In this document: piece by piece, positions 1-64,000 of the stretch | Numbering within the stretch: the first letter of the stretch is position 1 | Layout: every line of letters starts with the position of its first letter | NCBI RefSeq assembly: GCF_020614395.1 | Contig: NZ_CP085324.1 | Span: 1,555,564 to 1,619,563 of the forward strand | Reading direction: 5' to 3' | Source of the DNA: Salarchaeum japonicum | GTDB taxonomy: Archaea; Halobacteriota; Halobacteria; Halobacteriales; Halobacteriaceae | DNA length: 64,000 nucleotides | The notes under the pieces: generated by a model | What the model saw: the letters and a program-made list of their open reading frames with translations, nothing else | Databases searched by the model: none | Told to the model about the DNA's origin: nothing | Position numbers and translations under genes: made by a program

Positions 1-107
1 GCCCAGACGCGGTGGTCGCTGAACGCGCCGTGCAGGAACACCACCACGGGGCCCTCGCCCCGGGACTCGTAGTAGGTCTCGACGCCGTTCGTCCGAACCG
101 TCGACAT
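1..107 (-). CDS. Alpha/beta hydrolase, N-terminal part (cut by window edge)
   Basis: Only the first 35 residues are inside the window. They run from an ATG at 107 and contain VVVFLHGAFSDHRVW, the beta-strand plus HG oxyanion-hole segment typical of alpha/beta-hydrolase-fold esterases and lactonases. The catalytic serine, acid and histidine lie outside, so the substrate cannot be named. A promoter-like element shared with aroC lies 44-74 bp upstream (151-181). Confidence 0.7.
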   Translation of the reverse strand, partial: MSTVRTNGVETYYESRGEGPVVVFLHGAFSDHRVW

Positions 108-150
108 ACCCAGTCCTTCGCGGCGAGCGGTTTCCCGTTGTCGGTGCGAG

Positions 151-181
151 CGTTCAAGTACGGGGCCGCGGCCAGCGCGGG
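151..181 (-). promoter_or_regulatory. Promoter-like element shared with aroC upstream region
   Basis: These 31 bases match 44468-44498 at about 26 positions. On the minus strand both read CTGGCCGCG, then CCNCGTAYTTGAACG. Both lie 44-83 bp upstream of a minus-strand start codon (hydrolase here, aroC there). This is not a standard haloarchaeal TATA box, so a promoter or regulator role is an inference from the repeated placement. Confidence 0.35.
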
Positions 182-301
182 GTATGTAGCGAGTGGCGCG
201 CGTCGGGCCCGCGGAAACGGCGACCGACCGGCGCGCGAGGGAGTGGTCGTCTGTCCGCAGAATCCAAACCGATTTCCCCGAGTCCCGGCTACTCGCCGGT
301 A

Positions 302-2068
302 ATGGACGAAGACCTCCGCGAGCGCGTCCGCCGAGAGGCGGAAGTGGACGCGCTCTACAACGCGCTCAAGCACGGGAGCGACGCACAGGTCGGCGCTCTG
401 ATGGGGCCGATGATGGGAGAGAACCCCGAGTTCCGGGAGCACGGCGACGAGGTTCCGGGCGTCGTCGCGCCGGTCGTCGAGGACGTGAACGCGCTCTCGA
501 CCGAGGAGAAACGGGAGCGACTGGAGGAACTCGCGCCCGAGCGACTCGCGGAACTCGACGCCGAGGACGAGGGCGAGGAGCACCCGCTCCCCGACCTGCC
601 GAACGTCGAGGAGTACGACGAGGTGCGGATGCGCTGTGCGCCGAACCCGAACGGCCCCTGGCACATCGGGCACGCGCGGATGCCCGCCGTCATCGGCTCC
701 TACAAGGAGCGCTACGACGGCTGGATGCTCGTCCGGTTCGACGACACGGACCCCGAGACGAAACGCCCGCTCGACTGGGTGTACGACCAGGTCTTGGAGG
801 ACGTGGCGTACCTCGGGTTCGAGCCGGACGAGGTCATCACGGCGTCCGACCGCCTCGACACTTACTACGAGTACGCCCGCGACCTCATCGAGATGGACGG
901 CGCGTACACGTGCTCGTGTCCCGCCGAGGAGTTCTCCGAGTTGAAGAACTCGGGCGAGGCGTGCCCGCACCGCGAGAAGGACACGGAGACCGTCCTCTCG
1001 GAGTTCGAGTCGATGGTCGACGGCGAGTACGACTCGGGCGAGATGGTGTTGCGCGTGAAGACCGACATCACGCACAAGAACCCCGCGCTCCGCGACTTCG
1101 TCGCGTTCCGCATCATCGACACGCCGCATCCGCGTCCGGAGGCCGAGGACTACCGGTGCTGGCCGATGCTCGACTTCCAGTCCGGCATCGACGACCACCT
1201 CACGGGTGTCACCCACATCATTCGCGGTATCGACCTCCAGGACTCCGCGAAGCGCCAGGGGTTCGTCTACGACTACTTCGGCTGGGAGTACCCCGAGGTC
1301 GTCCACTGGGGGCACGTCCAGGTGGACGAGTACGACGTGAAGATGAGCACGTCCACGATTCGGGAGAAGATCGAGGCCGGCGAGTTCGACGGCTGGGACG
1401 ACCCCCGCGTCCCCACCCTGCTCTCGACGAAGCGCCGGGGTATCCAGGGCGAGGCCATCGTGGACGCGATGGTTGAACTCGGAACCTCGACCTCGGACGT
1501 GGATCTGGCGATGAGTTCGGTGTACGCGAACAACCGCGACCGCATCGACGACGAGAGCCCGCGGTGTTTCTTCGTCTCCGACGGCGTCGAACTCCCCATT
1601 TCGGGCGGCCCGGACAGCGCGCATCCCCCGGTTCACCCCGAGCACGAGGAGCGCGGCGAGCGCGATATCCCCGTCGGCGACGCCGTGCTCGTCGAAGAAG
1701 ACGACCTCCCCGAACCCGGGGAGAAGCTCTGGTTGAAGGGCTACGGGCCCGTCGCGTACGACGGCGACGCGCTGACGGTAACGGACGACGACATCGACCT
1801 GGTCCGCGAGCAAGACGTGGACGTGGTGCAGTGGGTGCCCGCCGACGAGAGCGTCCCCGTGCGGATGCGGACGCCCGACGGCGACGTGTCGGGCCGCGCG
1901 GAACCCGGCCTCGCCGAGTACGACGCCGACCAGACGCTCCAGTTCGTCCGCGTCGGGTTCGTGCGCGTGGACTACGTGGCGCAACGCGCCACGGAACAGT
2001 CGAGCGGTGACAAACCGCGAGACCGCCACGAGGACGAGGAGTCCGTCGTCTACTACGCGCACCCCTAG
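302..2068 (+). CDS. gltX: Glutamyl-tRNA synthetase (archaeal, class I)
   Basis: Charges tRNA-Glu with glutamate. In haloarchaea it is normally non-discriminating, and mischarged Glu-tRNA-Gln is then amidated by GatDE (family knowledge). The 588 residues begin with an archaeal N-terminal extension of about 105 residues. The class I core follows, with HIGH at residues 121-124 inside PNPNGPWHIGHAR and KMSTS at about 347-351. The C-terminal half is the beta-barrel anticodon-binding region of the archaeal/eukaryotic GlnRS-like subfamily. The ATG at 302 is the first start before conserved sequence. The stop overlaps the convergent DUF456 stop in a shared CTAG. Confidence 0.97.
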   Translation: MDEDLRERVRREAEVDALYNALKHGSDAQVGALMGPMMGENPEFREHGDEVPGVVAPVVEDVNALSTEEKRERLEELAPERLAELDAEDEGEEHPLPDLPNVEEYDEVRMRCAPNPNGPWHIGHARMPAVIGSYKERYDGWMLVRFDDTDPETKRPLDWVYDQVLEDVAYLGFEPDEVITASDRLDTYYEYARDLIEMDGAYTCSCPAEEFSELKNSGEACPHREKDTETVLSEFESMVDGEYDSGEMVLRVKTDITHKNPALRDFVAFRIIDTPHPRPEAEDYRCWPMLDFQSGIDDHLTGVTHIIRGIDLQDSAKRQGFVYDYFGWEYPEVVHWGHVQVDEYDVKMSTSTIREKIEAGEFDGWDDPRVPTLLSTKRRGIQGEAIVDAMVELGTSTSDVDLAMSSVYANNRDRIDDESPRCFFVSDGVELPISGGPDSAHPPVHPEHEERGERDIPVGDAVLVEEDDLPEPGEKLWLKGYGPVAYDGDALTVTDDDIDLVREQDVDVVQWVPADESVPVRMRTPDGDVSGRAEPGLAEYDADQTLQFVRVGFVRVDYVAQRATEQSSGDKPRDRHEDEESVVYYAHP

Positions 2069-2538
2069 AGGTAGTGGACGGCGAGGAGTATCGCGAACAT
2101 CGCGCCGGTGAGTGCGAGTTGGACGAGGGCTGACGCGAGGACGCCGGCGGTGGCGTACGCGGCTGTTTTGACGCTTCGCCCCCCGTCGCCGTTCCGGTAG
2201 TATTCGAGGGTGAAGACGGTGCCGGCGATGCCGATGATGATGCCGATGGGGCCGCCGAGCGGGAGCAGGAGCAGGCCGACGACCGCGGCTATCAGGGTGG
2301 TTCTGGTGGACGCGCCGCCGGCGCTCGCGCCGAGTGCACCGCCGAACCAGTCCACGAAGGTGGCTGTGACGCCGAGCACGACGAGCGCGGCGAGGGCGAG
2401 CGGGCCGGGCTGGCCGGTCTGCCACCAGTAGACGGCGACGCCGACGAGGCCGGTGAGGCCGCTCGGGAGGAGCGGGACGATGCTGCCGACCATGCCGAGC
2501 GCGAGCAAGCCGAAGGCGAGGAGGACGAGCGCGTCCAT
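2065..2538 (-). CDS. DUF456 family membrane protein
   Basis: A 157-residue, very hydrophobic, glycine-rich protein with four or five predicted membrane segments. It contains the GGPIGIIIGIAGTVFTLEYYR stretch typical of DUF456 proteins, whose function is unknown. I start it at the ATG at 2538 rather than at upstream alternatives, because that ATG overlaps the tmcA stop as ATGA, the usual coupling in this genome, and the residues upstream are arginine-rich antisense-like sequence. It is probably co-transcribed with tmcA. Confidence 0.75.
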   Translation of the reverse strand: MDALVLLAFGLLALGMVGSIVPLLPSGLTGLVGVAVYWWQTGQPGPLALAALVVLGVTATFVDWFGGALGASAGGASTRTTLIAAVVGLLLLPLGGPIGIIIGIAGTVFTLEYYRNGDGGRSVKTAAYATAGVLASALVQLALTGAMFAILLAVHYL

Positions 2539-4712
2539 CAGTCGTACCTCCGGACTTCCGCGTGGGCGGCGGGCGATCCGTACTCGTCGACGAGCGGTTC
2601 GAGCGCGCTCCCGAGCGCGCGCATGCACTGGCCCGTGGAGTGGTAGTCGAGGTCATCGGCGACCGCGTCCCAGTCCTCGGTCTGGAGGAGTTTCCGGACG
2701 AGCAGGCGTTCCTCTCGGTCGGTGAGGAGGTCGGGGTGGGGGCCGGTGAGGTGGTGGGCGGCGAGCGCGCGGAATGGCGCGGGGTCGGCGGCGTAGAGTC
2801 CGGGCCCGTAGGACGCGCCGACGACGACACTCCACTGGTGGTCGGTGAGCGAGAGCGCGGGCGGGGCGTCGGCGGCGGCGAGGCAGGCGAGCGCCACGTC
2901 CGCGTCGAGGTCGGTGAGCGCGTCCCCGAGCACGCCGGGAATCCGCTCCGCGAACCACGCGGCGTGGTGACCGTGAACCGTCTCGCCGGCCTCGCTGAGC
3001 GGGTCGAGCATGATGGCGGAGTACTCGCCGCTCGTGTCGTTCCGGGTGGTGGAGACGTGGACGGTGTCGAAGCCGTTCTCGTCCCAGAACGAGACGAGTT
3101 CGGGGGTCGCGCCGTACCCGACACCGACCCAGTCGAGGTCGCCCGCGGCTTCGCTCCGGAGTTCGTCGAGGAGGTGGCCGCCGAACCCGCGGGAGCGCGC
3201 GGCGTGGTGGGTGGCGATGCGGACGACGCGCCAGCCGACGGGGACGGCGGCGTCCTCGTCCCGGAGTTGGCTCGTCAGCACGTCCGGTATCATGTTCCCG
3301 AGGATGCGGCCGCCCGAGTACATCTCCGCGCGCGTCCCCTCGTCGAGGCCGCCCTCGCGTGCGAGGAGGGCGACGGAGACGACGTGGCCGTCGTGGCGGA
3401 GCGCGCGAACGCGGAGGTTCGGGGCGTCGAGGAGGCGCGCGAGGTCGTTCGGTTCGGTTCGGTAGTGCGCGTAGACGAGCAGGCCGAACGCCTCCCGGAG
3501 CAGGGTTTCGTCCGCGAGCAGGTCGTCGCTGTCGAGCGCGTCGTACGTCGCGTCCGCGGGGGTGGCGTCGGCGACGAGCGGGTCGACGGGCGGGCGGGCG
3601 TCGAGGAGGAGCGCGCGGAACGCCCACACCTCGACTGGGTCGCCGGCGGCGTACCGAATCGGGTCGGTCATCCGGATGTCCGTCAGTTCGAGGTCGCTGT
3701 CGGCGAGGCGGTCGCGAAAGCGCACGTCGAACCCGCGGCCCGCGCCCTCGTAGCCGTGGACGGTCGTGGTGAACGCGACGCGGTCGGCGTCGAGGAAGTC
3801 TTCGAGCAGGCGGACGGGGAGCGCCGCGGCCTCGTCCACGAACACCACGTCGGGGTCGCCCGGCAGCCCCGCGGCCGCGGGCGGTTTCTCGAAGCGCAGG
3901 CTGTCACAGTCGAGTTCGGCGGCGCGCTCGAACAGTTCGCTCGCGCTCCGCTTCCGTGGGGCGGTGACGAGCACGTCCAGTCCCTCGTCGGCGAGGCAGG
4001 CGGCCGCGATGCCGGCGGCGCTCGACTTCCCGCGGCCGCGGTCGGCCTCCACGACGACTGCCTGTCCGGTCTCGCGGAGCGCTTCGAGCGCGTGCACCGC
4101 GTCCACCTGGTCCTGCGTTCGGCAGGCGTCGTACGCCCGTTCGGGGAAGTCGTGGTTGGCGGGCGGTTCCGGCGGCGGCGGGCGAATCCGGGGCGCGGGA
4201 CGCGTGCGGCCGTCCCGTTCGAGCGACCGGGCGTCCGCGTCGTAGATGCTGATTCCGGGGTGCGCGCGGAGCGTGTCGACGAGCCGGCGGCGGAAGTGCC
4301 CGGTCACGTCCGCGAGCGAGAACGGCGGTACCGCCAGGCCCTCGTCGAAGTCCTCGCGGACGCGCGGCCAGTCGTCGAGGTCGGGCGCGAGCAGGACGAG
4401 GAGTCCCCCGCCGTCCACCGCGCCGGCGATGCGGCCGAGCGCGTTCGGCCGGCACTCGTCGTGCGCGTCGTACACGACCGCCGTCCGCGTCGTTCCGAGG
4501 AGGGCGTCCGAATCACGGGGCCGCAGGCGCTCGCAGTCGAGACTCCCGACCGTCCCGAGGTGCGTGGCGTCGTCGCGCGGCACGTCGGCGGCGGAGAGCG
4601 CGGCGTCCGCGGCGTCCAGACACGACTCGCGGGACCCGGTGAGCACGAGCATGCGGCGTTCGTTCACGGACTCCGCCTCCTCGCGGAGCGCGGCGGCGAC
4701 CTCGCGAACCAT
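2538..4712 (-). CDS. tmcA: tRNA(Met)/RNA cytidine acetyltransferase
   Basis: Makes N4-acetylcytidine in RNA using acetyl-CoA and ATP. It acts at the elongator tRNA-Met wobble position in bacteria and on more RNAs in archaea. Visible in order: N-terminal DUF1726-like domain; RecA-like helicase module with Walker A GRGKSS at about residues 226-231 and Walker B VFVDEAAALP; GNAT acetyltransferase domain with THHAARSRGFGGHLL as the acetyl-CoA loop; C-terminal tRNA-binding domain. The ATG at 4712 (MVREVAAALREE) is preferred over the one at 4739 because the nine extra residues look non-coding; this gives 724 aa. It overlaps the downstream DUF456 gene by 1 nt. Confidence 0.93.
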   Translation of the reverse strand: MVREVAAALREEAESVNERRMLVLTGSRESCLDAADAALSAADVPRDDATHLGTVGSLDCERLRPRDSDALLGTTRTAVVYDAHDECRPNALGRIAGAVDGGGLLVLLAPDLDDWPRVREDFDEGLAVPPFSLADVTGHFRRRLVDTLRAHPGISIYDADARSLERDGRTRPAPRIRPPPPEPPANHDFPERAYDACRTQDQVDAVHALEALRETGQAVVVEADRGRGKSSAAGIAAACLADEGLDVLVTAPRKRSASELFERAAELDCDSLRFEKPPAAAGLPGDPDVVFVDEAAALPVRLLEDFLDADRVAFTTTVHGYEGAGRGFDVRFRDRLADSDLELTDIRMTDPIRYAAGDPVEVWAFRALLLDARPPVDPLVADATPADATYDALDSDDLLADETLLREAFGLLVYAHYRTEPNDLARLLDAPNLRVRALRHDGHVVSVALLAREGGLDEGTRAEMYSGGRILGNMIPDVLTSQLRDEDAAVPVGWRVVRIATHHAARSRGFGGHLLDELRSEAAGDLDWVGVGYGATPELVSFWDENGFDTVHVSTTRNDTSGEYSAIMLDPLSEAGETVHGHHAAWFAERIPGVLGDALTDLDADVALACLAAADAPPALSLTDHQWSVVVGASYGPGLYAADPAPFRALAAHHLTGPHPDLLTDREERLLVRKLLQTEDWDAVADDLDYHSTGQCMRALGSALEPLVDEYGSPAAHAEVRRYD

Positions 4713-4751
4713 TATCGGGCGTTCGGCCGAGGCGGGCAAGGCAGTTTCGCC

Positions 4752-5486
4752 CTACACGCCGGGAGTTGGCCCCGACTCGTCGGCGGAGAGTTGCTGGTAG
4801 GCGGCGACGAGCACGCCGTTACCGAACACGGTGACGAACGCGGACCCGAAGTTGGTGACGAGGAAGTCGAACTCGGACGCGCCGAAGACCGTAATCGGAA
4901 TCACGGTGACGATGTTGACGAGGAACGCGATGATGAGGAACGCGACGCCGAGGAGGAACGTCTGGAGGCGGTGGCCGGACGTGAGGCGCCACGAGGAGCG
5001 CAATCCCTCGAAGAAGTTCTCGTCCTCGACGGCGACGAAGACGGCCCAGAGGAAGAGCGCCGAGAGCAGGTAGAGACCGGGGAGCACGAGCGCGGCGAAT
5101 CCGAGGGCGACGACGACGGCGAAGACGATGGCGCCGACGAACACGTTCGCGAACGTCCAGACGCCGCGGCGCGTAAACGCCGCGAGCGGGAGGCGTTCCG
5201 TCTCGTCGCTCGCGAACACGCGGAGCGCGGCGACCGTCGTGAGGAGTCCGGCGACGCCGACAAGAAGCGCGATGAGGCTGTCGACGAGCGGCGACACCTC
5301 AACGATCGCCGTCGAGTCCACCGTGAGTTCCTCGCCGCCCGGGAGGGTGAACGTGAACGACGAGGCGGTTCCGAAGACGGACTCGACGACCGTCAGGGCG
5401 TACACGATACCGAAGAGGAGCAGTCCGTTGCGCTGACGAACGCTCTCGTAGCCGGTCTCGAGTACGTTTCCGATAGATAATTTCAC
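4752..5486 (-). CDS. Haloarchaeal integral membrane protein (DUF7847-like)
   Basis: About 244 residues with roughly six hydrophobic segments; no catalytic motif was recognised. The start is taken at the GTG at 5486 (MKLSIGNVLETGYESVRQRNGLLL), which matches how haloarchaeal proteins of this kind begin. Longer readings upstream run through the promoter region of rpl7ae. The assignment to the DUF7847/glycerophosphodiester-phosphodiesterase membrane-domain-like group is from memory. Function unknown. Confidence 0.6.
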   Translation of the reverse strand: MKLSIGNVLETGYESVRQRNGLLLFGIVYALTVVESVFGTASSFTFTLPGGEELTVDSTAIVEVSPLVDSLIALLVGVAGLLTTVAALRVFASDETERLPLAAFTRRGVWTFANVFVGAIVFAVVVALGFAALVLPGLYLLSALFLWAVFVAVEDENFFEGLRSSWRLTSGHRLQTFLLGVAFLIIAFLVNIVTVIPITVFGASEFDFLVTNFGSAFVTVFGNGVLVAAYQQLSADESGPTPGV

Positions 5487-5589
5487 ACCCTGAATTGTAC
5501 TCCCAAACGACGTAAAAGTAGCGGGCGGCGTGGGTTCGCGTCGCACGGACGAGGAGCGAGAAACCCGTTCCCGCGAGGCTTTGAAAGCG

Positions 5590-5598
5590 CTTTTAAGC
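5590..5598 (+). promoter_or_regulatory. TATA box of the rpl7ae operon
   Basis: CTTTTAAGC lies about 25 bp before a probable transcription start near 5619. The first start codon is at 5713, so the transcript has a leader of roughly 90 nt. That is unusual in this window, where most promoters give leaderless messages. Confidence 0.6.
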
Positions 5599-5618
5599 AT
5601 AGGAACCCCACGGTAGTA

Positions 5619-5712
5619 GTACAGCCAGTGGGGGTCGATGATGCTCCTAGCCGTTAGGGATTGACCCGGCAGGGGAGCGCAAGCCCGCCACGGCAACTAG
5701 GTGAACACAACT
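5619..5712 (+). other. Structured 5' leader of L7Ae mRNA, kink-turn-like (or small RNA)
   Basis: Two hairpins can be drawn. The first pairs GGGTC (5632-5636) with GACCC (5663-5667) around an inner TCCTA/TAGGG stem. A box-C-like AUGAUGC (5638-5644) faces UUGA (5661-5664), which resembles a kink-turn but with a non-standard bulge. The second pairs GGC and GGG (5668-5674, one bulged A) with CCC and GCC (5684-5689). A Shine-Dalgarno-like GGTGA is at 5700-5704, and an ACA-containing tail precedes the ATG. L7Ae binds kink-turns, so autoregulation is plausible. A guide RNA overlapping the leader is the alternative. Confidence 0.4.
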
Positions 5713-6075
5713 ATGCCAGTGTACGTCAACTACGATGTCCCAGCGGACCTCCAGGAACGAGCCCTCGAAGCCCTCGAAGTGGCTCGCGACACCGGGAGCG
5801 TGAAGAAAGGTACGAACGAGACGACGAAGTCCATCGAGCGCGGGAACGCAGACCTCGTGTTCGTCGCGGAAGACGTCTCCCCCGAGGAGATCGTCCTCCA
5901 CATCCCCGAGCTCGCGGACGAGAAGGGGATTCCGTACGTGTTCGTCGACACGCAGGACGAACTCGGGAACGCCGCCGGTCTCGAAGTCGGCTCCGCCGCC
6001 GCGGCCGTCGTGGACGCCGGTGACGCCGACGAGGACGTCGAAGACATCTCGGCGAAAGTCGAGGAACTCAAGTAA
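5713..6075 (+). CDS. rpl7ae: Ribosomal protein L7Ae / box C/D and H/ACA RNP core
   Basis: A 120-residue kink-turn-binding protein. It serves in the 50S subunit, box C/D and H/ACA guide RNPs, and archaeal RNase P. The family signature includes [14 protein letters not shown] (RNA contact) and the [16 protein letters not shown] core. The ATG at 5713 is chosen over an in-frame GTG at 5701 because [10 protein letters not shown] is the standard haloarchaeal N-terminus and GGTGA is well spaced before it. First gene of an operon with rps28e, rpl24e and ndk. It has the longest leader noted in this part of the window, see the leader entry. Confidence 0.97.
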
Positions 6076-6081
6076 TAACTC

Positions 6082-6306
6082 ATGAGCGCGGAAGAACCAG
6101 CAAGCGACTCCACGTCCGCCGAAGTCATCGAGGTCGTCGGGAAGACCGGGATGCACGGCGAGGCGATGCAAGTGAAGTGCCGACTCCAGGAAGGGTCGAA
6201 CCAGGGCCGCATCATCACGCGGAACTGCCTCGGCCCCGTCCGGGTCGGCGACGTCATCCAGCTCCGCGAGACGGCTCGCGAGGCTGACCCCATCGGAGGT
6301 CAATAA
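6082..6306 (+). CDS. rps28e: Ribosomal protein S28e
   Basis: A 74-residue component of the archaeal 30S subunit. The OB-fold core is recognisable: [18 protein letters not shown], then [16 protein letters not shown] and a C-terminal LRETAREA. It lies 6 nt after rpl7ae, and its TAA shares one base with the rpl24e ATG (TAATG), so translation is coupled. The N-terminus has a short Ser/Thr/Glu extension usual for halophiles. Confidence 0.97.
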
Positions 6307-6500
6307 TGCCCCAGACACGAGAATGCGACTACTGCGGTAGCGACATCGAACCCGGCACGGGGACGATGTTCGTCTACAACGACGGCACCACCGTCCACTT
6401 CTGCTCGTCCAAGTGCGAGAAGAACGCGGACCTCGGTCGCGAGCCGCGTGACCTGGAGTGGACCGAAGAAGGCCAGGCGCAGGGCGGGGAGAACGAATGA
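6306..6500 (+). CDS. rpl24e: Ribosomal protein L24e
   Basis: A 64-residue zinc-ribbon protein of the 50S subunit. It has CDYCG near the N-terminus and CSSKCEKN about 26 residues later, giving the four zinc-ligand cysteines. It overlaps both neighbours: 1 nt with rps28e upstream and ATGA with ndk downstream. The acidic glutamine- and glycine-rich tail is poorly conserved. Confidence 0.97.
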
Positions 6501-6979
6501 GCCACCACGACGAGCGGACGTTCGTGATGGTGAAGCCCGACGGCGTGCAGCGCGGCCTCATCGGCGACATCGTCGGTCGCCTGGAGGACAAGGGCCTGAA
6601 GATGGTCGGCGGGAAGTTCATGCAGATCGACGAGGAGCTCGCGCACGAGCACTACGCCGAGCACGAGGACAAGCCCTTCTTCGAGGGTCTCGTCGAGTTC
6701 ATCACGTCCGGCCCCGTCTTCGCGATGGTCTGGGAAGGCGCGGACGCGACCCGGCAGGTTCGCCAGATGATGGGCGCGACGGACGCGCAGGAGGCCGCTC
6801 CCGGCACCATCCGCGGTGACTACGGGAACGACCTCGGTCACAACCTCATCCACGGGAGCGACCACGAGGACGAGGGCGCGAACGAGCGCGAAATCGAGTT
6901 GTTCTTCGACGAGGACGAACTGGTCGATTGGGACCTCGCCACCACGCAGTGGGTGTACGAGGACGCTGACGACCACTGA
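6497..6979 (+). CDS. ndk: Nucleoside diphosphate kinase
   Basis: Transfers the gamma phosphate between NTPs and NDPs through a phosphohistidine. The 160-residue protein has the start motif [18 protein letters not shown] and the active-site histidine in NLIHGSD. An acidic insertion [12 protein letters not shown] follows the active site, as in haloarchaeal NDKs. The ATG at 6497 overlaps the rpl24e stop (ATGA). Last gene of the operon; the next gene has its own TATA box. Confidence 0.97.
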
Positions 6980-7006
6980 GGTCGCCCGCGACCGATTCCG
7001 CCTATC

Positions 7007-7015
7007 CTTTTATCG
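7007..7015 (+). promoter_or_regulatory. TATA box, acylase gene
   Basis: CCTTTTATC is centred about 27 bp before the ATG at 7039. This predicts a leaderless or nearly leaderless transcript starting close to the initiation codon. Confidence 0.5.
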
Positions 7016-7038
7016 TAATAGGTAGCCTAGCGTGGGCT

Positions 7039-9396
7039 ATGGACAGTGAGCTGACTCGTCGCGGGCTCGTCGCGGCCATCGTCGGCGGTGGCGCGGCGGC
7101 GGGCGCGATGTCGCCGGTGTCGAGCTATCTCCGGCGGTTCGCGCCGTTCTCGGGGCGTGCGTGGGCGGACGCGGCGGACAGGACGAACGACCGGGTGCGA
7201 AGCCCGTACGGGCCCGCGACGGTCGCGTACGACGACGAGTACGGCGTCCCGACTATCGAGGCGGACGACGAGCGCGCGCTCTACTTCGCGACGGGGTACG
7301 TACACGGCGCGAACCGCCTGTTCCAACTGGACTTACAGCGACGCCAGATGCGCGGGCAGTTGAGCGAGGTGGTTGGTGAGGCGACGCTGGATTCGGACGA
7401 GTTCCACCGGCGGATGGATTTCGCGCGCGCCGCCGACGCGACCTGGGCGGAACTCGCGGGGTCGGAGACGACGGCGCTCGTCGAGGCCTACGCGGACGGC
7501 GTGAACGCCTGCATCGAACGCGAACCCCTTCCGGTGGAGTTCGGGCTATTGGAGTACGAGCCCGCGCCGTGGACGCCCGCGGACACGGTGTTGATGGAGA
7601 AGCAGATAGCGTGGCAACTCACGGGGAGTTTCGAGACGCTGCGGAACGCGGCGGCCGCGGACGCGCTCGGCGCGGAGACGGCGAACGCGCTCTATCCCGC
7701 CCGACTCGAACACGACGCACCCATCCTCCGAGGCGACGACGGCGGGCGGCCCGAGACGATTCGGGAGAGTGTTCGGACGCCGCGCGGGGACGCGCGCGGC
7801 CTCGCGGGGTGGCTGTCGGGGTTCGAGAGTCCGCCGGGCGTCGGGTCGAACTCCTGGGTGGTGTCGGGCGACCTCACCGAGTCGGGGCGGCCGCTCGTCG
7901 CGAACGACCCCCACCTCTCCCTGATGGCTCCCCCGGTGTGGTTCGAGCAGACGCTGGACGCGCCCGACTACACCGTGCGGGGCGTGACGTTCCCGGGCGT
8001 GCCGTTCGTCGTCATCGGCGAGAACGACCACGGCGCGTGGGGGTTCACGAACGTCGGCGCGGACGTCCTCGACGTCTACGAGTACGAGACTCGGAACGGC
8101 GAATACCGGTATCGGGGCGAGTGGGAGGCGTTCGAGACGGAGGAGGTGACGATTCCCGTCGCGAACGCGCCCGACCGGACGATTACGCGGCGGACGACCC
8201 GGCACGGCCCCTACCTCGAACGCGAGGGGTACAGCGTCGCCGTCGCGTGGACGGGCCTCACCGCCACCCGGACGACGGACGCCATCTACGACTTCAACCG
8301 GAGCACGGGTCTCTCGGACGTGCTCGCGGCGACCGAGCTGTTCGACGAGCCGACCCAGAACCTCGTGTACGCCGACACCGAGGGGAACACGCTCTACTAC
8401 GCGACCGGCCAGATTCCGATTCGCACGATTGACGGCGAGGAAGTCCGCGGGGACGCGATATTCGACGGCTCGGCGGGCGAGGGCGAGTGGGACGGGTTCG
8501 AACCGTACGGCACGACGGACTGGAGTCGCGGGTTCGTGCCGTTCGACGAGAAACCCGGCGTGGTCAACCCCGACTACGTCGGGACGGCGAACCAGCGCGT
8601 CACCGACACGCCCGCGCACTACCTCGCGGAGTCCTACTCCGACCCGTATCGGGGAATCCGCATCTACGACCGCCTGGACGAGCGCGTTCAGTCGGCGGAG
8701 CCGGTGACGTTCGAGTTCATGCAGGGTCTCCACGACGACGCCTACGACGGTCGGGTCGAGGGGCTCGTCGGGCCGCTCGCGGACGCCATCGCGGGCGACT
8801 ATCCGGGGTACGCGAGCGCGCTCCGCGAATGGGACGGCCACATGAATCGGGACTCGACGGCGGCGCTCGCGTTCGCGCTCTTCTTCGACGAGTACAAACG
8901 CGAACTGTTCGAATCCCGGTTCGACGCGGCGGGGGTGGACGCCGACTACTATCCCCGCGACTGGGTGGTGCAGCACCTCGACCCGGACGGCGAGTGGTTC
9001 GCGGAGCGCTCCCGGCGCGCGGTGATGCGGTCGGCGTTCGACGCGGCCGTCGAAACCATCGACGCGGAGGGCTACGGGACGTACGGCGACTACAACACCA
9101 CCGAGGCCATCACGCACCCGTTCGGCCAGGAGTTCCTCAACTACCCGGAGTATCCGACGGACGGCTCGCGGGCGACCGTGAACAACTACGCGGTGGAGCG
9201 CCCGACCGGGAGCAGTTGGCGGATGGTGTGCGAGCCCGGCGGCCGCTCCGTGTGCGTGATTCCCGGCGGGAACGACGGCGAGGTGTGGAGCGAGCACTAC
9301 AGCGACCAGCTCCGACTGTGGGCGGACACCGAGTACAAGCCGTTTCCCGTCGCACCCGGGGAAACCGCGATCCAGTTCGTGGAGGGCGAGCGATGA
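7039..9396 (+). CDS. Penicillin acylase family Ntn hydrolase, Tat-exported
   Basis: A 785-residue amidohydrolase that would cleave itself into alpha and beta chains. The predicted beta-chain nucleophile is Ser270 in GVGSNSW, the S-N-x-W hallmark of penicillin, cephalosporin and acyl-homoserine-lactone acylases. The substrate cannot be told from sequence. The N-terminus (LTRRGLVAAIVGGGAAAGAM) is a probable twin-arginine signal, so it likely acts outside the membrane. Other family marks are DEYGVPTIEADDE, the RLFQLDLQRRQMRG alpha-chain segment and ANDPHL. The stop overlaps a small membrane protein gene (ATGA). Confidence 0.88.
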   Translation: MDSELTRRGLVAAIVGGGAAAGAMSPVSSYLRRFAPFSGRAWADAADRTNDRVRSPYGPATVAYDDEYGVPTIEADDERALYFATGYVHGANRLFQLDLQRRQMRGQLSEVVGEATLDSDEFHRRMDFARAADATWAELAGSETTALVEAYADGVNACIEREPLPVEFGLLEYEPAPWTPADTVLMEKQIAWQLTGSFETLRNAAAADALGAETANALYPARLEHDAPILRGDDGGRPETIRESVRTPRGDARGLAGWLSGFESPPGVGSNSWVVSGDLTESGRPLVANDPHLSLMAPPVWFEQTLDAPDYTVRGVTFPGVPFVVIGENDHGAWGFTNVGADVLDVYEYETRNGEYRYRGEWEAFETEEVTIPVANAPDRTITRRTTRHGPYLEREGYSVAVAWTGLTATRTTDAIYDFNRSTGLSDVLAATELFDEPTQNLVYADTEGNTLYYATGQIPIRTIDGEEVRGDAIFDGSAGEGEWDGFEPYGTTDWSRGFVPFDEKPGVVNPDYVGTANQRVTDTPAHYLAESYSDPYRGIRIYDRLDERVQSAEPVTFEFMQGLHDDAYDGRVEGLVGPLADAIAGDYPGYASALREWDGHMNRDSTAALAFALFFDEYKRELFESRFDAAGVDADYYPRDWVVQHLDPDGEWFAERSRRAVMRSAFDAAVETIDAEGYGTYGDYNTTEAITHPFGQEFLNYPEYPTDGSRATVNNYAVERPTGSSWRMVCEPGGRSVCVIPGGNDGEVWSEHYSDQLRLWADTEYKPFPVAPGETAIQFVEGER

Positions 9397-9716
9397 ACAC
9401 CGCGTGGCGCGCGAACCCCCGCGCGAACGTCGCGTGGTTCGTCGCCGGAGCCGTCGTCGCCGTGGTGCTCGGCCACCTCTCCTGGGTCGGGTTCCTCGCG
9501 GGCGGCGCAATCGCCGGGTTCGGCCAGCGGTCGCCGGCGCGCGGCGCGTTCGCGGGCTTCCTCGTCGGCCTCTTCTCCCTGGGCGTCTTCCTCGGTCTGC
9601 TCGCCGGCTACGGCAGTCTCGGGGTCGCGCTCGACACCGGCCAGGTGCTGTACGTCGCGCTCGCCGTCCCGCTCCTGTATTCGACGCTCGGCGGCCTCGT
9701 CCGCGGCGTCCGGTAG
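9393..9716 (+). CDS. Small integral membrane protein (DUF5518-like)
   Basis: A 107-residue protein with three to four hydrophobic segments and many glycines (GFLAGGAIAGFGQRSPARGAFAGFLVGLF). It starts on an ATG that overlaps the acylase stop, so it is co-translated with it. The pattern of short paired TM helices with GxxxG steps resembles haloarchaeal DUF5518 proteins; that label is tentative. Function unknown. Confidence 0.6.
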   Translation: MNTAWRANPRANVAWFVAGAVVAVVLGHLSWVGFLAGGAIAGFGQRSPARGAFAGFLVGLFSLGVFLGLLAGYGSLGVALDTGQVLYVALAVPLLYSTLGGLVRGVR

Positions 9717-9758
9717 CCCGCGTCGTTTTTCCGGGTGCGGGCCGAACGTTCGAGTGCA

Positions 9759-10028
9759 ATGTCCCGCACCCTGTTCGCGGCGTTTGCGGTCGTGAGCGGC
9801 GCGTTCGGCGCGCTGTTCCCGCGTCGCGTCATCGACCCCCTGAAGCGCCTCCTGCTCGCCGGCTACGAGAACCCGGAAGACCTCGAACCGTCCGACTGGT
9901 ACGTGGAGGCCGTGCGCGTGCAGTCCGCGCTCACGGCGCTCGCCGGCCTGCTCGCGCTCACTATCGACCGACGACGCGGCACGGAAGAAGAAGCGGACGA
10001 GGAGTCGGCGTCCGACGCGGCGGCCTAA
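9759..10028 (+). CDS. Small membrane protein, unknown function
   Basis: An 89-residue protein starting MSRTLFAAFAVVSGAFGALFP. It has one N-terminal hydrophobic segment, a basic stretch (RRVIDPLKRLLLAGYENPEDL), a second hydrophobic segment (ALTALAGLLALTI) and an acidic tail. The ATG at 9759 is preferred over one at 9735, which lies in the presumed promoter. The TAA overlaps the convergent metE stop by 4 nt. No family recognised with certainty. Confidence 0.6.
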   Translation: MSRTLFAAFAVVSGAFGALFPRRVIDPLKRLLLAGYENPEDLEPSDWYVEAVRVQSALTALAGLLALTIDRRRGTEEEADEESASDAAA

Positions 10029-11074
10029 TTCAGGTCGGGCGTGAGTTCGCCGCTGTCGAGTTTCGCCTCGACGTTCCGCGCGGCGGTGACGAGGTTCTCC
10101 ATCTTCCCGTACGCGACCTCCCGGGGGAGGAGTTTCACGCCGCAGTCCGGGCTGACGGTGAGCTGTTCGGGCGGCACGACTTCGAGCCCTTTCTGGATGT
10201 TGCGCTCGATTTGTTCGACGGACTCGACTTCGGCGACGTGCGCGTCCACGACGCCGAGCGCGAGGTCTTTCGTGAACTCGGGGTTCTTGAACACGTCGAG
10301 CTGGTCGTAGTCGCCGTTCGCGAGTTCGAGGTCGAGTTCGTGGACGGGAAAGTCGAGGAGTTCGGGGTAGATGCGGGAGTAGTCGCCGTAGCAGACGTGC
10401 AGGCCGATGCGCACGTCGTCTGGGATGCCGGAGACGATGCGTTCGAGGCATTCGCCGACGATGGCGTGGTCGTCGGGGGTGGTGGCGAGCGCGGGTTCGT
10501 CTATCTGGATGTAGCGCGCGCCGGCGGCGACGAGCTTCTCGATTTCCTCGTTCACGAGGTCGGCGAGGTCGTACGCGAGCGCTTCCTCGTCCTCGTAGGC
10601 TTCGTTGAAGCTCCAGGACGCGAGCGTGTAGGGGCCGGTGATGGGGACTTTGACCGGCCGGTCGGCGACCGAGGCGGTGAACTCGTACTCGGAGACGAGC
10701 CAGGACTCGCCGTACTCGACCTCGTCGGTGACGCTGGGTTTGTCGAAGTAGTTGTGCCCCCAGACCTTGACGGGGCCGTTGAATTCGTAGCCGTCGATGC
10801 GGTGGGCGAAGAACTCCACCATCTCGTTGCGCCGCATCTCGCCGTCCACGACCACGTCGAGGCCGGCGCGTTCGTGTTCGTTCGTGATGAGGCGGCTGGC
10901 GTCGTCCTGGGCTTCCCGCCAGTCGTCGTCGTCGAACTCGCTGTCCGGGTCGTCGTGGAGGTCGCGGGCGCGGTTCAGCCACGACGGTTTGGGGTAGGAG
11001 CCGACGACCGTGGTGAGGAGGAAGTGGTCGTTCTCGTGGCCCGGGGGACGGAACTGCTCGCGGTTCTCGCTCAT
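10025..11074 (-). CDS. metE: Methionine synthase, catalytic MetE C-terminal domain protein
   Basis: A 349-residue stand-alone core-MetE barrel that methylates homocysteine. Expected zinc ligands are visible: HVCYGDY (His and Cys of the first motif) and SPDCGVK near the C-terminus. YIQIDEPAL and VDGEMRRNEMVEFF are also family marks. It lacks the long N-terminal half of bacterial MetE. The adjacent gene encodes a related barrel, and the two overlap by ATGA, suggesting a two-subunit enzyme. Stand-alone core-MetE proteins in archaea are thought to take the methyl group from a corrinoid rather than from folate (family knowledge). Confidence 0.88.
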   Translation of the reverse strand: MSENREQFRPPGHENDHFLLTTVVGSYPKPSWLNRARDLHDDPDSEFDDDDWREAQDDASRLITNEHERAGLDVVVDGEMRRNEMVEFFAHRIDGYEFNGPVKVWGHNYFDKPSVTDEVEYGESWLVSEYEFTASVADRPVKVPITGPYTLASWSFNEAYEDEEALAYDLADLVNEEIEKLVAAGARYIQIDEPALATTPDDHAIVGECLERIVSGIPDDVRIGLHVCYGDYSRIYPELLDFPVHELDLELANGDYDQLDVFKNPEFTKDLALGVVDAHVAEVESVEQIERNIQKGLEVVPPEQLTVSPDCGVKLLPREVAYGKMENLVTAARNVEAKLDSGELTPDLN

Positions 11075-12057
11075 TCGCGGTCACCTCCGAGCGCGCCGAG
11101 CGCGCGAAGTTTCGCCTGGAACTTGTTCACGGGCAGGTAGAACAGCTCGGTGTTAGGGGTGGCGTACACGGTGTCGAACTCGCTGACGGGAATCTGGTCT
11201 CTGAACCACTCGATGCGTTCTTCGATGGTGTCGGGGGATTCGACGAGCGTGTTCTGTCCGTCCACGACGCCGAGGCTCACCGAGTCGAGCGTGCCGTACT
11301 CCTGGACGAGGTAGGTGGCGTCGTCGTGCGCGGTGACGAGGTCGTAGCCGAGCGCCGAGACGTCGGTGTCGAGGAGGTGGGCGTGGAGTTTCTCGCCGTA
11401 CGTCCCCCAGTAGGACTGCACGACGACCTCGGCGTCGGTCGCGGCGGCGACCGTGTCGATGGCGGCGGCGGCGCGCTCGTCCTCGCCGTCGTCGAGCGAT
11501 TCGGTGGCGAGGCTGGGTTCGAGGACGAACACGGTCTCGACGGCGTCGGGGAAGGACTCGACTTCGCCGGCGAGGAAGTCGCCGAGCGCGGCGAGGAACG
11601 CCTGGGAACTCCCGTAGTGGTCGTCGGTCGCGAGTCGGGAGAGCGAGTAGGGGCCGGGCACGACGGCCTGGAGGCTGTCGGTGAGCGCGCTCGCGCGTTC
11701 GAGGTCGCGCGCGAGGTCGCCGCTGTGCGTGAGGTCGCCGGTGACGACGGGGTCGCGGTAGAAGTTGTTGTTGTCGTAGTACCGGACGATTCCCTCGGTG
11801 CGGACGTTCTCGTGGACGGCGAGCGGATGGGCGAGCATGTCGTCCCAGCGCGCCTGCCCCTCGACGGCGCGGTCGAGGTCGGCGTCCGCCTGCCGGGTGA
11901 GGAGGTCGTCGCGCGCTTCGTCGTAGACGGCCTCGATGTCGGGGGCTTCGTCCCCGGAGACGAGGTCTTCTTTCTGGTGTCCCTTGAGGTCGGCGAGGCG
12001 CTCTCGCGCGTCGTCGGGCAGCGGGAACAGCCCGAGCGTCGTGCTGACGACTGTCAT
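11071..12057 (-). CDS. MetE-like barrel protein paired with the catalytic subunit
   Basis: A 328-residue protein related to MetE (VPGPYSLSRLA and VVQSYWGTYGEKLHAHLLDTDVSALGYDL are UROD/MetE barrel patterns). The canonical Cys zinc ligands of the catalytic barrel are absent. It is therefore probably the substrate-binding or structural partner of the downstream metE product. First gene of a two-gene operon with a leaderless promoter. Alternative: a methyl-donor-binding subunit. Annotated in relatives as a second methionine synthase. Confidence 0.75.
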   Translation of the reverse strand: MTVVSTTLGLFPLPDDARERLADLKGHQKEDLVSGDEAPDIEAVYDEARDDLLTRQADADLDRAVEGQARWDDMLAHPLAVHENVRTEGIVRYYDNNNFYRDPVVTGDLTHSGDLARDLERASALTDSLQAVVPGPYSLSRLATDDHYGSSQAFLAALGDFLAGEVESFPDAVETVFVLEPSLATESLDDGEDERAAAAIDTVAAATDAEVVVQSYWGTYGEKLHAHLLDTDVSALGYDLVTAHDDATYLVQEYGTLDSVSLGVVDGQNTLVESPDTIEERIEWFRDQIPVSEFDTVYATPNTELFYLPVNKFQAKLRALGALGGDRE

Positions 12058-12083
12058 CTACCCCGAACTACGCCATACCCTCG

Positions 12084-12093
12084 TTTAATATTT
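12084..12093 (-). promoter_or_regulatory. TATA box of the metE operon
   Basis: On the minus strand the AT-rich AAATATTAAA sits 27-36 bp upstream of the ATG at 12057. This gives an essentially leaderless transcript. The surrounding 45 bp is the only strongly AT-rich stretch nearby. Confidence 0.6.
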
Positions 12094-12104
12094 TCCTTCT
12101 AAAT

Positions 12105-12461
12105 TTATTCTTCGTGGTTATCCAACGCGGTGCGGCTCCGACCGAGGTAGCGGAGCGCGATGAGCGAGTCCACCACGGGCACGAAGATTCCCGGAACGGC
12201 CGCCATCGCGTACACCTCGCCGTCGAACGCTCCCCCAGTCGCTTCGTAGACGGCGCGGGCGTCCGCGCGAATCGCTATCGGGAGGAGTAGGCGGACGACC
12301 AGCGCGGCGAGCAGGAACGGCGCGGCGAGCACCGCGAGCGCCGTCAAGGACACGCCCGTCCGCGCGACGACCGCGACGAGGAAGAGGCCGAGCGTTGCTT
12401 CGATGGCGGTGACCGCGGGCATCGCGTACACCGCGTACCGCCACTTCGACGCACCGGACAT
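12105..12461 (-). CDS. Small membrane protein, unknown function
   Basis: A 118-residue protein with about three transmembrane segments: residues about 10-30, 38-65, and 85-103 (VYAMAAVPGIFVPVVDSLIALRYLG). No catalytic residues or known family. It has a gap of about 30 bp to the next gene upstream on the same strand, and may be the last member of the ksgA-mscS-methyltransferase group. Confidence 0.6.
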   Translation of the reverse strand: MSGASKWRYAVYAMPAVTAIEATLGLFLVAVVARTGVSLTALAVLAAPFLLAALVVRLLLPIAIRADARAVYEATGGAFDGEVYAMAAVPGIFVPVVDSLIALRYLGRSRTALDNHEE

Positions 12462-12492
12462 AGCTCGTACGAGAACGGCCGGGGAGTAAGCG

Positions 12493-13074
12493 TTACCGGA
12501 CGAGCTTCAGGACGGTGAGCGTCTCGAACGGGAAGGACTCGTCGCGGAGCGCGACGGCGGAGAACCCGCGGTCTCCGGCGTACGCGACGACCTCCTCGAC
12601 GCCCGTGAGCGTGCTGACGAGCAGGAGAACGTAGCCGTCCGGCGCGAGCACGCGCGCCACGTCGTCCAGGAACGCTTCCACGACCTCGCGGCCCGTCTCG
12701 CCGCCCGTGAGCGCGACCTCCATCCAGTCGTCGCGCTCCGCCGCGGGGTCTTCCGGGAGGTACGGCGGATTGAACAGCACCGCGTCGAAGACACCGTCGC
12801 GAAAGGGCGCGACGAGGTCGGCGCGAACCGCCGGGACGCCGCGCTCCCGGGCCTGCCGGCACGCGTGCGGGTTCACGTCCGACGCGACGACGTTCGCGCC
12901 CGCGTCCCGGACGCGTTCGGCGACGACGCCCGACCCCGTGCCGACCTCCAGCACGCGCGCGTCCGCCGCGAGTTCGGCCACCGCGGCGTCCGCGAGCAAC
13001 ATCGAGTCCTCCGCCGGCTGATACACCTCGGTCTCGACGCCGCGGCGGTCCGCGAGGTCACTCACCGTCGTCAC
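12493..13074 (-). CDS. HemK2/MTQ2-like protein methyltransferase
   Basis: A 193-residue SAM-dependent methyltransferase. It has the Rossmann motif VLEVGTGSGVVAERV and the catalytic NPPY (FNPPYLPEDP), which marks glutamine or adenine N-methylation. The archaeal HemK-related subfamily methylates the GGQ glutamine of translation release factor (family knowledge), which fits the translation genes around it. It overlaps the upstream mscS-like gene by 17 nt. A DNA or RNA target cannot be excluded. Confidence 0.82.
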   Translation of the reverse strand: MTTVSDLADRRGVETEVYQPAEDSMLLADAAVAELAADARVLEVGTGSGVVAERVRDAGANVVASDVNPHACRQARERGVPAVRADLVAPFRDGVFDAVLFNPPYLPEDPAAERDDWMEVALTGGETGREVVEAFLDDVARVLAPDGYVLLLVSTLTGVEEVVAYAGDRGFSAVALRDESFPFETLTVLKLVR

Positions 13075-14170
13075 CCGAGGGCCCGTAGTCGTCGGGGATG
13101 CGGACGCCCATCCCGTCGTCGCGCGCGCTGAGTTCGCGCTGCGGGAACGGGATGGTGATGCCCGCCTCGCGGAACGCCTCGTGCACCTGCGAGATGACCG
13201 CGGTCTGCGCGCGCCACTTCCGGCGCGCGCTCGGCTTGTCTATCCAGAACCGGAGGTCGAGCACGACCGCCGAATCCCCGAACTCGGTGAGCACGACCTG
13301 CGGCTGCGGCACCGTCAGCACGTCCTCTACGTCCTTCAGGGTCTCCTCCGCGACCTCGATGGCGTGCTCCACGTCCGTCGTGTAGTCCACGCCGACCTCG
13401 ACGTGCAGGCGGAGGCGGCCCTTCCGCGAGCGGTTCACGACCTCCTCGGAGCCGACGTAGTCGTTCGGGAGCATCACGTACTCGCCGTCGAACGTCTGTA
13501 TTCGCGTGTTCACGATGGTGATGTCCGTGACGATGCCGTCGTTCGACCCGATTTTCACCCAGTCACCGATTTCGAACGGCCGCGCGAACATCAACACGAA
13601 CCCCGCGATGACCGCGCCGAGCGTCTGCCGGGCGGCCATGCCGAACACGATACCCGCGAACCCCGCGCCGATGAGGAGGCCGGAGAGGTTCACGTTCCAG
13701 ATGCCGAGCGCGGTGATGAGCGCGCCGACGTACAGCGTAATCTGGAGGAGGCGGAACGTGATTTCTGCCTGGTGGTCGGTGATGTTCTCGCGGTCGGCGA
13801 CGAAGTCGTCCACGCGGCCGTGCAGGAACTCCGTGAAGACGTACGCGCCCGCGAGGAGAACCGCCGTGAGGACGAGGCGGACGCCGAGTTCCGCGCGGTC
13901 GGTCACGGCCTGCACGGCGTCCACGGCGAGCGGGTGCGCGCCCCAGAGCACGAGGAACGCCTCGACGCCGAGCGCGCCGAACGCGAGCACGAGCACGACG
14001 AGGAGCACGTCCACGATGCGGTCGCTCCGGTTCTCGCGCGCGCTCGCCGCGAACCGCCGAGACGCCCGCCAGCCGAGCGCGAGCAGGACGAGCACCGCGA
14101 CGGAGAGCACGGCGCGCTCCGCGGGGCCGAGCGACTGCACCGCGTCCGTCAGGTCCGCGAGCGCGCTCAC
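13058..14170 (-). CDS. mscS: MscS-family mechanosensitive channel
   Basis: A 370-residue protein with N-terminal membrane helices. The pore-lining glycine/alanine-rich helix (LSGLLIGAGFAGIVFGMAARQTLGAVIAGFVLMFARPF) leads into the beta domain (EIGDWVKIGSNDGIVTDITIVNTRIQTFDGEYVMLPN). This is the defining MscS order. It likely releases solutes on hypo-osmotic shock. It overlaps ksgA (ATGA) and the methyltransferase, so all three are probably one transcript. A second, smaller MscS-like protein is linked to dacZ at 27099. Confidence 0.92.
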   Translation of the reverse strand: MSALADLTDAVQSLGPAERAVLSVAVLVLLALGWRASRRFAASARENRSDRIVDVLLVVLVLAFGALGVEAFLVLWGAHPLAVDAVQAVTDRAELGVRLVLTAVLLAGAYVFTEFLHGRVDDFVADRENITDHQAEITFRLLQITLYVGALITALGIWNVNLSGLLIGAGFAGIVFGMAARQTLGAVIAGFVLMFARPFEIGDWVKIGSNDGIVTDITIVNTRIQTFDGEYVMLPNDYVGSEEVVNRSRKGRLRLHVEVGVDYTTDVEHAIEVAEETLKDVEDVLTVPQPQVVLTEFGDSAVVLDLRFWIDKPSARRKWRAQTAVISQVHEAFREAGITIPFPQRELSARDDGMGVRIPDDYGPSGDDGE

Positions 14171-15000
14171 GACGGGTCACCGTGGTCGTACGCGACGCTC
14201 GCGACCGCCGCGAACCGTCGCGGTTCCAGTTTCTCCGGGCGCGCCGAGAGCAACTCGTCGTCCAGGGCGTCCACGACCGCGTCCGGGGCGTCGAGGCCCG
14301 AGATGTGGGCGGTGTTCCGAATCGCGTTCCGCATCGTCTTCCGGCGCTGCGTGAACACGGCCTTCACGAAGTCGAGGAAGAAGTCCTCGTCCGGCACCTC
14401 GTAGTCCGGGTCGCGCGGCGTCAGGCGCACGATGGCGCTCTCCACGCGCGGCTGGGGGTCGAACGCCTCCTTCGGCACGATTTCGACGACCTCCACGTCC
14501 GCGTAGTGCTGGGCGGCCACCGAGAGCCGGCCGTACTCGCTCGTGTCCGCGTCGGCCGCCATCCGCTCCGCGAACTCCCGCTGGTACATCAGCACCGCCG
14601 GCTTCCCCGCCGGGAGCAGGCGGAACGTGAGTTCGCTCGACGCGCTGTACGGGAGGTTCGAGACACAGCACGAGTACGCGGGGAGGTCGACCGAGAGCGC
14701 GTCCCCCTCGACGACGGTGAGGTCGCCGCGGTCGATTGCGTCTGCGAACTCCTCGCGGACGAACGCCGCGAGGTCGGGGTCGCGTTCGATTGCGGTGACG
14801 CGGTCTGCGGCGTCGAGCAACCGGTCGGTGAGCGCGCCCGTGCCCGCGCCGATTTCGAGGACGTGCGAGCGGTCGAACTCGCTCGCGTACGTCGGGATGC
14901 GGTCGAGCACGCGGTCGTCCACGAGGAAGTGCTGGTCGAAGTCGGGGTTTCCGCGGCCCGCACGCCGAATCAGGGCGTCCGGGTTCCGGTACTCGGTCAT
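14167..15000 (-). CDS. ksgA: 16S rRNA dimethyladenosine transferase
   Basis: A 277-residue KsgA/Dim1 enzyme that dimethylates the two adjacent adenosines in the 3' terminal helix of 16S rRNA. Visible: the substrate-entry sequence QHFLVDDRVLDRI, the SAM site LEIGAGTGALTDRLL, ERDPDLAAFV, the catalytic CVSNLPYSASSEL (NLPY) and the C-terminal FTQRRKTMRNAI. It follows DUF655 by 24 nt, the conserved archaeal order rpl21e-rpoF-DUF655-ksgA. Confidence 0.96.
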   Translation of the reverse strand: MTEYRNPDALIRRAGRGNPDFDQHFLVDDRVLDRIPTYASEFDRSHVLEIGAGTGALTDRLLDAADRVTAIERDPDLAAFVREEFADAIDRGDLTVVEGDALSVDLPAYSCCVSNLPYSASSELTFRLLPAGKPAVLMYQREFAERMAADADTSEYGRLSVAAQHYADVEVVEIVPKEAFDPQPRVESAIVRLTPRDPDYEVPDEDFFLDFVKAVFTQRRKTMRNAIRNTAHISGLDAPDAVVDALDDELLSARPEKLEPRRFAAVASVAYDHGDPS

Positions 15001-15024
15001 ACGCGTAGTACTCGCAGGCGGCCC

Positions 15025-15591
15025 TTACTCTCTCCGGACGAACAATCGGTACTTCACGTCGTCCGGGTTCTGTAGCTCCTCCATGATGCGCTCCACGACC
15101 GTCTCCTTCGGACTGTGCAGGCCGGAGACGCGGTCTTCGAGGTCGTCGAAGCTCTCGAACGGCCCCGTGCGTTTGCGCTCGTCCAGGACGTTGTCCCGGA
15201 GTTTGTCCCCGATGCCGGGCAGGAGGTTGAGCTGGTGGAGGCGCAGGGAGAGCGGCTGTGCGTCGTTGAAGAAGTCCACGAAGCGCTGTTCGTGTTCCTC
15301 CACGAGTTCCTCCACCACGTAGTCGAGTTCGGAGCGCGCGCCGTCCGTGAGGTCTTCGTACGCGACCGTGTGCCCGCGCTCGATGCCCGCGTCGAAGTCC
15401 GGCGTCACCTGGACGGAGTCGCCGATGGAGATGTCGGTGTCCTCGCGCAGGCTGAGTTCGTAGAGCGTGAAGTCGTCCGCGGCGACCGCGTACGCGAGCG
15501 GCGACCCGCTGTACGCACCGCCGTTACTTCGGCCGTGGTGCAGGACATCGAGCACTACCGCTTCCGACGTCTCGTCGCGTTCGCTGCTCAT
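15025..15591 (-). CDS. DUF655 protein, probable RNA-binding
   Basis: A 188-residue protein of the archaeal DUF655 family. It has an N-terminal OB-like half (VVLDVLHHGRSN...IGDSVQVTP) and a C-terminal helix-hairpin-helix region (LHQLNLLPGIGDKLRDNVLDERKRTGPFESFDDL). It is nearly always placed between rpoF and ksgA in archaea, suggesting a role in RNA metabolism. No enzymatic residues are evident. It has its own leaderless promoter as well as possible read-through from rpoF. Confidence 0.88.
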   Translation of the reverse strand: MSSERDETSEAVVLDVLHHGRSNGGAYSGSPLAYAVAADDFTLYELSLREDTDISIGDSVQVTPDFDAGIERGHTVAYEDLTDGARSELDYVVEELVEEHEQRFVDFFNDAQPLSLRLHQLNLLPGIGDKLRDNVLDERKRTGPFESFDDLEDRVSGLHSPKETVVERIMEELQNPDDVKYRLFVRRE

Positions 15592-15612
15592 ACTCGCCCT
15601 AGAACCACGCGA

Positions 15613-15622
15613 TACTTAAAAA
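15613..15622 (-). promoter_or_regulatory. TATA box and T-run between rpoF and DUF655
   Basis: The minus strand reads GACTTTTTAAGTATC. TTTTTAAGT is placed 22-31 bp before the DUF655 ATG at 15591. The same T5 run could also end rpoF transcripts. Confidence 0.45.
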
Positions 15623-15632
15623 GTCGGACGCG

Positions 15633-15989
15633 TTACGCGTACTTCGCGACGACGTCCAGCACGTCGTCGAGTTCGTCGCCGGAGAGCGCGTACCGCTCCT
15701 GCGCGAACACCGCGCGGAGTTCGTCGCGGCTCCGCGGCAGGAGGTCAGCGACCTTGAACGCCGCCTGCTCCTCGATGGTGTCGAGTTCGAGGAGTTCCTC
15801 GACGAGTTCGCGGGACTCCTCGGCCTCCAGCACGGCGAACCGGTTCGTGTGCTCGACGGCGCGCGCGAGTTCGTACCGGAGTTCCCGGTCTTCGTCGGCC
15901 GCGCGCTCGGCCTCGATGTCCTCCAGGAGGGCCTTCGCCTCCGACGTGGTGAGGAACTCCTCGTCGAGCGTCTCCTTGAAGATGGTCAT
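15633..15989 (-). CDS. rpoF: DNA-directed RNA polymerase subunit F (Rpb4)
   Basis: A 118-residue archaeal Rpo4. It pairs with Rpo7 to form the polymerase stalk that aids open complex formation and RNA exit. The family pattern is TTSEAKALLEDI at the N-terminus and FKVADLLPRSRDELRAVFAQERYALSGDELDDVLDVV at the C-terminus (HRDC-like). It begins one nucleotide after the rpl21e stop. Confidence 0.95.
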   Translation of the reverse strand: MTIFKETLDEEFLTTSEAKALLEDIEAERAADEDRELRYELARAVEHTNRFAVLEAEESRELVEELLELDTIEEQAAFKVADLLPRSRDELRAVFAQERYALSGDELDDVLDVVAKYA

Positions 15990-15990
15990 G

Positions 15991-16281
15991 CTAGTTCTGC
16001 GCGCGGAGGTGCGCGGGGTACGCCAGGACGACCTTCTCCTTGCCGTTGTCGTTGATCTTGACCTTGTAGGAGCGACCCTGCTCGCCGACGATTTCGCCCG
16101 TCAGACCGCTGAATCGGGCGTGGAAGCGACCGTTCGGCGTCGAGGGGTCGATTTTCAGGTGTACCTTCTGACCCTCGTCGAACTCGGCGACGGAGCGCTG
16201 GGGCGGCGACGTGCCGCGCTCTCGGGGCTTGTTGGAGAGTTTCTTCCGCGTGCTGTTGAGGGGTCCGTTTGAACTCGGCAT
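15991..16281 (-). CDS. rpl21e: Ribosomal protein L21e
   Basis: A 96-residue 50S protein. The SH3-like core reads FDEGQKVHLKIDPSTPNGRFHARFSGLTGEIVGEQGRSYKVKINDNGKEKVVLAYPAHLRAQ. First gene of the operon with rpoF, DUF655, ksgA, mscS and the NPPY methyltransferase. Its TATA box gives a leaderless or very short-leader message. Confidence 0.97.
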   Translation of the reverse strand: MPSSNGPLNSTRKKLSNKPRERGTSPPQRSVAEFDEGQKVHLKIDPSTPNGRFHARFSGLTGEIVGEQGRSYKVKINDNGKEKVVLAYPAHLRAQN

Positions 16282-16310
16282 AGTCGTATGCAGGTTCGTA
16301 CTTCCGTCGG

Positions 16311-16320
16311 AGTTATAAAA
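16311..16320 (-). promoter_or_regulatory. TATA box of the rpl21e-rpoF operon
   Basis: The minus strand reads TTTTATAACT, 30-39 bp ahead of the rpl21e ATG at 16281. This is one of the clearest TATA boxes in the window. Confidence 0.6.
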
Positions 16321-16404
16321 CGCACGCTACGCGTTCGCGTCGGAGACGCCGGCAGTCTCGGGTGGGAGGGACAGGTCTAACACGAACTCCCTCCATCCAT
16401 CGGT

Positions 16405-17565
16405 ATGGACGACGACGAGCACTTCGAGACGCGCGCCATCCACGCCGGCCAGGAACCCGACGAGGAGACGGGCGCGCTGATGACGCCCATCTACGCGAAC
16501 TCCACGTACGAGCAGTCCGCGCCCGGCGAGCACACGGGCTACGAGTACAGCCGAACCGGGAACCCGACCCGGAGCGACCTGGAGGACAACCTCGCGGCCC
16601 TGGAGGGCGGCGAGCACGGCCGCGCATTCTCCTCCGGGATGGGTTCCATCAACACCGTGATGAACCTCCTCGACGCCGGCGACCACGTGGTGACGGGCGA
16701 CGACGTGTACGGGGGAACCCACCGGCTGTTCACGCAGGTGTACGAGAAGTACGACGTGGAGTTCGACTTCGTGGACACCACCGACCACGACGCCGTCGCC
16801 GACGCGATGCAGGAGAACACGGAACTCCTCTGGGTGGAGACGCCGACGAACCCGCTGATGCGCGTGAACGACATCGACGCGCTCTCGGACATCGCGCACG
16901 ACAACGACGCGCTCTGCGCGGTGGACAACACGTTCGCGACGCCCTACCTCCAGCGCCCGCTCGAACACGGCGCGGACATCGTCTCGCACTCGCTCACGAA
17001 GTACCTCGGCGGGCACAGCGACGTGGTCGGCGGCGCGCTCGTCACGGACGACGCGGAACTCGACGAGGAGTTCGGGTTCTACCAGAACTCCGTCGGCGCG
17101 ACCCCGGGGCCGTTCGACGCCTTCCTCGTCCTCCGCGGGACGAAGACGCTGCCCGTGCGGATGGATCGCCACTGCGAGAACGCGAACGAACTCGCGCACT
17201 GGCTCGAAGCGCACGAGCACGTCGAGCACGTCTACTATCCCGGCCTCGAATCCCACCGCCAGCACGACCTCGCGGCCGAGCAGATGGACGACTTCGGCGG
17301 CATGCTCTCCTTCGAACTCGACGCGAGCCTGGAGGAGGCGAGCGAGTTCGTCTCCAGCACGGAGGTGTTCACGCTCGCGGAGTCGCTCGGCGGCGTCGAA
17401 TCCCTCATCGAACAGCCCGCGGCGATGACGCACGCCGCCATCCCGAAAGAAGAACGCGAGGCCGCCGGCCTCACCGACCCGCTCATCCGCGCGAGCGTCG
17501 GCATCGAGAACGTGGACGACCTCAAGGCCGACCTCGACCAGGCCATCACGGCCGCGCTCGAATAA
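16405..17565 (+). CDS. Cys/Met metabolism PLP enzyme (cystathionine gamma-synthase/lyase type)
   Basis: A 386-residue fold-type I PLP enzyme. Family marks are [43 protein letters not shown], the PLP lysine in [17 protein letters not shown], and the C-terminal [21 protein letters not shown]. It carries out gamma-elimination or gamma-replacement in transsulfuration or homocysteine formation, consistent with the methionine synthase pair 4 kb away. Synthase, lyase and O-acetylhomoserine sulfhydrylase cannot be separated from sequence alone. Confidence 0.9.
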
Positions 17566-17624
17566 CACAAGTCGCTTTTTGAGCCTCCGCCGACTGTTTA
17601 TCCCATTCCCGCGTTCTCCCGAGT

Positions 17625-18257
17625 ATGCAGCGACGTGCCCTCCTCGCAACGCTCGGCGCGACGGCCAGCGCGACCGCACTCGGCGGCTGTCTCGGCGACG
17701 CCACCGGACGCGACGACACGACCACGGACGGAACCACGACCGACGGGACGACCACGACACCCGCGAACCGGACGCGGTTCGTCGTCGAGGACGTGACGCT
17801 CGACGACCTCCCGGACGACGTTGACGCGGACGTGACGGTGACCGGAGCGACAGACGCCACGGAGTTCTATCCGCCGACGGTGCAGGTGGCGGTGACGAAC
17901 ACCGCGGACGCCGCGCGGACGTGGCAGTTCGGCGCTATCGTTCCCTGGTCGACCCTCTACGGGGAGCGCGGCGACGGCGACGCGACCGCCCTGCTCGCGC
18001 CCGGCGGCGTGGGGAACGACGTGGTGCCGAACGCACCGCAGGACGACGCGTGCTGGCGCGCGACCGACGGTATCGCCACCGTGCAGGTCGTGAACGACGT
18101 CGAGTTTGCGCCCGGCGAAACCCGACGCGGGACGTACGCCCTGCTCGGCGGCCCGGAGAGCGACTGCCTCACCGCCGCGACGTACCGGTTCGAGTCCTCG
18201 AACTACCTCGGGGAGACCGAGTGGGGGTTCGAGGTATCGCTCGCGGACGCGGAGTAG
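17625..18257 (+). CDS. Tat lipoprotein, unknown function
   Basis: A 210-residue secreted lipoprotein. The signal MQRRALLATLGATASATALGGC has a twin arginine and a lipobox cysteine at about residue 22. A Thr/Asp low-complexity linker follows, typical of haloarchaeal surface lipoproteins, then a beta-rich domain with two cysteines (DDACWR and SDCLT) that could pair. A TATA-like GTTTATCC lies at about 17594. No recognised domain. Confidence 0.7.
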   Translation: MQRRALLATLGATASATALGGCLGDATGRDDTTTDGTTTDGTTTTPANRTRFVVEDVTLDDLPDDVDADVTVTGATDATEFYPPTVQVAVTNTADAARTWQFGAIVPWSTLYGERGDGDATALLAPGGVGNDVVPNAPQDDACWRATDGIATVQVVNDVEFAPGETRRGTYALLGGPESDCLTAATYRFESSNYLGETEWGFEVSLADAE

Positions 18258-18296
18258 CGACTACGCGAAACGGGAAATCGGGAGAAGTTCGCGGAC

Positions 18297-18563
18297 TTAT
18301 ATCCGGCCGACTTCGTCGACGTCGACGGATTCGACGTCGTCGACGTTGCGGAACGCGTCCTCAACGGCTTCCGTGCCGCCGGCTTCGTCGGGGATGATGA
18401 CGGTCGGGAAGAGCGCGATGAGGCCGAACGCGACGTCCTCGCGGTCGGTTCGGCTGATCTTCGCGCCCTCGGGGAGCGCGTCTTCGAGGCGCTCGGTGAG
18501 CGCGTCGAGGTCGACTTCGGGGCTCTGCGGCATGACCTTGATGCGTGCGGCGACCTTCCCCAT
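18297..18563 (-). CDS. ef1b: Translation elongation factor aEF-1 beta
   Basis: An 88-residue guanine-nucleotide exchange factor for aEF-1alpha. It is the small archaeal form, equal to the C-terminal exchange domain. Pattern: [65 protein letters not shown]. It starts 2 nt after the zinc-finger gene, with which it is surely co-transcribed. Confidence 0.95.
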
Positions 18564-18565
18564 CG

Positions 18566-18745
18566 TTACGGCCCCCGGAATCCGCAGTCAGGACACTCGT
18601 AGAGGTTGCTCTGCTTCCGGCACTTCGAGCACCGGTAGATCTGCTGGCCACAGTCCGGGCACTTGAACGAGGCGGCGGTCGTGCCGGAGATGTTAATCCC
18701 GCAGGAGACGCACTTGCGCGCCTGCCGGGTCTCTGATTCGCTCAT
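18566..18745 (-). CDS. 59-residue double zinc-ribbon protein (HVO_2753 type)
   Basis: A 59-residue protein with four zinc-knuckle pairs: CVSCG, CPDCG, CSKC, CPDCG. Each pair of knuckles can bind one zinc ion. Length, start ([16 protein letters not shown]) and the position before aEF-1beta match the Haloferax volcanii small zinc-finger protein HVO_2753, which I recall being linked to swarming and biofilm formation. The ATG at 18745 is used because it lies about 25 bp after a TATA box (GTTAAAAC, 18768-18775). Whether it binds RNA, DNA or protein is not visible from sequence. Confidence 0.9.
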
Positions 18746-18791
18746 ACTCGGGTTAGTCGCGGGAGCAGTTTTAACGGTTGTCCTTTCCGCG

Positions 18792-19355
18792 CTAGCTTCC
18801 GGGGAGGATGTCACCGAGTGCCGCGCCGATGGCCATCGGGAAGAACGCGGCGACGCACGCGCCGAGCGCGACCGCGGGGTCGGCCCAGTCGATACGTCCC
18901 CACGCGGTGAGCAGGACGACGGCGGTCGAGAGTGACACCGCGACGACGCCGACGAACCGCCGGGGGACGAACCCGAACAGGGGGTCTTTGACGCGGACGT
19001 CCTGGAAGTCGGCGACGTAGAGGACACCGTAGACGACGGCGAGCGTCGCCGCGACCGTCCCCAGGAGGAAGGCGGGGTGGGTGGCGAAGAACGCGCCGAC
19101 CTCGGTGGTTCCGCCCTCGACGGCCATCGGCACGCCGAACAGGAGGCTTCCGAGGAAGGTTTCGGCGACGTCGGCGCGGTCGTACCCGCGGATGACGTTC
19201 CCGAACGCGCCGCGGTCTTCGAGGTAGGCGACTTCCTCCTCCACGTCCTCTGCGGCGTCGAGCGCGGCGGCCACCCGTTCGCGCGCGTCCTCGTCCACCG
19301 CGGCTTCGAGGGCTTCGAGTTCGTCGAACAGCTGGTCGAGTTCGCGCTCCGGCAT
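18792..19355 (-). CDS. DUF2391 family membrane protein
   Basis: A 187-residue protein with an N-terminal acidic coiled coil (about residues 1-50, [23 protein letters not shown]) and about four membrane helices ([72 protein letters not shown]). This matches the DUF2391 pattern. An in-frame ATG at 19382 would add nine arginine-rich residues; 19355 is favoured but not certain. Function unknown. Confidence 0.75.
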
Positions 19356-19469
19356 GCGTCGGAGAACGCGACGGGCCGGCATGAAGGTTGGCCGCCACGC
19401 TCTTTCGGGTGGCGTCGAACAACTCCGGGTAAGCCCGAGTATCCACGACCCCGGGAGGTGGAGCGCGGG

Positions 19470-19640
19470 ATGACCGTCGAAATCGAACAGGGCCACGATA
19501 AGGAGCCGATTCGGGGCGAGGTCGCGACGGTGCTCGGCGAGGCCGACCCGAACGGCGCGGACGTGAAGCTGAAGTCGGGCGCGGAGGGTCGCGTGCGTCG
19601 CGTCGTCCCGTCGGAGGGCGGGCGCGAGCAACCGCGGTAG
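19470..19640 (+). CDS. DUF2196 / YwbE-like small protein
   Basis: A 56-residue protein, [21 protein letters not shown] onward, ending in [24 protein letters not shown]. The order of the small beta-barrel (GxV, then VKLxxGxxGRVxxI) fits the YwbE/DUF2196 family, which is unstudied in archaea. A GGGAGGTGG Shine-Dalgarno sequence before the ATG at 19470 fixes the start; longer readings in the same frame are noise. It lies divergent from DUF2391 and upstream of nop5. Confidence 0.75.
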
Positions 19641-19683
19641 GCGAAGACGTAGGTTTTTACGCGGACGGCGTGCAGTCCAGTGT

Positions 19684-20514
19684 ATGACGCAGGGATGGTT
19701 CGCGAGCGGCGACGCCGAGGACGTGGGCGCGCTCGCGGCGAGCGTACGCGACGGGTCGGCGGACGCGCCCGCGGACTGGCCGAGTGAAGCGGTCGAGTCC
19801 GGGTTCGCGGCGACCGAGGACGCTTACTACGACGCGCTCCACGAGGCGACGGTGGCGTCCGCTCGGACGGAAGTTCAGACCCGGGAGCGCGCGGACGACC
19901 AGCAGTTGGTGCACGCGGTCAGGGGCGTCGAAGACCTCACGAGCACCGTGAACGAGCTCTCGGAGCGCGTCGCGGAGTGGGCGGGGAGCCTGTTCGACGA
20001 GTCCGGGACGGGCGTCGAGTACGCGCGGGAGGTCGCGGCGCGCGACCCCGACGACGTGACGGAGGAGCGCGTGGTGTCGCTCGCGGAGCGCGTGCGCGAC
20101 CTGGCGAACGAGCGCGCAGACCTCGAATCGTACGTGGAGGAGCAGGCGCGCGTGGTCGCGCCGAACCTCTCGATGCTCGCGGGACCGACGCTCGCCGCGC
20201 GGCTCGTCGAGCAGGCGGGCGGCCTGGAGTCGCTCGCGAAGATGCCGTCCGGGACGGTGCAGGTGCTCGGGGCGGAGGACGCGCTGTTCGCGCATCTCCG
20301 CGGGCACGCGCCGTCGCCGAAGCACGGCGTCATCTACGTCCACGAGTACGTCCGGGGGACGCGGCCGGACGAGCGCGGGTCGGCCGCGCGGGCGCTCGCG
20401 GGGAAGCTGAGCATCGCGGCGCGCATCGACCACTACTCGGGCGACCGGCGGCCCGGACTCGAGGACGAACTGGACGAGCGCATCGAGCGCATCCGCTCGC
20501 GGGGTGACGAATGA
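19684..20514 (+). CDS. nop5: Nop5 (Nop56/58) core protein of box C/D RNPs
   Basis: A 276-residue haloarchaeal Nop5 that bridges L7Ae-bound box C/D RNA and fibrillarin for 2'-O-methylation of rRNA and tRNA. The Nop domain is clear: [49 protein letters not shown], then [12 protein letters not shown]. Shorter than the proteins of other archaea because the charged C-terminal tail is reduced. It overlaps flpA (ATGA). TATA-like GTTTTTAC at 19653-19660. Confidence 0.95.
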
Positions 20515-21146
20515 GCCGCCCCGAGGGCGTCGAGCGCCGCGCGTTCGACGGGAGCGAGGCGTCGTGGCTGGCGACCCGGGGCGAACCGGTGTACGGCGAA
20601 CCGGTCGAGGACGGATGGCGTCGCTGGAACCCGAACCGGTCGAAACTCGGCGCGATGCTCGAACACGAAATGGACACCGGCCTCGCGGGCGGCGAGACGG
20701 TGCTCTACCTTGGCGCGGCGAACGGGACGACGGTGAGCCACGTCGCGGACTTCGCGGGGCCGACGTACGCCGTGGAGTTCGCGCCGCGGCCCGTCCGCGA
20801 CCTGCTCGACGTGGCCGAGTCACGGAACCGATTGTTCCCCCTCCTGAAGGACGCGCGGAAGCCGGAGACGTACGCGCACGTCGTCGAGGCTGACGTGGAC
20901 GCCGTGGTGCAGGACGTGGCGACCCGCGGGCAGGCGCGCGTCGCCGTGGAGAACGCTGAGTTCCTCGCGGACGACGGCCGACTGCTCGCGGCGTTCAAGG
21001 CCCGGAGCGAGGACGTGACCCGCGACCCCGACGACGTGTTCGCGGACGTGCTCGCAGACCTCGAATCCGCGTACGAGGTGCTGGAGACCCAGCGCCTCGA
21101 ACCGTACCACGCAGACCACCTCGGCGTGGTCGCGCGACCGAAGTAG
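20511..21146 (+). CDS. flpA: Fibrillarin-like rRNA/tRNA 2'-O-methyltransferase
   Basis: A 211-residue SAM methyltransferase of box C/D RNPs. It has [14 protein letters not shown], the SAM motif [17 protein letters not shown], the [33 protein letters not shown] segment, and the catalytic residues of the K-D-K-H type ([14 protein letters not shown]). It completes the nop5-flpA operon. The third partner, L7Ae, is encoded at 5713. Confidence 0.96.
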
Positions 21147-21217
21147 GGCGGGGGCGTGCGGCGAGCGCTCGCCGGCATCCGGGCTTATTTATTCGCGGGC
21201 GGAGAACTGACGGGCGA

Positions 21218-22288
21218 ATGGTGACGGGTTCGCGGGACGCGTTCACGGAACTCGGGACGCTCGGCGTCGAGGAGGAGTTCTTCGTGGTCGACGAGTCGGG
21301 CGTGCCGACCGCGGGGAGCGACCAGTTGGTGTACGACGGCGACCCGCCCGAGTTGCTCGACGGCCGCCTCGACCACGAACTGTTCAAGTTCGTGGTGGAG
21401 ACGCAGACGCCGCGCCTCGACGGCATCGAGGAGGCGGGCGACGCGATTCGAGAGGTTCGGGAAGCGCTCGTCGAGTACGCGGCGTCGCACGGCCTCGGTA
21501 TCGCCGGCGCGGGCCTGCATCCGGGCGCGCGGTGGCGCGAGCACGAGCACGCGGAGAAGCCGCGGTACCGCTCGCAGTTGGAGCGCATCCAGTACCCCCA
21601 GCACCGGAACACGACGGCGGGCCTGCACGTCCACGTCGGCGTGGACGACCCGGACAAGGCGGTGTGGGTGGCGAACGAGATTCGATGGTACCTGCCGGTG
21701 ATGCTCGCGCTCTCCGCGAACTCGCCGTTCTGGAACGGGTTCGACACGGGGCTGGCGTCGGCGCGCGCGAAAGTCTTCGAGAACCTCCCGAACACGGGGA
21801 TGCCGACCGCGTTCGAGGACTACGACGCGTTCGAGGACTACGAGGAGCGAATGGTCTCTCAGGGCAGTATCAACGACCGCGGCGAACTCTGGTTCGACGT
21901 GCGCCCGCACTCCGGCCACGGCACGGTCGAAGTCCGCGCGCCGGACGGCCAGCACGACCCCTCGGTGGTGGAGACGTTCGTCGAGTACACGCACGCGCTC
22001 GTCGTGGATTTCGCGGAGCGCTACGAGGACGGCGAACCCGGGACGGACGTGCGGCGGGAAGTTCTGGACGAGAACAAGTGGCGGGCGGTTCGCCACGGCC
22101 ACGACGCGTCCTTCCTCGAACCCGAGGGCGGCGTCGTCTCCCTCGGCGAGGTCGTGGAGCGCGAGGCCGAACGCCTCGACGTGCCGGGGCTTCGCGACGT
22201 GTACGACCGGGAGAGCGGCGCGGAACGCCAGCGCCGCATTCGCGGGGAAGACGGCGCTCGCGCGCTCTACGACTCGATTCTCCTCTGA
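21218..22288 (+). CDS. gshA: Glutamate-cysteine ligase (gamma-glutamylcysteine synthesis)
   Basis: A 356-residue GCS2-family carboxylate-amine ligase. It begins with [11 protein letters not shown], continues with [13 protein letters not shown] and GLHPGARW, and has the metal and substrate motifs [48 protein letters not shown]. Haloarchaea use gamma-glutamylcysteine as their main thiol instead of glutathione (established knowledge), so this is the key enzyme. A TATA-like CTTATTTATT at 21183-21192 predicts a leaderless message. Confidence 0.9.
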
Positions 22289-22337
22289 GCAAAGCGTTTT
22301 AATCGCTGGACGGCTTTCGTCGCACAAGAGCCGACAC

Positions 22338-22808
22338 ATGTCTGATTCAGAGGACAGCGAGGACGCCCGGAACGCCCGGGACCGAGCGAAGGCCGGATTC
22401 GACGACCGCGTGGTGAACATCCTCTCGTGGGTGCTCGACACGGAGACGCGCGCGAAGATTTACGTCTACCTCCGCCAGCACCCGAACAGCACGAGCGAGG
22501 AAATCGCGGAAGGCACCGGACTCTACCCGAGCACGGTGCGGGAGGCGCTCGCGGAGCTGAACGAGGAGGACACCGTGGAGCGCCAAAAACGCGAGAGCGA
22601 GGGCGCGGGGAACAACCCCTACGAGTACACGGCCATCGCGCCGAGCGACCTCGTCGGCGGCGTCGTCGGGCGCGTGCAGGACGAACTGAACACGGTGTTC
22701 AACCTCGACAGATACCTCGGCGAGGACGAGGACGCGGCGGACGAGAACGAACCCGTCCACATCGAGGTCGAAGGCACGAACGCGGAGCAGGAGAACCCCA
22801 ACCGATAA
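22338..22808 (+). CDS. Winged-helix transcriptional regulator
   Basis: A 156-residue protein. Residues about 25-105 form a winged helix: LSWVLDTETRAKIYVYLRQHPNSTSEEIAEGTGLYPSTVREALAELNEEDTVERQ, then a wing with YEYTAIAPSDLV. The C-terminal 55 residues are highly acidic and probably disordered. A TATA box (GTTTTAATC) lies about 35-40 bp upstream. The target is unknown; gshA upstream and coaD downstream are candidates. Confidence 0.8.
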   Translation: MSDSEDSEDARNARDRAKAGFDDRVVNILSWVLDTETRAKIYVYLRQHPNSTSEEIAEGTGLYPSTVREALAELNEEDTVERQKRESEGAGNNPYEYTAIAPSDLVGGVVGRVQDELNTVFNLDRYLGEDEDAADENEPVHIEVEGTNAEQENPNR

Positions 22809-22833
22809 ACACGCGCGGCGTTTCCCCCGGGGT

Positions 22834-23325
22834 ATGAACGTGGCCCTCGGCGGGACATTCGACCCTATTCACGACGGCCATCGCGCGCTCTTCGAGCGGG
22901 CGTTCGAGCTCGGTGACGTTACGGTCGGACTGACGAGCGACGACCTCGCGCCGAAGACCCGTAACGAGGACCGGTACGTGCGGCCGTTCAGCGAGCGGAA
23001 GACCGACCTCGAACGCGAACTCTCCCGGTTCGCGGACGAGTTCGACCGCGAGGTCGAGATTCGACGCCTGGACGAACCGACGGGTATCGCGGCGACGGAG
23101 GAGAAGTTCGACGTGCTCATCGTCTCCCCGGAGACGGAGGCGGGCGCACAGCGCATCAACGAACTGCGGGCGGAACGCGGGTTCGACCCGCTCGACATCG
23201 AGGTCGTCGAGCACGTGACGGCGGAGGACGGCGACATCATCTCCTCGACCCGCATCGTGAACGGCGAAATCGACGAGCACGGGAACGTCACGCCCGAACG
23301 CGACGGTCGCGCGCGCGAACAGTAA
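22834..23325 (+). CDS. coaD: Phosphopantetheine adenylyltransferase (archaeal CoaD)
   Basis: A 163-residue nucleotidyltransferase that joins ATP and 4'-phosphopantetheine in coenzyme A synthesis. The Rossmann nucleotidylyl-transferase signature is GGTFDPIHDGH (TxxHxGH type), with the second ATP motif IISSTRI near the C-terminus. Length and sequence fit the archaeal family rather than bacterial CoaD. It lies 25 bp downstream of the regulator gene and converges with the next gene across 1 bp. Confidence 0.92.
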   Translation: MNVALGGTFDPIHDGHRALFERAFELGDVTVGLTSDDLAPKTRNEDRYVRPFSERKTDLERELSRFADEFDREVEIRRLDEPTGIAATEEKFDVLIVSPETEAGAQRINELRAERGFDPLDIEVVEHVTAEDGDIISSTRIVNGEIDEHGNVTPERDGRAREQ

Positions 23326-23326
23326 C

Positions 23327-23635
23327 CTACCAGTCCGGCGCGTCGAACCCCGCTTCCTCCACGAGGTCTTTCCACTTTCCCTGCACGGAGAGCCGGGAGA
23401 CGTCAGCGGCGTCCGCGACCCGGGATTGCGAGCGCTGGTCGCCCGCGATGAGCGCGCCGGCGTACACGCTCGCCGCGAGCGCCGCCCGCTTCGAGCGGTC
23501 CTCGTCCGGGAGCGTGGAGAGGAAGATGTCGCGCGCGTTCGACCGCGCGGCGCTCCCGAGTTCGAGGCGCTCCGCGACCGCGTCGAGTTCCGCGAGCCAC
23601 TCCCGCTGGTCTACCTCGTCGCCCGCCCGATACAT
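23327..23635 (-). CDS. Single-cyclin-box TFB-like protein
   Basis: A 102-residue protein. From residue about 13 it reads like one TFIIB/TFB cyclin repeat: ELDAVAERLELGSAARSNARDIF, then AALAASVYAGALIAGDQRSQSRVADAADVSRLSVQGKWKDLVE, the helix-turn-helix part of repeat 2. The N-terminal zinc ribbon, B-finger and one repeat are missing, so it cannot replace a full TFB. A TATA box (TTTAAA, 23659-23664) lies about 25 bp before the start, so it is probably leaderless. Possibly a modulator of promoter choice. Confidence 0.72.
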   Translation of the reverse strand: MYRAGDEVDQREWLAELDAVAERLELGSAARSNARDIFLSTLPDEDRSKRAALAASVYAGALIAGDQRSQSRVADAADVSRLSVQGKWKDLVEEAGFDAPDW

Positions 23636-23717
23636 ACCCGGTCTTGGGCGCTCCCGGATTTAAACCCACGGAGGGATGCGTTACGTACTTGTGCCGGACA
23701 GCGCTATCGGGGAGTGC

Positions 23718-23802
23718 GCGCGGGTCGCCAAGCCAGGCCAAAGGCGTAGCGCTTAGGACGCTATGGTGTAGACCTTCGCCGGTTCGAATCCGGTCCCGCG
23801 CA
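23718..23802 (+). tRNA. tRNA-Leu (anticodon UAG)
   Basis: Class II tRNA of 85 nt. Acceptor GCGCGGG pairs with CCCGCGC, and the D stem is GCC/GGC. The anticodon stem TAGCG/CGCTA encloses loop CTTAGGA, anticodon TAG. A long variable arm follows, then T arm GCCGG-TTCGAAT-CCGGT, with discriminator A. No intron is seen and CCA is not encoded. It is followed at once by a T4 run and by repeated copies of its own 3' end (see next entry). Confidence 0.93.
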
Positions 23803-24120
23803 TTTTCTGTCCGAGCGCCGCGAGGCCGAAAATCGCCGGAGTGGATTCGAACCAGCGTCAGACGTGCTCGCTCCGCTCCGCGCGCCTGACTGAGTTCGAA
23901 TCCGGTCCCGCGCATTCTACGACGAACGAAGTGAGGAGTGAATGCGCAATGAGTGGATTCGAGGTTAGCTGAGCGAGCGAAGCGAGTTCAGCGTTGGTTC
24001 GAATCCGGTCCCACGCATTTTCTGTCCGAGCACCGCGAGGGCGAAAATCGCCGGAGTAGATTCGAACTCAGTCAGACGAACGAAGTGAGTCTGGCGATAG
24101 TTCGAATCCGGTTCCGCGCA
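23803..24120 (+). repeat. Array of repeated tRNA-Leu 3' ends with hairpins
   Basis: No protein gene here. After the tRNA, three more forward copies of its T arm plus acceptor 3' strand end the units: 23894-23916, 23996-24020 and 24100-24120. The last two have one base changed each. Between them are degenerate inverted copies (about 23830-23853, 23940-23962 and 24043-24067) marked by GGATTCGA or GATTCGAAC. Each inverted/forward pair flanks a stem-loop (GTCAG/CTGAC; GCTGA/TCAGC; CAGAC/GTCTG). The segment after 23801 recurs after 24016 with few changes, so the unit is about 205-215 bp. Confidence 0.85.
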
Positions 24121-24168
24121 CTGAGGAGCGAAGCGACGAGGGAGTGGTTTGTCCCCGACCCCGAGTAG

Positions 24169-24186
24169 GTTTAGGCTCGCCGAATT
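24169..24186. promoter_or_regulatory. Imperfect second iron-box half site
   Basis: GTTTAGGC followed by TCGCCGAATT keeps the left half of the downstream palindrome exactly, but only five of eight bases of the right half. Spacing to the perfect site is 35 bp centre to centre. Two DtxR-type dimers could bind side by side. Confidence 0.4.
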
Positions 24187-24203
24187 TTCGAAACTGCTTT
24201 AGT

Positions 24204-24221
24204 GTTTAGGCTGGCCTAAAC
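24204..24221. promoter_or_regulatory. Iron-box operator (DtxR/SirR/Idr type)
   Basis: GTTTAGGCTGGCCTAAAC is a perfect 8-2-8 palindrome ending 4 bp before the start codon at 24226. The TTAGGCNNGCCTAA core resembles DtxR-family metal-regulator boxes known in bacteria and archaea. It overlaps the expected transcription start of a leaderless gene, so binding should block transcription when iron (or manganese) is plentiful. Confidence 0.7.
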
Positions 24222-24225
24222 AGGT

Positions 24226-25389
24226 ATGGATGAGAAATATCGGAGTCGCCGGGCGTTCCTGAAGGACGGGAGCGCGCTCGCCGCGGCCGGCCTGCTCGCC
24301 GGCTGTCAGAGCGGCGACGGCACGACGACCGAATCGACGACGGAGACGACGACCGAATCGACGACCGAGCAGACCACGACGACGACCGAGGACGCGTCGT
24401 ACACGGTGTCGATGGAGCCGGTGGGCGACGTGACGTTCGAGGAGGTCCCGGAGTCGTGGGTGCCGTACACGGGCGACTACGCGGACATGGGCGTGGCGCT
24501 CGGGCAGGCGGACGGCCTCGCGGGCATCGGCGTGCCCTCCCGGTACGGAACGCATCACTACGCCGAACTCGACGGCGTCTCCGTGGACACGGAGTCGCTC
24601 ACCACGCTCTATCAGGACGGGACGGGCAAGGAGATATTCTACTCCGTGGACGCGGACGTGCACGTCATCGACCCGAACTTCATGATGAATCGCCTGCAGT
24701 GGAGTCAGGGCGACGTGGACGAGATTTCGAGCGGCGTCGCGCCGTTCTTTGGGAACACCATCTTCACGCAGGTGTACGACTGGCACGACTACGAGTACTA
24801 CTCGCTGTACGAGGCGTTCGAGAAGCTCGCCGAGCTGTTCCAGGAGCGCGAGCGCTACGAGGCGTTCAAGGCCTACCACGACGAGGTCGTCGCGGACGTG
24901 CAGTCCCGCATCCCCGAGGAGACGCCCGAAATCGCGTTGCTCTACCCGGCGGGCGTTCCCCCGGACTCGTTCTACCCCTACCTCGTCGGTGAGGGGACGG
25001 CGTCGAAGCAGTGGCGCGACCTCGGCGTGGACGACGCGCTCGCGAACGCGGGCGTGACGGACGCGCAGGCGGGCGGCGCGACCGTGGACTACGAGACCCT
25101 GCTCGACATCGACCCGGACGCCATCGCGGTGCGGCTCTCCGGGAACATCTCGGACGCCTACTTCCAGGAGAACATCGTCTCCCACATGGAGGAGGACGAG
25201 GTGGCGAGCCGTCTCACCGCCGTTCAGGACGGCCGCGTGTTCTACGGCGGCCTCACCTACCAGGGCCCCATCATCCACTTGTTCCAGCTCGAAACCGCCG
25301 CGCGCGGCCTGTTCCCGGACACGTTCGGCGAGGACGAGGAGCTGTTCGACCGCGGGCGCGTCTCCGCCATCGTGAACGGTGAGTTCTGA
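24226..25389 (+). CDS. Iron/siderophore-type ABC substrate-binding lipoprotein
   Basis: A 387-residue periplasmic-binding-like protein. The signal SRRAFLKDGSALAAAGLLAGC is a Tat lipoprotein signal with the lipid cysteine near residue 26. A threonine-rich linker (about residues 32-55) follows, then a two-lobe class III binding fold. The order from TFEEVPESWVPYTGDYADMGVALG to IDPDAIAVRL and DGRVFYGGLTYQGPIIHL is that of Fe(III)-chelate or cobalamin binders. No permease or ATPase genes are adjacent. The perfect iron box at the promoter makes iron the likely ligand. ATG at 24226, apparently leaderless. Confidence 0.85.
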   Translation: MDEKYRSRRAFLKDGSALAAAGLLAGCQSGDGTTTESTTETTTESTTEQTTTTTEDASYTVSMEPVGDVTFEEVPESWVPYTGDYADMGVALGQADGLAGIGVPSRYGTHHYAELDGVSVDTESLTTLYQDGTGKEIFYSVDADVHVIDPNFMMNRLQWSQGDVDEISSGVAPFFGNTIFTQVYDWHDYEYYSLYEAFEKLAELFQERERYEAFKAYHDEVVADVQSRIPEETPEIALLYPAGVPPDSFYPYLVGEGTASKQWRDLGVDDALANAGVTDAQAGGATVDYETLLDIDPDAIAVRLSGNISDAYFQENIVSHMEEDEVASRLTAVQDGRVFYGGLTYQGPIIHLFQLETAARGLFPDTFGEDEELFDRGRVSAIVNGEF

Positions 25390-25390
25390 G

Positions 25391-26224
25391 ATGAACCGGG
25401 ACGTGGTCGTGGTCGGCGGCGGCCCGACCGGCTGTTCGGCGGGCGTGTTCACCGCGCGGTACGGCCTCGACACGGTGGTGTTCGACCGGGGGAACGCGGC
25501 GCTCGCGCGCGCGGCGTTCATCGAGAACTACCCCGGCTTCCCGGCGGGTATCGACACCGAAACGCTCCGCGACCTCCTGCACGACCACGCCGAGACCGCG
25601 GGCGCAGACCTCGTCTCCGACATGGTCGAGTCCGTCGCGGAGCGCGAGGACGGCTTCCTGGTGGAGACCCAGGAGGGCCGGCGCGTGGAGACCCGGTACG
25701 TGGTCGCGGCGGCGTGGTACGACGGCGGCTACCTCCGCGAGATGCTCGGTGACGAGGCGTTCCACGAGCACGAACACGACGGCGAGACCCACGAGCACTT
25801 CGACCCCGAGTACGCCGACCCGGACGGCCGCGTGGGCGTCGAGGGCCTGTACGTCGCGGCCCCCGCGGGCGAGCGGAACGCCCAGGCAATCGTCGCCGCG
25901 GGGACGGGCGCACACGTCGCGCGCGAACTCATCGCCGACCACCGCGCGAACGAGGGCTACCCGGAGGGCGTGCGCGAGCACTACGACTGGCTCCGCCCCG
26001 ACTCCGAGTTCGCGGGCGACTGGGGCGAACGCGAGCGCTGGCGCGAGTGGTACGACGACCGCACGCCCGACGGTGCGGACGACGACCTGCGAGAGCAGTA
26101 CATCGACGACGCGTTCGCCACCCGCCGCGGCCCGGACGAAATCGCGGAACTCCGGGAGCGCGCGCACGACCGACTCCTCGAACACATCGACGACGACCGC
26201 ATCCGCGCGTACCTCGACGACTGA
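25391..26224 (+). CDS. FAD-binding oxidoreductase-like protein with His-rich metal motif
   Basis: A 277-residue protein starting with the dinucleotide-binding motif VVVVGGGPTGCSAGVFTARYGLDTVVFDRG and ending its FAD fold with GLYVAAPAGERNAQAIVAAGTGAHVARELI, as in thioredoxin reductases. The redox CxxC and the separate NAD(P) domain are missing. In their place is a histidine cluster, FHEHEHDGETHEHF (about residues 124-137), fit for metal binding. It begins 1 bp after the upstream lipoprotein stop, so it shares the iron-controlled promoter. Candidate ferric-chelate reductase or metal handler; function not proven. Confidence 0.72.
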   Translation: MNRDVVVVGGGPTGCSAGVFTARYGLDTVVFDRGNAALARAAFIENYPGFPAGIDTETLRDLLHDHAETAGADLVSDMVESVAEREDGFLVETQEGRRVETRYVVAAAWYDGGYLREMLGDEAFHEHEHDGETHEHFDPEYADPDGRVGVEGLYVAAPAGERNAQAIVAAGTGAHVARELIADHRANEGYPEGVREHYDWLRPDSEFAGDWGERERWREWYDDRTPDGADDDLREQYIDDAFATRRGPDEIAELRERAHDRLLEHIDDDRIRAYLDD

Positions 26225-26286
26225 ACGGGCGGCGGGCGTCCGACAGCCCACAATCCTTTTCGTAACCCGCACACGACGTACGAGCA

Positions 26287-27099
26287 ATGAGTACGCTCCC
26301 CGGTCTCGCGACCGACCTCGTGGACGGCGTCGACGCGCTCTTCCTGTTCTCGCCGAGCGGGTCGTACTACGAGCGCGCGACCGAACTGGAGGACACCGAC
26401 GTGGTCGTCGTCGCGCAGGAGAACGCGGTCGGCGCGGACGAGTTCGTCGAACTCCCCCTGGAGTTCGCGGAGGTGACGGAGCGCGTGCGGTTCGGCATCG
26501 AGGGCGCGCTGGACGAAGGCCTCGTGGAGGACGGCGAACTGCTCGCGTGCGCGACGAGCGTGTTCGGGGACGACATCGACACGATGAGTCGCGTGCGGGC
26601 GGACGAGTCCGCGCACTCCGGCATCTACGACCTCTTCGTGAACTCGCGGGCCGACCCGAGCGTCATCCGGGACGTGCTGGACGTGGTCATCGAACTCGGC
26701 CGGAAGGGCCAGAAGGGCAAGCCCGTCGGCGCGCTGTTCGTCGTCGGGGACGCCGGGAAGGTGATGAACAAGAGCCGTCCCCTGAGCTACAATCCGTTCG
26801 AGAAGAGTCACGTGCACGTCGGCGACCCCATCGTGAACGTGATGCTGAAGGAGTTTTCGCGGTTGGACGGCGCGTTCGTCATCACGGACTCGGGGAAGAT
26901 CGCGTCCGCGTACCGCTACCTCGAACCGAGCGCGGAGGGCGTGGACATCCCGAAGGGCCTCGGCACCCGCCACATGGCCGCGGCGTCCATCACGCGCGAC
27001 ACGAACGCCGTCTCCGTCGTGCTCTCGGAGAGCGACGGGCTCGTCCGCGCGTTCAAGGGCGGTGAGCTGGTTCTCGAACTCGACCCGGAGGCGTACTGA
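26287..27099 (+). CDS. dacZ: Diadenylate cyclase (c-di-AMP synthase)
   Basis: A 270-residue archaeal DacZ that condenses two ATP into cyclic di-AMP. The DAC domain is C-terminal, with FSRLDGAFVITDSGKI (DGA motif) and GLGTRHMAAASITRDTNAVSVVLSES (RHxxA motif). The N-terminal half is a PK-like regulatory domain. c-di-AMP controls osmotic balance, and DacZ has been characterised in Haloferax. The TGA overlaps the next ATG, an MscS-like gene, giving an obvious functional pair. Confidence 0.92.
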   Translation: MSTLPGLATDLVDGVDALFLFSPSGSYYERATELEDTDVVVVAQENAVGADEFVELPLEFAEVTERVRFGIEGALDEGLVEDGELLACATSVFGDDIDTMSRVRADESAHSGIYDLFVNSRADPSVIRDVLDVVIELGRKGQKGKPVGALFVVGDAGKVMNKSRPLSYNPFEKSHVHVGDPIVNVMLKEFSRLDGAFVITDSGKIASAYRYLEPSAEGVDIPKGLGTRHMAAASITRDTNAVSVVLSESDGLVRAFKGGELVLELDPEAY

Positions 27100-27869
27100 T
27101 GGACGTATCCCAGTTCGTCGCGGAGAACTACGACTACATCCTCGCCGCCGTCATCGTCGCGCTCGGGTTCGCGACCGGCGTGGTCGCGCGCCGGATGAAC
27201 GAGCGCGTGATGGACGCGCTCGGCGTCGGGGACGCCGTCGAGGGGACGAGCGTCGAGCGCACCGCGCGGAACTTCGGGACGACGACGACGGCGTTCGTCG
27301 CCCGGGTCTCCGGCTGGGTCATCTACGGCGTCGCCATCGTGCTCGCGCTCCGCGTCGTCAACCCCCTGCTCGCGGCGGCGCTCTGGGTGCAGGTGACGGG
27401 GTACCTCCCGAACGTCGCCATCGCGCTCGTCGTGCTCGTCGTCGGTCTCGTCGCGGGCGACAAGGCAGAACTCGCGGTGAGCGAACGCCTCCGCGGCGTC
27501 AAACTCCCCGAAATCGGCGTGATTCCCGTCGCCGCCCGGTACAGCGTCGTGTTCGTCGCCGCGCTCGTCGCGCTCAGCCAGCTCGGCGTCGCGACGACGG
27601 CGCTCGTCGTCGCGTTCGCCGCCTACCTCGCCGCCGCCGTCGTCCTCACCGTCGTCGCCACCCGCGACCTGCTCGCGGCGGGCGCGGCCGGCCTCTACCT
27701 CCTGCTCACCGAACCCTACGGCATCGGGGACACGATTCGCGTCGAGGACATGGAGGGGTTCGTGCAGGAAGTGGACGTGTTCGTCACGCGCATCGAGGAC
27801 GACGGGACGGAGTACGTCATCCCGAACCACCTCGTGATGCGCTCGGGCGTCGTTCGCGTCATCGACTAA
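27099..27869 (+). CDS. MscS-like small channel protein coupled to dacZ
   Basis: A 256-residue membrane protein. Five or so hydrophobic helices fill residues 10-205; then comes a short beta domain (LLLTEPYGIGDTIRVEDMEGFVQEVDVFVTRIEDDGTEYVIPNHLVMRSGVVRVID), which matches the MscS beta domain including the PN-H pattern. The C-terminal alpha/beta cage of full MscS is absent. Start codon overlaps the dacZ stop by one base. Likely an osmotic-release channel or a c-di-AMP-responsive effector (inference). Confidence 0.82.
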   Translation: MDVSQFVAENYDYILAAVIVALGFATGVVARRMNERVMDALGVGDAVEGTSVERTARNFGTTTTAFVARVSGWVIYGVAIVLALRVVNPLLAAALWVQVTGYLPNVAIALVVLVVGLVAGDKAELAVSERLRGVKLPEIGVIPVAARYSVVFVAALVALSQLGVATTALVVAFAAYLAAAVVLTVVATRDLLAAGAAGLYLLLTEPYGIGDTIRVEDMEGFVQEVDVFVTRIEDDGTEYVIPNHLVMRSGVVRVID

Positions 27870-28366
27870 TCCACGACGTCCGCGGGGACGCCAGCGACCG
27901 TCGCTCCGTCGGGCACGTCCTCCGCGACGAGGCTGTTCGCCGCGACCTGCGCGTCCGCGCCGATTTCGACCCCGGGGAGGACGACCGCGCCCGCCCCTAT
28001 CATCGCGCGCTCGCCGATGACGACCTCGCCCGTGCGGTACTCGTCCTGGAGGAACTCGTGGCAGAGCACCGTCGCGTCGTATCCGACGATGGCGTCCGCC
28101 TCCACGGTGATGAGGTGCGGCCAGAACACGTCCGGGGTCGCCTCCAGCCCCCAGGCCGCGCCGGGTTCGACCGTCATCCCGAGGAGCGTCGTGTAGAGCC
28201 AGTTCTTCAGTCGCATGCTCGGCGTGATGCGCGCGAGCACGACGACGACGTAGTTGAGCGCCACCCGGAGCGGGTGGACGGCGTCCGGCCAGTGGCGGAG
28301 GGAGTTCCGGGGGCCGACCGTCGGGTGGCGGTCGAGGCGGTCGTGGCGTCGCTCGGTCACGCCCAC
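27866..28366 (-). CDS. Hexapeptide-repeat acyltransferase
   Basis: A 166-residue left-handed beta-helix protein. Hexapeptide turns are seen in DAIVGYDATVLCHEFLQDEYRTGEVVIGERAMIGAGAVVLPGVEIGADAQVAANSLVAEDVPDGATVAGVPADVV. The CHEF histidine is the usual catalytic base, and the ending GVPA is typical of maltose/galactoside O-acetyltransferases. The start is a GTG at 28366 or 28360. It converges with the mscS-like gene (4 nt overlap). Acceptor unknown. Confidence 0.85.
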   Translation of the reverse strand: MGVTERRHDRLDRHPTVGPRNSLRHWPDAVHPLRVALNYVVVVLARITPSMRLKNWLYTTLLGMTVEPGAAWGLEATPDVFWPHLITVEADAIVGYDATVLCHEFLQDEYRTGEVVIGERAMIGAGAVVLPGVEIGADAQVAANSLVAEDVPDGATVAGVPADVVD

Positions 28367-28457
28367 AGGTAGGCGGCGCGCGCGCTAAAACCCACGTGTT
28401 TCGACGAACGTCGAGGCTAGTGTTTATGTTCGTCGTACCCGTTTCGCCGACTGACGA

Positions 28458-28673
28458 ATGAGTCAACGACAGATACCGAACGAGGTGGAGTCGGCGCGCG
28501 GAAAACTCGTCTACCTCTACCTCAGAACGGAAGGAACCGCGTCGCTCACAGACCTCCAGGGCGCGCTCGGCCTCTCACAGCTCACGCTCCTCACCGTCCT
28601 GCGGTCGCTCCGCGACACCGGACACGTCCGGCGGACGAACGAGGGGTTCGCTACGGTTTCGCGACCGGCGTGA
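28458..28673 (+). CDS. Small HTH (winged-helix) regulator
   Basis: A 71-residue single-domain DNA-binding protein. LVYLYLRTEGTASLTDLQGALGLSQLTLLTVLRSLRDTGHVRRTNEGFATV is a complete TrmB/MarR-like winged helix with no effector domain. The ATG at 28458 follows a TATA-like GTTTATG about 35 bp upstream. Its last 23 bp overlap a convergent small zinc-type protein gene. Confidence 0.78.
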   Translation: MSQRQIPNEVESARGKLVYLYLRTEGTASLTDLQGALGLSQLTLLTVLRSLRDTGHVRRTNEGFATVSRPA

Positions 28674-28821
28674 ACTCGCCCGTCACGTCCCAGTCGTGGA
28701 TGCAGTACACGTCCCCGACCTCGTCGTCGCCGACCTGCCACGCGCCGGCGTCCTCGTCCCACACTTCGCGTCGCCCGCAGCGGAGACACGACCGCTCGTC
28801 GGGCGTCCTGATTTCGACCAT
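28651..28821 (-). CDS. HEWD/HDWD-motif small protein
   Basis: A 56-residue protein starting MVEIRTPDERSCLRCG with the pairs CLRC and YCIHDWDVTGEFTPV near the end. The C-terminal HDWDVTGEF is the mark of the haloarchaeal family called HEWD (named from memory). The two early cysteines, the later cysteine and histidine could bind one zinc ion. The convergent HTH gene overlaps its 3' end by 23 bp, so gene finders may drop one of the two. Function unknown. Confidence 0.7.
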   Translation of the reverse strand: MVEIRTPDERSCLRCGRREVWDEDAGAWQVGDDEVGDVYCIHDWDVTGEFTPVAKP

Positions 28822-28848
28822 ACGCGCGGTACGTGCCCGAGAACCACG

Positions 28849-31218
28849 TTACTTGTGGTCGCGCCAGAACGTGTCGAGTTGGTCGCCGAGGAACTCCGGT
28901 GTCATCCGCACGAACTCCGCGCGCTCTTCCGGCGAGAGGTACTCGTGGACGGAGTGGCGCGCGCCCTCGACGTACCGGCGGCCCGCGAGCACGCGCACCC
29001 CGACCTCGTCGCGTCCGCGGATGACGCGACCGATGGCCTGTCGGGAGCGCCGAACCGCGGGCACCGTGAGCGCGTACTCGAACGCCCGCTCCTCCCCGAA
29101 CGCCTCGCCGTACGCGTGCCGAACCGCGCGGACGCGCGGCGACCCGATGTTCACGAGCGGAATCCCCACCACCAGGCACGCCGCGAGTTTCTCGCCGTCG
29201 TAGTCCACGCCTTCGGTCAGCGTCCCCCGCGTGCTCGTGACGAGCACCTTCCCCGGGCCGGCGAAGAACTCTGCCTTCAGGTCGTCCGTCGCCTCGTTCG
29301 ACGAACTCGAATCCACGAGCACGTCCTTCTCCACCGCGTCCGCGAGGTACTCGCCCGCCCACGCCGCCTCCCGGTAGTTCGGCATACACACCAGAACGTT
29401 CCCCGGGCTTCGCGCGACGGTGCGGAGGACGTACTCGTACTGGTCGCGCGTCCGCGTCGCCTCCCCGGGTTCGCCGCGGTTCGAGCGCGTGAACGGCGCG
29501 GCGTCCACGACGAAACTCGCGCGGTTCGACTCCGGGAACACCATGTCGTACGTGCGCTCGACCACCGGCCGGTCGTCGCCGCTCTCCAGGGCGTCGAGGC
29601 CGACGACCTCGCGGAACACGTCGATGGGTTCGAGGGTCGCGCTCATCAGCACGCCACCGCCGACCTCTTCGAGCACGCCCCGAATCTGGTCGCCGGGCAT
29701 GCAGTTGAACGTCACGAGCGCGGGCGTGTACGCCTCCTCGTACGTCCGGGAGACCGACCCCGCGTCCGCGGGCGCGTGTTCGAGTTCTATCTCGCGGAAG
29801 AAGGAGACGTGGTCGCGCTCCCACCACGCGCTCAGGAGGACGCCGACGCTCGTGCAGACGCACTGCCGGTCGTTGTCGCCCTCGTTCAGGACGGCCTCGA
29901 CTGCCGACCCGACTTCGCCGAGCGACCGCCACAGTCCGCCCGTGTACCCCGCGTCCTCCGCCCACTCGGTGAGGTCGTCCACCTCGTCGGCCTCGGGGTC
30001 GCGCAGCGGGATTTCGAGGTCGCGCTCGGGAAGCCGGTCGGGCGCGAGCGTCCCGTACTCGCTACTCAGGTGTGATTCGACGCGGTCGTCCAGCCAGCCG
30101 ACCACGTCGTCCACGAGGTTCTTCGCGTCCTCGACGGCGTCCAGGGTCGCGCCGTAGTCCGCGAGCTTCTGGTCGAACTCGCGCTCGTTCTCGTGGCTCT
30201 GCCGGGCGTACTGGAGGAGCGTCTGGAAGTCGTTTCGCGCGCGGACGAGCGTGTGTCGGCCGATGCGGTCGCTCAGGAGGTCGCGCACGCGCTCCTCCAT
30301 CCGATGGGCTTCGTCCACCACCACGAACGTTCCCTCGTCCAGCAGGCCGTCGAGGAGCGGGCGCGTCCCGGGGTCGAAGAGGTGGTTGTAGTTCCCCACG
30401 ATAACGTCGGCGTGTTCGAGCAGGACTGACTGCGCGCGGTGCGGGCACGTCCCGTACTCGACTGCCTCCGGGAGGAGTTCGTCCACCGTGACGACGTGGT
30501 TCTCGCCGGCGTCGAACCCGAGCGGCGACCCCTTCTCGCGGCCGTACCAGTCCGCCTCGAACGGACAGTAGAGCGTGTCCTCGTCGCTCACCTCGTCGGG
30601 CGCGCTCGGCTGGTGGCGGACGTACGGCGACGCCGCGCCCGCCGTGGAGAGCGCGCCGGAGAGCGTCTCCGGGTCGTCGTGGCGCGCCGCCCGCGCGAGC
30701 CGGCGCGCCGTCCCGGCGTCCCACCACGCGTCCTCCAGCGCGTCCTCGGGCCGGAGCGCCGCCGTCGCCTCGCCCGTCGGCGTGCCGCGCGTCTTCCCCT
30801 CGCCGCCCTCCACGAGCGCCGCCGTGTTCTCCCGGAGGTCGTCGCAGCGCTCGTGCGTGCTCGCGTCCCGCGGGAACACGTCCTCGCGGCCGTACGGACA
30901 CAGGTCGCGCTTCCCGACGAGCGACACACCGTTCATCGGCTCGTCGAGGCCGGCGTTCATCGTGCGGAGGTCGTCCACGAACTGCTGGAGTTGCTGCTTC
31001 ACGGGGGTGACGACGAGCACGCGCTCGAACCGACTCGTCTCCCGGACGAGCGTCGCGCCCGCGGTCAACGCCGCCATCGTCTTCCCCGTTCCACAGGGGC
31101 CTTCCATCGCGAGAAATCCGCGGCGCTTCCCGACATCGATTGCGGTCTCTATCGCGTCCGCCTGGTTCGCGTACGGCTCCTCGAACCCGAACACGGACTC
31201 CCAGGCGGACTCACTCAT
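28849..31218 (-). CDS. Rad3/XPD-type Fe-S DNA helicase
   Basis: A 789-residue superfamily 2 helicase of the Rad3/DinG group. Walker A GPCGTGKT is at 40-47 and the DEAH box VDEAHRM at about 301-307. Helicase motifs of domain 2 are ILLMSATLEPID-like (VLMSATLEPIDVF) and the final QAIGRVIRGRDEVG. Four cysteines between motifs I and II (C107, C125, C218, C258) fit the 4Fe-4S cluster, although the spacing between the second and third is longer than in XPD. It unwinds DNA 5'-3', probably in repair or R-loop removal. Large inserts are acidic. Confidence 0.9.
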   Translation of the reverse strand: MSESAWESVFGFEEPYANQADAIETAIDVGKRRGFLAMEGPCGTGKTMAALTAGATLVRETSRFERVLVVTPVKQQLQQFVDDLRTMNAGLDEPMNGVSLVGKRDLCPYGREDVFPRDASTHERCDDLRENTAALVEGGEGKTRGTPTGEATAALRPEDALEDAWWDAGTARRLARAARHDDPETLSGALSTAGAASPYVRHQPSAPDEVSDEDTLYCPFEADWYGREKGSPLGFDAGENHVVTVDELLPEAVEYGTCPHRAQSVLLEHADVIVGNYNHLFDPGTRPLLDGLLDEGTFVVVDEAHRMEERVRDLLSDRIGRHTLVRARNDFQTLLQYARQSHENEREFDQKLADYGATLDAVEDAKNLVDDVVGWLDDRVESHLSSEYGTLAPDRLPERDLEIPLRDPEADEVDDLTEWAEDAGYTGGLWRSLGEVGSAVEAVLNEGDNDRQCVCTSVGVLLSAWWERDHVSFFREIELEHAPADAGSVSRTYEEAYTPALVTFNCMPGDQIRGVLEEVGGGVLMSATLEPIDVFREVVGLDALESGDDRPVVERTYDMVFPESNRASFVVDAAPFTRSNRGEPGEATRTRDQYEYVLRTVARSPGNVLVCMPNYREAAWAGEYLADAVEKDVLVDSSSSNEATDDLKAEFFAGPGKVLVTSTRGTLTEGVDYDGEKLAACLVVGIPLVNIGSPRVRAVRHAYGEAFGEERAFEYALTVPAVRRSRQAIGRVIRGRDEVGVRVLAGRRYVEGARHSVHEYLSPEERAEFVRMTPEFLGDQLDTFWRDHK

Positions 31219-31243
31219 CTACTCGCGGGTGGGGCCGCTTCCC

Positions 31244-32263
31244 CTAAGAAGTCGCGGATTCCAGCACGAAGTCCACGTCGAGCGGAACGCGGCCCTTCGC
31301 GTACCCGGAGAGCGCTCCGTCCGGCCGCAGGCGGAACACGACCGCCGGCCGATGCCCCACGTCCGGGCGGTCGTCGAGTATCCGCCGCCAGTCGCCCTCG
31401 CGGAAACTCGAACAGTCCACGAACAGCACCGCGCCGCCGCCGTGCTCCTGGAGCTGCCCCCGGGTCTTCGTGTCCACCGTCTCCTTCACGGCCGCTATCG
31501 GCGAATCGGCCGCGCGCCGCGACGGCGGGTTCGGCCGCGTCACCTCCACCAGCACGCCGTTCCCCGCGGGGTCGTCCGCGCGGAAGTCGAGCGAGTGCCC
31601 CGTGGACACCTCGATTTCCGGGGTGAGGTCGTAGCCCGCCTCAGTGAGGACGTACGCGACGTTGAACTCGCTCATCGTCGCGCTCATCCGCACCAGGTCG
31701 AACTCCGCGCTCGTCCCGAGTTTCGCCGCCATCTCGTGGCGCTCGTCCTCGAACACGCCCGTCTTGAGGAAGTCGTCGTAGAACGCGAGCGCGTCGTCCC
31801 GGTCGGCGTCCCGGAACCCCGCGGCGTGCTCGCGGAAGAACGCCCGCGTCGTCTCCCGGCCGTCCTTCGAGCACAGGACGGGCAGGAAGAACCACGCGAG
31901 GTACCGATAGGGTTCGAGCCACGGTTCCTCCGCCAGGAGAGTGTCGAGGAACTCGCGTTGCGCCCATCGAGCAATCGGATAGGGCGCGTCCTCGAAGTCG
32001 CGCTTGTCGGTGCGCCAGAGCGCGCTCGGCGTCTCCGTGTTCCCGAGCCAGTACGCGCCCGAGTCATCGGCGTGCCACGCGAACACCGCGAGGTCGCCGT
32101 TCGCCATCTCGAAGCGCCGCGCGCGGTACTCGGGCGGCGGACTGAACCGGGGACTGCGAGCGGTCGCGCCGATGTTGTCGTCGAGCGGGCCGAGCAAGTC
32201 GCGACGCACCCGCCGGTCGCTCCATCGCTCGCCGGAGTACCTGAATCGAAGCGGCCGAGCCAC
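31244..32263 (-). CDS. Haloarchaeal DUF5784-like protein, possible nuclease fold
   Basis: A 339-residue soluble protein seen only in haloarchaea as far as I recall (DUF5784; label from memory). The C-terminal part has HSLDFRADDPAGNGVLVEVTRPNPPSRRAADSP, a D followed by ExT pattern that recalls PD-(D/E)XK nucleases, then AVLFVDCSSF. The active-site lysine is not evident, so nuclease activity is speculative. It lies 25 bp upstream of the Rad3-type helicase on the same strand, hinting at a DNA-related role. Confidence 0.6.
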   Translation of the reverse strand: MARPLRFRYSGERWSDRRVRRDLLGPLDDNIGATARSPRFSPPPEYRARRFEMANGDLAVFAWHADDSGAYWLGNTETPSALWRTDKRDFEDAPYPIARWAQREFLDTLLAEEPWLEPYRYLAWFFLPVLCSKDGRETTRAFFREHAAGFRDADRDDALAFYDDFLKTGVFEDERHEMAAKLGTSAEFDLVRMSATMSEFNVAYVLTEAGYDLTPEIEVSTGHSLDFRADDPAGNGVLVEVTRPNPPSRRAADSPIAAVKETVDTKTRGQLQEHGGGAVLFVDCSSFREGDWRRILDDRPDVGHRPAVVFRLRPDGALSGYAKGRVPLDVDFVLESATS

Positions 32264-32302
32264 ACCGGACGTACGCGAGGTCGGCGTTTCAGTCTTCCGA
32301 GT

Positions 32303-33100
32303 CTACCGATTCCACGGGGCCGCGTCGGGGTCGATGAGGCGTTCTTCGCGCTCGATGTCGTCGATGCGCGCGACCTCCCCGTCGGCGAGGTCGAGGTCGC
32401 GGGCGTGCCAGTTCTCCCGGAGGTGGGGGTCGCCCGTCGCCTTCGGAATCGGAACGACGCCCTTCGCGTCCAGCCACGCCAGCGACACCTGTGCGGCGGT
32501 CGCGTCGTGGTCGTCCGCGACGGATTCGAGCACCGGATGCCCGACGACCTCGCCCTGCGCGATGGGGCAGTACGCGACCGGCGTCACCCCGTGCTCCTCG
32601 CAGGCCGCCCGCCACGCCTCCTGCTGGAGGAACGGATGACACTCGAACTGGTTCGCCAGCACGGGCGCGTCCAGCAGTTCCACCGCCTCCGCGAGCAGGT
32701 CGGGCGAGAAGTTCGACACGCCGACGTTCTCCACGCGGCCGTCCTCGTACAGGTCGTCGAACACGGGAAGGGTCGCTTCGGCGTCGTACGCGCCCATCGG
32801 CCAGTGCACGTACAGCAAGTCCGCGTAGTCCGTGCCGAGCCGGTCGAGGCTCTCCGCGAACGTCGAACGCACGTCCTCTGGCGCGAGGTTGTCCGGATGG
32901 ATTTTCGTCGCGACGAACACGTCCTCGCGGTCTACGTCCGCGTTCGCGACGCCCTCGCCCACGGCGGCCTCGTTGTCGTACATCTGCGCCGTGTCGATAT
33001 GTCGGTAGCCGAGTTCGAGCGCCGTCTCCACCGACGCGGCGCACTGCGCGAACTCGTCGTTCCCCGACGTTCCCAGTCCCGGACTCAGTGAGTCGTCCAT
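32303..33100 (-). CDS. Aldo/keto reductase
   Basis: A 265-residue NAD(P)H-dependent TIM-barrel reductase. The order is typical: LELGYRHIDTAQMYDNEAAVGEGV (catalytic Asp and Tyr), VFVATKIH (Lys), YADLLYVHWPMG (His), VGVSNFSPDLL, NQFECHPFLQQ and IPKATGDPHLREN at the cofactor site. The ATG at 33100 (MDDSLSPGLGTSGND) is chosen because upstream sequence in the frame is arginine-rich. A 2,5-diketo-gluconate-reductase-like enzyme; substrate unknown. Confidence 0.92.
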   Translation of the reverse strand: MDDSLSPGLGTSGNDEFAQCAASVETALELGYRHIDTAQMYDNEAAVGEGVANADVDREDVFVATKIHPDNLAPEDVRSTFAESLDRLGTDYADLLYVHWPMGAYDAEATLPVFDDLYEDGRVENVGVSNFSPDLLAEAVELLDAPVLANQFECHPFLQQEAWRAACEEHGVTPVAYCPIAQGEVVGHPVLESVADDHDATAAQVSLAWLDAKGVVPIPKATGDPHLRENWHARDLDLADGEVARIDDIEREERLIDPDAAPWNR

Positions 33101-33204
33101 ACGCGGCGTTCTGCGCGCGGCGTGGTAAGCGTTCGCCACGAGGACTCCCGCGGAGTCCCATGGGAGCCGCCACGCCTTTCCGCGCCGCGCGGGTTCTCGT
33201 CCGT

Positions 33205-33387
33205 ATGCCACGGGAGTGGGAGTACGAGACCCTGCGGCCGCCCCGCGGAGCGACGCAGAAGGAAGCAGAAGACCCGAAGGAGGCGTTGAACGAACTCGGC
33301 GCGGAGGGCTGGGAGCTCGTGGACACCATCGACTACGCGGACGGCGGGACGAAGTTCCTCGTGCTCAAGCGCCCGGTGGAGCGATGA
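33205..33387 (+). CDS. DUF4177 small protein
   Basis: A 60-residue protein, MPREWEYETLRPPRGATQKEAEDPKEALNELGAEGWELVDTIDYADGGTKFLVLKR. The pattern Y-E, then LNELGAEGWELV and FLVLKR, defines DUF4177, a small alpha-beta fold of unknown role. The start at 33205 is the first ATG in frame after the promoter. It ends in an ATGA overlap with the next gene, so the two are coupled. Confidence 0.85.
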   Translation: MPREWEYETLRPPRGATQKEAEDPKEALNELGAEGWELVDTIDYADGGTKFLVLKRPVER

Positions 33388-34457
33388 GCGCGTCCCCCGA
33401 CCGGGACGTGGACGTGGACGCGGAGTCCGACACCGACATCGAGACCGCCGAGGACACCGCCGACATCTCCACCGCGAACACGATGCGAGAACGCGCGGAC
33501 GAGAGCCACATCAAACTCCGCGTGCTGTTGAGCGCGAACCGCCTCCTCGTCGCCGGCGCGCTCGCCGTCTTCGTGTTCGTCTCGTTCGTCGCCGTCGGGA
33601 GCGTGAACGACCTCGCCGCGAACCTCGGCACGGGCGACACCAAAGCCACCATCTTCTCCACGATGCTCGGCGCAATCATCACCGGCACCACCCTCATCGT
33701 CACCATCAGCCAGCTCGTCATCTCCCAGGAGAACGGCCCGCTCGGCGACCAACACGACCGCATGAGCAACACGATGGACTTCCGCGAGTTCGTCGGCGAG
33801 ATGTACGGCCACCCCTCGCCCGTCGACCCCTCCGCGTTCCTCCGCGAACTCGTGGACGAAACCCAGCGCCGCGCCGAAGCCCTCCGCGACGCCGTCGCCG
33901 GCAGCGACAGCGACGACCTCCGCGAGGAAGTGGACGAGTTCACGGACAGCCTCACCGGGAACGCGGACGCCGTCCGCGACCAACTCGAAGGCGCGCAGTT
34001 CGGCGAATTCAGCGTCCTCCACGCCGCCCTCGACTTCAACTACGGCTGGAAGATATTCCAGGTCGAACGCCTCCAGAACGAGTACGCCGACGACGTCACC
34101 GACGACGCCGACCGCCTCCTCGACGACCTCCACACCGCCCTCTCCATGTTCGGCCCCGCCCGCGAACACATCAAGACCCTCTACTTCCAGTGGGCGCTCA
34201 TCGACCTCTCCCAGCTCATCCTCTACGTCTCCGTCCCCGCGCTCGTCGTCACCGGCGGCATGCTCGGCTTCTTCGGCACCGGCCCCGTCCCCGGCACCAC
34301 CCTCGGCGTCCAGAACGTCCTCCTCCTCGTCGCCGCCGCCTTCACCGTCTCCGTCTTCCCCTTCCTCCTCCTCGTCTCCTACATCGCCCGCATCGCCACC
34401 ATCGCCAAACGCACCCTCGCAATCGGCCCACTCATCCTCCGCCGCTCACAGCGATAA
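33384..34457 (+). CDS. Haloarchaeal membrane protein, unknown function
   Basis: A 357-residue protein. An acidic N-terminus (1-45) is followed by two hydrophobic helices (LLVAGALAVFVFVSFVAVG, FSTMLGAIITGTTLIVTISQLVIS). A soluble helical region of about 150 residues follows (FREFVGEMYGH...LLDDLHTALSMFGP), then two C-terminal helices (LSQLILYVSVPALVVTGGMLGFF, LLLVAAAFTVSVFPFLLLVSYIARI). The TM pattern resembles a homodimeric channel or a coiled-coil sensor, but no known domain is visible. It follows DUF4177 with a 4 nt overlap and ends in a clear terminator. Confidence 0.65.
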   Translation: MSASPDRDVDVDAESDTDIETAEDTADISTANTMRERADESHIKLRVLLSANRLLVAGALAVFVFVSFVAVGSVNDLAANLGTGDTKATIFSTMLGAIITGTTLIVTISQLVISQENGPLGDQHDRMSNTMDFREFVGEMYGHPSPVDPSAFLRELVDETQRRAEALRDAVAGSDSDDLREEVDEFTDSLTGNADAVRDQLEGAQFGEFSVLHAALDFNYGWKIFQVERLQNEYADDVTDDADRLLDDLHTALSMFGPAREHIKTLYFQWALIDLSQLILYVSVPALVVTGGMLGFFGTGPVPGTTLGVQNVLLLVAAAFTVSVFPFLLLVSYIARIATIAKRTLAIGPLILRRSQR

Positions 34458-34482
34458 AGCGGCGGAACGTCCAGTACTCCCG

Positions 34483-34514
34483 CCGCGCGAGCGAAGCGAG
34501 CGCGGGATGTTTTT
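34483..34514 (+). terminator. Stem-loop plus T5 terminator
   Basis: CCGCGC (34483-34488) pairs with GCGCGG (34500-34505) around a GAGCGAAGCGA-type loop. It is followed within 5 nt by TTTTT (34510-34514). It lies 25 bp after the membrane protein stop. Confidence 0.65.
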
Positions 34515-34572
34515 AGCGTAGCTTTTTGCGAGGAGTGGTGTGCGTAGCGCACCCGACGAAGTAAAAAGGTAC

Positions 34573-34676
34573 GAGCCAAGGGGGGGGGATTTGAACCTCA
34601 GTCACTCCGCTACGCTCCGTTCCCTGGTTCAGAATCCCACCTGTTGCTCTTCGTCCTCACTTCGTTCGGACAGAAG
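34573..34676 (-). repeat. tRNA-Thr 3'-end duplication module
   Basis: On the minus strand after tRNA-Thr, TTCTGTCCGA begins a hairpin (CTCTTC...GAAGAG around GTCC/GGAC, 34649-34680). Next comes a degenerate inverted T arm (GGATTCTGAACC region, about 34625-34640), then GACTGAG. A second forward copy of the tRNA tail (GGTTCAAATCCCCCCC, then CTTGGC) ends at 34573. A T5 run follows (34563-34567). The layout matches the Leu and Ser loci. Confidence 0.8.
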
Positions 34677-34750
34677 AGCCAAGGGGGGGATTTGAACCCC
34701 CGAATTCTCGATTACAAATCGAGTGCTTGAACCGCCCAAGCTCCCTTGGC
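34677..34750 (-). tRNA. tRNA-Thr (anticodon UGU)
   Basis: Class I tRNA. Acceptor GCCAAGG pairs with CCTTGGC, D stem GCTT/AAGC. The anticodon stem CTCGA/TCGAG holds loop TTTGTAA, anticodon TGT. T stem is GGGGG/CCCCC with loop TTCAAAT. Discriminator T, as expected for archaeal tRNA-Thr. No intron. A partial second copy of its 3' end lies downstream. Confidence 0.92.
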
Positions 34751-34761
34751 GCGAGTCGAGA

Positions 34762-35244
34762 TTAGCTCTCGGGGTTTGTGTGGGTATCGTTTTCCGCCGG
34801 TTTTTCGAGGATGACGCGGTGGGGCGCGTATCCCCGGGACTCGTAGAGGGCGCGGGCGGCGTCGTTGTCCGCCATCACGGCGATGGCAAGCGTGTCCGCC
34901 CCCCTGGCTTCGAGTTCGGTTTCGGCGGCGTCGAGGAGTCTGGAGCCGATACCCTGGTTTCGGTGCGGGGGTTCGACGTAGACGTTCTCGACGATGCCGC
35001 GGGTGGCGTCCTGGTCGTAGAGGCCGTCTTCGAGGTAGAAGGTCGCGAATCCGAGAATGTCGTCGTCGCGGGCGACGCGGAGCTGGTCGGCGGCGATTCG
35101 CTGGCCGAGCACGCCGCGGGCGGCGGCGCGGTTCTCGGCGGCGAGCAGGTGGGTTCCGTGGCGTCGCTGGCCTTCGACGAGCGCCGCCCACTGTTCGACG
35201 AGGGCGTCCAAGTCGTCGGTCGTCGCCGCCTCTATCGCGGTCAC
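34762..35244 (-). CDS. GNAT acetyltransferase
   Basis: A 160-residue GCN5-related N-acetyltransferase. The acetyl-CoA loop is VENVYVEPPHRNQGIGSRLLDAAETELEARG (Q/RxxGxG/A), followed by the beta-bulge and ADNDAARALYESRGY. It resembles RimI/PhnO-type enzymes acting on proteins or small amines. It overlaps pgk (4 nt, ATGA-like), so it is co-translated after pgk on the same strand. Confidence 0.88.
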   Translation of the reverse strand: MTAIEAATTDDLDALVEQWAALVEGQRRHGTHLLAAENRAAARGVLGQRIAADQLRVARDDDILGFATFYLEDGLYDQDATRGIVENVYVEPPHRNQGIGSRLLDAAETELEARGADTLAIAVMADNDAARALYESRGYAPHRVILEKPAENDTHTNPES

Positions 35245-36443
35245 TGGTCGAGCGCGTCCACCGCGGGCAGGGGTTCGCCGGTGAGCATGCGGAGCGCCGC
35301 GCCGCCGCCCGTGCTGACGTGGTCGAAGCCCTCGATGCCGAACCGTCGAATCGCGGCCGCGCTGTCACCGCCGCCGACGACGCTGTACGCGTCCGACTCC
35401 GCGACCGCGGTGAACAGTTCGCGCGTCCCCGCGGCGAACGTGTCGTCCTCGAACACGCCCGCGGGCCCGTTCAGCACGACCGTCCCCGCGTCGGCGACGA
35501 CCTCCGAGTAGGCTTCGATGGTGTCGTGGCCGATGTCGAGCACGGACTCGTCCTCGCGGGGCGGGAGGGCGTCCTGCGCGATTTCGGTGCGCTCGCCGTC
35601 GCGCTCGACCGCCACGTCGAGCGGGAGGCGGATGCGGTCGCGGTGGCCGTCGAGGAGGGTGGCGGCGCGCTCCACCTGGTCCCAGTAGCCCTCCTCGCGG
35701 ACGAACGCCGCGCTCGCATCGCCGATGTCCACGCTCGCGGCGAGCATGAAGACGTTCGCGACGACGCCCGTCGTGAGGACTTCGGTCGCGAGGTCGTGTT
35801 CGAGGACGTGGCGCACCACGTCGATGGAGTCCGCGACCTTCGCACCGCCGACGATGTCCACGCGGGGGTCTGGCTGGTCGTTCACGTTCCCGAGCACGTC
35901 GAGTTCCGCCTCCATCACGCGGCCCGCGTACGCGTCGAGCACGGACGGGAACCCGACGAGGCTCGGCTGACTGCGGTGCGCGGCCGCGAACGCGTCGTTC
36001 ACGTACGCGTCGAGTACGGACGAGAGGCGTTCGACGAGGAACGTCTCGCTCGCTCGCTCGGGGTCGAACTCCATGTACTCCTCGCTGTAGAACCGCGTGT
36101 TTTCGAGGAGGACGGCCTCGCCGTCGTCGAGCGCCTCGACGGCGTCGCGCGCGCCGACCGTGAAGGTGGCGTCGCAGTACGACACCGGCCCCGAGAGCAG
36201 TTCGTCGAGGCGGTCGGCGTGGGGTTCGAGGCGGGCGAACTCGTCGCCGCCCGGACGGCCCTGGTGGGCGAGCACGGCGACGCGCGCGCCGCGGTCGAGG
36301 AGTTCGTCGAGCGTCTCGACGTGCGCGCGCAGGCGGGCGTCGTCCGCGAGCGAGCGGTCGTTCGCGAGCGGGCTGTTGATGTCGACGCGCACGCCGACTG
36401 TCGTCCCGGCGGCGTCGAGGTCGTCGAGAGTCCGAATCGCCAT
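35241..36443 (-). CDS. pgk: Phosphoglycerate kinase
   Basis: A 400-residue glycolytic/gluconeogenic enzyme interconverting 1,3-bisphosphoglycerate and 3-phosphoglycerate. The substrate arginine/aspartate loop is GVRVDINSPL, basic-patch LAHQGRPGGDEF, then VDIVGGAKVADSIDV, VLNGPAGVFED and the nucleotide loop SVVGGGDSAAAIRRFG. The ATG at 36443 is used; a GTG precedes it by one codon. Shorter spacing in the N-domain is typical of haloarchaea. Confidence 0.96.
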   Translation of the reverse strand: MAIRTLDDLDAAGTTVGVRVDINSPLANDRSLADDARLRAHVETLDELLDRGARVAVLAHQGRPGGDEFARLEPHADRLDELLSGPVSYCDATFTVGARDAVEALDDGEAVLLENTRFYSEEYMEFDPERASETFLVERLSSVLDAYVNDAFAAAHRSQPSLVGFPSVLDAYAGRVMEAELDVLGNVNDQPDPRVDIVGGAKVADSIDVVRHVLEHDLATEVLTTGVVANVFMLAASVDIGDASAAFVREEGYWDQVERAATLLDGHRDRIRLPLDVAVERDGERTEIAQDALPPREDESVLDIGHDTIEAYSEVVADAGTVVLNGPAGVFEDDTFAAGTRELFTAVAESDAYSVVGGGDSAAAIRRFGIEGFDHVSTGGGAALRMLTGEPLPAVDALDQ

Positions 36444-36526
36444 CACTCGAAGCCTACTCCGGGGGGCGTATAGGCGTTGCCTTTGGCGAAAGACGCTTCA
36501 CGCGACCGTGTGAAGTTTTACCAGAC

Positions 36527-38050
36527 ATGGGCGTGGTTGCGCGGGCGGCGAGGGCGTGTCGGGCGCGCGCGACCAGCCTCGGACTCGCCGGGCTCGCGGG
36601 CGTCGCCGCGCTCGCGTCGTCCTACGCGGTCGCGGGCCGCACCCCGCGGTTCGTCGCCGCACCGGTCGCGTCCGCGTTCGTGGACGCCGCGCCCGCCGCG
36701 CTCGTCCGCGTCGGCATCGAGTCGCTGGGGAGCGCCGCGCAGTCGCTCGTCCTCCTGTCCGCGCTCGCGGCCGCGGTCGCGCTCTACGCCGTCCCCGTTC
36801 TGTGCGCCCTGCTCGCGGCCGACCACGCGCGACTTCCCGCCGAACCGCTCGTCGCCGCCGGCGCGCTCGCGGTCGGCTGGGGGCTGGTCGGCGCGCCCGG
36901 GTCGGCGGTCGCCGCGGCCGCCGGCGCGACGCTCATCGTCGCCGCGTCCCGCCTCCGCGCGCCGAAACCGGGAGGCGTGGACACCGACAGGCGGTCGGTG
37001 CTCGCGGGCGCGCTGAGCGCCGCCGGTCTCTCCTTCGGCGGGTGGCTCGTCGGCTCCGCGGATTCCGGGACGGGCGGGCCGGGCGAGCGCGCGGCATCCA
37101 CGGGAACCGAGGGGCGGTTGCTCGACCGCGCACTCGCGGCGTCGTTCGACGTTGACGGCCTCGAACCGCTCGTCAGCACCGAGTTCTACGAGGTCGATAT
37201 CAACGCCGTCAATCCGACGCCGAACCGCGAGGGCTGGACGCTCGACGTGACCGGCGCGGTGGAGTCCGAGCGCACGCACGACCTCGCGGGCGTGCGGTCG
37301 TTCCCCACGGAGCACCGGTTCGTGACGCTTCGGTGCGTGAGCGACCCGCTGAACGGGACGAAGCTCGACACCGCGCTCTGGACGGGCGTCCCCGTCCGGG
37401 AACTCCTGGACGACGCCGGCGTCACCGAGGACGCGTGCTGTGTCGTACTGCGCGCGAAGGACGGCTTCTACATGGAGGTGCCGCTCGAAGCGGTCGAGGA
37501 CGGCCTGCTCGCGGTCGGGATGAACGGCCTCCCGCTCCCGCGCGAGCACGGCGCGCCAGCGCGCGTCCTCGTCCCCGGCCACTGGGGCGAGGTGAACGTG
37601 AAGTGGGTGACGGAACTCGAAGTCACGGAGACGCCGGTCGAGGGCTACTGGGAGAAGCGCGGCTGGCACGGCACCGGCCCCGTGAACACCGTCGCGAAAC
37701 TCCACGCGGTCACCCGCGACGGCGGGCGAATCGAGGTCGCCGGGCACGCGTACGCCGGCACGCGCGGCGTCGAACGCGTCGAGGTCTCGACGGACGGCGG
37801 GCGGACGTGGGCGGACACCGACCTCACCGACCCCCTCCCGGCGCGGGTGCCGGCGGACGCTGACGACCCGGCGCTCGGCGGGCGAGCGGCGGACGCGTGG
37901 CGGGGCTGGCGGTTCGCGTACGACGCGCCCGGCACGGAGCACGAGGTCGTGGTGCGCGCGACCGACGGGACGAACGCGGTGCAGTCCCGTGAGTACCACG
38001 AGCCGTATCCGCGGGGCGCGACCGGCTGGGTGTCCCGGACTATCGACTAA
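36527..38050 (+). CDS. Membrane-anchored molybdopterin oxidoreductase (sulfite oxidase fold)
   Basis: A 507-residue protein. An N-terminal region with about four membrane helices (residues 1-145) is followed by a twin-arginine-like segment DRRSVLAGALSAAGLSFGGW. Next comes a sulfite-oxidase-fold Mo domain, with the molybdenum-ligating cysteine C270 in FVTLRCVSDPLNGTKL, ending in a dimerisation domain with GVERVEVSTDGGRTW. No haem domain is present. The order of TM block plus periplasmic Mo domain is common in actinobacteria and haloarchaea. Electron donor, acceptor and substrate are unknown. Confidence 0.88.
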   Translation: MGVVARAARACRARATSLGLAGLAGVAALASSYAVAGRTPRFVAAPVASAFVDAAPAALVRVGIESLGSAAQSLVLLSALAAAVALYAVPVLCALLAADHARLPAEPLVAAGALAVGWGLVGAPGSAVAAAAGATLIVAASRLRAPKPGGVDTDRRSVLAGALSAAGLSFGGWLVGSADSGTGGPGERAASTGTEGRLLDRALAASFDVDGLEPLVSTEFYEVDINAVNPTPNREGWTLDVTGAVESERTHDLAGVRSFPTEHRFVTLRCVSDPLNGTKLDTALWTGVPVRELLDDAGVTEDACCVVLRAKDGFYMEVPLEAVEDGLLAVGMNGLPLPREHGAPARVLVPGHWGEVNVKWVTELEVTETPVEGYWEKRGWHGTGPVNTVAKLHAVTRDGGRIEVAGHAYAGTRGVERVEVSTDGGRTWADTDLTDPLPARVPADADDPALGGRAADAWRGWRFAYDAPGTEHEVVVRATDGTNAVQSREYHEPYPRGATGWVSRTID

Positions 38051-38592
38051 ACCGTCCGGCAGTCCGGGCAGACGAGCTGGCCGTTCACGTTCGAGAGGCT
38101 GTCCGCGAGCGACCCGCAGACCTCGCAGACGCTCCGGTGGGAGTACGCGTCGTCGGGTTCGCCGACCCGGTCGTCGGGCCGCGCGGCGTCCGGCGTCTCG
38201 TCGCTCGCGGGGGGTGCGGGGTCGGGGCCGGCGCGGACGAGGTTGGTAGCGTCCACGAGGCCGAGGACGCCGTCACCGTCGGCGACGACGACGTGCCGGG
38301 CGTTCGCGGACGTGAGGCGGGCGGCGGCGTCCTCGACGGCGGCCTCGGGGCGGAGCGAGGGCGGCACGTCCGTCATCGCGTCCCCGACCGCGCCGTCGAG
38401 CGCGCCGTCGTCCGCGAGGTGGTCGAGCACGTCGCTCGTCGAGAGGTAGCCGACGGCGTCGCCGCCGCGGAGGACGAGCGCGCCGGTTGCGTCCGCCTCC
38501 CGGATGGTTCGCACGGCGGCGTGGAGGCTGTCCGATTCGCTCACGCCGACGTAGTCGCGGTCCATCACCTCCCGCACGGGCAACGCATTCAT
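38047..38592 (-). CDS. CBS-pair protein with C-terminal zinc ribbon
   Basis: A 181-residue protein. Two CBS motifs fill residues 1-120 (VREVMDRDYVGVSESDSLHAAVRTIREADATGALVL and VGDAMTDVPPSLRPEAAVEDAAARLTSANARHVVV), an adenosine-ligand sensing module. An acidic linker leads to a zinc ribbon, CEVCGSLADSLSNVNGQLVCPDC. The ATG at 38592 (MNALPVREV) is favoured. The fused ribbon suggests nucleic acid or protein contact. Convergent stop overlap with the molybdopterin gene. Confidence 0.85.
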   Translation of the reverse strand: MNALPVREVMDRDYVGVSESDSLHAAVRTIREADATGALVLRGGDAVGYLSTSDVLDHLADDGALDGAVGDAMTDVPPSLRPEAAVEDAAARLTSANARHVVVADGDGVLGLVDATNLVRAGPDPAPPASDETPDAARPDDRVGEPDDAYSHRSVCEVCGSLADSLSNVNGQLVCPDCRTV

Positions 38593-38715
38593 GCTATACT
38601 GTACCACACATCGGGACTAAACCGTTTCCCCGACAGCCTTAGGCCCGTGGGACGCCATGCCGGGCACGACCCGAAGCCGAAGACTGTAAACGCCAGTCCG
38701 GACTCCCAGTGAGTA

Positions 38716-39372
38716 ATGACCATTCCCTCGTTCGCCATCGGCATCGCTGGCGGAACGGGCGCGGGGAAGACCACCGTCGCCCGCGAAATCACGGAGAACG
38801 TCGGCGAAGCCGTCACCCGCGTCCCCCTCGACAACTACTACGAAGACCTCAGTCACATGAGCTTCGAGGAGCGCGCGGACGCCAACTACGACCACCCGGA
38901 CGCGTTCGAGTGGGACCTCCTCCGCAGCCACCTCGACAGCCTCCTCTCCGGGCAGGCCGTCGAGATGCCGCAGTACGACTTCAGCGAACACCTCCGGCAG
39001 GACGAACGCGTCACCGTCGAACCCACCGACGTCATCGTCCTGGAGGGGATTCTCGCGCTCTACGACGAGCGCGTGAACGACATGCTCGACCTCCACATCT
39101 ACGTCGAGACCGACGCCGACGTACGCATCCTCCGCCGCATCGACCGCGACGTGCTCGAACGCGGCCGCGAACTCGAAGGCGTGATGGAACAGTACCTCTC
39201 CACGGTGAAACCGATGCACGAGCAGTTCGTCGAACCGACGAAGAAGAACGCCGACATCATCATCCCGGAGGGCGCGAACTCCGTCGCCGTGAACCTCCTC
39301 GAAGAGAAAGTGCAAGCGGAAACGGGCGCGTTCGCCGAGTGGGCGGCGCGCGAAGCGGAAAACCAGCTCTAG
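38716..39372 (+). CDS. udk: Uridine kinase
   Basis: A 218-residue P-loop kinase phosphorylating uridine/cytidine in pyrimidine salvage. Walker A GIAGGTGAGKTTVAREI is at the N-terminus, followed by RVPLDNYYEDLSHMSFEERADANYDHPDAFEWD (substrate site) and VIVLEGILALYDERV. The LRRIDRDVLERGRELEGVMEQYLSTVKPMHEQFVEP lid is standard. The stop shares CTAG with the convergent DUF5785 gene. Confidence 0.95.
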   Translation: MTIPSFAIGIAGGTGAGKTTVAREITENVGEAVTRVPLDNYYEDLSHMSFEERADANYDHPDAFEWDLLRSHLDSLLSGQAVEMPQYDFSEHLRQDERVTVEPTDVIVLEGILALYDERVNDMLDLHIYVETDADVRILRRIDRDVLERGRELEGVMEQYLSTVKPMHEQFVEPTKKNADIIIPEGANSVAVNLLEEKVQAETGAFAEWAAREAENQL

Positions 39373-39692
39373 GTCTGGGGCTGGAAGTCCCAGAGGTCGC
39401 CCGAGCGCATCCCGTCACCGACCTTCTTCCAGAACTCCACCTTCGTCTCGAACTCCTCGGGTTCGACGTGCTCGAAGATTTCGGAGACCGAGACGACCTT
39501 CTCGTAGTTGATGCGGACGGGGTCATCGCCGTACTCCTCGACGAACGCGTCCTTCTGGAGCGGGAAGTCCTCCTCCTCGTCGACCTTCTTCGACAGGACG
39601 GCCATCCCGTACTGGCGTCCGCCCTCGCTACCCTCCTCGCCGTCCGGGTCGTGCGGCCAGTCCCGGCCCGACGGGTCGTACATGTCGTCCAT
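39369..39692 (-). CDS. DUF5785 family protein
   Basis: A 107-residue soluble haloarchaeal protein with conserved DWPHDPDGEEGSEGGRQYGMA at the N-terminus and an acidic body. It was recognised as DUF5785 from memory. No catalytic pattern seen. The ATG at 39692 (MDDMYDP) is used, as the nine upstream residues are not coding-like. Convergent with udk, overlapping stops. Confidence 0.65.
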   Translation of the reverse strand: MDDMYDPSGRDWPHDPDGEEGSEGGRQYGMAVLSKKVDEEEDFPLQKDAFVEEYGDDPVRINYEKVVSVSEIFEHVEPEEFETKVEFWKKVGDGMRSGDLWDFQPQT

Positions 39693-39740
39693 ACGCACGG
39701 GTTCGACGCCGGGGGTCAAAAAGCCATCTTTCGCGGGACG

Positions 39741-39959
39741 CTACCAGTACGGCGTCGTCTTCGTCGCCGCACTCCCCGCGCCCACGAACGCGACGACCGC
39801 GACGACGCCCCAGCCGACCGCGAGCGTCGCGCCCGCCGCCGCGACCGTGTACCCCGCGGGGGCCGCGAGCGTGTTCGTTCCGAGCGACACCAGCGCGCCG
39901 AGCGCGCCCACGAGGATGCCGAGCACCCCGAGCGCGCCCGCGAGAGTTCGCCAGTCCAT
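39741..39959 (-). CDS. Small membrane protein, unknown function
   Basis: A 72-residue protein with two hydrophobic segments (LAGALGVLGILVGALGALVSL and YTVAAAGATLAVGWGVVAVVAFVGA) and a short polar tail. It stands alone between DUF5785 and the GT-A-like gene. Its reading frame is supported only by length, composition and a plausible ATG; expression is not shown. Confidence 0.5.
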   Translation of the reverse strand: MDWRTLAGALGVLGILVGALGALVSLGTNTLAAPAGYTVAAAGATLAVGWGVVAVVAFVGAGSAATKTTPYW

Positions 39960-40030
39960 ACCCGGACGTTACCCCGGAGCGCCTTAGCCGTAATCATCGC
40001 CATTTAGGGCTCGCCCCACCACGGGGACGT

Positions 40031-40774
40031 ATGACCGTTCACGTCCTGCTCGCCGACCCGCCACGGGACGGCCTCGTCCTCCCCGACCTCCCCGACACGT
40101 CCCCGCTCACCGAATCCGAAGCCACCGGCCTCTACGAGGCGATGCTGAAAGACGCGTGCGTCGCCGCCGCGACCAGCGGCGGGAGCCTCCTCGTCAACTA
40201 CCCGCCCGCCGACGACATCCCGCCCGAACACGAGACCGGACGGCCACCCGAGGCCGACCTCCGCGAAGTCGTCGCCGACGCCCTCGAAGACCCCGCGGAC
40301 GCCCGCTTCGAAGTGCAGGTCGGCTCCAGCTACGACGCCCGCGTCGGCAACACCGTCACCCACCTCCTCCGCGACGAGGACGAATCCTCCGTCGCCGTCG
40401 TCGACCCCCGCGCCCCCCTCCTCGCGCGCAAAGACCTCGACAGCGCCGCGATGAAACTCCGCCGCCGCGACGCCGTCCTCGGCCCAAGTGACGGGGGGCG
40501 CGTCCACTACGCCGGCTTCACCCAGCCCATCGACTTCGCCGGCGCGTACACCACCCCCGAACTCGACACCCTCACCGCCCGCGCCCGCGACGCCGGCGGC
40601 GACGTGGACTTCCTCTCCCACCAACCCCTCGTCCGCACCGGCACCGACCTCGAAACCCTCCTCCCCACCCTCGACGCCCGCCGCCGCGCCGGCCGCATCG
40701 TCCCCACCCACACCACCCAGTACCTCGCCGAACTCGGCGTCCACCTCACCGACGACGGCCTCCAGCGCGCCTAG
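40031..40774 (+). CDS. DUF2064-like (GT-A/nucleotidyltransferase fold) protein
   Basis: A 247-residue protein. It has an N-terminal segment MTVHVLLADPPRDGLVLPDLP, a central pattern VVDPRAPLLARKDLDSAAMKLRRRDAVLGPSDGGRVHYAGF that matches the VLGPxxDGGYxLIG step of DUF2064/CofC-like glycosyltransferase-A folds, and a C-terminal TLTARARDAGGDVDFL. The N-terminal nucleotide-binding residues are weak, so catalysis is uncertain. Family named with moderate confidence. Confidence 0.6.
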   Translation: MTVHVLLADPPRDGLVLPDLPDTSPLTESEATGLYEAMLKDACVAAATSGGSLLVNYPPADDIPPEHETGRPPEADLREVVADALEDPADARFEVQVGSSYDARVGNTVTHLLRDEDESSVAVVDPRAPLLARKDLDSAAMKLRRRDAVLGPSDGGRVHYAGFTQPIDFAGAYTTPELDTLTARARDAGGDVDFLSHQPLVRTGTDLETLLPTLDARRRAGRIVPTHTTQYLAELGVHLTDDGLQRA

Positions 40775-40816
40775 AGACGACACCGTAAAGTGCGCGCTCC
40801 GACTCCACACGCACGA

Positions 40817-40898
40817 GGTGAGGTGGCAGAGCGGCCTATTGCGCCGGTCTTGAAAACCGGTGGCGCAAGCCTCCTGGGTTCGAATCCCAGCCTCACCG
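40817..40898 (+). tRNA. tRNA-Ser (anticodon UGA)
   Basis: Class II tRNA of 82 nt. Acceptor GGTGAGG pairs with CCTCACC, D stem GCA/TGC. The anticodon stem CCGGT/ACCGG encloses CTTGAAA, anticodon TGA. A variable arm follows, then T stem CTGGG/CCCAG with loop TTCGAAT. Discriminator G, the serine identity base. No intron. Downstream is a hairpin and a second copy of its 3' end. Confidence 0.93.
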
Positions 40899-41040
40899 CA
40901 TTCTGCGCGAACAGCGACGAAGACTCGTGGGTCTTCGTCGCCCGTGAGCGCGAATCGAAGACGGGGATTCGAGCAGACGAGTCGCAGCGCGAACGACGTG
41001 AGCGACCGTCTCGGCCGAGTTCGAATCCCAGCCTCACCGC
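40899..41040 (+). repeat. tRNA-Ser 3'-end duplication module
   Basis: A perfect hairpin CGACGAAGAC/GTCTTCGTCG (40915-40940, 10 bp, 6-nt loop) follows the tRNA. Next come a degenerate inverted tail (about 40945-40970, GGGGATTCGAG), a second stem region, and a forward copy of the tRNA T arm and acceptor 3' strand (41019-41040). A T4 run (41042-41045) ends it. No coding sequence is supported here. Confidence 0.8.
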
Positions 41041-41087
41041 GTTTTCCCGACACTGATTCGCGCAGTTTCACCCGTGAAAGTCCAGTG

Positions 41088-41717
41088 TTATCGGCCGCGT
41101 CGGCCCTTGGTTTGGCGGTAGTCGGTCTGGAGGAGGTCGAGGAAGTACGTGATGAACTGTTCTTTTTCGGTGTCGGTCATGCGGCCGGGGTGTTTCATGG
41201 GGACGAGTTCGAAGCCGCGGCCGCGGACGCTGGTGGCGTGGTGGTCGTCGACGCTGAGTTCGCCGGCGGGAGTGGTGGTGTATTCGCGGGCGAGTTCGTC
41301 GAGGGCGCGTTCGCCGACGGGGACGATGAGTTCGGGGTTTATCATGCGGACGTCGGCGGTGAGGAAGGGGTCGCAGGCCTGGAGTTCGTCGTCGGTCGGC
41401 GGGTGGTCGGGGTGGCGACACCGCGCGAGATAACAGAGGTATGCGTTGTCGAGTTCGGGCGTGGTGCTGGTGGGGAGGCTGTTGTTGAGGCCGAGGTTTC
41501 CGAGGATGTCCTGGAAGCGCTCGCCGGCGTCGTCGCCGACGAACGGGACGCCGGCGGCTTCGGCGGCCTCGCTGGGGGTGTGGCCGACGAAGACGATGTC
41601 GGCGCTCGCGTCGCCGTAGCCGTGCACGACGCGGTCGCGTTCGGCGGCGCGCGCGCAGTTCGTGCAGTCTTCGTCCATCCCGTACGGGTTCCGCTGGGTT
41701 TCCTGCCGGGCGTCCAT
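41088..41717 (-). CDS. Family 4 uracil-DNA glycosylase (Fe-S)
   Basis: A 209-residue enzyme removing uracil from DNA. The four Fe-S cysteines fit the family: CTNC near the N-terminus, then CRHPDHPPTDDELQAC with 15-residue spacing. The active-site loop is HTPSEAAEAAGVPFVGDDAGERF, altered from the usual GEAPGxxEDxxGxPF, so the Glu-Ala-Pro-Gly water-activating loop is not canonical. The second motif is FELVPMKHPGRMT. The ATG at 41717 (MDARQETQRNPYGMDEDC) is used; the internal ATG at MDEDC is possible. Confidence 0.85.
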   Translation of the reverse strand: MDARQETQRNPYGMDEDCTNCARAAERDRVVHGYGDASADIVFVGHTPSEAAEAAGVPFVGDDAGERFQDILGNLGLNNSLPTSTTPELDNAYLCYLARCRHPDHPPTDDELQACDPFLTADVRMINPELIVPVGERALDELAREYTTTPAGELSVDDHHATSVRGRGFELVPMKHPGRMTDTEKEQFITYFLDLLQTDYRQTKGRRGR

Positions 41718-41820
41718 CACCGAAGCCGTGGGCGGCGAGCGGGTTAGGTGCATCGCCACAGACTGAAACGGGCGTTTTCGTCTCCACAAGGCGCTTACCC
41801 CTCGTGGGCGACGGACGAAT

Positions 41821-43263
41821 ATGAAGCGACGTGCCCTGCTGTCGTCGCTCGCCGCGGGCGGCGCGGCGGCGCTCGCGGGCTGTAACGAACGCGGGAACGC
41901 GACGAACGGGACGACGACGGGCGACGGCGACTCGACGCGAACGACCACGCCCACCCCAGCCGACGCGCCGACGCCGCCGGATACCGGACTCGCCGACGCG
42001 ACGACGGCGGTGTTCGAGACGCGCGACCGGACGATGAGCCTGCTCGGCGGCCGCCGACGCCTCCCGAGCGGGCTGGTGGTGCGGGCGTGGCTGTCCGCGA
42101 CGGCGACCGCCGACCATCCGGCGCGGGTGACGGCGACGCTCACGAACGACACCGACTACGACACCACGCTCCGCCTGGGCGACGTGTCGCCGTTCACGCC
42201 GACCCCGCACGGGTTCCGCGAGCGCGACTACGACCACGCGCTCTACCTCGCGCCGACCGACGGCCACGAGTTCGCGGGGCGGACGCCGGCGGTCGCTCGC
42301 GCCGACTCCGGCTGGTATCTCGACTCGCGGACAGACCGCTGGCAGCCAGAAGCGGTCGAACTTGCTTCCGGCGAGACGCTCGTCGGGGAGTTCGCGGTCG
42401 TGCCGCGCGAACCGGGTGCGATTCCGACGGGCCGGTACGCGTTCGGCGAGGCGGACGACCCGCTCACGCTCTCCGTCTGGCAGACCTCACAGCCTGGGCC
42501 GACCGAGGGGTCAGCGTTCGAGAACGCGACCCCGCCCGCGTTCGACGAGCGGTCGCCCGCGTGGTATCACGACGCGACACCCGAGACGCAGGCGTTCCTC
42601 CGACCGAGCGCGGAACGGGTGGACGCGCCCGCCGCGGTGTCGTTCACGCTCCACAACCACCGCACGGAACCGCTCTCCGGGAACGTCTACGACTGGACGC
42701 TCTCCAAGCAGTTCGAGGGCGAATGGTATCGCATCGCGCCGTGGGCGATTCCCGTCCCGCTGACGCCGCTCGCGCCCGGCGACACGCACACGTGGACGCT
42801 GAAGGCGTTCGACGGCCCGCGCGTCGAGTGCGAGGACGCCATCGCGCCCGGCCACCTCGGCGGCGGCCGCTACGCCTTCCACGTGAACATGGCGAGCGAG
42901 AACGGCCCGACCCACGCCGCGCTGTTCGACCTCGACGCGCCCGCGGCCTCGGTGACGCCGACCGAGGACGTGTCCATCGAGCGCGAGTACCGACTCGTCC
43001 GCGCGAGCACGCCCGACGACGGCGGCGACCGCGCCACGCTCGTCGTACAGCGAACCGACGACGCGGACGCCCGCCTCCTCCCCGAGCAAGTGATGCAACC
43101 GCGGAACCGCGGGCTCAGGAACACCCTCCCGTTCTTCGAGGAGGGCATACAGAAAGTGCGACTGCGGACGACGGACGGCGTCGTCGACGACGCGCTCCGC
43201 GGGAGCGAGGCCGACCGCGCGTTCCGGTTCGGGGACGAGGCGTTCGCCGCGTGGCGCGCGTGA
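41821..43263 (+). CDS. Large Tat lipoprotein, unknown function
   Basis: A 480-residue secreted lipoprotein. Signal MKRRALLSSLAAGGAAALAGC, lipid cysteine about residue 21, then a Thr/Pro/Asp linker. The rest looks beta-rich, with two similar segments (VTATLTNDTDYDTTLRLGD and VSFTLHNHRTEPLSGNVYD) that resemble immunoglobulin-like or DUF-type extracellular repeats. No active-site pattern. It converges with aroC with no gap. Confidence 0.65.
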   Translation: MKRRALLSSLAAGGAAALAGCNERGNATNGTTTGDGDSTRTTTPTPADAPTPPDTGLADATTAVFETRDRTMSLLGGRRRLPSGLVVRAWLSATATADHPARVTATLTNDTDYDTTLRLGDVSPFTPTPHGFRERDYDHALYLAPTDGHEFAGRTPAVARADSGWYLDSRTDRWQPEAVELASGETLVGEFAVVPREPGAIPTGRYAFGEADDPLTLSVWQTSQPGPTEGSAFENATPPAFDERSPAWYHDATPETQAFLRPSAERVDAPAAVSFTLHNHRTEPLSGNVYDWTLSKQFEGEWYRIAPWAIPVPLTPLAPGDTHTWTLKAFDGPRVECEDAIAPGHLGGGRYAFHVNMASENGPTHAALFDLDAPAASVTPTEDVSIEREYRLVRASTPDDGGDRATLVVQRTDDADARLLPEQVMQPRNRGLRNTLPFFEEGIQKVRLRTTDGVVDDALRGSEADRAFRFGDEAFAAWRA

Positions 43264-44415
43264 CTACTCGCTCCGCGGACTGCTCGGGTGGTAGTCCGTG
43301 TCGTACTCGCCGGGCTGGCCGTCGAGCCGGTCGGGGTTGATGCGGCCCGCGAGCAGCATGAAATCCACGATGGTCAGGGAGAGCATCGACTCCACGACCG
43401 GCACGCCGCGCGGCGGAAGGACGGGGTCGTGGCGGCCGATGACCTGCTCGGTCTTCTCCTCGCCCGTCTCCCAGTCCACCGTCTCCTGCGGTTTCGGAAT
43501 CGACGTGGGCGCGTGCAGGGTGAGTTCGCCGTAAATCGGCTCGCCCGTCGTGATGCCGCCCTGGATGCCGCCGTGGTCGTTCTCCACGGGCACGGGCTCG
43601 TCATTCGAATCGAACGCCCACTCGTCGTTGCGCTCCGAGCCGGTGTACTCGCGGGCGTCACGGCCCAAGCCGAACTCGAACGCCGTCGCCGCGGGTACGG
43701 CCATCAGCGCCTGGCCGAGTCGCGCGCTCACCGAATCGAACCGGGGCGCGCCCAGCCCGCGCGGCACGCCCTGCACCTCGAAGTAGATGGAACCGCCGAT
43801 GGAGTCGCCCGCCTCCTGGTACTCCTCGATGCGCTCCTGCATCCGCTCGGCGGTCTCGGGGTGCGCACACCGCACGTCGTTCTCCTCCGTGTGTTCGAGC
43901 ATCTCCGCGAAAGACACCTCGGGAGCCTCGACGTCCCCGATCTGGTTCACGTGCGCCTTCACCTGGACGCCCTCGGATTCCAGAATCTTGTCCGCGATAG
44001 CGCCCGCGGCAACCCAGTTCACGGTCTCGCGCGCTGACGACCGGCCGCCGCCGCCCCAGTTCCGCGTCCCGAACTTCGCGGAGTACGTGAAGTCGCCGTG
44101 GCTCGGGCGCGGCGCCGTGATGAACGGCTCGTACTTCCCGGAGCGCGCGTCCTTGTTCTCGATGGTCATCCCGATGGGCGTCCCCGTCGTGTACCCGTCC
44201 TGCAAGCCGGACTGAATCGACACCTCGTCGGGTTCGCCGCGCGAGGTCGTTATCATCGACTGCCCGGGTTTGCGGCGGTCGAGTTCGCGTTGTACGTCCT
44301 CCTCGGTGAGTTCGAGACCCGCGGGACAGCCGGAGACGGTGACGCCCATGCCGGGGCCGTGGCTCTCCCCGTACGTCGTCACCTGGAACAGCCGCCCGAA
44401 CCGATTTCCGTTCAT
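43264..44415 (-). CDS. aroC: Chorismate synthase
   Basis: A 383-residue FMN-dependent enzyme making chorismate from EPSP, the last shikimate step. Family marks: FQVTTYGESHGPGMGVTVSGCPAGLEL, RRKPGQSMITTSRGEPDEV, NWGGGGRSSARETVNWVAAGAIA and ENDHGGIQGGITTGEPI. It is 2-3 kb from aroA (the preceding step) and 6 kb from tyrA, an aromatic amino acid cluster. Promoter-like element shared with the hydrolase at 44468-44498. Confidence 0.97.
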   Translation of the reverse strand: MNGNRFGRLFQVTTYGESHGPGMGVTVSGCPAGLELTEEDVQRELDRRKPGQSMITTSRGEPDEVSIQSGLQDGYTTGTPIGMTIENKDARSGKYEPFITAPRPSHGDFTYSAKFGTRNWGGGGRSSARETVNWVAAGAIADKILESEGVQVKAHVNQIGDVEAPEVSFAEMLEHTEENDVRCAHPETAERMQERIEEYQEAGDSIGGSIYFEVQGVPRGLGAPRFDSVSARLGQALMAVPAATAFEFGLGRDAREYTGSERNDEWAFDSNDEPVPVENDHGGIQGGITTGEPIYGELTLHAPTSIPKPQETVDWETGEEKTEQVIGRHDPVLPPRGVPVVESMLSLTIVDFMLLAGRINPDRLDGQPGEYDTDYHPSSPRSE

Positions 44416-44467
44416 ACCACCCTCTCTGTCGCGGGCGCATTTAGGGTTTGTACTCCACGCAACCGAC

Positions 44468-44498
44468 CGTTCAAATACGAGGGCGCGGCCAGACCGGG
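44468..44498 (-). promoter_or_regulatory. Promoter-like element upstream of aroC
   Basis: It matches 151-181 at about 26 of 31 bases. It lies 53-83 bp before the aroC ATG. The minus strand contains CTGGCCGCG and CGTATTTGAACGG. The rest of the 44416-44574 gap shows no further gene; only a GC-rich stretch after the element. Confidence 0.35.
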
Positions 44499-44574
44499 CG
44501 TGACGTAACCGCCGCGCGCGCCGGCCCCGCGAAATCCCGGGACTCGACCGACGCGCCCGCCCGAGAGTCCCGTG

Positions 44575-45798
44575 CTAGCAGATGTCCGCGAGCCCCGCCG
44601 CCGCGAACGGCACGAGCATCTCGCGGGCGTCGAGGCCGCCGTGCATCCCCACGAGGTCGAGCTGGTGTTCCTCCGCGGCGTACCACAGCATCCCCTCGCG
44701 GGGGACGACGACGAGGTCGCCGCAGTTCCGCTCGAACACCGGCCCCGGCTCGCCCGGCCCCCAGAGGCCGCTGTCGAGCGCCTCCGCCTTGGTGAACACG
44801 AGCGCGTCCTCGCCGTCGAGCGCCGCCCGCACCCGCGAGCGGTCGCCGTCCACGTGCAAGTGGACGTTCCGCGGGCCGCCGAGCACGAGCGGCGTCCCCG
44901 ATCGGTCGCGCCGGAGTTCGCCCAGCACGCCGTCGAGCGCGTCGAGCGTGCGCTTCTCGCCGGTCGTGTCCACCTGGCCGTGGTCGGCGGTGAGCGTCAG
45001 CAACGTCTCGTCCTTCGCGGCCGTGGACACGTCCGCGAGCGCGCGCTCGACGGCGGACAGCACCGCGTGCCCCTCCAGGTCGTACGCGGGATGGTCGGGG
45101 CCGACGTGGTGACCGGTCGCGTCCACGCCCGAGTAGTACGCGTAGACGTACGACCGCTCCTCCTCGCTGGCCGCCTCCACGACCTCGGCGAGCGTCGCGG
45201 CGAACTCGCCGACCGTCTCGCAGTGGTGGTCGGTCGCCGCGTCCGTCGGCGTCTCGTGCTCCTGGACGGTGTGGCAGTCCACGCCCGCCGCGTCCAGCCG
45301 GTCGAAGACGGTGTCGCCGTCGAAGCGCTCGCGGGCGGTGAGCGAGAGGTCGCCGCCGTCCTTCGCGGTCATCGGGAGCGAGTTGTAGACGGTGTCCGCG
45401 TCGGGGTCGTACGCGTTCCACCCGAGCAGGCCGTGCTCGACGGGGTAGCGCGCGGTCTGCATCGTCGTGATGCACGCCGCCGTCTCCGAGGGGTACGTCG
45501 AGGTGAGCGGCGTCACCGCGCCGTGTTCGACGAACCCGCCCATGAGGCCGTTCGAGTCCGCGAGCCGGCTGGCGTGCTCGAATCCGAGCGCGTCCACGAG
45601 CAGGACGACGACCGTGGAGGCGTCGTCGTCCACGTTCTGGAGCACGTCGTCGGGGAGCGCGGGACCCACGTCCTCGTCGAGAACGGCGGCGGCGGTGCCG
45701 GGGACGTGCGCGAAGCAGTAGTCGTCGTACGCGGGCCGGACGAACCCCGGTTCGAGTTCGTCGCCGGCGAGCGTGTCCGCGAGGCTGGAGCGAAGCAT
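44575..45798 (-). CDS. Type I phosphodiesterase / alkaline phosphatase superfamily protein
   Basis: A 407-residue metallophosphoesterase. VVVLLVDALGFEHAS carries the first metal Asp, TPLTSTYPSETAACITTMQTARYPVEHGLLGWN the nucleophile Thr, and YAYYSGVDATGHHVGPDHPAYD plus LTADHGQVDT the remaining Asp/His ligands. This matches nucleotide pyrophosphatase/phosphodiesterase proteins of archaea. No signal peptide, so it may be cytosolic. Substrate unknown. It lies between the two aro genes on the same strand. Confidence 0.88.
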   Translation of the reverse strand: MLRSSLADTLAGDELEPGFVRPAYDDYCFAHVPGTAAAVLDEDVGPALPDDVLQNVDDDASTVVVLLVDALGFEHASRLADSNGLMGGFVEHGAVTPLTSTYPSETAACITTMQTARYPVEHGLLGWNAYDPDADTVYNSLPMTAKDGGDLSLTARERFDGDTVFDRLDAAGVDCHTVQEHETPTDAATDHHCETVGEFAATLAEVVEAASEEERSYVYAYYSGVDATGHHVGPDHPAYDLEGHAVLSAVERALADVSTAAKDETLLTLTADHGQVDTTGEKRTLDALDGVLGELRRDRSGTPLVLGGPRNVHLHVDGDRSRVRAALDGEDALVFTKAEALDSGLWGPGEPGPVFERNCGDLVVVPREGMLWYAAEEHQLDLVGMHGGLDAREMLVPFAAAGLADIC

Positions 45799-45837
45799 AT
45801 CGACGCGAGAACCCGCGCGGTAAGAAGCGTGGGGGAT

Positions 45838-47118
45838 TCAGTCGAGCGTGACGCTCGCGCCGAGGTCGTAGAGCGTGTCGAAAAAGCCGGGGAAGGACAC
45901 GTCCACGTGGTGCGCGCCGGTGATGGTGGTGTCGCCGTCCGCGACGAGGCCGGCGAGCGAGAGCGCCATCACGATGCGGTGGTCGCCGTGCCCGGAGAGC
46001 GTCGTCCCCGTGAGGTCGCTCCGGCCGCCGTGCACGGTGAGGGTGTCGCGTTCCTCCTCGACGCTCGCGCCGAGCGCCGCGAGTTCGGTCGCCATCGCGT
46101 CCACGCGGTCGGTCTCCTTGAACCGGACGTGCTCGCAGTTCGTGATGCGTGTGGTGCCGTCCGCGGCCGCGCCGAGCGCCGCAATCGTCGGGAGGAGGTC
46201 GGGCGTGTCACCGACGTCGACCTCGACGCCGGAGAGCGACGCGTGCTCGACCTCGACGGTTCCCTCGTCGCGGTTCCAGTCCACGCGCGCGCCCATCCGC
46301 TCGACGATGTCGAGGATGGCGCTGTCGCCCTGCTCGCTCGGGTAGACGTTGTGAACGGTGACGGAATCGTCGCCGGCGAGCGCGCCCGCGCCGACGAGGT
46401 AGGACGCGGAGGAGAAGTCGCCGGGCACCTGGTACTCGTCGGCGCGGTAGGTCTGGCCGCCGGGGACGCGGTAGCCGTCGGCGGTGCGCTCCGCGTCGAT
46501 GTCGAAGTCGTCGAGCACGTCGAGCGTGAGGTCGACGTAGGGTTCGGACTTGAGTTCGGTCGTGAGGTCGATTTCGACGCCCTCGTCGGTGACCGCGCCC
46601 GCCATCAGGAGTGCGGTGATGAACTGACTCGACACGTCGCCCGGAATCTCGACGCGGCCGCCCTCGATGGGGCCTTCGACGACGAGCGGGGCCTGGCCGT
46701 TCCCGCGCGTGCTCTCCGCGCGAGCCCCGAGGGCGTCGAGCGCGTCCAGGAGCGGGCCCTGGGGGCGCGACCGGAGCGACGCGTCGCCCGTGAGCACGGT
46801 GATACCGTCCGCGAGCGCCGCGGCCGCGGTGACGAGCCGCATCGTCGTCCCGCTGTTCGCGCAGTCGAGCACGTCCGGCGGCACGTCGGGCCGGCCGTCG
46901 AACCCCGCCACTTCGAGCGTGTCCGCGACTTCCACGAGGCTGCCGCCGAACGCGTCGACCGCGCCCATCGTCGCCTTCGTGTCCGCGCTGTCGAGGGGGT
47001 TGCGGACGCGCGCGCCGTCGCTGTACCCGGCGGCGAGAATCGCGCGGTGCGTGTAGCTCTTCGACGGCGGGGCGTCCGCGTCCCCGTGCACGCGGGAGGA
47101 TGTGACCGTGACGTCCAT
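45838..47118 (-). CDS. aroA: 3-phosphoshikimate 1-carboxyvinyltransferase (EPSP synthase)
   Basis: A 426-residue shikimate-pathway enzyme. The PEP/shikimate motifs are [76 protein letters not shown], and [14 protein letters not shown] with [15 protein letters not shown]. The ATG at 47118 ([14 protein letters not shown]) is favoured over 47142. It supplies the substrate of aroC at 43264. Confidence 0.96.
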
Positions 47119-47195
47119 GGCGGGGAGTCGGCCGGCCGGCACGTAGGCGTTCCGGAGGCGGTAGGGTTTTACTCGCGCCAGCGGACGCCACGAGT

Positions 47196-48371
47196 ATGGA
47201 ACCCGATTTCGGCGCGCTCGACGACGCGCTCGACGCGGCGGACGCGGACGGCTACCTGCTCGACGCGGACGCCTCGACCTCCGACCAGCTCTACCTCTCG
47301 GGGTTCGACGCGAGCGACCCCTTCGTCAGCCTCTACACGCCCGACGAGACGGTGCTCCTCGTCTCCGGCCTGGAGTTCACGCGGGCGAAACGCGAGTCGC
47401 GCGCGGACGCCGTGCGGCGGTACGCGGACTACGACTACCAGGAGAAGCGCGCGAACAACGACACGGCGACGGCGCGCGACCTCCTGTACGCCGAGTTCCT
47501 CGACGAGTTCGGGGTCGAGTCCGTGCTGGTGAACGAGCGATTCCCGCTCGCCACCGCGGACGGCCTCCGCGACCACGGCGTCTCCGTGGACGTGGACGAC
47601 GACGACACCGTCGGGACGATTCGCGCGACGAAGACCGCGGCGGAGGTCGAACACGTGAAGGCCGCGCAGGACGCGAACGAGGCGGCGATGCGGGCCGCGC
47701 AGACGCTCATCGAGGCCGCGACCGTGCGCGACGGCGTGCTCCATTACGAGGGCGACCCGCTCACGTCCGAGCGCGTGAAGGAGGAGATCGAGGTGACGCT
47801 CCTCCGTCACGGCTGTTCGCTCGACGAGACCATCGTCGCCTGCGGCGAGTCCGCGTCCATCCCGCACGACCGCGGGAGCGGGCCGCTCCGCGCGGACGAG
47901 ACCATCATCATCGACATCTTCCCGCGGGACAAGGAGACGAAGTACCACGCGGACATGACGCGCACGTTCGTGAAGGGCGACGCGACCGACGAGGCCCGCG
48001 AGTTCTACGACATCACGCGGGAGGCGCTGGACGCGGCGTTCGACGCGCTCGAACCCGGCGCGACGGGTGAGGACGTCCACCACGCGGTCTGCGACGTGTA
48101 CGAGGACGCCGGCTACCCCACGCTCCGGAGCGACCCGAGCACGGAGACGGGCTACATCCACAGCACCGGCCACGGCGTCGGCCTGGACGTCCACGAAGCG
48201 CCCTCGGTTTCGACGAACGCGACCGACGAACTCGAACCCGGACACGTCGTCACCATCGAACCCGGCCTCTACGACCCCGATATCGGGGGCGTTCGCCTGG
48301 AGGACATCGTGGTCGTCACCGAGGACGGCTACGAGAACTTCACCGACTACCCGCTCGACTTCGAACTCTAG
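47196..48371 (+). CDS. pepQ: Xaa-Pro aminopeptidase/dipeptidase (M24)
   Basis: A 391-residue metallopeptidase of the creatinase/pita-bread fold. Metal ligands: [24 protein letters not shown] (two Asp), [14 protein letters not shown] (His), [24 protein letters not shown] (Glu, Glu). It cleaves the N-terminal residue before proline. Its TAG overlaps the convergent stop of the PAS-domain protein (CTAG). Confidence 0.93.
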
Positions 48372-49297
48372 TCCGGGTTCGCGGCGAGCGTGATGGAGTG
48401 GTTCACGAGGTCGTCCATCCGGTCGAGCGCCGCCGCCACGTCGTCTATCGCCTCGCGGTCGCCCTCACGCACGTCGTTCAGCGAGGTCTGCGCGCGCTCG
48501 ATGGAGTCGATGAGGTCGTAGGAGAGGACGTTCGTGAGTTCGAGGAGGTGCGCGCCGTCCTCGGAGTCGCTCTCCGGGTCGATGGCGTGAAAGTGCACGG
48601 AGAGTCCGTCCTCGGACGGGAACGCCCGCACCTGGAAGTGTTCGTCCAGCGGGTCGTAGCGCTCCGTGAACGTCACGGCCTCCTGGGTCGCGATGGCGCG
48701 GTGGAACTCCGTGTAGAAGGGCGACCCGACCGCTTCCTCGAACTCGTCCCAGATGTTCTCGCCGATGACGTCCTCCGCGCGCACGTCCAGCAAGCCCTCC
48801 GCCTCGTCGTTCACGTACGTGAAGTTCCAGTCCCGGTCGACCGCGAAGAACGCGTCCGTGATGCGCTCGTAGACGTTGCGCGCGAGGTCGTTCAGCATCG
48901 CCACGTCCCGCTCCGCGAGGTACTGGTCGGCGGCCGACTGACAGGCGTCCGCGAGGTCGGCGTACGCGTCGTCGCCCGACTGCGGGACGTAGTTCGTCAC
49001 GCCCGCGTCGATGGCGGCGCTCGCCACCGACTCGCTCCCGTTCGCCGTGAACAACACGAACGGCACGGCGGGGTCGACGTCTCGCACGCCCGAGAGCAAC
49101 GCGATACCGTCGAGCGCGTCCGGGTCGTGTTCGCTCACCACGCAGTCCACGCGCTCCTCGGAGAGAGCGTCGAACACGTCAGACTCGGTGTCCGCGACGC
49201 GAACCGAGAGGGTATCGCGGTGGGCTTCGGTGCGGTCGGCGCGCTCCCGAACGCCGCCACCAGCGCCGATGTAGAGCACGCGCGCACTCCCGTCCAT
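48368..49297 (-). CDS. Pseudo-receiver/PAS signalling protein with degenerate kinase stub
   Basis: A 309-residue protein with three modules. Residues 1-115 form a receiver-like domain, VDCVVSEHDPDALDGIALL, where the phosphoacceptor Asp is replaced by Glu56. Residues about 135-235 form a PAS domain (ITDAFFAVDRDWNFTYVNDEAEGLLDVRAEDVIGENIWDEF). The C-terminus, LLELTNVLSYDLIDSIERAQTSL, resembles HisKA with Tyr in place of the phospho-His, and there is no ATPase domain. It should therefore neither take nor give phosphate in the normal way. Followed by a HalX regulator on the same strand. Confidence 0.8.
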   Translation of the reverse strand: MDGSARVLYIGAGGGVRERADRTEAHRDTLSVRVADTESDVFDALSEERVDCVVSEHDPDALDGIALLSGVRDVDPAVPFVLFTANGSESVASAAIDAGVTNYVPQSGDDAYADLADACQSAADQYLAERDVAMLNDLARNVYERITDAFFAVDRDWNFTYVNDEAEGLLDVRAEDVIGENIWDEFEEAVGSPFYTEFHRAIATQEAVTFTERYDPLDEHFQVRAFPSEDGLSVHFHAIDPESDSEDGAHLLELTNVLSYDLIDSIERAQTSLNDVREGDREAIDDVAAALDRMDDLVNHSITLAANPD

Positions 49298-49341
49298 ACG
49301 GATCGACGTAACGGGGTAACGGATAAATAGTCGTTGGCGGA

Positions 49342-49917
49342 CTACTCGCGAACCTCGTCGCTGAGTTCGCGGAACACCGCGACGAAGTCGTCGGTGGTGA
49401 GTCGGGAGAGCAGGTCGTCCAGTTCGGCGCGCCGCGCCTGGATGCGATTGACGAGGTCGTGGTAGGCGTCGCTCTCTTCGAGTTCGGCCTCGGACTTCTC
49501 GGCTTCGAGCGCGGCGCGCTTCGACGCGAGCGCGAAGAACTCCCGTATCTCGTCGCTGTACACGGCGCGCGTGAGCAACCGTCGAACCACGTCGTGGAGT
49601 TCCGTCCGGGAGACCGGTTTGACGACGTACGCGTCGAACCCGAGGCCGATGATGTCGAAGTCGGGTTCGATGCCGGAGACGAGCGCGACTCGGAGACCGG
49701 GGTTGGTGTCCTGGAGTGCGGCGAGGAGTTCGTCGCCGTCCATCTCGGGGAGGCGGCGGTCGACGAGCGCCACGTCGACCGTGGCGTCCATGGCGTCCAG
49801 CGCCTCCGCGCCGGTGTTCGCGACGCGGACGGCGTAGTCGGCCGACAGCCACGACTCGTAGAGAGCCGCGAGGTCGCGTTCGTCTTCCACGACGAGGACG
49901 GTCGGCCGCTCCGTCAT
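49342..49917 (-). CDS. HalX-domain response regulator
   Basis: A 191-residue two-domain regulator. The receiver (1-120) has the acidic pair ED (11-12), phospho-Asp53 in VALVDRRLPEMDG and Lys in YVVKPVSRTEL. The C-terminal HalX coiled-coil domain (about 120-190, EIREFFALASKRAALEAEKSEAELEESDAYHDLVNRIQARRAELDDL) is specific to haloarchaea. The stop is 45 bp ahead of the pseudo-sensor, so the two are on one strand but may have separate promoters. Confidence 0.92.
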   Translation of the reverse strand: MTERPTVLVVEDERDLAALYESWLSADYAVRVANTGAEALDAMDATVDVALVDRRLPEMDGDELLAALQDTNPGLRVALVSGIEPDFDIIGLGFDAYVVKPVSRTELHDVVRRLLTRAVYSDEIREFFALASKRAALEAEKSEAELEESDAYHDLVNRIQARRAELDDLLSRLTTDDFVAVFRELSDEVRE

Positions 49918-49997
49918 ACCCGTCAGTACTCCCGCTGGCCCTAAGACTCTTGTTACGAACGAACGCCTTTTGCCGGGTCGTCCGGTACGCTCTGGTG

Positions 49998-50720
49998 ATG
50001 GACGTACTCGTGGTCGGCGCGGGCGAGATGGGGCGGTGGTTCGCGCGAACCGTCTCGAACGCCGTCGCGTTCGCTGACGTGGACGAGTCCGCGGCCCGGG
50101 ACGCCGCGGACGCCCTGGGGGAGCGGGGGAGCGTCGCCAGCCTCGACGGCGAAACCCGGTACGGACTCGTCTGCGTCGCGGTGCCGATGGACGCCGCCGC
50201 CGAGGTTATCGAGACGCAGGCGGGGCGCGCCCAGCAGGCCGTCGTGGACGTGACCGGACAGATGACCGGCCCGCTCGCGGCGATGGCGCGCGCCGCGCCC
50301 GCTCGGGAGCGCGTGAGCCTCCACCCGCTCTTTGCGGGAGAGAGCGCGCCGGGGAACGTCGCCGTCTCGACGGGTGCTGGCGGCCCCGCGACGGACGGCG
50401 TGCTCCGCGAGCTCGAAGACGCCGGGAACACGCTCGTGGAGGTCGAACCCGAGGAGCACGACGACGCGATGCGAACCGTGCAGGGCCGGACGCACGCCGC
50501 GATTCTCGCGTTCGCGCTCACGGCGGAGGACGTGCCCGACGGCCTGGAGACGCCCGTCTACGAGGAACTGCGTTCGCTCGCCGACCGCGTGACGAGCGGA
50601 ACGCCGCGCGTGTACGGCGACATTCAGGACGCGTTCGACGGCGCGGAGGACATCCGGGACGCCGCAGAGCGACTGGCGAACGAGGAGTTCGCGGAGGTGT
50701 ACGAGGATGCCGGTCGATAG
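49998..50720 (+). CDS. tyrA: Prephenate dehydrogenase
   Basis: A 240-residue NAD(P)-dependent enzyme of tyrosine synthesis. N-terminal Rossmann motif VLVVGAGEMGRWFARTV, then YGLVCVAVPMDAAAEVI, DVTGQMTGPLAAM, ERVSLHPLFAGESAPGNVAV (active His), and the helical dimerisation domain. It lacks a chorismate mutase domain. Start ATG at 49998 follows the promoter directly. The 3' end overlaps the Rsm22-like gene by 14 nt. Confidence 0.9.
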   Translation: MDVLVVGAGEMGRWFARTVSNAVAFADVDESAARDAADALGERGSVASLDGETRYGLVCVAVPMDAAAEVIETQAGRAQQAVVDVTGQMTGPLAAMARAAPARERVSLHPLFAGESAPGNVAVSTGAGGPATDGVLRELEDAGNTLVEVEPEEHDDAMRTVQGRTHAAILAFALTAEDVPDGLETPVYEELRSLADRVTSGTPRVYGDIQDAFDGAEDIRDAAERLANEEFAEVYEDAGR

Positions 50721-52095
50721 AGAACGGTTGCGGGACACGGCGAAGTACCTCCGGGGCGTTCGGCCGCTCGACCCCGAGGAACTCGCGGACTACGTCGAGG
50801 CCGACCACCGCGTCGTCGCGCTCGCGCTCCGGGACGAAGCCGCCGACCTCGGCCTCGTCGAGCGCGAGGACGGCACGTTCGTCCCCGCCGACGACGCGCC
50901 CGTCCGCCCGCACTTCGAATCCGTCACGGAGTTCCCGGACGGGTACGCGTTCGCGTTCGAAGACCTCCTGTTCGACGAGTACGGGCGGAACTGGCAGAAG
51001 GGCGAGTCGGGGAAGCGCCTGCGGGAGGCGATTCGGCGGTTGAAGGAGAACTACTACCGCCAGCATCCCGTGGAGTACGACTACGAGGCCGCGCTCGGCT
51101 ACGGCGTCTACCACCTCCCGGACTACTACGCGGCCGTCCAGTACCCGCTCGACTACCTCGCCCGGGACGACCGGATTCCCGGTAGCCTCCGCGTGCTCGA
51201 CGTGGGCGCGGGCGTCGGCGGCCCCGCGCTCGGCCTCCACGACTTCCTCCCCGACGACGCGCTCGTGGACTACCACGCCATAGAGCCGAGCGACGCCGCA
51301 GACGTGCTCGAACCGCTCCTCGACGAGACCGGCCCGAACTTCCACGCCGAAATCACGAGAGAACGCATCGAGGCGTTCGAACCGGCCGGCGAGTACGACC
51401 TCGTCATGGCGTGCAGCGTGCTCTCCGAACTCGACGACCCCGTCGCCGTCGGCGAGAAACTCCTCGACGCGCTCGCGCCCGACGGCACGTTCCTCGCGCT
51501 CGCGCCCGCCGACCGCAACACCAGCATCGGCCTCCGCGAGACCGAACGCGAACTCGAATCCCGGGGCGCGACCGTCTACGGCCCCACCGTCCGGTTCTGG
51601 CCCGGCGAACGACCCACCGACACCGGCTGGAGCTTCGACCACCGACCCGACGTCGAACCGCCGGGATTCCAGCGCCGGCTCGCAGAGAACGCGCCGCGGC
51701 CGAGCGAGTTCCTGAACGAGACCGTGAAGTTCTCGTACTCGCTCCTGCGGACGGACGGCGAACGCCGATACGACGTCTCGCTCGACGAATCCCGGGTCGC
51801 GAAACTCGCGGACGCCGACGCGCACGTGACGAACCGCGTGAACCTCCTCGTCGCGAAACTCAGCGCGAACCTCGCCGACGAGGACGCGAACCCCGTCTAC
51901 AAAATCAGCGACGGCAGCGAGACCGAGGACGCGTACGCGGTTCACGTCAAGGAGGACGCGCTGAACGCCGCGCTCTCCCGCGCCCCCTACGGGAGCGTGC
52001 TCTCCATCGAGGAAGGCCTCGTCCTCTGGAACGACGACGAAGCCGCCTACAACGTCGTCGTCGACGAGGACACCGTCGTCGACCGCGCGCGCTAA
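50707..52095 (+). CDS. Rsm22-like mitochondrial/archaeal ribosomal methyltransferase family
   Basis: A 462-residue protein. The N-terminal HTH-like region (1-65) is followed by the Rsm22/METTL17 body: HPVEYDYEAALGYGVYHLPDYYAAVQYPLDYL, then the SAM motif SLRVLDVGAGVGGPALGLHDFL and VMACSVLSELDDPVAVG. Members join ribosomal small-subunit assembly. Several archaeal and mitochondrial ones are thought to be non-catalytic. The cysteines forming an Fe-S cluster in some relatives are not obvious. Co-translated with tyrA. Confidence 0.78.
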   Translation: MPVDRERLRDTAKYLRGVRPLDPEELADYVEADHRVVALALRDEAADLGLVEREDGTFVPADDAPVRPHFESVTEFPDGYAFAFEDLLFDEYGRNWQKGESGKRLREAIRRLKENYYRQHPVEYDYEAALGYGVYHLPDYYAAVQYPLDYLARDDRIPGSLRVLDVGAGVGGPALGLHDFLPDDALVDYHAIEPSDAADVLEPLLDETGPNFHAEITRERIEAFEPAGEYDLVMACSVLSELDDPVAVGEKLLDALAPDGTFLALAPADRNTSIGLRETERELESRGATVYGPTVRFWPGERPTDTGWSFDHRPDVEPPGFQRRLAENAPRPSEFLNETVKFSYSLLRTDGERRYDVSLDESRVAKLADADAHVTNRVNLLVAKLSANLADEDANPVYKISDGSETEDAYAVHVKEDALNAALSRAPYGSVLSIEEGLVLWNDDEAAYNVVVDEDTVVDRAR

Positions 52096-52132
52096 CGCCG
52101 GGACTTATCCCCCGTCGCGCGAACCACCTACC

Positions 52133-52909
52133 ATGAGCGAGTCGCTCGACATCCTCCTCACGAACGACGACGGCATCGACAACCCCGGACTGCTCGCCGT
52201 CCGCGACGCCCTCAGCGAAATCGGGGACGTCACCGTCGTCGCGCCCGCCAGCGACCAGAGCGCCACCGGCCGCGCGATGTCGACTGACGTCCACGTCGAA
52301 GAGCGCGACCACGGCTACGCCGTCCAGGGCACGCCCGCCGACTGCGTCGTCGCCGGCATGGAAGCCCTCGGCCCCACCCCCGACCTCGTCGTCGCCGGCT
52401 GCAACGCCGGCGCGAACCTCGGCACGTACGTCCTCGGGCGCTCCGGCACCGTCTCCGCCGCCGTCGAAGCCGCCTTCTTCGACGTCCCCGCCATCGCCGT
52501 CTCCCGCCTCCTCGAACCCGGCCAAGTCGGCTCCCGCGACCTCACCACCGACGGCTACCAGACCGCCGCCCACGCCACCAAATACCTCGCCGAACACGCC
52601 CTCGGCGCGGGCGTCTTCGACCACGCAGACTACCTCAACGTCAACGCACCCATCGCCGGCCAGGAATCCGGCGACATGCGCATCACCCGCCCCAGCGACG
52701 CCTACGACATGACCGCCCGCCGCCAGGACGCCACCCACGTCACCATCCACGACCGCATGTGGGACCACATGGAATCCGGTGACATCGACGACCCCGACGG
52801 CACCGACCGCCGCGCCGTCCTCGACGGCCACGTCTCCGTCAGCCCCCTCACCGCCCCCCACTCCACCCACCACCACGACGCCCTCGACGCCCTCGCCCAA
52901 ACCTACTGA
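52133..52909 (+). CDS. surE: 5'/3'-nucleotidase SurE
   Basis: A 258-residue metal-dependent nucleoside monophosphate phosphatase. The active-site motif ILLTNDDGIDNPGLLAV is at the start; VVAPASDQSATGRAMS and VVAGCNAGANLGTYVLGRSGTVSAAVEA complete the site. It provides nucleoside turnover; stationary-phase role in bacteria. Ends 43 bp before tRNA-Arg. A TATA-like GGACTTATCC lies 22-31 bp upstream. Confidence 0.95.
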   Translation: MSESLDILLTNDDGIDNPGLLAVRDALSEIGDVTVVAPASDQSATGRAMSTDVHVEERDHGYAVQGTPADCVVAGMEALGPTPDLVVAGCNAGANLGTYVLGRSGTVSAAVEAAFFDVPAIAVSRLLEPGQVGSRDLTTDGYQTAAHATKYLAEHALGAGVFDHADYLNVNAPIAGQESGDMRITRPSDAYDMTARRQDATHVTIHDRMWDHMESGDIDDPDGTDRRAVLDGHVSVSPLTAPHSTHHHDALDALAQTY

Positions 52910-52952
52910 GAATCGAAACCGTCAAACACGCAGCGCCGACAACTACACGTGC

Positions 52953-53027
52953 GGGCGCTTAGCTCAGCTTGGACAGAGCACTTGGCTTCGGACCAAGACG
53001 CCGCGGGTTCAAATCCTGCAGCGCCCA
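52953..53027 (+). tRNA. tRNA-Arg (anticodon UCG)
   Basis: Class I tRNA of 75 nt. Acceptor GGGCGCT pairs with AGCGCCC, D stem GCTC/GAGC. Anticodon stem CTTGG/CCAAG encloses CTTCGGA, anticodon TCG. T arm GCGGG-TTCAAAT-CCTGC, with discriminator A. No 3'-end duplication follows, unlike the other three tRNAs. The downstream gap to 53140 holds two short T runs (CCGTTTC, CCGTTTTG) and nothing else that I can support. Confidence 0.93.
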
Positions 53028-53140
53028 TTCCGTTTCTCACCGTTTTGAAGACACTCCCACGGTGCCTGAATCATAGCAATCCGTCGGACGAGCTTCGCGA
53101 ACGCGGGGAGGCGGAGCGTTCGTCACAGGGCGCGCTGGGG

Positions 53141-53902
53141 TTAGGCGAGGAGGAGGACGACGGTGTACGCGATAGCGCCGAGCGCGAACGCGGAAAAGCG
53201 GCTTTCGCGTTCCGCGGGGACTTCTTCCTTGATGACGTTGAGGATGACGCCGCCGGAGAGGAACGCGAAGAGGACGGCGAGCGCCTGGCGGTCGAGCGGC
53301 ACGACGAAGCCGACGGCGAGGCCGAGGAGGATGGCGGCGGCGAGCACCCAGCGGCCGTAGTCGTGGTAGGTGTCGCCGTGGTGGTTCCTGAGCCCCCAGT
53401 CGTTTACGAGGAAGTGGAGCGCCATCGCGACCCCGAAGAGGAGGAGGCTGGTGAGGCCGGGTTCCTCGCGGTGGAGGAGGAGGTAGCCGACGAGGACGTT
53501 GTAGAGCGCGAACGCGACGACGTGCATCCAGAACACGCGCTCGCCCTCCTCGCTCTCCTGCGCGGGGTCGAGGGAGTCAGTGGCGTGTCGTTTCGCGGCG
53601 CGTTCGACGCCGTAATAGGCGAGGAAGCCGGCGAGCGCGACGAGGTAGACGTGGCGTTCGAGGAAGCCGATGCCGAGCGGTTCGTCCCCGACGTGCCGGG
53701 CGGCCCGGCTGATTTCGGGGAGGACGTGCACGAAGACGTACGCGACGGAGACGCCGCCGGAGACGGAGAGCCAGCGGCTCCGCGGCAAGTGGTCGAGCAC
53801 GCGGAGGCGGCGGCCGAACAGGTGGACGGCCGCGAGCGCGAACGCGATACCGACCGCCGCGAGTTCGACCACGGGCGTGGGTGAGGGAGCGTGCCCGCTC
53901 AT
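53141..53902 (-). CDS. ZIP-like membrane transporter
   Basis: A 253-residue protein with about seven or eight membrane helices. WLSVSGGVSVAYVFVHVLPEI and LAVLFAFLSGGVILNVIKEEVP resemble the ZIP-family metal-binding helices IV and V, though the classical His/Glu pair is only partly kept (HVLPE; KEE). A central charged loop with HATDSLDPAQESEEGE fits the variable loop. Divalent cation transport is possible but not assured. Confidence 0.65.
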   Translation of the reverse strand: MSGHAPSPTPVVELAAVGIAFALAAVHLFGRRLRVLDHLPRSRWLSVSGGVSVAYVFVHVLPEISRAARHVGDEPLGIGFLERHVYLVALAGFLAYYGVERAAKRHATDSLDPAQESEEGERVFWMHVVAFALYNVLVGYLLLHREEPGLTSLLLFGVAMALHFLVNDWGLRNHHGDTYHDYGRWVLAAAILLGLAVGFVVPLDRQALAVLFAFLSGGVILNVIKEEVPAERESRFSAFALGAIAYTVVLLLA

Positions 53903-53944
53903 CGGGCGAGGATAGCGGAAGGCGTCGGGTAAGCGTTCGGGCTG

Positions 53945-55585
53945 CTACTCCGGAACGGGATGGCCGAGACGCGCACCTATCGCGTTCGAGTACTCGGCGA
54001 GCGCGCTCGCGGAGTGCGTGTCCCGCGGGTAGACGCTGTCGCCCGCGTTCCACTCGTCCGGGTCGTCCACCGGGTCAGTGGCGTAATCGAACGGTATCAT
54101 GAACGTCCAGGTCAGCGCGCCGTCAACGTCGTGCTCGCGGAACTCACCGAATATCTCGCGGTACCGATTCGCGCGTCGCTCGTCCTGTCGCTCCCAGTCG
54201 CCGTCGCGACGATCCACGGTATAGTTCTCGTCGCCGGCGGAGAACTCGCCGACGTAGAGCGGTTTCCCGAGTTCCTCGCGGGCGTCCCGCGCGTGGTTCG
54301 CGACCCAGGGCTTCCAGCGTTCGACGCCCGCGTCGTTCTCCACGGTGAACCCCATGTGGGACGGATGCATGTGAACCGTCGCGGCGTCGATAGCGTCGTG
54401 GCGGTGGTTCGGGAGGAACGCCATCCCCTGGTCGTTCTTCCCCTCCAGACTGTCAGGATTCGAATCCTCGTACATCCCAATCTCGCCCGTCGACACGGGA
54501 TGCGTGTCGTCGACGGACTTCAAGTAGGCCGCCATCTCCCCGATCCAGTCGTCCATGAGGGCGGTGTCGCCGTCGTTGTCGAGGAGGTCGGGTTCGTTCA
54601 CGAGCTCCCACAGGAGGATGCCGGGGTCGTCGCGGTACTCGCGGCCCGTGAGCGTGTTCTCGCGGGTGAGAATGCGCTCCACGTACGTCCGGTAGAACCT
54701 CCGGCACCGCTCGTCAGTGTAGAAGTCGTCGTGGTCGGACGCGCTAGCGCTGTACCGCACGAAATCCGTGATTCCGGTGTGGCTGTCCGTGTTGCTGAGC
54801 AGGGGAAGAACGAGACGGACCCCTGTCTCGTTCGCCCTGTATATCGCGTAATCGAGGCGTTCGAGCACAGTCTCGTTCAGTTCGGGGAGCGTCTCGCGCG
54901 CGTCGGAACCGTCCTCAGCGGGTTCCGGGATGAGTTTCGTGTTCTCGCCCGCGCACGACCCGATGTAGCACTTCCCCGCGTACACCCACGTCCGGAGCGC
55001 GTTCAGACCGAGCGCGGCCGCCTCCTCGAACACGCGGTCGACGTACCAGCGCGGCGTCCGCGCGAGCATGTCGTTGTTCGCGCCGTTGAACCGGAACCGC
55101 TCGCCGTCCACGACGAACTGCGTTCCCTCCACGCCGACGAAGTTCTCGAGGCGCGGAACCGGCTCCGAGACGACGACCTCCCCCGTGACTTCCGCACCGC
55201 TCTCGCGCTCGAACACCGAGAGCGCGTACGACTGTGCGTCGAGGTCGCCCGGAACGCTGAACGCCACGCGCTCGGTCTCCCCGGGGTCGAGCGCGACCCG
55301 CTTCGACGCCGTGTACGCCTCGAGTTCCAGCACAACCGTCGTCTCCCCCGCCACGTCTCCGCGGTTCCGTACGCCCACGGACACGTCGAACGGGTCACCT
55401 GCGGTCACGTCCGCGGGCGTCGAGAGGTCGCTGAGCGCGAACGCGACGGCACCCGCCGTCGTCCCGGTCGTCGACGTTCGTCGGGTCGTGGTCGGGGACT
55501 GCTCGCTACAGCCGGCGAGTCCACCGACGCCGGCCACTCCCGCGAGCGCGAGGAGGCGGCGACGCGACAGGCCGTCAGTCGGCAT
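53945..55585 (-). CDS. Secreted GH5-type glycoside hydrolase (mannanase/cellulase group)
   Basis: A 546-residue lipoprotein enzyme. Tat signal SRRRLLALAGVAGVGGLAGC, then a threonine-rich linker, a CARDB-like beta domain (residues about 45-150, SVGVRNRGDVAGETTVVLEL), and a (beta/alpha)8 barrel. The acid/base Glu331 is in LWELVNEPD and the nucleophile Glu447 in VGEF. The barrel order, with RFNGANNDMLA at its start, is that of GH5 subfamily 7 beta-mannanases. Substrate assignment is by resemblance only. Cell-surface polysaccharide degradation likely. Confidence 0.85.
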   Translation of the reverse strand: MPTDGLSRRRLLALAGVAGVGGLAGCSEQSPTTTRRTSTTGTTAGAVAFALSDLSTPADVTAGDPFDVSVGVRNRGDVAGETTVVLELEAYTASKRVALDPGETERVAFSVPGDLDAQSYALSVFERESGAEVTGEVVVSEPVPRLENFVGVEGTQFVVDGERFRFNGANNDMLARTPRWYVDRVFEEAAALGLNALRTWVYAGKCYIGSCAGENTKLIPEPAEDGSDARETLPELNETVLERLDYAIYRANETGVRLVLPLLSNTDSHTGITDFVRYSASASDHDDFYTDERCRRFYRTYVERILTRENTLTGREYRDDPGILLWELVNEPDLLDNDGDTALMDDWIGEMAAYLKSVDDTHPVSTGEIGMYEDSNPDSLEGKNDQGMAFLPNHRHDAIDAATVHMHPSHMGFTVENDAGVERWKPWVANHARDAREELGKPLYVGEFSAGDENYTVDRRDGDWERQDERRANRYREIFGEFREHDVDGALTWTFMIPFDYATDPVDDPDEWNAGDSVYPRDTHSASALAEYSNAIGARLGHPVPE

Positions 55586-55642
55586 AACGACTGCCCGTAC
55601 GACGGTATCCGTGAAATAAGTTCGCACACAACAGGGAGGCGG

Positions 55643-56605
55643 CTAGACGCGGTCGAGAATCGCGTCCGCGACCTCGTCCGTTCCGGCGTCCCCGCCGAGG
55701 TCGGGCGTGCGCGGGCCGTCCGCGAGCACGGACTCGACGGCGCTCCGCACCGACGCGGCCGCGTCCCCGTGGTCGAGGAAATCGAGGAGCATCGCGGCGG
55801 ACAGCACGGTCGCCGCGGGGTTCGCGATTCCCTCGCCCGCGATGTCGGGCGCGCTCCCGTGCACCGGCTCGAACAGGCCGCGCTCGCCGCCGATGTTCGC
55901 CGACGGCAGGAGGCCGAGGCCGCCGACGAGGCCGGCGGCGAGGTCGCTCAACACGTCTCCCGCGAGGTTCGGCGTGACGACGACCTCGAACTCGCCCGGG
56001 GAGAGACAGAGGTGGGTGGCGAGCGCGTCCATCAACACCGACTCGGTGGGGACGCCGCGCTCGCGCGCGACCGCCTCGACGGTGTCGAGGAACAGGCCGT
56101 CGGTTTCGCGCATCACGTTCGCCTTGTGCGCGACGTGGAACCCCTCGGGCGCGTAGTCGCAGGCGTACTCGGCGAGCCGCCGACTCGCGTCCTCCGTCAC
56201 CACGCGCGTGAGCGTCGCACGGCCGTCCTCGCGGACTTCGTCGCCCGTGTAGACGCCCTCCGTGTTCTCCCGGAGGAAGACGATGTCGAGTTCGGGGCAG
56301 AGCGCGTCAACGCCCGGGTACGCGCGGGCGGGCCGGACGTTCACGAACGACCCGACGGCGTCGCGGAGCGGGAGCACCACGTCCGCCGCGGTCTCGCCCG
56401 CCGCGCCGAACAGCGTCGCGTCCGCCGACGCCGCCAACGCCCGCGTCTCCGCGGGGAGCGGCGTTCCCGTCTCGGCGGCGACGGCGTCCCCCGCGTCCGC
56501 GTGCACGAACTCGAAGTCGCCGACGGCGTCCAGCACGTCCACCGCGACCGGCACGACCTCCGACCCGATGCCGTCCCCGGGGATGACCGCGATCTCCTCA
56601 GACAT
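55643..56605 (-). CDS. leuB: 3-isopropylmalate dehydrogenase
   Basis: A 320-residue NAD-dependent decarboxylating dehydrogenase of leucine synthesis. [21 protein letters not shown], the substrate loop [32 protein letters not shown], and the C-terminal [32 protein letters not shown] with dinucleotide residues. Shorter than bacterial LeuB, typical of archaea. Last gene of the leu/ilv cluster, overlapping leuD by 8 nt. Confidence 0.95.
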
Positions 56606-57209
56606 CCGTGTAGGGGAGGCTGCGCGCGGTCTCCTCGACGGCGTCCGCGTTCGACTTCAGGAGCGCCGTCGTGTCCCAGACGCCCTCCACGAGCGCCGTG
56701 TGCTGGGCGTCGTCCACCTCGACGTCCACCGTCCGGTCACCGAACGACACCGTCTCGTTCTCGACGTCCACCTCGACGTCCGCGTCGGGGTTCTCGTCGA
56801 TGAACTCCTGGAGGTCGGTGACGGTGTCGTGGTCGGCGACCACGGTGGGGATGCCGAGCGCGAGGCAGTTCCCCGCGAAGATGTCGGCGAACGACTCGCC
56901 GACGATGGCGTCGATACCCCACCGCATCAACGCCTGCGGCGCGTGCTCCCGGCTCGACCCGCAACCGAAGTTCGCGTTCACCGCGAGCACGGACGCGCCC
57001 TGGAAGCGCTCCTCGTTGAACGGATGCTCCAGCGGCTCGTCGTCCTCGTCGAATCGCTGGTCGAAGAAGGCGAACTGGCCGAGACCGTCGAACGTCACGA
57101 CCTTCAGGAAGCGCGCGGGAATTATCTGGTCGGTGTCGATGTCGTCGCCGCGCACGGGAATCCCGGTGCCCGTGACCCGTTTCACGGTGTCGGCGGGACC
57201 CTGGCTCAT
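56598..57209 (-). CDS. leuD: 3-isopropylmalate dehydratase small subunit
   Basis: A 203-residue LeuD (swivel domain). [16 protein letters not shown] and [35 protein letters not shown] are diagnostic, and CLALGIPTV follows. It binds LeuC to isomerise isopropylmalate. Its ATG at 57209 overlaps the leuC stop by 4 nt. Upstream sequence in the same frame belongs to antisense leuC. Confidence 0.95.
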
Positions 57210-58621
57210 GCGGTCGTCACCTCCCGCATCGTCCGCACGTCCGTGACTTCGCCGGTGACCGCCGCCGCGGCGACCATCTTCGGGTTCATCAGGAGGGTGC
57301 GGCCCTCCGTCGAGCCCTGCCGGCCGACGAAGTTCCGGTTCGAGGAGGACGCACACACCTCGTCGCCCTCCAATTGGTCGTCGTTCATCGCGAGACACAT
57401 CGAACACCCGGGGTCGCGCCACTCGAACCCGGCCTCGCGGAACACCTCGTCCAGGCCCTCGGCCTCCGCCGCGGCCTGCACGCGCTGACTACCGGGGACG
57501 ACGAGCGCGCGAACGCCCTCCGCGACCTCGCGGCCGCGAACGACCGCGGCCGCCCGCCGCAAGTCACGCAGGCGGGCGTTCGTGCAGGACCCGAGGAACG
57601 CCACGTCAACGGGATAGCCCTCCATCGTCTCGCCCGGACTGACGCCGACGTGTTCCTGCGCCTGCCGCGCCGTCTCCGGACTGTGGCAGTCCTCGGGCTC
57701 GGGGATGGGCTGGGTGACGCCGACGCCCTGCGCGGGCGTCGTCCCCCACGTCACTATGGGTTCGAGTTCGTTCGCGTCGATGGTGACCACGTCGTCGTAC
57801 TCGGCGTCGTCGTCCGACCGAATCGACTCCCAGTACGGCTTCAACTCCGCGAACCGCTCCGGGTCGTCCCGGAAGGCGTCAGTCTCGCGCAGCCAGTCGT
57901 ACGTCTTCTCGTCCGGATTGACGTAGCCGGCGCGCGCGCCGCCCTCGATAGACATGTTGCAGATGCTCATCCGGCCCTCCATCGACAGCGAGTCGATGGC
58001 GCTCCCCGCGTACTCGTACACGTAGCCCGTACCGCCGTCCGTGCCGAGCCGACGGATGACCTCCAGAATCACGTCCTTCGCGGAGACGCCGTCCCCGAGT
58101 TCTCCCTCGACGCGCACCTGCCGCACCTTCGCCTTCTCCATCGCGACCGTACCCGTCGCGAGCACGTCCCGAATCTGGCTCGTGCCGATGCCGAACGCGA
58201 GCGCGCCGAACGCGCCGTGCGTCGCCGTGTGACTGTCGCCACACACCACGGTCATCCCGGGCTGGGTGAGCCCCTGCTCGGGGCCGACAACGTGCACGAT
58301 ACCCTGATTACCCGTCCCCGGGTGACTGAACTCGATACCGGCCTCGCGGACGTTCTCCTCCAGTTCGGACAGCATCTCCTCCGCGGCGTCGTCCGCGTAC
58401 GGCCGGTCGCGGTTACCGGTGGGAACGATGTGGTCGACCGTCGCGTGCGTCCGCTCCGGGTACGCCACGTCGAGGTCGCGCTCTTCGAGCATCCCGAACG
58501 CTTGCGGGCTCGTCACCTCGTGCACGAGATGCAGGCCGACGAACAACTGGTCTTGGCCGGTGGGGAGCGTCGTGACCTTGTGGCGGTCGTAGACCTTATC
58601 GTAGAGCGTCCCGCTACTCAT
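57206..58621 (-). CDS. leuC: 3-isopropylmalate dehydratase large subunit
   Basis: A 471-residue aconitase-family protein carrying a 4Fe-4S cluster. The three cluster cysteines are in [13 protein letters not shown] and [35 protein letters not shown] and [11 protein letters not shown] are additional marks. It starts with [12 protein letters not shown] as expected for haloarchaeal LeuC. Overlaps the 73-residue gene upstream (8 nt) and leuD downstream (4 nt). Confidence 0.97.
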
Positions 58622-58835
58622 CCTCGAACTCGCCGCCGCGCTCGAACACGCGGTTCGGCTCCTCTCGCGTCGCGTGAGTTACGTCCGCCATCGATTCCTG
58701 CCGTCGGTCGGCCGTCGCATCACGCCGCCCGCCGTCCGCCGCGACGGTCTCGCCGCGCGCGTACAGCCGTCGCCGGCTGTGCGCGGTGTCGGTGTGCGTG
58801 TGCGAGATCTCCTGCATGCTGGGTTCGTCGGTCAT
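58614..58835 (-). CDS. 73-residue conserved-position protein in the leu/ilv operon
   Basis: A 73-residue hydrophilic protein, [21 protein letters not shown] at the start, rich in His, Arg, Asp and Thr, ending [15 protein letters not shown]. It sits exactly between ilvC and leuC, two bp from ilvC and overlapping the leuC ATG by 8 nt. That argues for a real translated gene. No domain recognised; looks disordered. Could be a subunit or assembly aid for LeuC, or only a coupling device. Confidence 0.6.
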
Positions 58836-58837
58836 TG

Positions 58838-59875
58838 TTAGTCGTCCGCTGGGGCCTCGGGTGTCTCTCGTTCCTGTTCGTCGTTCCACGCGAACAACTC
58901 GCGGAGATCCGCGCCCACGGCCTCGATGTCGTGGGCTTCCTCGGCGGCGACGAGCTGGTCGTAGCTCGGGCGACCCGCCTGGTTCTCCAGAATCCACTCG
59001 CGGGCGAACGTGCCGTCCTGCACCTGCCCGAGCACGTCCTCCATGTTCTCCCGGACGTCCTCGTCGATGATTTCGGGGCCGCGGGAGAGTCCGCCGTACT
59101 CCGCCGTGTCCGACACGGAGTGCCACATCCCGCCGATGCCGTCCTCGTACATCAGGTCGACGATGAGCTTGAGTTCGTTCAGGCACTCGAAGTACGCCAT
59201 CTCGGGGCTGTACCCGGCGTCCACGAGCGTCTCGTAGCCCGTCTTCACGAGCTCCGTCACGCCGCCGCAGAGGACGGCTTGCTCGCCGAACAGGTCGGTC
59301 TCCGTCTCCTCCTGGAACGTCGTCTCGATGACGCCGGCGCGCGTACACCCGATCGCCTGCGCGTACGCCAGGCCGATGTCGTGGGCGTCCCCCGTCGCGT
59401 CCTGGTAGACCGCGAGCAGGCCCGGCGTCCCCTCGTCGTTCTCGTAGTTCCGGCGGACGAGGTGGCCGGGCGACTTCGGCGCGACCATCGTCACGTCCAC
59501 GTCCTCGCGCGGCTCGATCTGACTGTAGTGGATGTTGAACCCGTGCGCGAACTGGAGCACGTCGCCCGCGTCGAGTTCGTCCTCGATGTCCGCGTAGACC
59601 GCGGGCTGCACCGTGTCGGGCACCAGCACGCTCACCACGTCCGCCTGCGCGGCGGCCGCCGTGGGCGTCGCGACGCGGAGGCCGTCCGCTTCCGCGGCGC
59701 TCCGCGAACTCGACTCCGGCGTGAGACCGACGACCACGTCCACGCCCGAGTCCGCGAGGTTCTGGGCGTGCGCGTGACCCTGACTGCCGTACCCGATGAC
59801 GGCTACGGTCTTCTCCTGGATGTGCGATGCGTCGGCGTCTTCGTCGTAGTAGACGGGGTTCTCGAAGTCAGTCAT
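58838..59875 (-). CDS. ilvC: Ketol-acid reductoisomerase
   Basis: A 345-residue class I enzyme of valine/isoleucine synthesis. NADPH motif [68 protein letters not shown], and metal ligands in [53 protein letters not shown]. The ATG at 59875 overlaps the ilvN stop by 4 nt. Confidence 0.97.
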
Positions 59876-60483
59876 TTGAGTCTGTCTGGGGCGATGGAGG
59901 TCTTGGTCTCGCCGCGCGCGAGCGCGGTCTTGCCGGTGCGGGCTATCTCGCGGATGCCGAACTGCCGGAGCGCGTCGAGCGCGTCGTCGATCTCGCGCTC
60001 CGACCCGGTGAGTTCGACCGTGACCGTTCGCGGGCCCGCGTCGAGGGTCGTGCCGTCGTACATCTCCGTGATTGCGTGCACGCGCTCCGGCTCGTCCGCG
60101 TCCAGCTTCACGAGCACCAGCTCGCGGGAGACGGCGTCCGCGCCGAGTTCGCGCGTGTGGATGACGGGCACGACCTTGTCGAGTTGTTTCTCTATCTGTT
60201 CGATGTTCGGGTCGGGTTCCTCGACGACGACGGTGACGCGCGACCACTCGGGGTTCTGCGTCGTGCCGACGGTGAGGGATTCGATGTTGTACTGGCGGCG
60301 GCTGAACAGCCCGGAGACCTCGGAGAGGACGCCGGGTTCGTTCTCCACGAGCGCCGTGATTGTGGTGCGCCGGGGCTGCGGTTCCGCCTCGACCGCGGGG
60401 TCGATGCGGATGCCCTGGCTGTTCCGCCGGCCCTCGGGCCGCGGGCGTTCGTCGGGCGCGGGCCCCTGCAGTCCGTCACTCAC
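59872..60483 (-). CDS. ilvN: Acetolactate synthase small (regulatory) subunit
   Basis: A 203-residue subunit. The ACT domain is [46 protein letters not shown], followed by ReKVRVELVLVKL-like and the C-terminal [20 protein letters not shown]. It gives valine feedback control to IlvB. The N-terminal 38 residues are a charged extension seen in halophiles. Overlaps ilvB and ilvC, 4 nt each. Confidence 0.95.
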
Positions 60484-62225
60484 AGGTGGTCACCCCGCAG
60501 GGCGAACAGGCCGTTGTCGCCGCCCGACGGAACCATCGGGAACACGTCCTCCTCGGGGTCGATGTGGACGTCCACGACCGACGGCCCGTCGGCGGCGAGC
60601 GCGGCCTCGATGGTGTCCTCGACCTCGTCGTAGTCGTCGATGCGGAAGCCGGTCGCGCCGAACGCCTCCGCGAGCACGTCGAACTGGGGAATCCAGTCGT
60701 ACTCGGAGGCCATCCGGCGGCCGTCGAAGAAGCCGTCCTGCCACTGACGAACCATCCCGATGAACTCGTTGTTCAGGACGAACACCGTGATGTCGAGGTT
60801 CTCGCGCGCCGCGACCGTGAGCTCCTGACACGTCATCAGGAAGGAGCCGTCGCCGTCGAAACAGACGACGGACTGGTCGTCGTCGGCCGCGTACCGCGCG
60901 CCGATGGCGGCTGGGACGCCGTACCCCATCGTCCCCAATCCGTGACTGGACACCCACGTCCGGGGTTCGGTGAACGTCCAGTACTGCGCCGCCCACATCT
61001 GGTGCTGGCCGACGCCCGTGGTGACGAGCGTGTCGTCGTCCGTCGCCGCATCGACCGCCTCGACGACGAACTGCGGCTTGACCGGGCCGTCCTCGTCGAT
61101 GTCGTAGTCGAGCGGGTAGTCGTTCTTCCACGTCCAGCACGTCGCCACCCACTCCTCGGTGTTCGGCGCGCGCGGGAGCGCGTCAGCGAACTGCCGGACG
61201 ACCGCCGACGCGTCCCCGACGAGGCCGTGGTCGGCCTGGATGTTCTTCGAGATCTCCGCCGGGTCGATGTCCACGTGGATTATCTCGGCGTCCGGCGCGA
61301 ACGACTCCACGCCGCCCGTGAGCCGGTCGTCGAACCGCGTGCCGACCGCGAAGATGCAGTCGGACATGGTGAGCGCGAGGTTCGCGTACCCCGTGCCGTG
61401 CATTCCCGCCCACGACAGCGAGAGGTCGTGGTCTTCGGGGAACGCGCCGATACCGGGCATCGTCGTCACCACGGGCACGTCGTTCTCGATGGCGAGGTCG
61501 CGGATGCGGTCGCTCGCCTCCGCCTTGATGACGCCGCCGCCCGCGAGAATCACGGGCCGCTCGGCGTCCGCGAACGCCCGCGCGGCCGCGTCCACGTCCG
61601 CGGGGTCTGCCTCGGTCGCCGGCCGGTACGTGTCCGGCAGGCGCGCCGGCCCGGGTTCGCGGTCGGTGTCCGCGTTCGTCACGTCCTTCGGCAGGTCGAC
61701 GAGCGTCGGCCCCTGCCGGCCGCGCTCCGCCATCGCGAACGCCTCGCCGACCGTATCCCCCACGTCGTCGGGGTCGGTCGCGAAGTAGTTCTCCTTCGTG
61801 ATGGGGCGCGTGACGCCCGTCGTGTCCGTCTCCTGGAACGCGTCGCTCCCGACGAACTCGGTCGGCACCTGGCCCGTGAGCGCGAGCACGGGGTCTGAGT
61901 CCATCCCCGCGTCCGCGATGCCGGTGACGAGGTTCGTCGCGCCCGGCCCCGAGGTCGCCATGCAGATACCGGGCGTGCCGGTGACGTGGCCGTACGCGTC
62001 CGCCGCGTGCGCCGCGCCCTGCTCGTGCGCCATCGTCACGTGCGAGATGGCGGAGTCGTAGAGCGCGTCGTAGACGGGCATGATAGCGCCGCCCTGCACG
62101 CCGAACACGGTCTCGACGTTCGCGTTCTCCAGCGCGCGCACGACGGACTCCGCGCCCGACGTGACTGGCTGTGCGCTCTCCGCCTGTGCGTCCGCCTCTC
62201 GCTCTATCGTTCGTTCGCTACTCAT
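60480..62225 (-). CDS. ilvB: Acetolactate synthase large (catalytic) subunit
   Basis: A 581-residue thiamine diphosphate enzyme joining two pyruvates (or pyruvate and 2-oxobutyrate). VETVFGVQGGAIMPVYDAL, HEQGAAHAADAYGHVTGTPGICMATSGPGATNLVTGI (catalytic Glu), and the ThDP motif VVCFDGDGSFLMTCQELTVAARENLDITVFVLNNEFIGMVRQWQ. First of the ilvB-ilvN-ilvC-leuC-leuD-leuB run, all coupled by short overlaps. A 222-bp gap without a gene precedes it. Confidence 0.97.
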   Translation of the reverse strand: MSSERTIEREADAQAESAQPVTSGAESVVRALENANVETVFGVQGGAIMPVYDALYDSAISHVTMAHEQGAAHAADAYGHVTGTPGICMATSGPGATNLVTGIADAGMDSDPVLALTGQVPTEFVGSDAFQETDTTGVTRPITKENYFATDPDDVGDTVGEAFAMAERGRQGPTLVDLPKDVTNADTDREPGPARLPDTYRPATEADPADVDAAARAFADAERPVILAGGGVIKAEASDRIRDLAIENDVPVVTTMPGIGAFPEDHDLSLSWAGMHGTGYANLALTMSDCIFAVGTRFDDRLTGGVESFAPDAEIIHVDIDPAEISKNIQADHGLVGDASAVVRQFADALPRAPNTEEWVATCWTWKNDYPLDYDIDEDGPVKPQFVVEAVDAATDDDTLVTTGVGQHQMWAAQYWTFTEPRTWVSSHGLGTMGYGVPAAIGARYAADDDQSVVCFDGDGSFLMTCQELTVAARENLDITVFVLNNEFIGMVRQWQDGFFDGRRMASEYDWIPQFDVLAEAFGATGFRIDDYDEVEDTIEAALAADGPSVVDVHIDPEEDVFPMVPSGGDNGLFALRGDHL

Positions 62226-62447
62226 CGGTCTGGGTGGGTGTGTCGTACATCGGTCGCTGACTGGTCGGGATTCGCGGACGATACGTCGTGGGTGAGAAGC
62301 GAGCTAGTGGGCCGGAGCGGCCCGTACGCGAATCGACGCGGCGGCCGCGGCGCTCCCGAACGGCGACCCGAGGGGAGCGCGCGACCGTGTCATACGATAC
62401 ACCCTGACGCGGCCCGAGAGTATAACGGTTGCGTTCGCGCAGGCGGC
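62226..62447 (-). promoter_or_regulatory. Upstream region of ilvB, no gene
   Basis: 222 bp between leuA and ilvB. A TATA-like TTATAC (minus strand, about 62423-62429) would start transcription near 62400 and leave a leader of about 170 nt. An ATG in the leader opens a 10-codon ORF (MYDTPTQTDE) whose stop overlaps the ilvB start region. It contains no run of Leu/Ile/Val codons. No T-box or known riboswitch pattern seen. GC-rich pairs such as GGGCCG/CGGCCC could fold. Confidence 0.4.
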
Positions 62448-63665
62448 TCATGCGTCCACCTCCGCGCGGTCGCGCTCCGTCGGAACGTCCGCCTCGTCGG
62501 CGAACCGCTCCAGGTCGGACGCGGTGACGCGTCCGTTCTCCGCCGCGTACTCCTTCAATCGTTTCGTCACGGCTACTACCTGGTCGTCGCTCGGCGCGTA
62601 CCCGGACTCGTGCAGGCGCTCGCGCACGGAGTGCGTGCCCGTGTGCTTGCCGAGGACGAGTTCGCGCTCGCCGCCCACGTCGCTCGGATCCATCACGCCC
62701 GTCTCGAACGTCGCGGGGTTCTCGATGACGCCCGCGGCGTGGATGCCGGACTCGTGGCTGAACGCGTTCGCGCCGACCACGGGCTTGTTCGCGGGAATCG
62801 GGATGTCGCTCTTCTCCGCGACCAGGTCGGCGAGCTCGCGGATGTACGTCGTGTCGATACCCGTCTCGACGCCGTACGCGCCTTCGAGGGCCATCACGAC
62901 CTCCTCGTAGGCGGCGTTCCCGGCGCGTTCGCCGATACCGTTCACGGACACCTGCGCCTGCGTCGCGCCCGCCTCGAAGCCGGAGAGCGCGTTCGCGGTC
63001 GCCATCCCGAAGTCGTCGTGCGTGTGCACGTCGATGCCGGCGTCCGTGTGTTCGCGAACCGTGGCGACGAGGTCGGCGAACCGCCGCGGCGTCGCGACCC
63101 CGCACGTGTCCGGGATGTTTATCCAGTCCACGCCGGCGTCGTCGACCGCTTCGACGACCTCGACGAGGTAGTCCCGGTCTGTTCGCGTGGCGTCCATCGG
63201 GGAGAACATCACGTTCGCCCCGGCGTCACGAACCTGTTCGACCGCCGCGACCGAGCGTTCGAGGACTTCCTCGCGCGTCGAGTGCATGGAGTCCTCGATT
63301 TGGACGTCGCTGGTGGACGCGAACACGTGCACCAGGCCGACGCCGGCGTCGAGCGCGGCCTCCACGTCGGAGTCCACGACTCGCGCCAGCCCGCAGACGG
63401 TGGCGTCCGTGTTGGCCGCGATGTCCCGCACGGCCTCGAACTCCGCGTCGGAGTTCGCGGGGAACCCGGCCTCGATGACGTGGGTTCCCATCTCGTCCAG
63501 CAGCGCCGCTATCTCGCGCTTGTCGTCGTAGTCGAACGAAGTCCGCGGTGACTGTTCGCCGTCTCGCAGCGTCGTGTCGAAGATGCGTGCGTCCGAGATC
63601 TCGGACTGGTCACTCAATGTGCCCTGGAAGAACTCGACCCCCCTGACGGGTGTCAGAGGACGCAC
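62448..63665 (-). CDS. leuA: 2-isopropylmalate synthase (LeuA/citramalate synthase family)
   Basis: A 405-residue DRE-TIM barrel enzyme joining acetyl-CoA to 2-oxoisovalerate (or pyruvate, if citramalate synthase). IFDTTLRDGEQSPRTSF starts the barrel; THVIEAGFPANSDAEFEAV, VHTHDDFGMATANAL and NGIGERAGNAAYEEV follow. No C-terminal LeuA regulatory domain; the end is short. The start is uncertain: GTG at 63665 gives MRPLTPVRGVEFFQGTL, while a TTG at 63617 would start at MSDQSEISDAR. A leaderless ATG at 63681 is out of frame. Confidence 0.9.
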   Translation of the reverse strand: MRPLTPVRGVEFFQGTLSDQSEISDARIFDTTLRDGEQSPRTSFDYDDKREIAALLDEMGTHVIEAGFPANSDAEFEAVRDIAANTDATVCGLARVVDSDVEAALDAGVGLVHVFASTSDVQIEDSMHSTREEVLERSVAAVEQVRDAGANVMFSPMDATRTDRDYLVEVVEAVDDAGVDWINIPDTCGVATPRRFADLVATVREHTDAGIDVHTHDDFGMATANALSGFEAGATQAQVSVNGIGERAGNAAYEEVVMALEGAYGVETGIDTTYIRELADLVAEKSDIPIPANKPVVGANAFSHESGIHAAGVIENPATFETGVMDPSDVGGERELVLGKHTGTHSVRERLHESGYAPSDDQVVAVTKRLKEYAAENGRVTASDLERFADEADVPTERDRAEVDA

Positions 63666-63681
63666 CAGTGTCGTTGGACAT
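63610..63681 (-). other. Short leaderless ORF over the leuA start
   Basis: Twenty-three codons from the ATG at 63681, MSNDTGASSDTRQGGRVLPG and three more residues, ending TGA at 63612-63610. It is placed about 25 bp after the TATA box, where the leaderless start for leuA would be expected, but in another frame. It ends beside a TTG in the leuA frame. Either a regulatory uORF or the sign of a start or sequence error. Confidence 0.4.
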
Positions 63682-63705
63682 GGTAATACACGCCACAGCC
63701 GGATT

Positions 63706-63714
63706 AGTATATAA
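63706..63714 (-). promoter_or_regulatory. TATA box of leuA
   Basis: Minus strand TTATATACT, 25-33 bp ahead of the ATG at 63681. The strongest TATA match in the window. Confidence 0.65.
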
Positions 63715-63795
63715 GGCTGTCCCTCGGACAGATTCTTGCCCGGCCCGTTCGAGGGCGCGAGCGAGGAAACCGCAAGAGGGCGTAGATGCCATAGA

Positions 63796-63814
63796 CATTA
63801 ATTGTGTATTAATG
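63796..63814. promoter_or_regulatory. Perfect palindrome upstream of leuA
   Basis: CATTAATTGTGTATTAATG has 7-bp arms and a 5-bp spacer. It is AT-rich in a GC-rich region and lies about 85-105 bp ahead of the leuA TATA box, in a 239-bp gap (63682-63920) without a gene. It could be an operator for a regulator of the branched-chain operon, such as an Lrp-type protein, or for the neighbouring esterase. Only the symmetry is seen. Confidence 0.45.
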
Positions 63815-63920
63815 ATTGGGCACTCGTTGAGGAGAGGGGCGGGCGCGCCGGAGAAAAATCCACTAGTAGAAGTTTGGAATTTTCGTATTCGGTGCTCGCG
63901 CGCGCTCCAGTTCTTGACGA

Positions 63921-64000
63921 TTACAGGGATTCGACGAGCGACCGGACCGCGTCCAGCTCGTCCGGGATGACCGTGTGCCCCATCCCCTCGTAGAGGCGGG
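63921..64000 (-). CDS. Alpha/beta hydrolase esterase, C-terminal end (cut by window)
   Basis: The last 26 residues, RLYEGMGHTVIPDELDAVRSLVESL, end at TAA (63923-63921). GMGH followed by P-DEL is the catalytic histidine segment of phospholipase/carboxylesterase-type predicted esterases. The rest is outside the window, so the exact family is open. Confidence 0.65.
   Translation of the reverse strand, partial: RLYEGMGHTVIPDELDAVRSLVESL

Follow-up and report, generated by a model that had tools for sequence, protein, structure and literature searches.

The tRNA-Leu(TAG) gene in the window (the whole stretch of 64,000 nucleotides of Salarchaeum japonicum DNA that was analysed) is followed by an array that is best read as three cassettes of a non-coding, palindromic family, ~70-140 bp in size, which extends across the haloarchaea and accumulates only 3' of tRNA genes. 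In this best reading the units are recombination cassettes that sit on tRNA T-arms, with the shape of integron attC sites and no integron integrase, an explanation to which, taken as a whole, we give an even chance. Units would be gained and lost, would exchange their cores and would, rarely, be inverted through recombination at the T-loop, with folded sites and tRNA tails as the partners, and we consider this about as probable as all rival explanations together. The observed basis is the anatomy of the units, their specificity for tRNA genes, the covariation and the polarity of their stems, their turnover, the sharing of their cores and their taxonomic range.

Here T refers to the tRNA tail, from the T-loop to the last (discriminator) base, T' to its inverse, h1 to the hairpin between T and T', and h2 to the core hairpin, which lies between T' and the following T. 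The order behind tRNA-Leu(TAG) is then T-h1-T'-h2-T-h1-T'-h2-T-h1-T'-h2-T (Table 1). The 21-nt tail, GTTCGAATCCGGTCCCGCGCA, recurs three more times in the forward sense with at most one mismatch, as an earlier note on this DNA had claimed, and 0 recurrences are expected from 100 shuffles. The three degenerate inverted copies that this note described as alternating with the forward ones are also present, and each inverted/forward pair does close a stem-loop, the three T'/T stem-loops folding far better than shuffled sequences (z-scores of -5.4, -4.0 and -4.7). The repetition of a unit of ~205-215 bp with few changes is seen as a 72-nt repeat with a spacing of 215 nt and an identity of 94%. The core of unit 1 is more similar to the other units as its reverse complement (0.56) than in the forward orientation (0.13). 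It is the only inverted core among 183 units, and such a single flipped core is expected if inverted arms rarely recombine.

Table 1. Coordinates of the tRNA-associated units of the window and of the candidate recombinase genes. Positions are those of the window, except for the last two lines, where the locus is named.
Feature	Position	Strand	Remarks
tRNA-Leu(TAG) gene	23718-23802	+	last 21 nt (23782-23802) are the recurring tail T, 0 mismatches; ARAGORN and Rfam RF00005
Unit 1, h1 spacer hairpin	23803-23832	+	TTTTC...GAAAA
Unit 1, T' (inverted tail copy)	23834-23852	+	19 nt, 84% complementary to the following tail; 12/14 in the arm comparison
Unit 1, h2 core hairpin	23853-23893	+	orientation flipped relative to all other units
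Forward tail copy 1	23894-23914	+	0 mismatches to the tRNA tail
Unit 2, h1 spacer hairpin	23915-23942	+	
Unit 2, T' (inverted tail copy)	23943-23964	+	most degenerate of the three
Unit 2, core hairpin	23965-23996	+	GCTGA...TCAGC
Forward tail copy 2	23997-24017	+	1 mismatch
Unit 3, h1 spacer hairpin	24018-24047	+	nearly copies 23803-23832
Unit 3, T' (inverted tail copy)	24049-24067	+	
Unit 3, core hairpin	24068-24099	+	has the typical 2x3 internal loop
Forward tail copy 3	24100-24120	+	1 mismatch
Unit behind tRNA-Thr(TGT)	34573-34640	-	degenerate; tRNA 34676-34750, - strand
Unit behind tRNA-Ser(TGA)	40961-41038	+	clear case; tRNA 40817-40899
Ser(TGA) unit, T'	40961-40974		
Ser(TGA) unit, core	40975-41018		
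Ser(TGA) unit, tail copy	41019-41038		20/20
Xer-like tyrosine recombinase gene, L297	1494-2660	-	
Xer-like tyrosine recombinase gene, L298	1285-2298	-	

A survey of the tRNA flanks of the window also finds units behind tRNA-Ser(TGA) and tRNA-Thr(TGT), and no such unit at tRNA-Arg(TCG). This plan is also found, with other hairpin sequences, at tRNA-Leu(TAG) in further haloarchaeal genomes, and in a sister species (G001, L218) a 72-bp unit stands behind this tRNA in three perfect copies in tandem, apparently after a recent expansion. Because the same architecture exists at other tRNAs and in relatives, a simple local duplication is ruled out. Of 98 relatives, 62 contain a strict T'-core-T pattern (GATTYGAAC, 27-57 nt, GTTCRAATCC). 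The tRNAs that precede the matches are those for Pro, Glu, Val, Asp, Thr, Leu, Gly, Met, Asn, Ser, Ala, Arg and Lys, and the forward arm of a match repeats the tail of the tRNA before it. Chance palindromes are also ruled out, since the reversed control pattern has 0 matches in all genomes scanned. The matches L056-L085 lie 3' of tRNAs, L075 having been pushed away by an island.

Own-tail copies within 400 bp downstream are found for 17 of 44 tRNAs in genome G000 and for 22 of 43 in G008, and upstream for one tRNA in each, and foreign tRNA tails are found in the same flanks in 35 of 1180 (G000) and 10 of 956 (G008) cases. Nearly all forward copies are preceded by an inverted partner, with a mode of 10-12 matches out of 14 as compared with 7-8 for shuffled sequences. 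When both arms are required, units are counted behind 15 of 43 tRNAs in G000, 11 of 42 in G001, 21 of 44 in G008 and 16 of 34 in the sampled part of G002; across these four genomes, roughly one third to half of the tRNA genes bear units and more than half have none. The idea in the earlier note of a repetitive module built on a tRNA tail is borne out by these own-tail units behind many haloarchaeal tRNAs, and the tail duplications on whose presence in relatives the note's idea depended are indeed found there behind many tRNAs.

Among 295 Halobacteriota genomes, the strict pattern occurs in 42 of the 53 Halobacteriales and in none of the 242 genomes outside this order. When one conserved core family is compared with 84,980 prokaryote species, 29 stretches are found, all of them in Halobacteria (genera including Halobacterium, Halorubrum, Haloarcula, Natrinema, Halococcus, Halorussus and others), and each of the 29 is preceded, at a distance of 32-198 nt, by a tRNA on the same strand, whose tail it carries. 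No unit is found in the phage collection and one is found on plasmids (Haloarcula halophila), and a scan of IMG/VR gives 43 stretches, which are mostly ordinary tRNA genes or chance matches, plus a few palindromes from an unknown host; a viral or plasmid origin is rejected on these grounds. The viral-collection contigs L098, L103, L110, L111, L124 and L127 have near-perfect palindromes, GGGGCATGGATTTGAACC...GGTTCAAATCCATGCCCC, with the same idea of a T-arm-bounded hairpin in a different host, and a scan of five of the six contigs finds no tRNA.

The consensus fold of the units consists of a T-arm stem of 11-13 bp, a 2x3 internal loop (CT/TYC) and a 5-bp helix (GNNAG/CTNNC). The helix is usually followed by a T-T mismatch, and beyond this come a CG pair step and an apical part that varies. 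The stem covariation that the earlier note had named as a test of its proposal is present: three positions left free by the search pattern are paired in 29 of the 29 core matches, with both states being common (permutation p < 5e-5), and two-sided changes at the covarying positions are seen in 42 cells, compared with 19 in shuffles. The fold is also polar: of 138 units from many core families, 107 have the longer strand of the first internal loop on the tail side and 7 have it on the opposite side, while 24 have two strands of equal length.

Strong folding and covariation are also properties of an RNA-level element, in which the pre-tRNA trailer would fold in alternative ways, T' pairing either with the T before it or with the T after it, and the hairpins would act as a processing signal, a decoy or a terminator, and the position of the units, always downstream of the tRNA and co-oriented with it, fits this explanation. 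Structural RNAs with comparable covariation are usually rich in G-U pairs. The next-helix pairs of the distinct 2x3 cores comprise 341 Watson-Crick, 2 G-T and 0 A-C pairs, and the scarcity of G-T pairs in this covarying helix leans to a function of DNA rather than RNA, as does the excess of C-A (57) over G-T (31) when all core mismatches on the sense strand are considered. The two innermost arm positions lean the other way, as G-T wobble is tolerated on the tRNA-sense strand (T-G 14 and G-T 21 in 121 units) and an RNA fold would also yield such wobbles; since the G-T and A-C counts disagree between arms and cores, no strand of the fold is claimed. The turnover of the units among congeners with identical tRNAs, and the many tRNAs without any unit, also count against an RNA-level role. 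Within the Leu(TAG) array, no Rfam family besides tRNA itself and no terminator-like site is found, and these negative results, together with the few G-T pairs and the fast turnover, weigh against the tRNase Z decoy and the terminator array suggested in the earlier note. A function in RNA is judged improbable, and DNA may well be the acting form of the units.

Congeneric species with an identical tRNA set differ in the presence and number of units. The joins are clean at Glu(CTC), Asp and Ser(GGA), where the flank found directly after the tail in one species is found after the second tail in its congener, and not clean at Leu(CAA) and Val(GAC). Cores are shared between different tRNAs: in G008 the identical core CAGGGAGGAGCTTTGCTCCGACCGTG is found behind Lys, Arg and Leu tRNAs, and a 38-bp core is identical behind Pro and Ser tRNAs. 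In pairs that share a core, there are 220 arm positions at which the two tails differ, and T' agrees there with its own tail 135 times and with the tail of the partner 18 times. These shared cores with locally matched arms indicate that cores move or convert while arms are local or are made so. In 21 pairs one core is combined with unrelated h1 hairpins, and no shuffling of h1 among different cores is detected at the strict threshold. Copying from mature tRNA by reverse transcription is set aside, as T' generally has no initial CCA complement (only Pro looks so).

An integrase alone fails to explain a local T' with a shared core, and the recombination reading therefore also needs T-loop exchange, palindrome correction or selection. 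The same observation is accommodated by replication fold-back and gene conversion, in which template switching would make and correct the hairpins and ectopic T-arm conversion would spread the cores with no dedicated enzyme. A quasi-palindrome that is corrected against its own other arm would have a locally matched T', which accounts for the local sequence in both T and T' around a common core and for the palindromy of both h1 and h2. Such correction should, however, erase the asymmetric 2x3 loop, yet the polarity is preserved (107 versus 7). Fold-back also does not account for a left boundary that is fixed at the T-loop, for units that occur in tRNA 3' flanks only, or for the absence from all 242 genomes of the sister lineages, and it is considered an unlikely origin of the units.

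In every copy the left edge is the T-loop, and the copy runs up to the discriminator base. The T-loop is one of the dyads where many tRNA integrases cross over (PMC8371274). This edge, together with the attC geometry of the folded T'/T, favours recombination at the T-loop, which would be site-specific and may be carried out by a tyrosine-type recombinase acting in trans. Tyrosine integrases leave tail copies at tRNA 3' ends, and the gains and losses are cleanly bounded by tails, so that the units could also be imagined as stacked att scars of ordinary tRNA-targeting integrative elements that have since been deleted; this explanation, which leaves the inverted partners, the conserved core and the covariation unexplained, is decidedly improbable. 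Genuine islands at these tRNAs can be compared directly. In G023 (L186) tRNA-Leu(TAG) is separated from an intact unit by a 16-kb island, the repeat of which is ~51 nt long and extends from the anticodon arm to the 3' end. In G008 (L229/L301) a stretch of ~55 kb, adjoined by a tyrosine integrase, lies between tRNA-Arg(TCG) and its unit, with an att match of ~14 nt, and the corresponding unit of G002 is directly 3' of the tRNA. The islands thus have other boundaries and adjoin the units, displacing them intact, which implies that the units are not simple att scars. This agrees with the earlier note, which had set aside simple attachment-site remnants because of the inverted partners; the core is a further argument.

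According to the recombination reading, a cassette would end in a hairpin-forming site, with inverted and direct copies of the host-tRNA tail around a conserved polar core. On folding of one strand, the T' and T arms would pair into a double-stranded T-arm, which would be followed by the asymmetric 2x3 loop, the 5-bp helix and usually the T-T mismatch. Crossover in the T-loop, either between two folded sites or between a folded site and a tRNA gene, would insert, delete, swap and occasionally invert cassettes, as integrases treat integron attC sites, and the tail copy would leave the tRNA intact after every event. A recombinase acting on the units, a circular form or an active event was not seen in the genomes analysed.

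In attC sites, the outer boxes are paired and are followed by a spacer that is unpaired and asymmetric, by an inner helix and by an apical part that varies, the structure being kept more than the sequence, with polarity. The units resemble this arrangement, as far as general knowledge of attC goes, in forming a tandem array behind a single anchor in which each cassette ends in an imperfect palindrome, and their sequence conservation is low but their structural conservation is high, as the loop asymmetry and the covariation indicate. In contrast to attC, the outer box takes the form of a T-arm that agrees with the local tRNA, and any tRNA gene is an anchor. The units also differ from integron cassettes in having no ORFs, the tail-to-tail spacers examined being ~70-240 bp of hairpin sequence. 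The integron integrase IntI (TIGR02249) is not found above the curated cut-off in any of the 59 genomes that were searched for it, where only generic tyrosine recombinases are present, and the system is therefore not an integron; archaeal integrons have been described (PMC9668308).

A Xer-like tyrosine recombinase, mostly single-copy and scoring below the XerA cut-off, is present in 24 of 24 Halobacteriales and in 0 of 124 other Halobacteriota sampled (E 1e-20). Its range fits that of the units, yet any haloarchaeal innovation would fit equally, and it is only a candidate for the enzyme. A more far-reaching version of the recombination reading, which is offered tentatively and is possible rather than probable, is that of a haloarchaeal class-specific integron-like system, in which any tRNA gene is an anchor and a tyrosine recombinase acting in trans would read the folded single-stranded T-arm hairpin and shuffle non-coding cassettes between tRNAs via T-loop crossover.

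The tRNA att sites of archaeal tyrosine integrases (SNJ2, pNOB8 and SSV families; PMC8371274) share with the units an identity block from the T-loop to the tRNA 3' end and a direct repeat of this 3' end; the units differ from them by the inverted partner and the core hairpin, by being gene-free and 70-140 bp long and by occurring at many kinds of tRNA, and islands at the same tRNAs use the other att lengths given above. PATEs and the small mobile repeats SMR-A/B, whose mobilisation is unknown, have been described in Haloquadratum (PMC3119063). The SMRs are likewise non-coding, palindromic, mobile haloarchaeal repeats of ~80-110 bp, but PATEs and SMRs are described as having no target duplication and as being dispersed or inside other elements (PMC3119063), whereas the units are bounded by tails and lie only behind tRNAs. 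REP/BIME elements and MITEs are also short, palindromic, repeated and extragenic; the units differ in having no transposase-type ends or dispersed copies and in having arms that adopt the local tRNA sequence. Instead of the tRNA-independent dispersed copies with their own terminal repeats that characterize MITEs, PATEs and SMRs, all 29 core matches are behind a tRNA. A CRISPR or casposon-type array is set aside, the spacers being palindromic and mutually related. The nearest published elements are PATE/SMR, archaeal integrons and tRNA att sites, each of which misses at least one tested defining feature.

No description of the units was found in the open-access literature searched, although other journals may hold one, and an order-wide element that lies behind a third to half of the tRNA genes in the genomes surveyed thus appears to be undescribed. 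The units would partly explain the fluid tRNA 3' flanks of haloarchaea, and they complicate the calling of att sites in these flanks. If the recombination reading is true, integrons are joined by a second cassette system based on folded hairpins, with tRNA genes as its anchors; if the RNA reading is true, the units represent a large unstudied layer of archaeal tRNA trailer structure.

Two further observations concern sequences near tRNA genes. In genus g2 (L166, L234), a longer repeat, CACTTTTTCCGAGGGGCTGC...GCCCCTCGCAAAAACTTGGGGAAAAAG, is found behind several Gly tRNAs, one of them without tail units. In the window, two 16-bp copies, GTTTAGGCTCGCCGAA and GTTTAGGCTGGCCTAA, lie within 24169-24219, closely upstream of a lipoprotein gene (24226-25389); we take these copies to resemble a DtxR-type iron box, and the lipoprotein is presumably the binding protein of a metal or siderophore ABC transporter.

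Follow-up and report, generated by a model that had tools for sequence, protein, structure and literature searches.

Gene-free hairpin units bounded by local tRNA tails behind tRNA genes of Salarchaeum japonicum and other haloarchaea

On the minus strand of the window, by which we mean the whole 64,000-nucleotide stretch of Salarchaeum japonicum DNA analysed here, a gene for tRNA-Thr(TGT) occupies positions 34676..34750 (ARAGORN; Rfam RF00005, 58 bits), and 3' of it, from 34676 down to 34574, lies a unit of the order T - H1 - T' - H2 - T, in which T is the tRNA tail, H1 and H2 are hairpins 1 and 2, T' is an inverted degenerate tail and the final T is a forward copy of the tail. The proximal T, running from T-loop to discriminator, is part of the tRNA gene (34677..34697), and its end is overlapped by H1 (34646..34679), which by sequence and folding has an outer stem GCTCTTC/GAAGAGC and an inner part GTCC-GA-AC-GAA-GT-GA-GGAC. 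T' (about 34627..34649), assigned from the sequence and from a test of T' over units, is followed by H2 (34597..34626), whose CAGGGAACG..GCGGAGTGACYGAG type is common, on sequence comparison, to the Val-gac and Glu-ttc units of the same genome; these, not the Leu units, hold its nearest relatives there. The distal tail copy (34574..34596) equals the 21-nt tail of the tRNA except that its C run is longer by two Cs, which bring it to 23 nt. A T5 run stands immediately past the unit (34563..34567), and at this site CTCGTACCTTTTTACT is kept after the Thr distal tail in the sister species. The order given in the original prediction for this flank, namely tail, hairpin, inverted tail, stem, tail and T5 run, is thus borne out by minus-strand coordinates. 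In a scan of 34400-34800 with Rfam covariance models the tRNA alone scored above the gathering score, and the unit matched no family. Folded as free RNA, the Thr spacer and copy have a modest excess stability (z = -1.39, with 19 of 200 shuffles at least as stable). A convergent gene adjoins the Thr unit, and at the 3' end of this gene, on the plus strand opposite to the unit, we also noted a stand-alone G-A hairpin, CCGCGCGAGCGAAGCGAGCGCGG (34482-34505), one of the few intergenic G-A hairpins outside tRNA units in 464 kb.

Units of the same kind stand elsewhere in the window on the plus strand: three behind tRNA-Leu(TAG) (tRNA at 23718; units at 23803..24120, with distal copies at 23894-23914, 23997-24017 and 24100-24120) and one behind tRNA-Ser(TGA) (tRNA at 40817; unit at 40899..41039, with the inverted T-loop part at 40966-40974 and the distal copy at 41019-41039). 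The tRNA-Arg(tcg) gene at 52953 in the window is without a unit. Two words had been proposed as shared between the Leu and Thr units. The first, TTCTGTCCGA, is significant: 0.13 matches would be expected in the window, and the three present all fall in Leu or Thr units. GACTGAG, with four matches against 9.0 expected, is at chance level in the window, although both kinds of unit have it in the same position immediately ahead of the tail.

Our evidence on the wider occurrence of these units comes from a signature pattern and from direct tests of tails. For the latter, an own-tail copy was scored when the tail of a tRNA recurred with at most three edits 35-260 nt downstream of it. Such copies follow 18 of the 42 tRNAs of the S. 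japonicum genome and 12 of the 41 in the sister species, whose genome is the only other one of the genus searched; with up to four edits allowed, they follow 22 of 45 and 20 of 43 tRNAs in two genomes of a second genus (G002 and G008). Over all tRNAs examined, that is, the 181 of 187 with a readable tail, 89 have an own-tail copy at the three-edit limit; because this set includes loci picked by the pattern and is therefore enriched for units, only the counts for the two congeneric genomes are unbiased. One spurious tRNA call, the 'Ala-tgc' of locus L016, was left out before tail copies were counted. The controls gave 8 copies in 1517 swapped-tail tests and none in 179 upstream tests, and the Thr tail copy is not due to chance. 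Copies start at tRNA position 52/53 and end at position 73, and upstream of the start the agreement falls to about the level of swapped tails.

The original prediction also held that each tail is copied from the local tRNA. The match itself is clear: in 89% of 125 units the rank of the distal copy for the local tRNA falls within the top 1%, so that the opposite outcome, tails that do not follow their tRNA, was looked at and is not what we find. Copying, however, is a statement about how the match arose, and the tails may have been copied at insertion or left in place while hairpins were exchanged between them. (The 125 units, used here and in the hairpin analyses, are those of 132 that have a T' core.) T' follows the local tRNA less strictly than the distal copy does, with a median rank of 0.10 among the tails of other tRNAs. 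Where the distal copy has diverged, T' fits the local tRNA better in 40 units, the distal copy better in 9 and both equally in 15, which argues against tight selection on T'-T pairing; in these units such pairing finds no support as the selected feature. The unit behind Asn-gtt (L004) is an exception to tails following their tRNA: its distal tail departs from the sequence of the local tRNA at three positions and yet pairs better with its own T'.

The signature pattern, an inverted T-loop followed after 25-55 nt by a forward T-loop, was found in 225 of 242 Halobacteria genomes, and the reversed-pattern control found none. In a phylum-wide draw, 51 of 53 Halobacteria carried it as against 5 of 241 other genomes. 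Of 30 pattern loci examined, 25 directly follow a tRNA and copy its tail; the other 5 had no tRNA nearby. On these observations, the Thr module belongs, as one unit, to a family of gene-free arrays that stand at tRNA 3' ends across the haloarchaea in the order T - H1 - T' - H2 - T. The 17 haloarchaeal genomes free of the pattern include two of one genus (g3; G003 and G009) and two of another (g4; G014 and G244). In the second genus, arrays of at least four units stand behind Gly-gcc and Ser-tga (for example L225, L226 and L250), and long H1 hairpins are common to Leu and Val tRNAs. In one further genome (G021:C1:675640-675756) a T'-H2-T match recurs in identical form at a distance of 69 bp, giving a close tandem that resembles the Leu-tag array of the sister species, which is a perfect 72-nt triple tandem.

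Comparison of the two congeneric genomes at 41 orthologous tRNA pairs gave units in both members for 9 pairs, in one for 14 and in none for 18. At five of the one-sided cases (Asn, Arg-gcg, Tyr, Asp and Ile) we judged by eye that the empty site is clean, the outer flank continuing directly behind the unit-free tRNA; a flank-score test passed 9 of the 14, and Gly-ccc, Arg-cct, Ser-gga and Leu-caa were left out of the clean count. Glu-ctc offers a clean empty site in the second genus, where, of 8 one-sided cases, the flank test upheld just 1, against a null raised by flanks common to several tRNAs. A clean empty site may record either a gain or a precise loss between direct repeats. At Thr-tgt the outer flank is the same in the two sister species and each has a unit there, with different interiors, and the H2 of the sister resembles the H2 behind Ser-cga of S. 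japonicum. Some units are decayed. Judged from these sequence comparisons, units are present or absent at orthologous tRNAs, stand in tandem arrays of differing number and have had their interiors replaced.

The spacers were predicted to share ancestry or function, and this holds class-wide. A scan of 84,980 species for one H2 type returned 24 stretches, all haloarchaeal and from at least 10 named genera; 21 stand behind a same-strand tRNA and 3 lie at the edge of the sequence examined. The tRNAs that carry it are of six kinds (Arg-tcg, Arg-cct, Leu-taa, Lys-ctt, Lys-ttt and Val-gac), and clustering gave further H2 types behind different tRNAs. Among 101 units of four genomes in two genera, pairs of units behind different tRNAs with similar H2 number 71 in the forward and 0 in the reversed orientation, counts that are descriptive because unit pairs are not independent. 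Of the 13 pairs behind different tRNAs with similar H1, 6 share the 5-nt acceptor end, compared with 134 of 2607 (5%) of all pairs and 3 of the 71 H2-similar pairs; these too are descriptive counts. Sequence comparison shows H2 recurring behind different tRNAs and across genera, always in one orientation, with the tails remaining local.

The hairpins themselves have a distinct form. Over the 125 units, the tRNA strand has 113 G-A hairpins (stem - GA - 2 bp - loop - 2 bp - GA - stem) and the opposite strand has 3. In the motif GA-x-C-NNN-G-y-GA, positions x and y pair, with G-C 57, A-T 47 and C-G 13 against A-C 7 and G-T 8; these counts include related sequences more than once, and 136 distinct contexts give the same picture. 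The loop is GNA in about two thirds of these motifs, and C-GNA-G resembles a DNA mini-hairpin that is reportedly extraordinarily stable, a likeness that leaves single-stranded DNA and RNA indistinguishable here. Between genes of the S. japonicum genome such hairpins are rare, 10 in 464 kb on rough gene calls, at least 3 of which are recognisable tRNA units, and we rejected for this reason the reading that they are general haloarchaeal palindromes; inside called coding regions of the same 464 kb the G-A motifs number 32. The fixed orientation, the strand-limited G-A mismatches and the pair covariation together suggest additional selection on the hairpins, as single-strand structures with the polarity of the tRNA, most probably acting in the precursor trailer. 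Predicted folding agrees in part. The tail pairs of the tRNA form at 0.245 in the native arrangement, 0.141 without the distal tail and 0.182 with H2 flipped, so that the distal tail and the orientation of H2 are predicted to protect them. H1 pairs with the acceptor end of its own tRNA, and the folding predicted for the tRNA is better with H1 flipped (0.308, p = 0.06), which would be the opposite of an insulating role for H1; native and shuffled hairpins did not differ significantly in predicted tRNA folding (p = 0.09).

How might such units have come to stand behind so many tRNAs? Our preferred account, to which we give a little less than even weight, is that gene-free cassettes under selection for single-strand structure spread between tRNA loci, with the universal T-loop serving as their homology handle. 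H2 has this handle on both sides, as the T-loop word GTTCRAATC and as its inverse in T'. A nascent or broken DNA strand at one tRNA tail could pair with the handle of another array, copy the hairpin and then re-enter its own locus through the other handle, by microhomology template switching or short-tract conversion; the outcome would be a new H2 with the local tails kept on both sides, since a T-loop handle leaves the tails local. H1, bounded by acceptor-end sequence, would move mostly between tRNAs with the same 3' end, and the direct tail repeats would permit tandem growth and clean loss. Pairing across T'-H2-T in the precursor trailer might keep T' off the tRNA's own T-arm. We infer the moving mechanism, as well as any benefit to the cell. 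Against this exchange model it must be said that a handle of 9-12 bp offers little length for ordinary homologous recombination. Moreover, if template switching acted by itself, H2 would be inverted in half of the events, and selection or a strand-specific process must therefore account for the fixed orientation; we favour selection in the trailer over a strand-specific enzyme, without proof. A bolder reading, which seems to us possible though it calls for more reserve than the exchange model, would make the units a new class of mobile gene-free cassettes confined to haloarchaeal tRNA 3' ends, folding as single-strand hairpins, landing at the T-loop, adopting the host tail in both orientations at each landing and jumping among all tRNA genes without harm.

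The fixed orientation (71 pairs against 0) would follow directly if a strand-specific enzyme, an integron-like tyrosine recombinase or an HUH transposase, acted on the folded hairpins and the T-loop to insert the unit and duplicate the tail, and such a dedicated mobile element would also fit the covarying hairpins, the clean empty sites and the same H2 in distant genera. We nevertheless consider it rather doubtful, for the units, at ~100 nt too short to hold a gene, indeed hold none, and simple insertion of a cassette would bring the donor's tail, yet the tails are local. By position, no integrase stands beside the arrays: places of PF00589 compared by eye with the array-bearing tRNAs of S. 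japonicum and its sister, the two genomes covered, revealed no linkage. The H2 type had no match in viral contigs, although the search used one exact pattern and is a weak test; on this result we set aside a virus as the carrier of the units.

Slightly more doubtful again, in our estimate, is a role as functional RNA, in which the tRNA precursor would have a structured trailer that adjusts 3' maturation, termination or the supply of tRNA, with T' switching between the tRNA's own tail and the distal copy. The strand-limited, covarying G-A hairpins speak for it, as do the T5 run kept after the Thr unit in the sister species and the predicted protection of tRNA folding by the distal tail. It sits poorly, however, with units at under half of the tRNAs in both sister genomes, with the differences between these species at orthologous tRNAs, with the decay of some units and with the ordinary fold of the Thr unit. 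Very improbable, we think, is an origin as relics of ordinary integrative elements whose successive integrations at the tRNA 3' end left att copies of the tail. A direct repeat of the 3' part of the tRNA is indeed present and, like the repeats of many tRNA att sites, starts in the T-loop. This origin predicts neither the inverted tail at a fixed place, the two covarying hairpins and the single orientation, nor the same H2 behind six tRNA types, and where relics should have an arbitrary interior without a fixed fold, the units have shared H2 types, covariation and a fixed order. These features, with no integrase adjacent to arrays in the two genomes, led us to reject it; the sister species does have an integrase 0.9 kb behind its Glu-ctc tRNA, but that tRNA is without a unit. 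Retro-copying from a modified tRNA was also set aside, as the copy takes in everything from position 53 and shows no trace of stopping at 58.

Whichever route applies, a fast-changing, class-wide structure that stands behind a third to half of the tRNA genes of the four genomes counted seems to have gone undescribed: in the full-text literature searched, which does not cover subscription journals, no prior account of tRNA-tail arrays was evident. The arrays offer a natural system for studying how essential genes stay intact when short hairpins move between them, and whether archaeal tRNA trailers are under selection. Annotation is affected as well, since a tail copy may pass for an att site or a partial tRNA. 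The genetics of Haloferax and Halobacterium make deletion, RNA and mutation-accumulation tests feasible.

Among known systems, the tRNA att sites of tyrosine integrases, of both SSV and bacterial types, consist of a direct repeat of the 3' part of the tRNA from the T-loop, and the units resemble them and their relics in this repeat and in leaving the tRNA intact; they differ in their gene-free interior of ~100 nt with an inverted tail and two covarying hairpins, in sharing hairpins between different tRNAs and in having no linked integrase in the two genomes compared. Integron attC sites and cassettes are likewise strand-specific folded hairpins, standing in arrays and exchanged in fixed orientation, whereas our units are without genes, no integron integrase was seen among the PF00589 places of the two genomes compared and their tails follow the local target. 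The repetitive or double hairpin elements of mitochondria are similarly tiny, gene-free and seemingly mobile hairpin units, but they are not known to copy tails or to be limited to tRNA 3' ends. Elements copied over intergenic DNA generally, such as REP, MITE or PATE repeats, differ from the H2 type scanned here, with 21 of its 24 stretches behind tRNAs and the other 3 at the edge of the sequence examined. Closest in host are the MITEs and PATEs of Haloquadratum, small mobile repeats classed by terminal repeats or near-terminal palindromes (PMC3119063); as far as the portion of that source consulted goes, they too are short haloarchaeal repeats that hold no genes, contain palindromes and vary in presence from strain to strain, and while no tie to tRNA tails is described in it, the ends of our units are the tail of the local tRNA.
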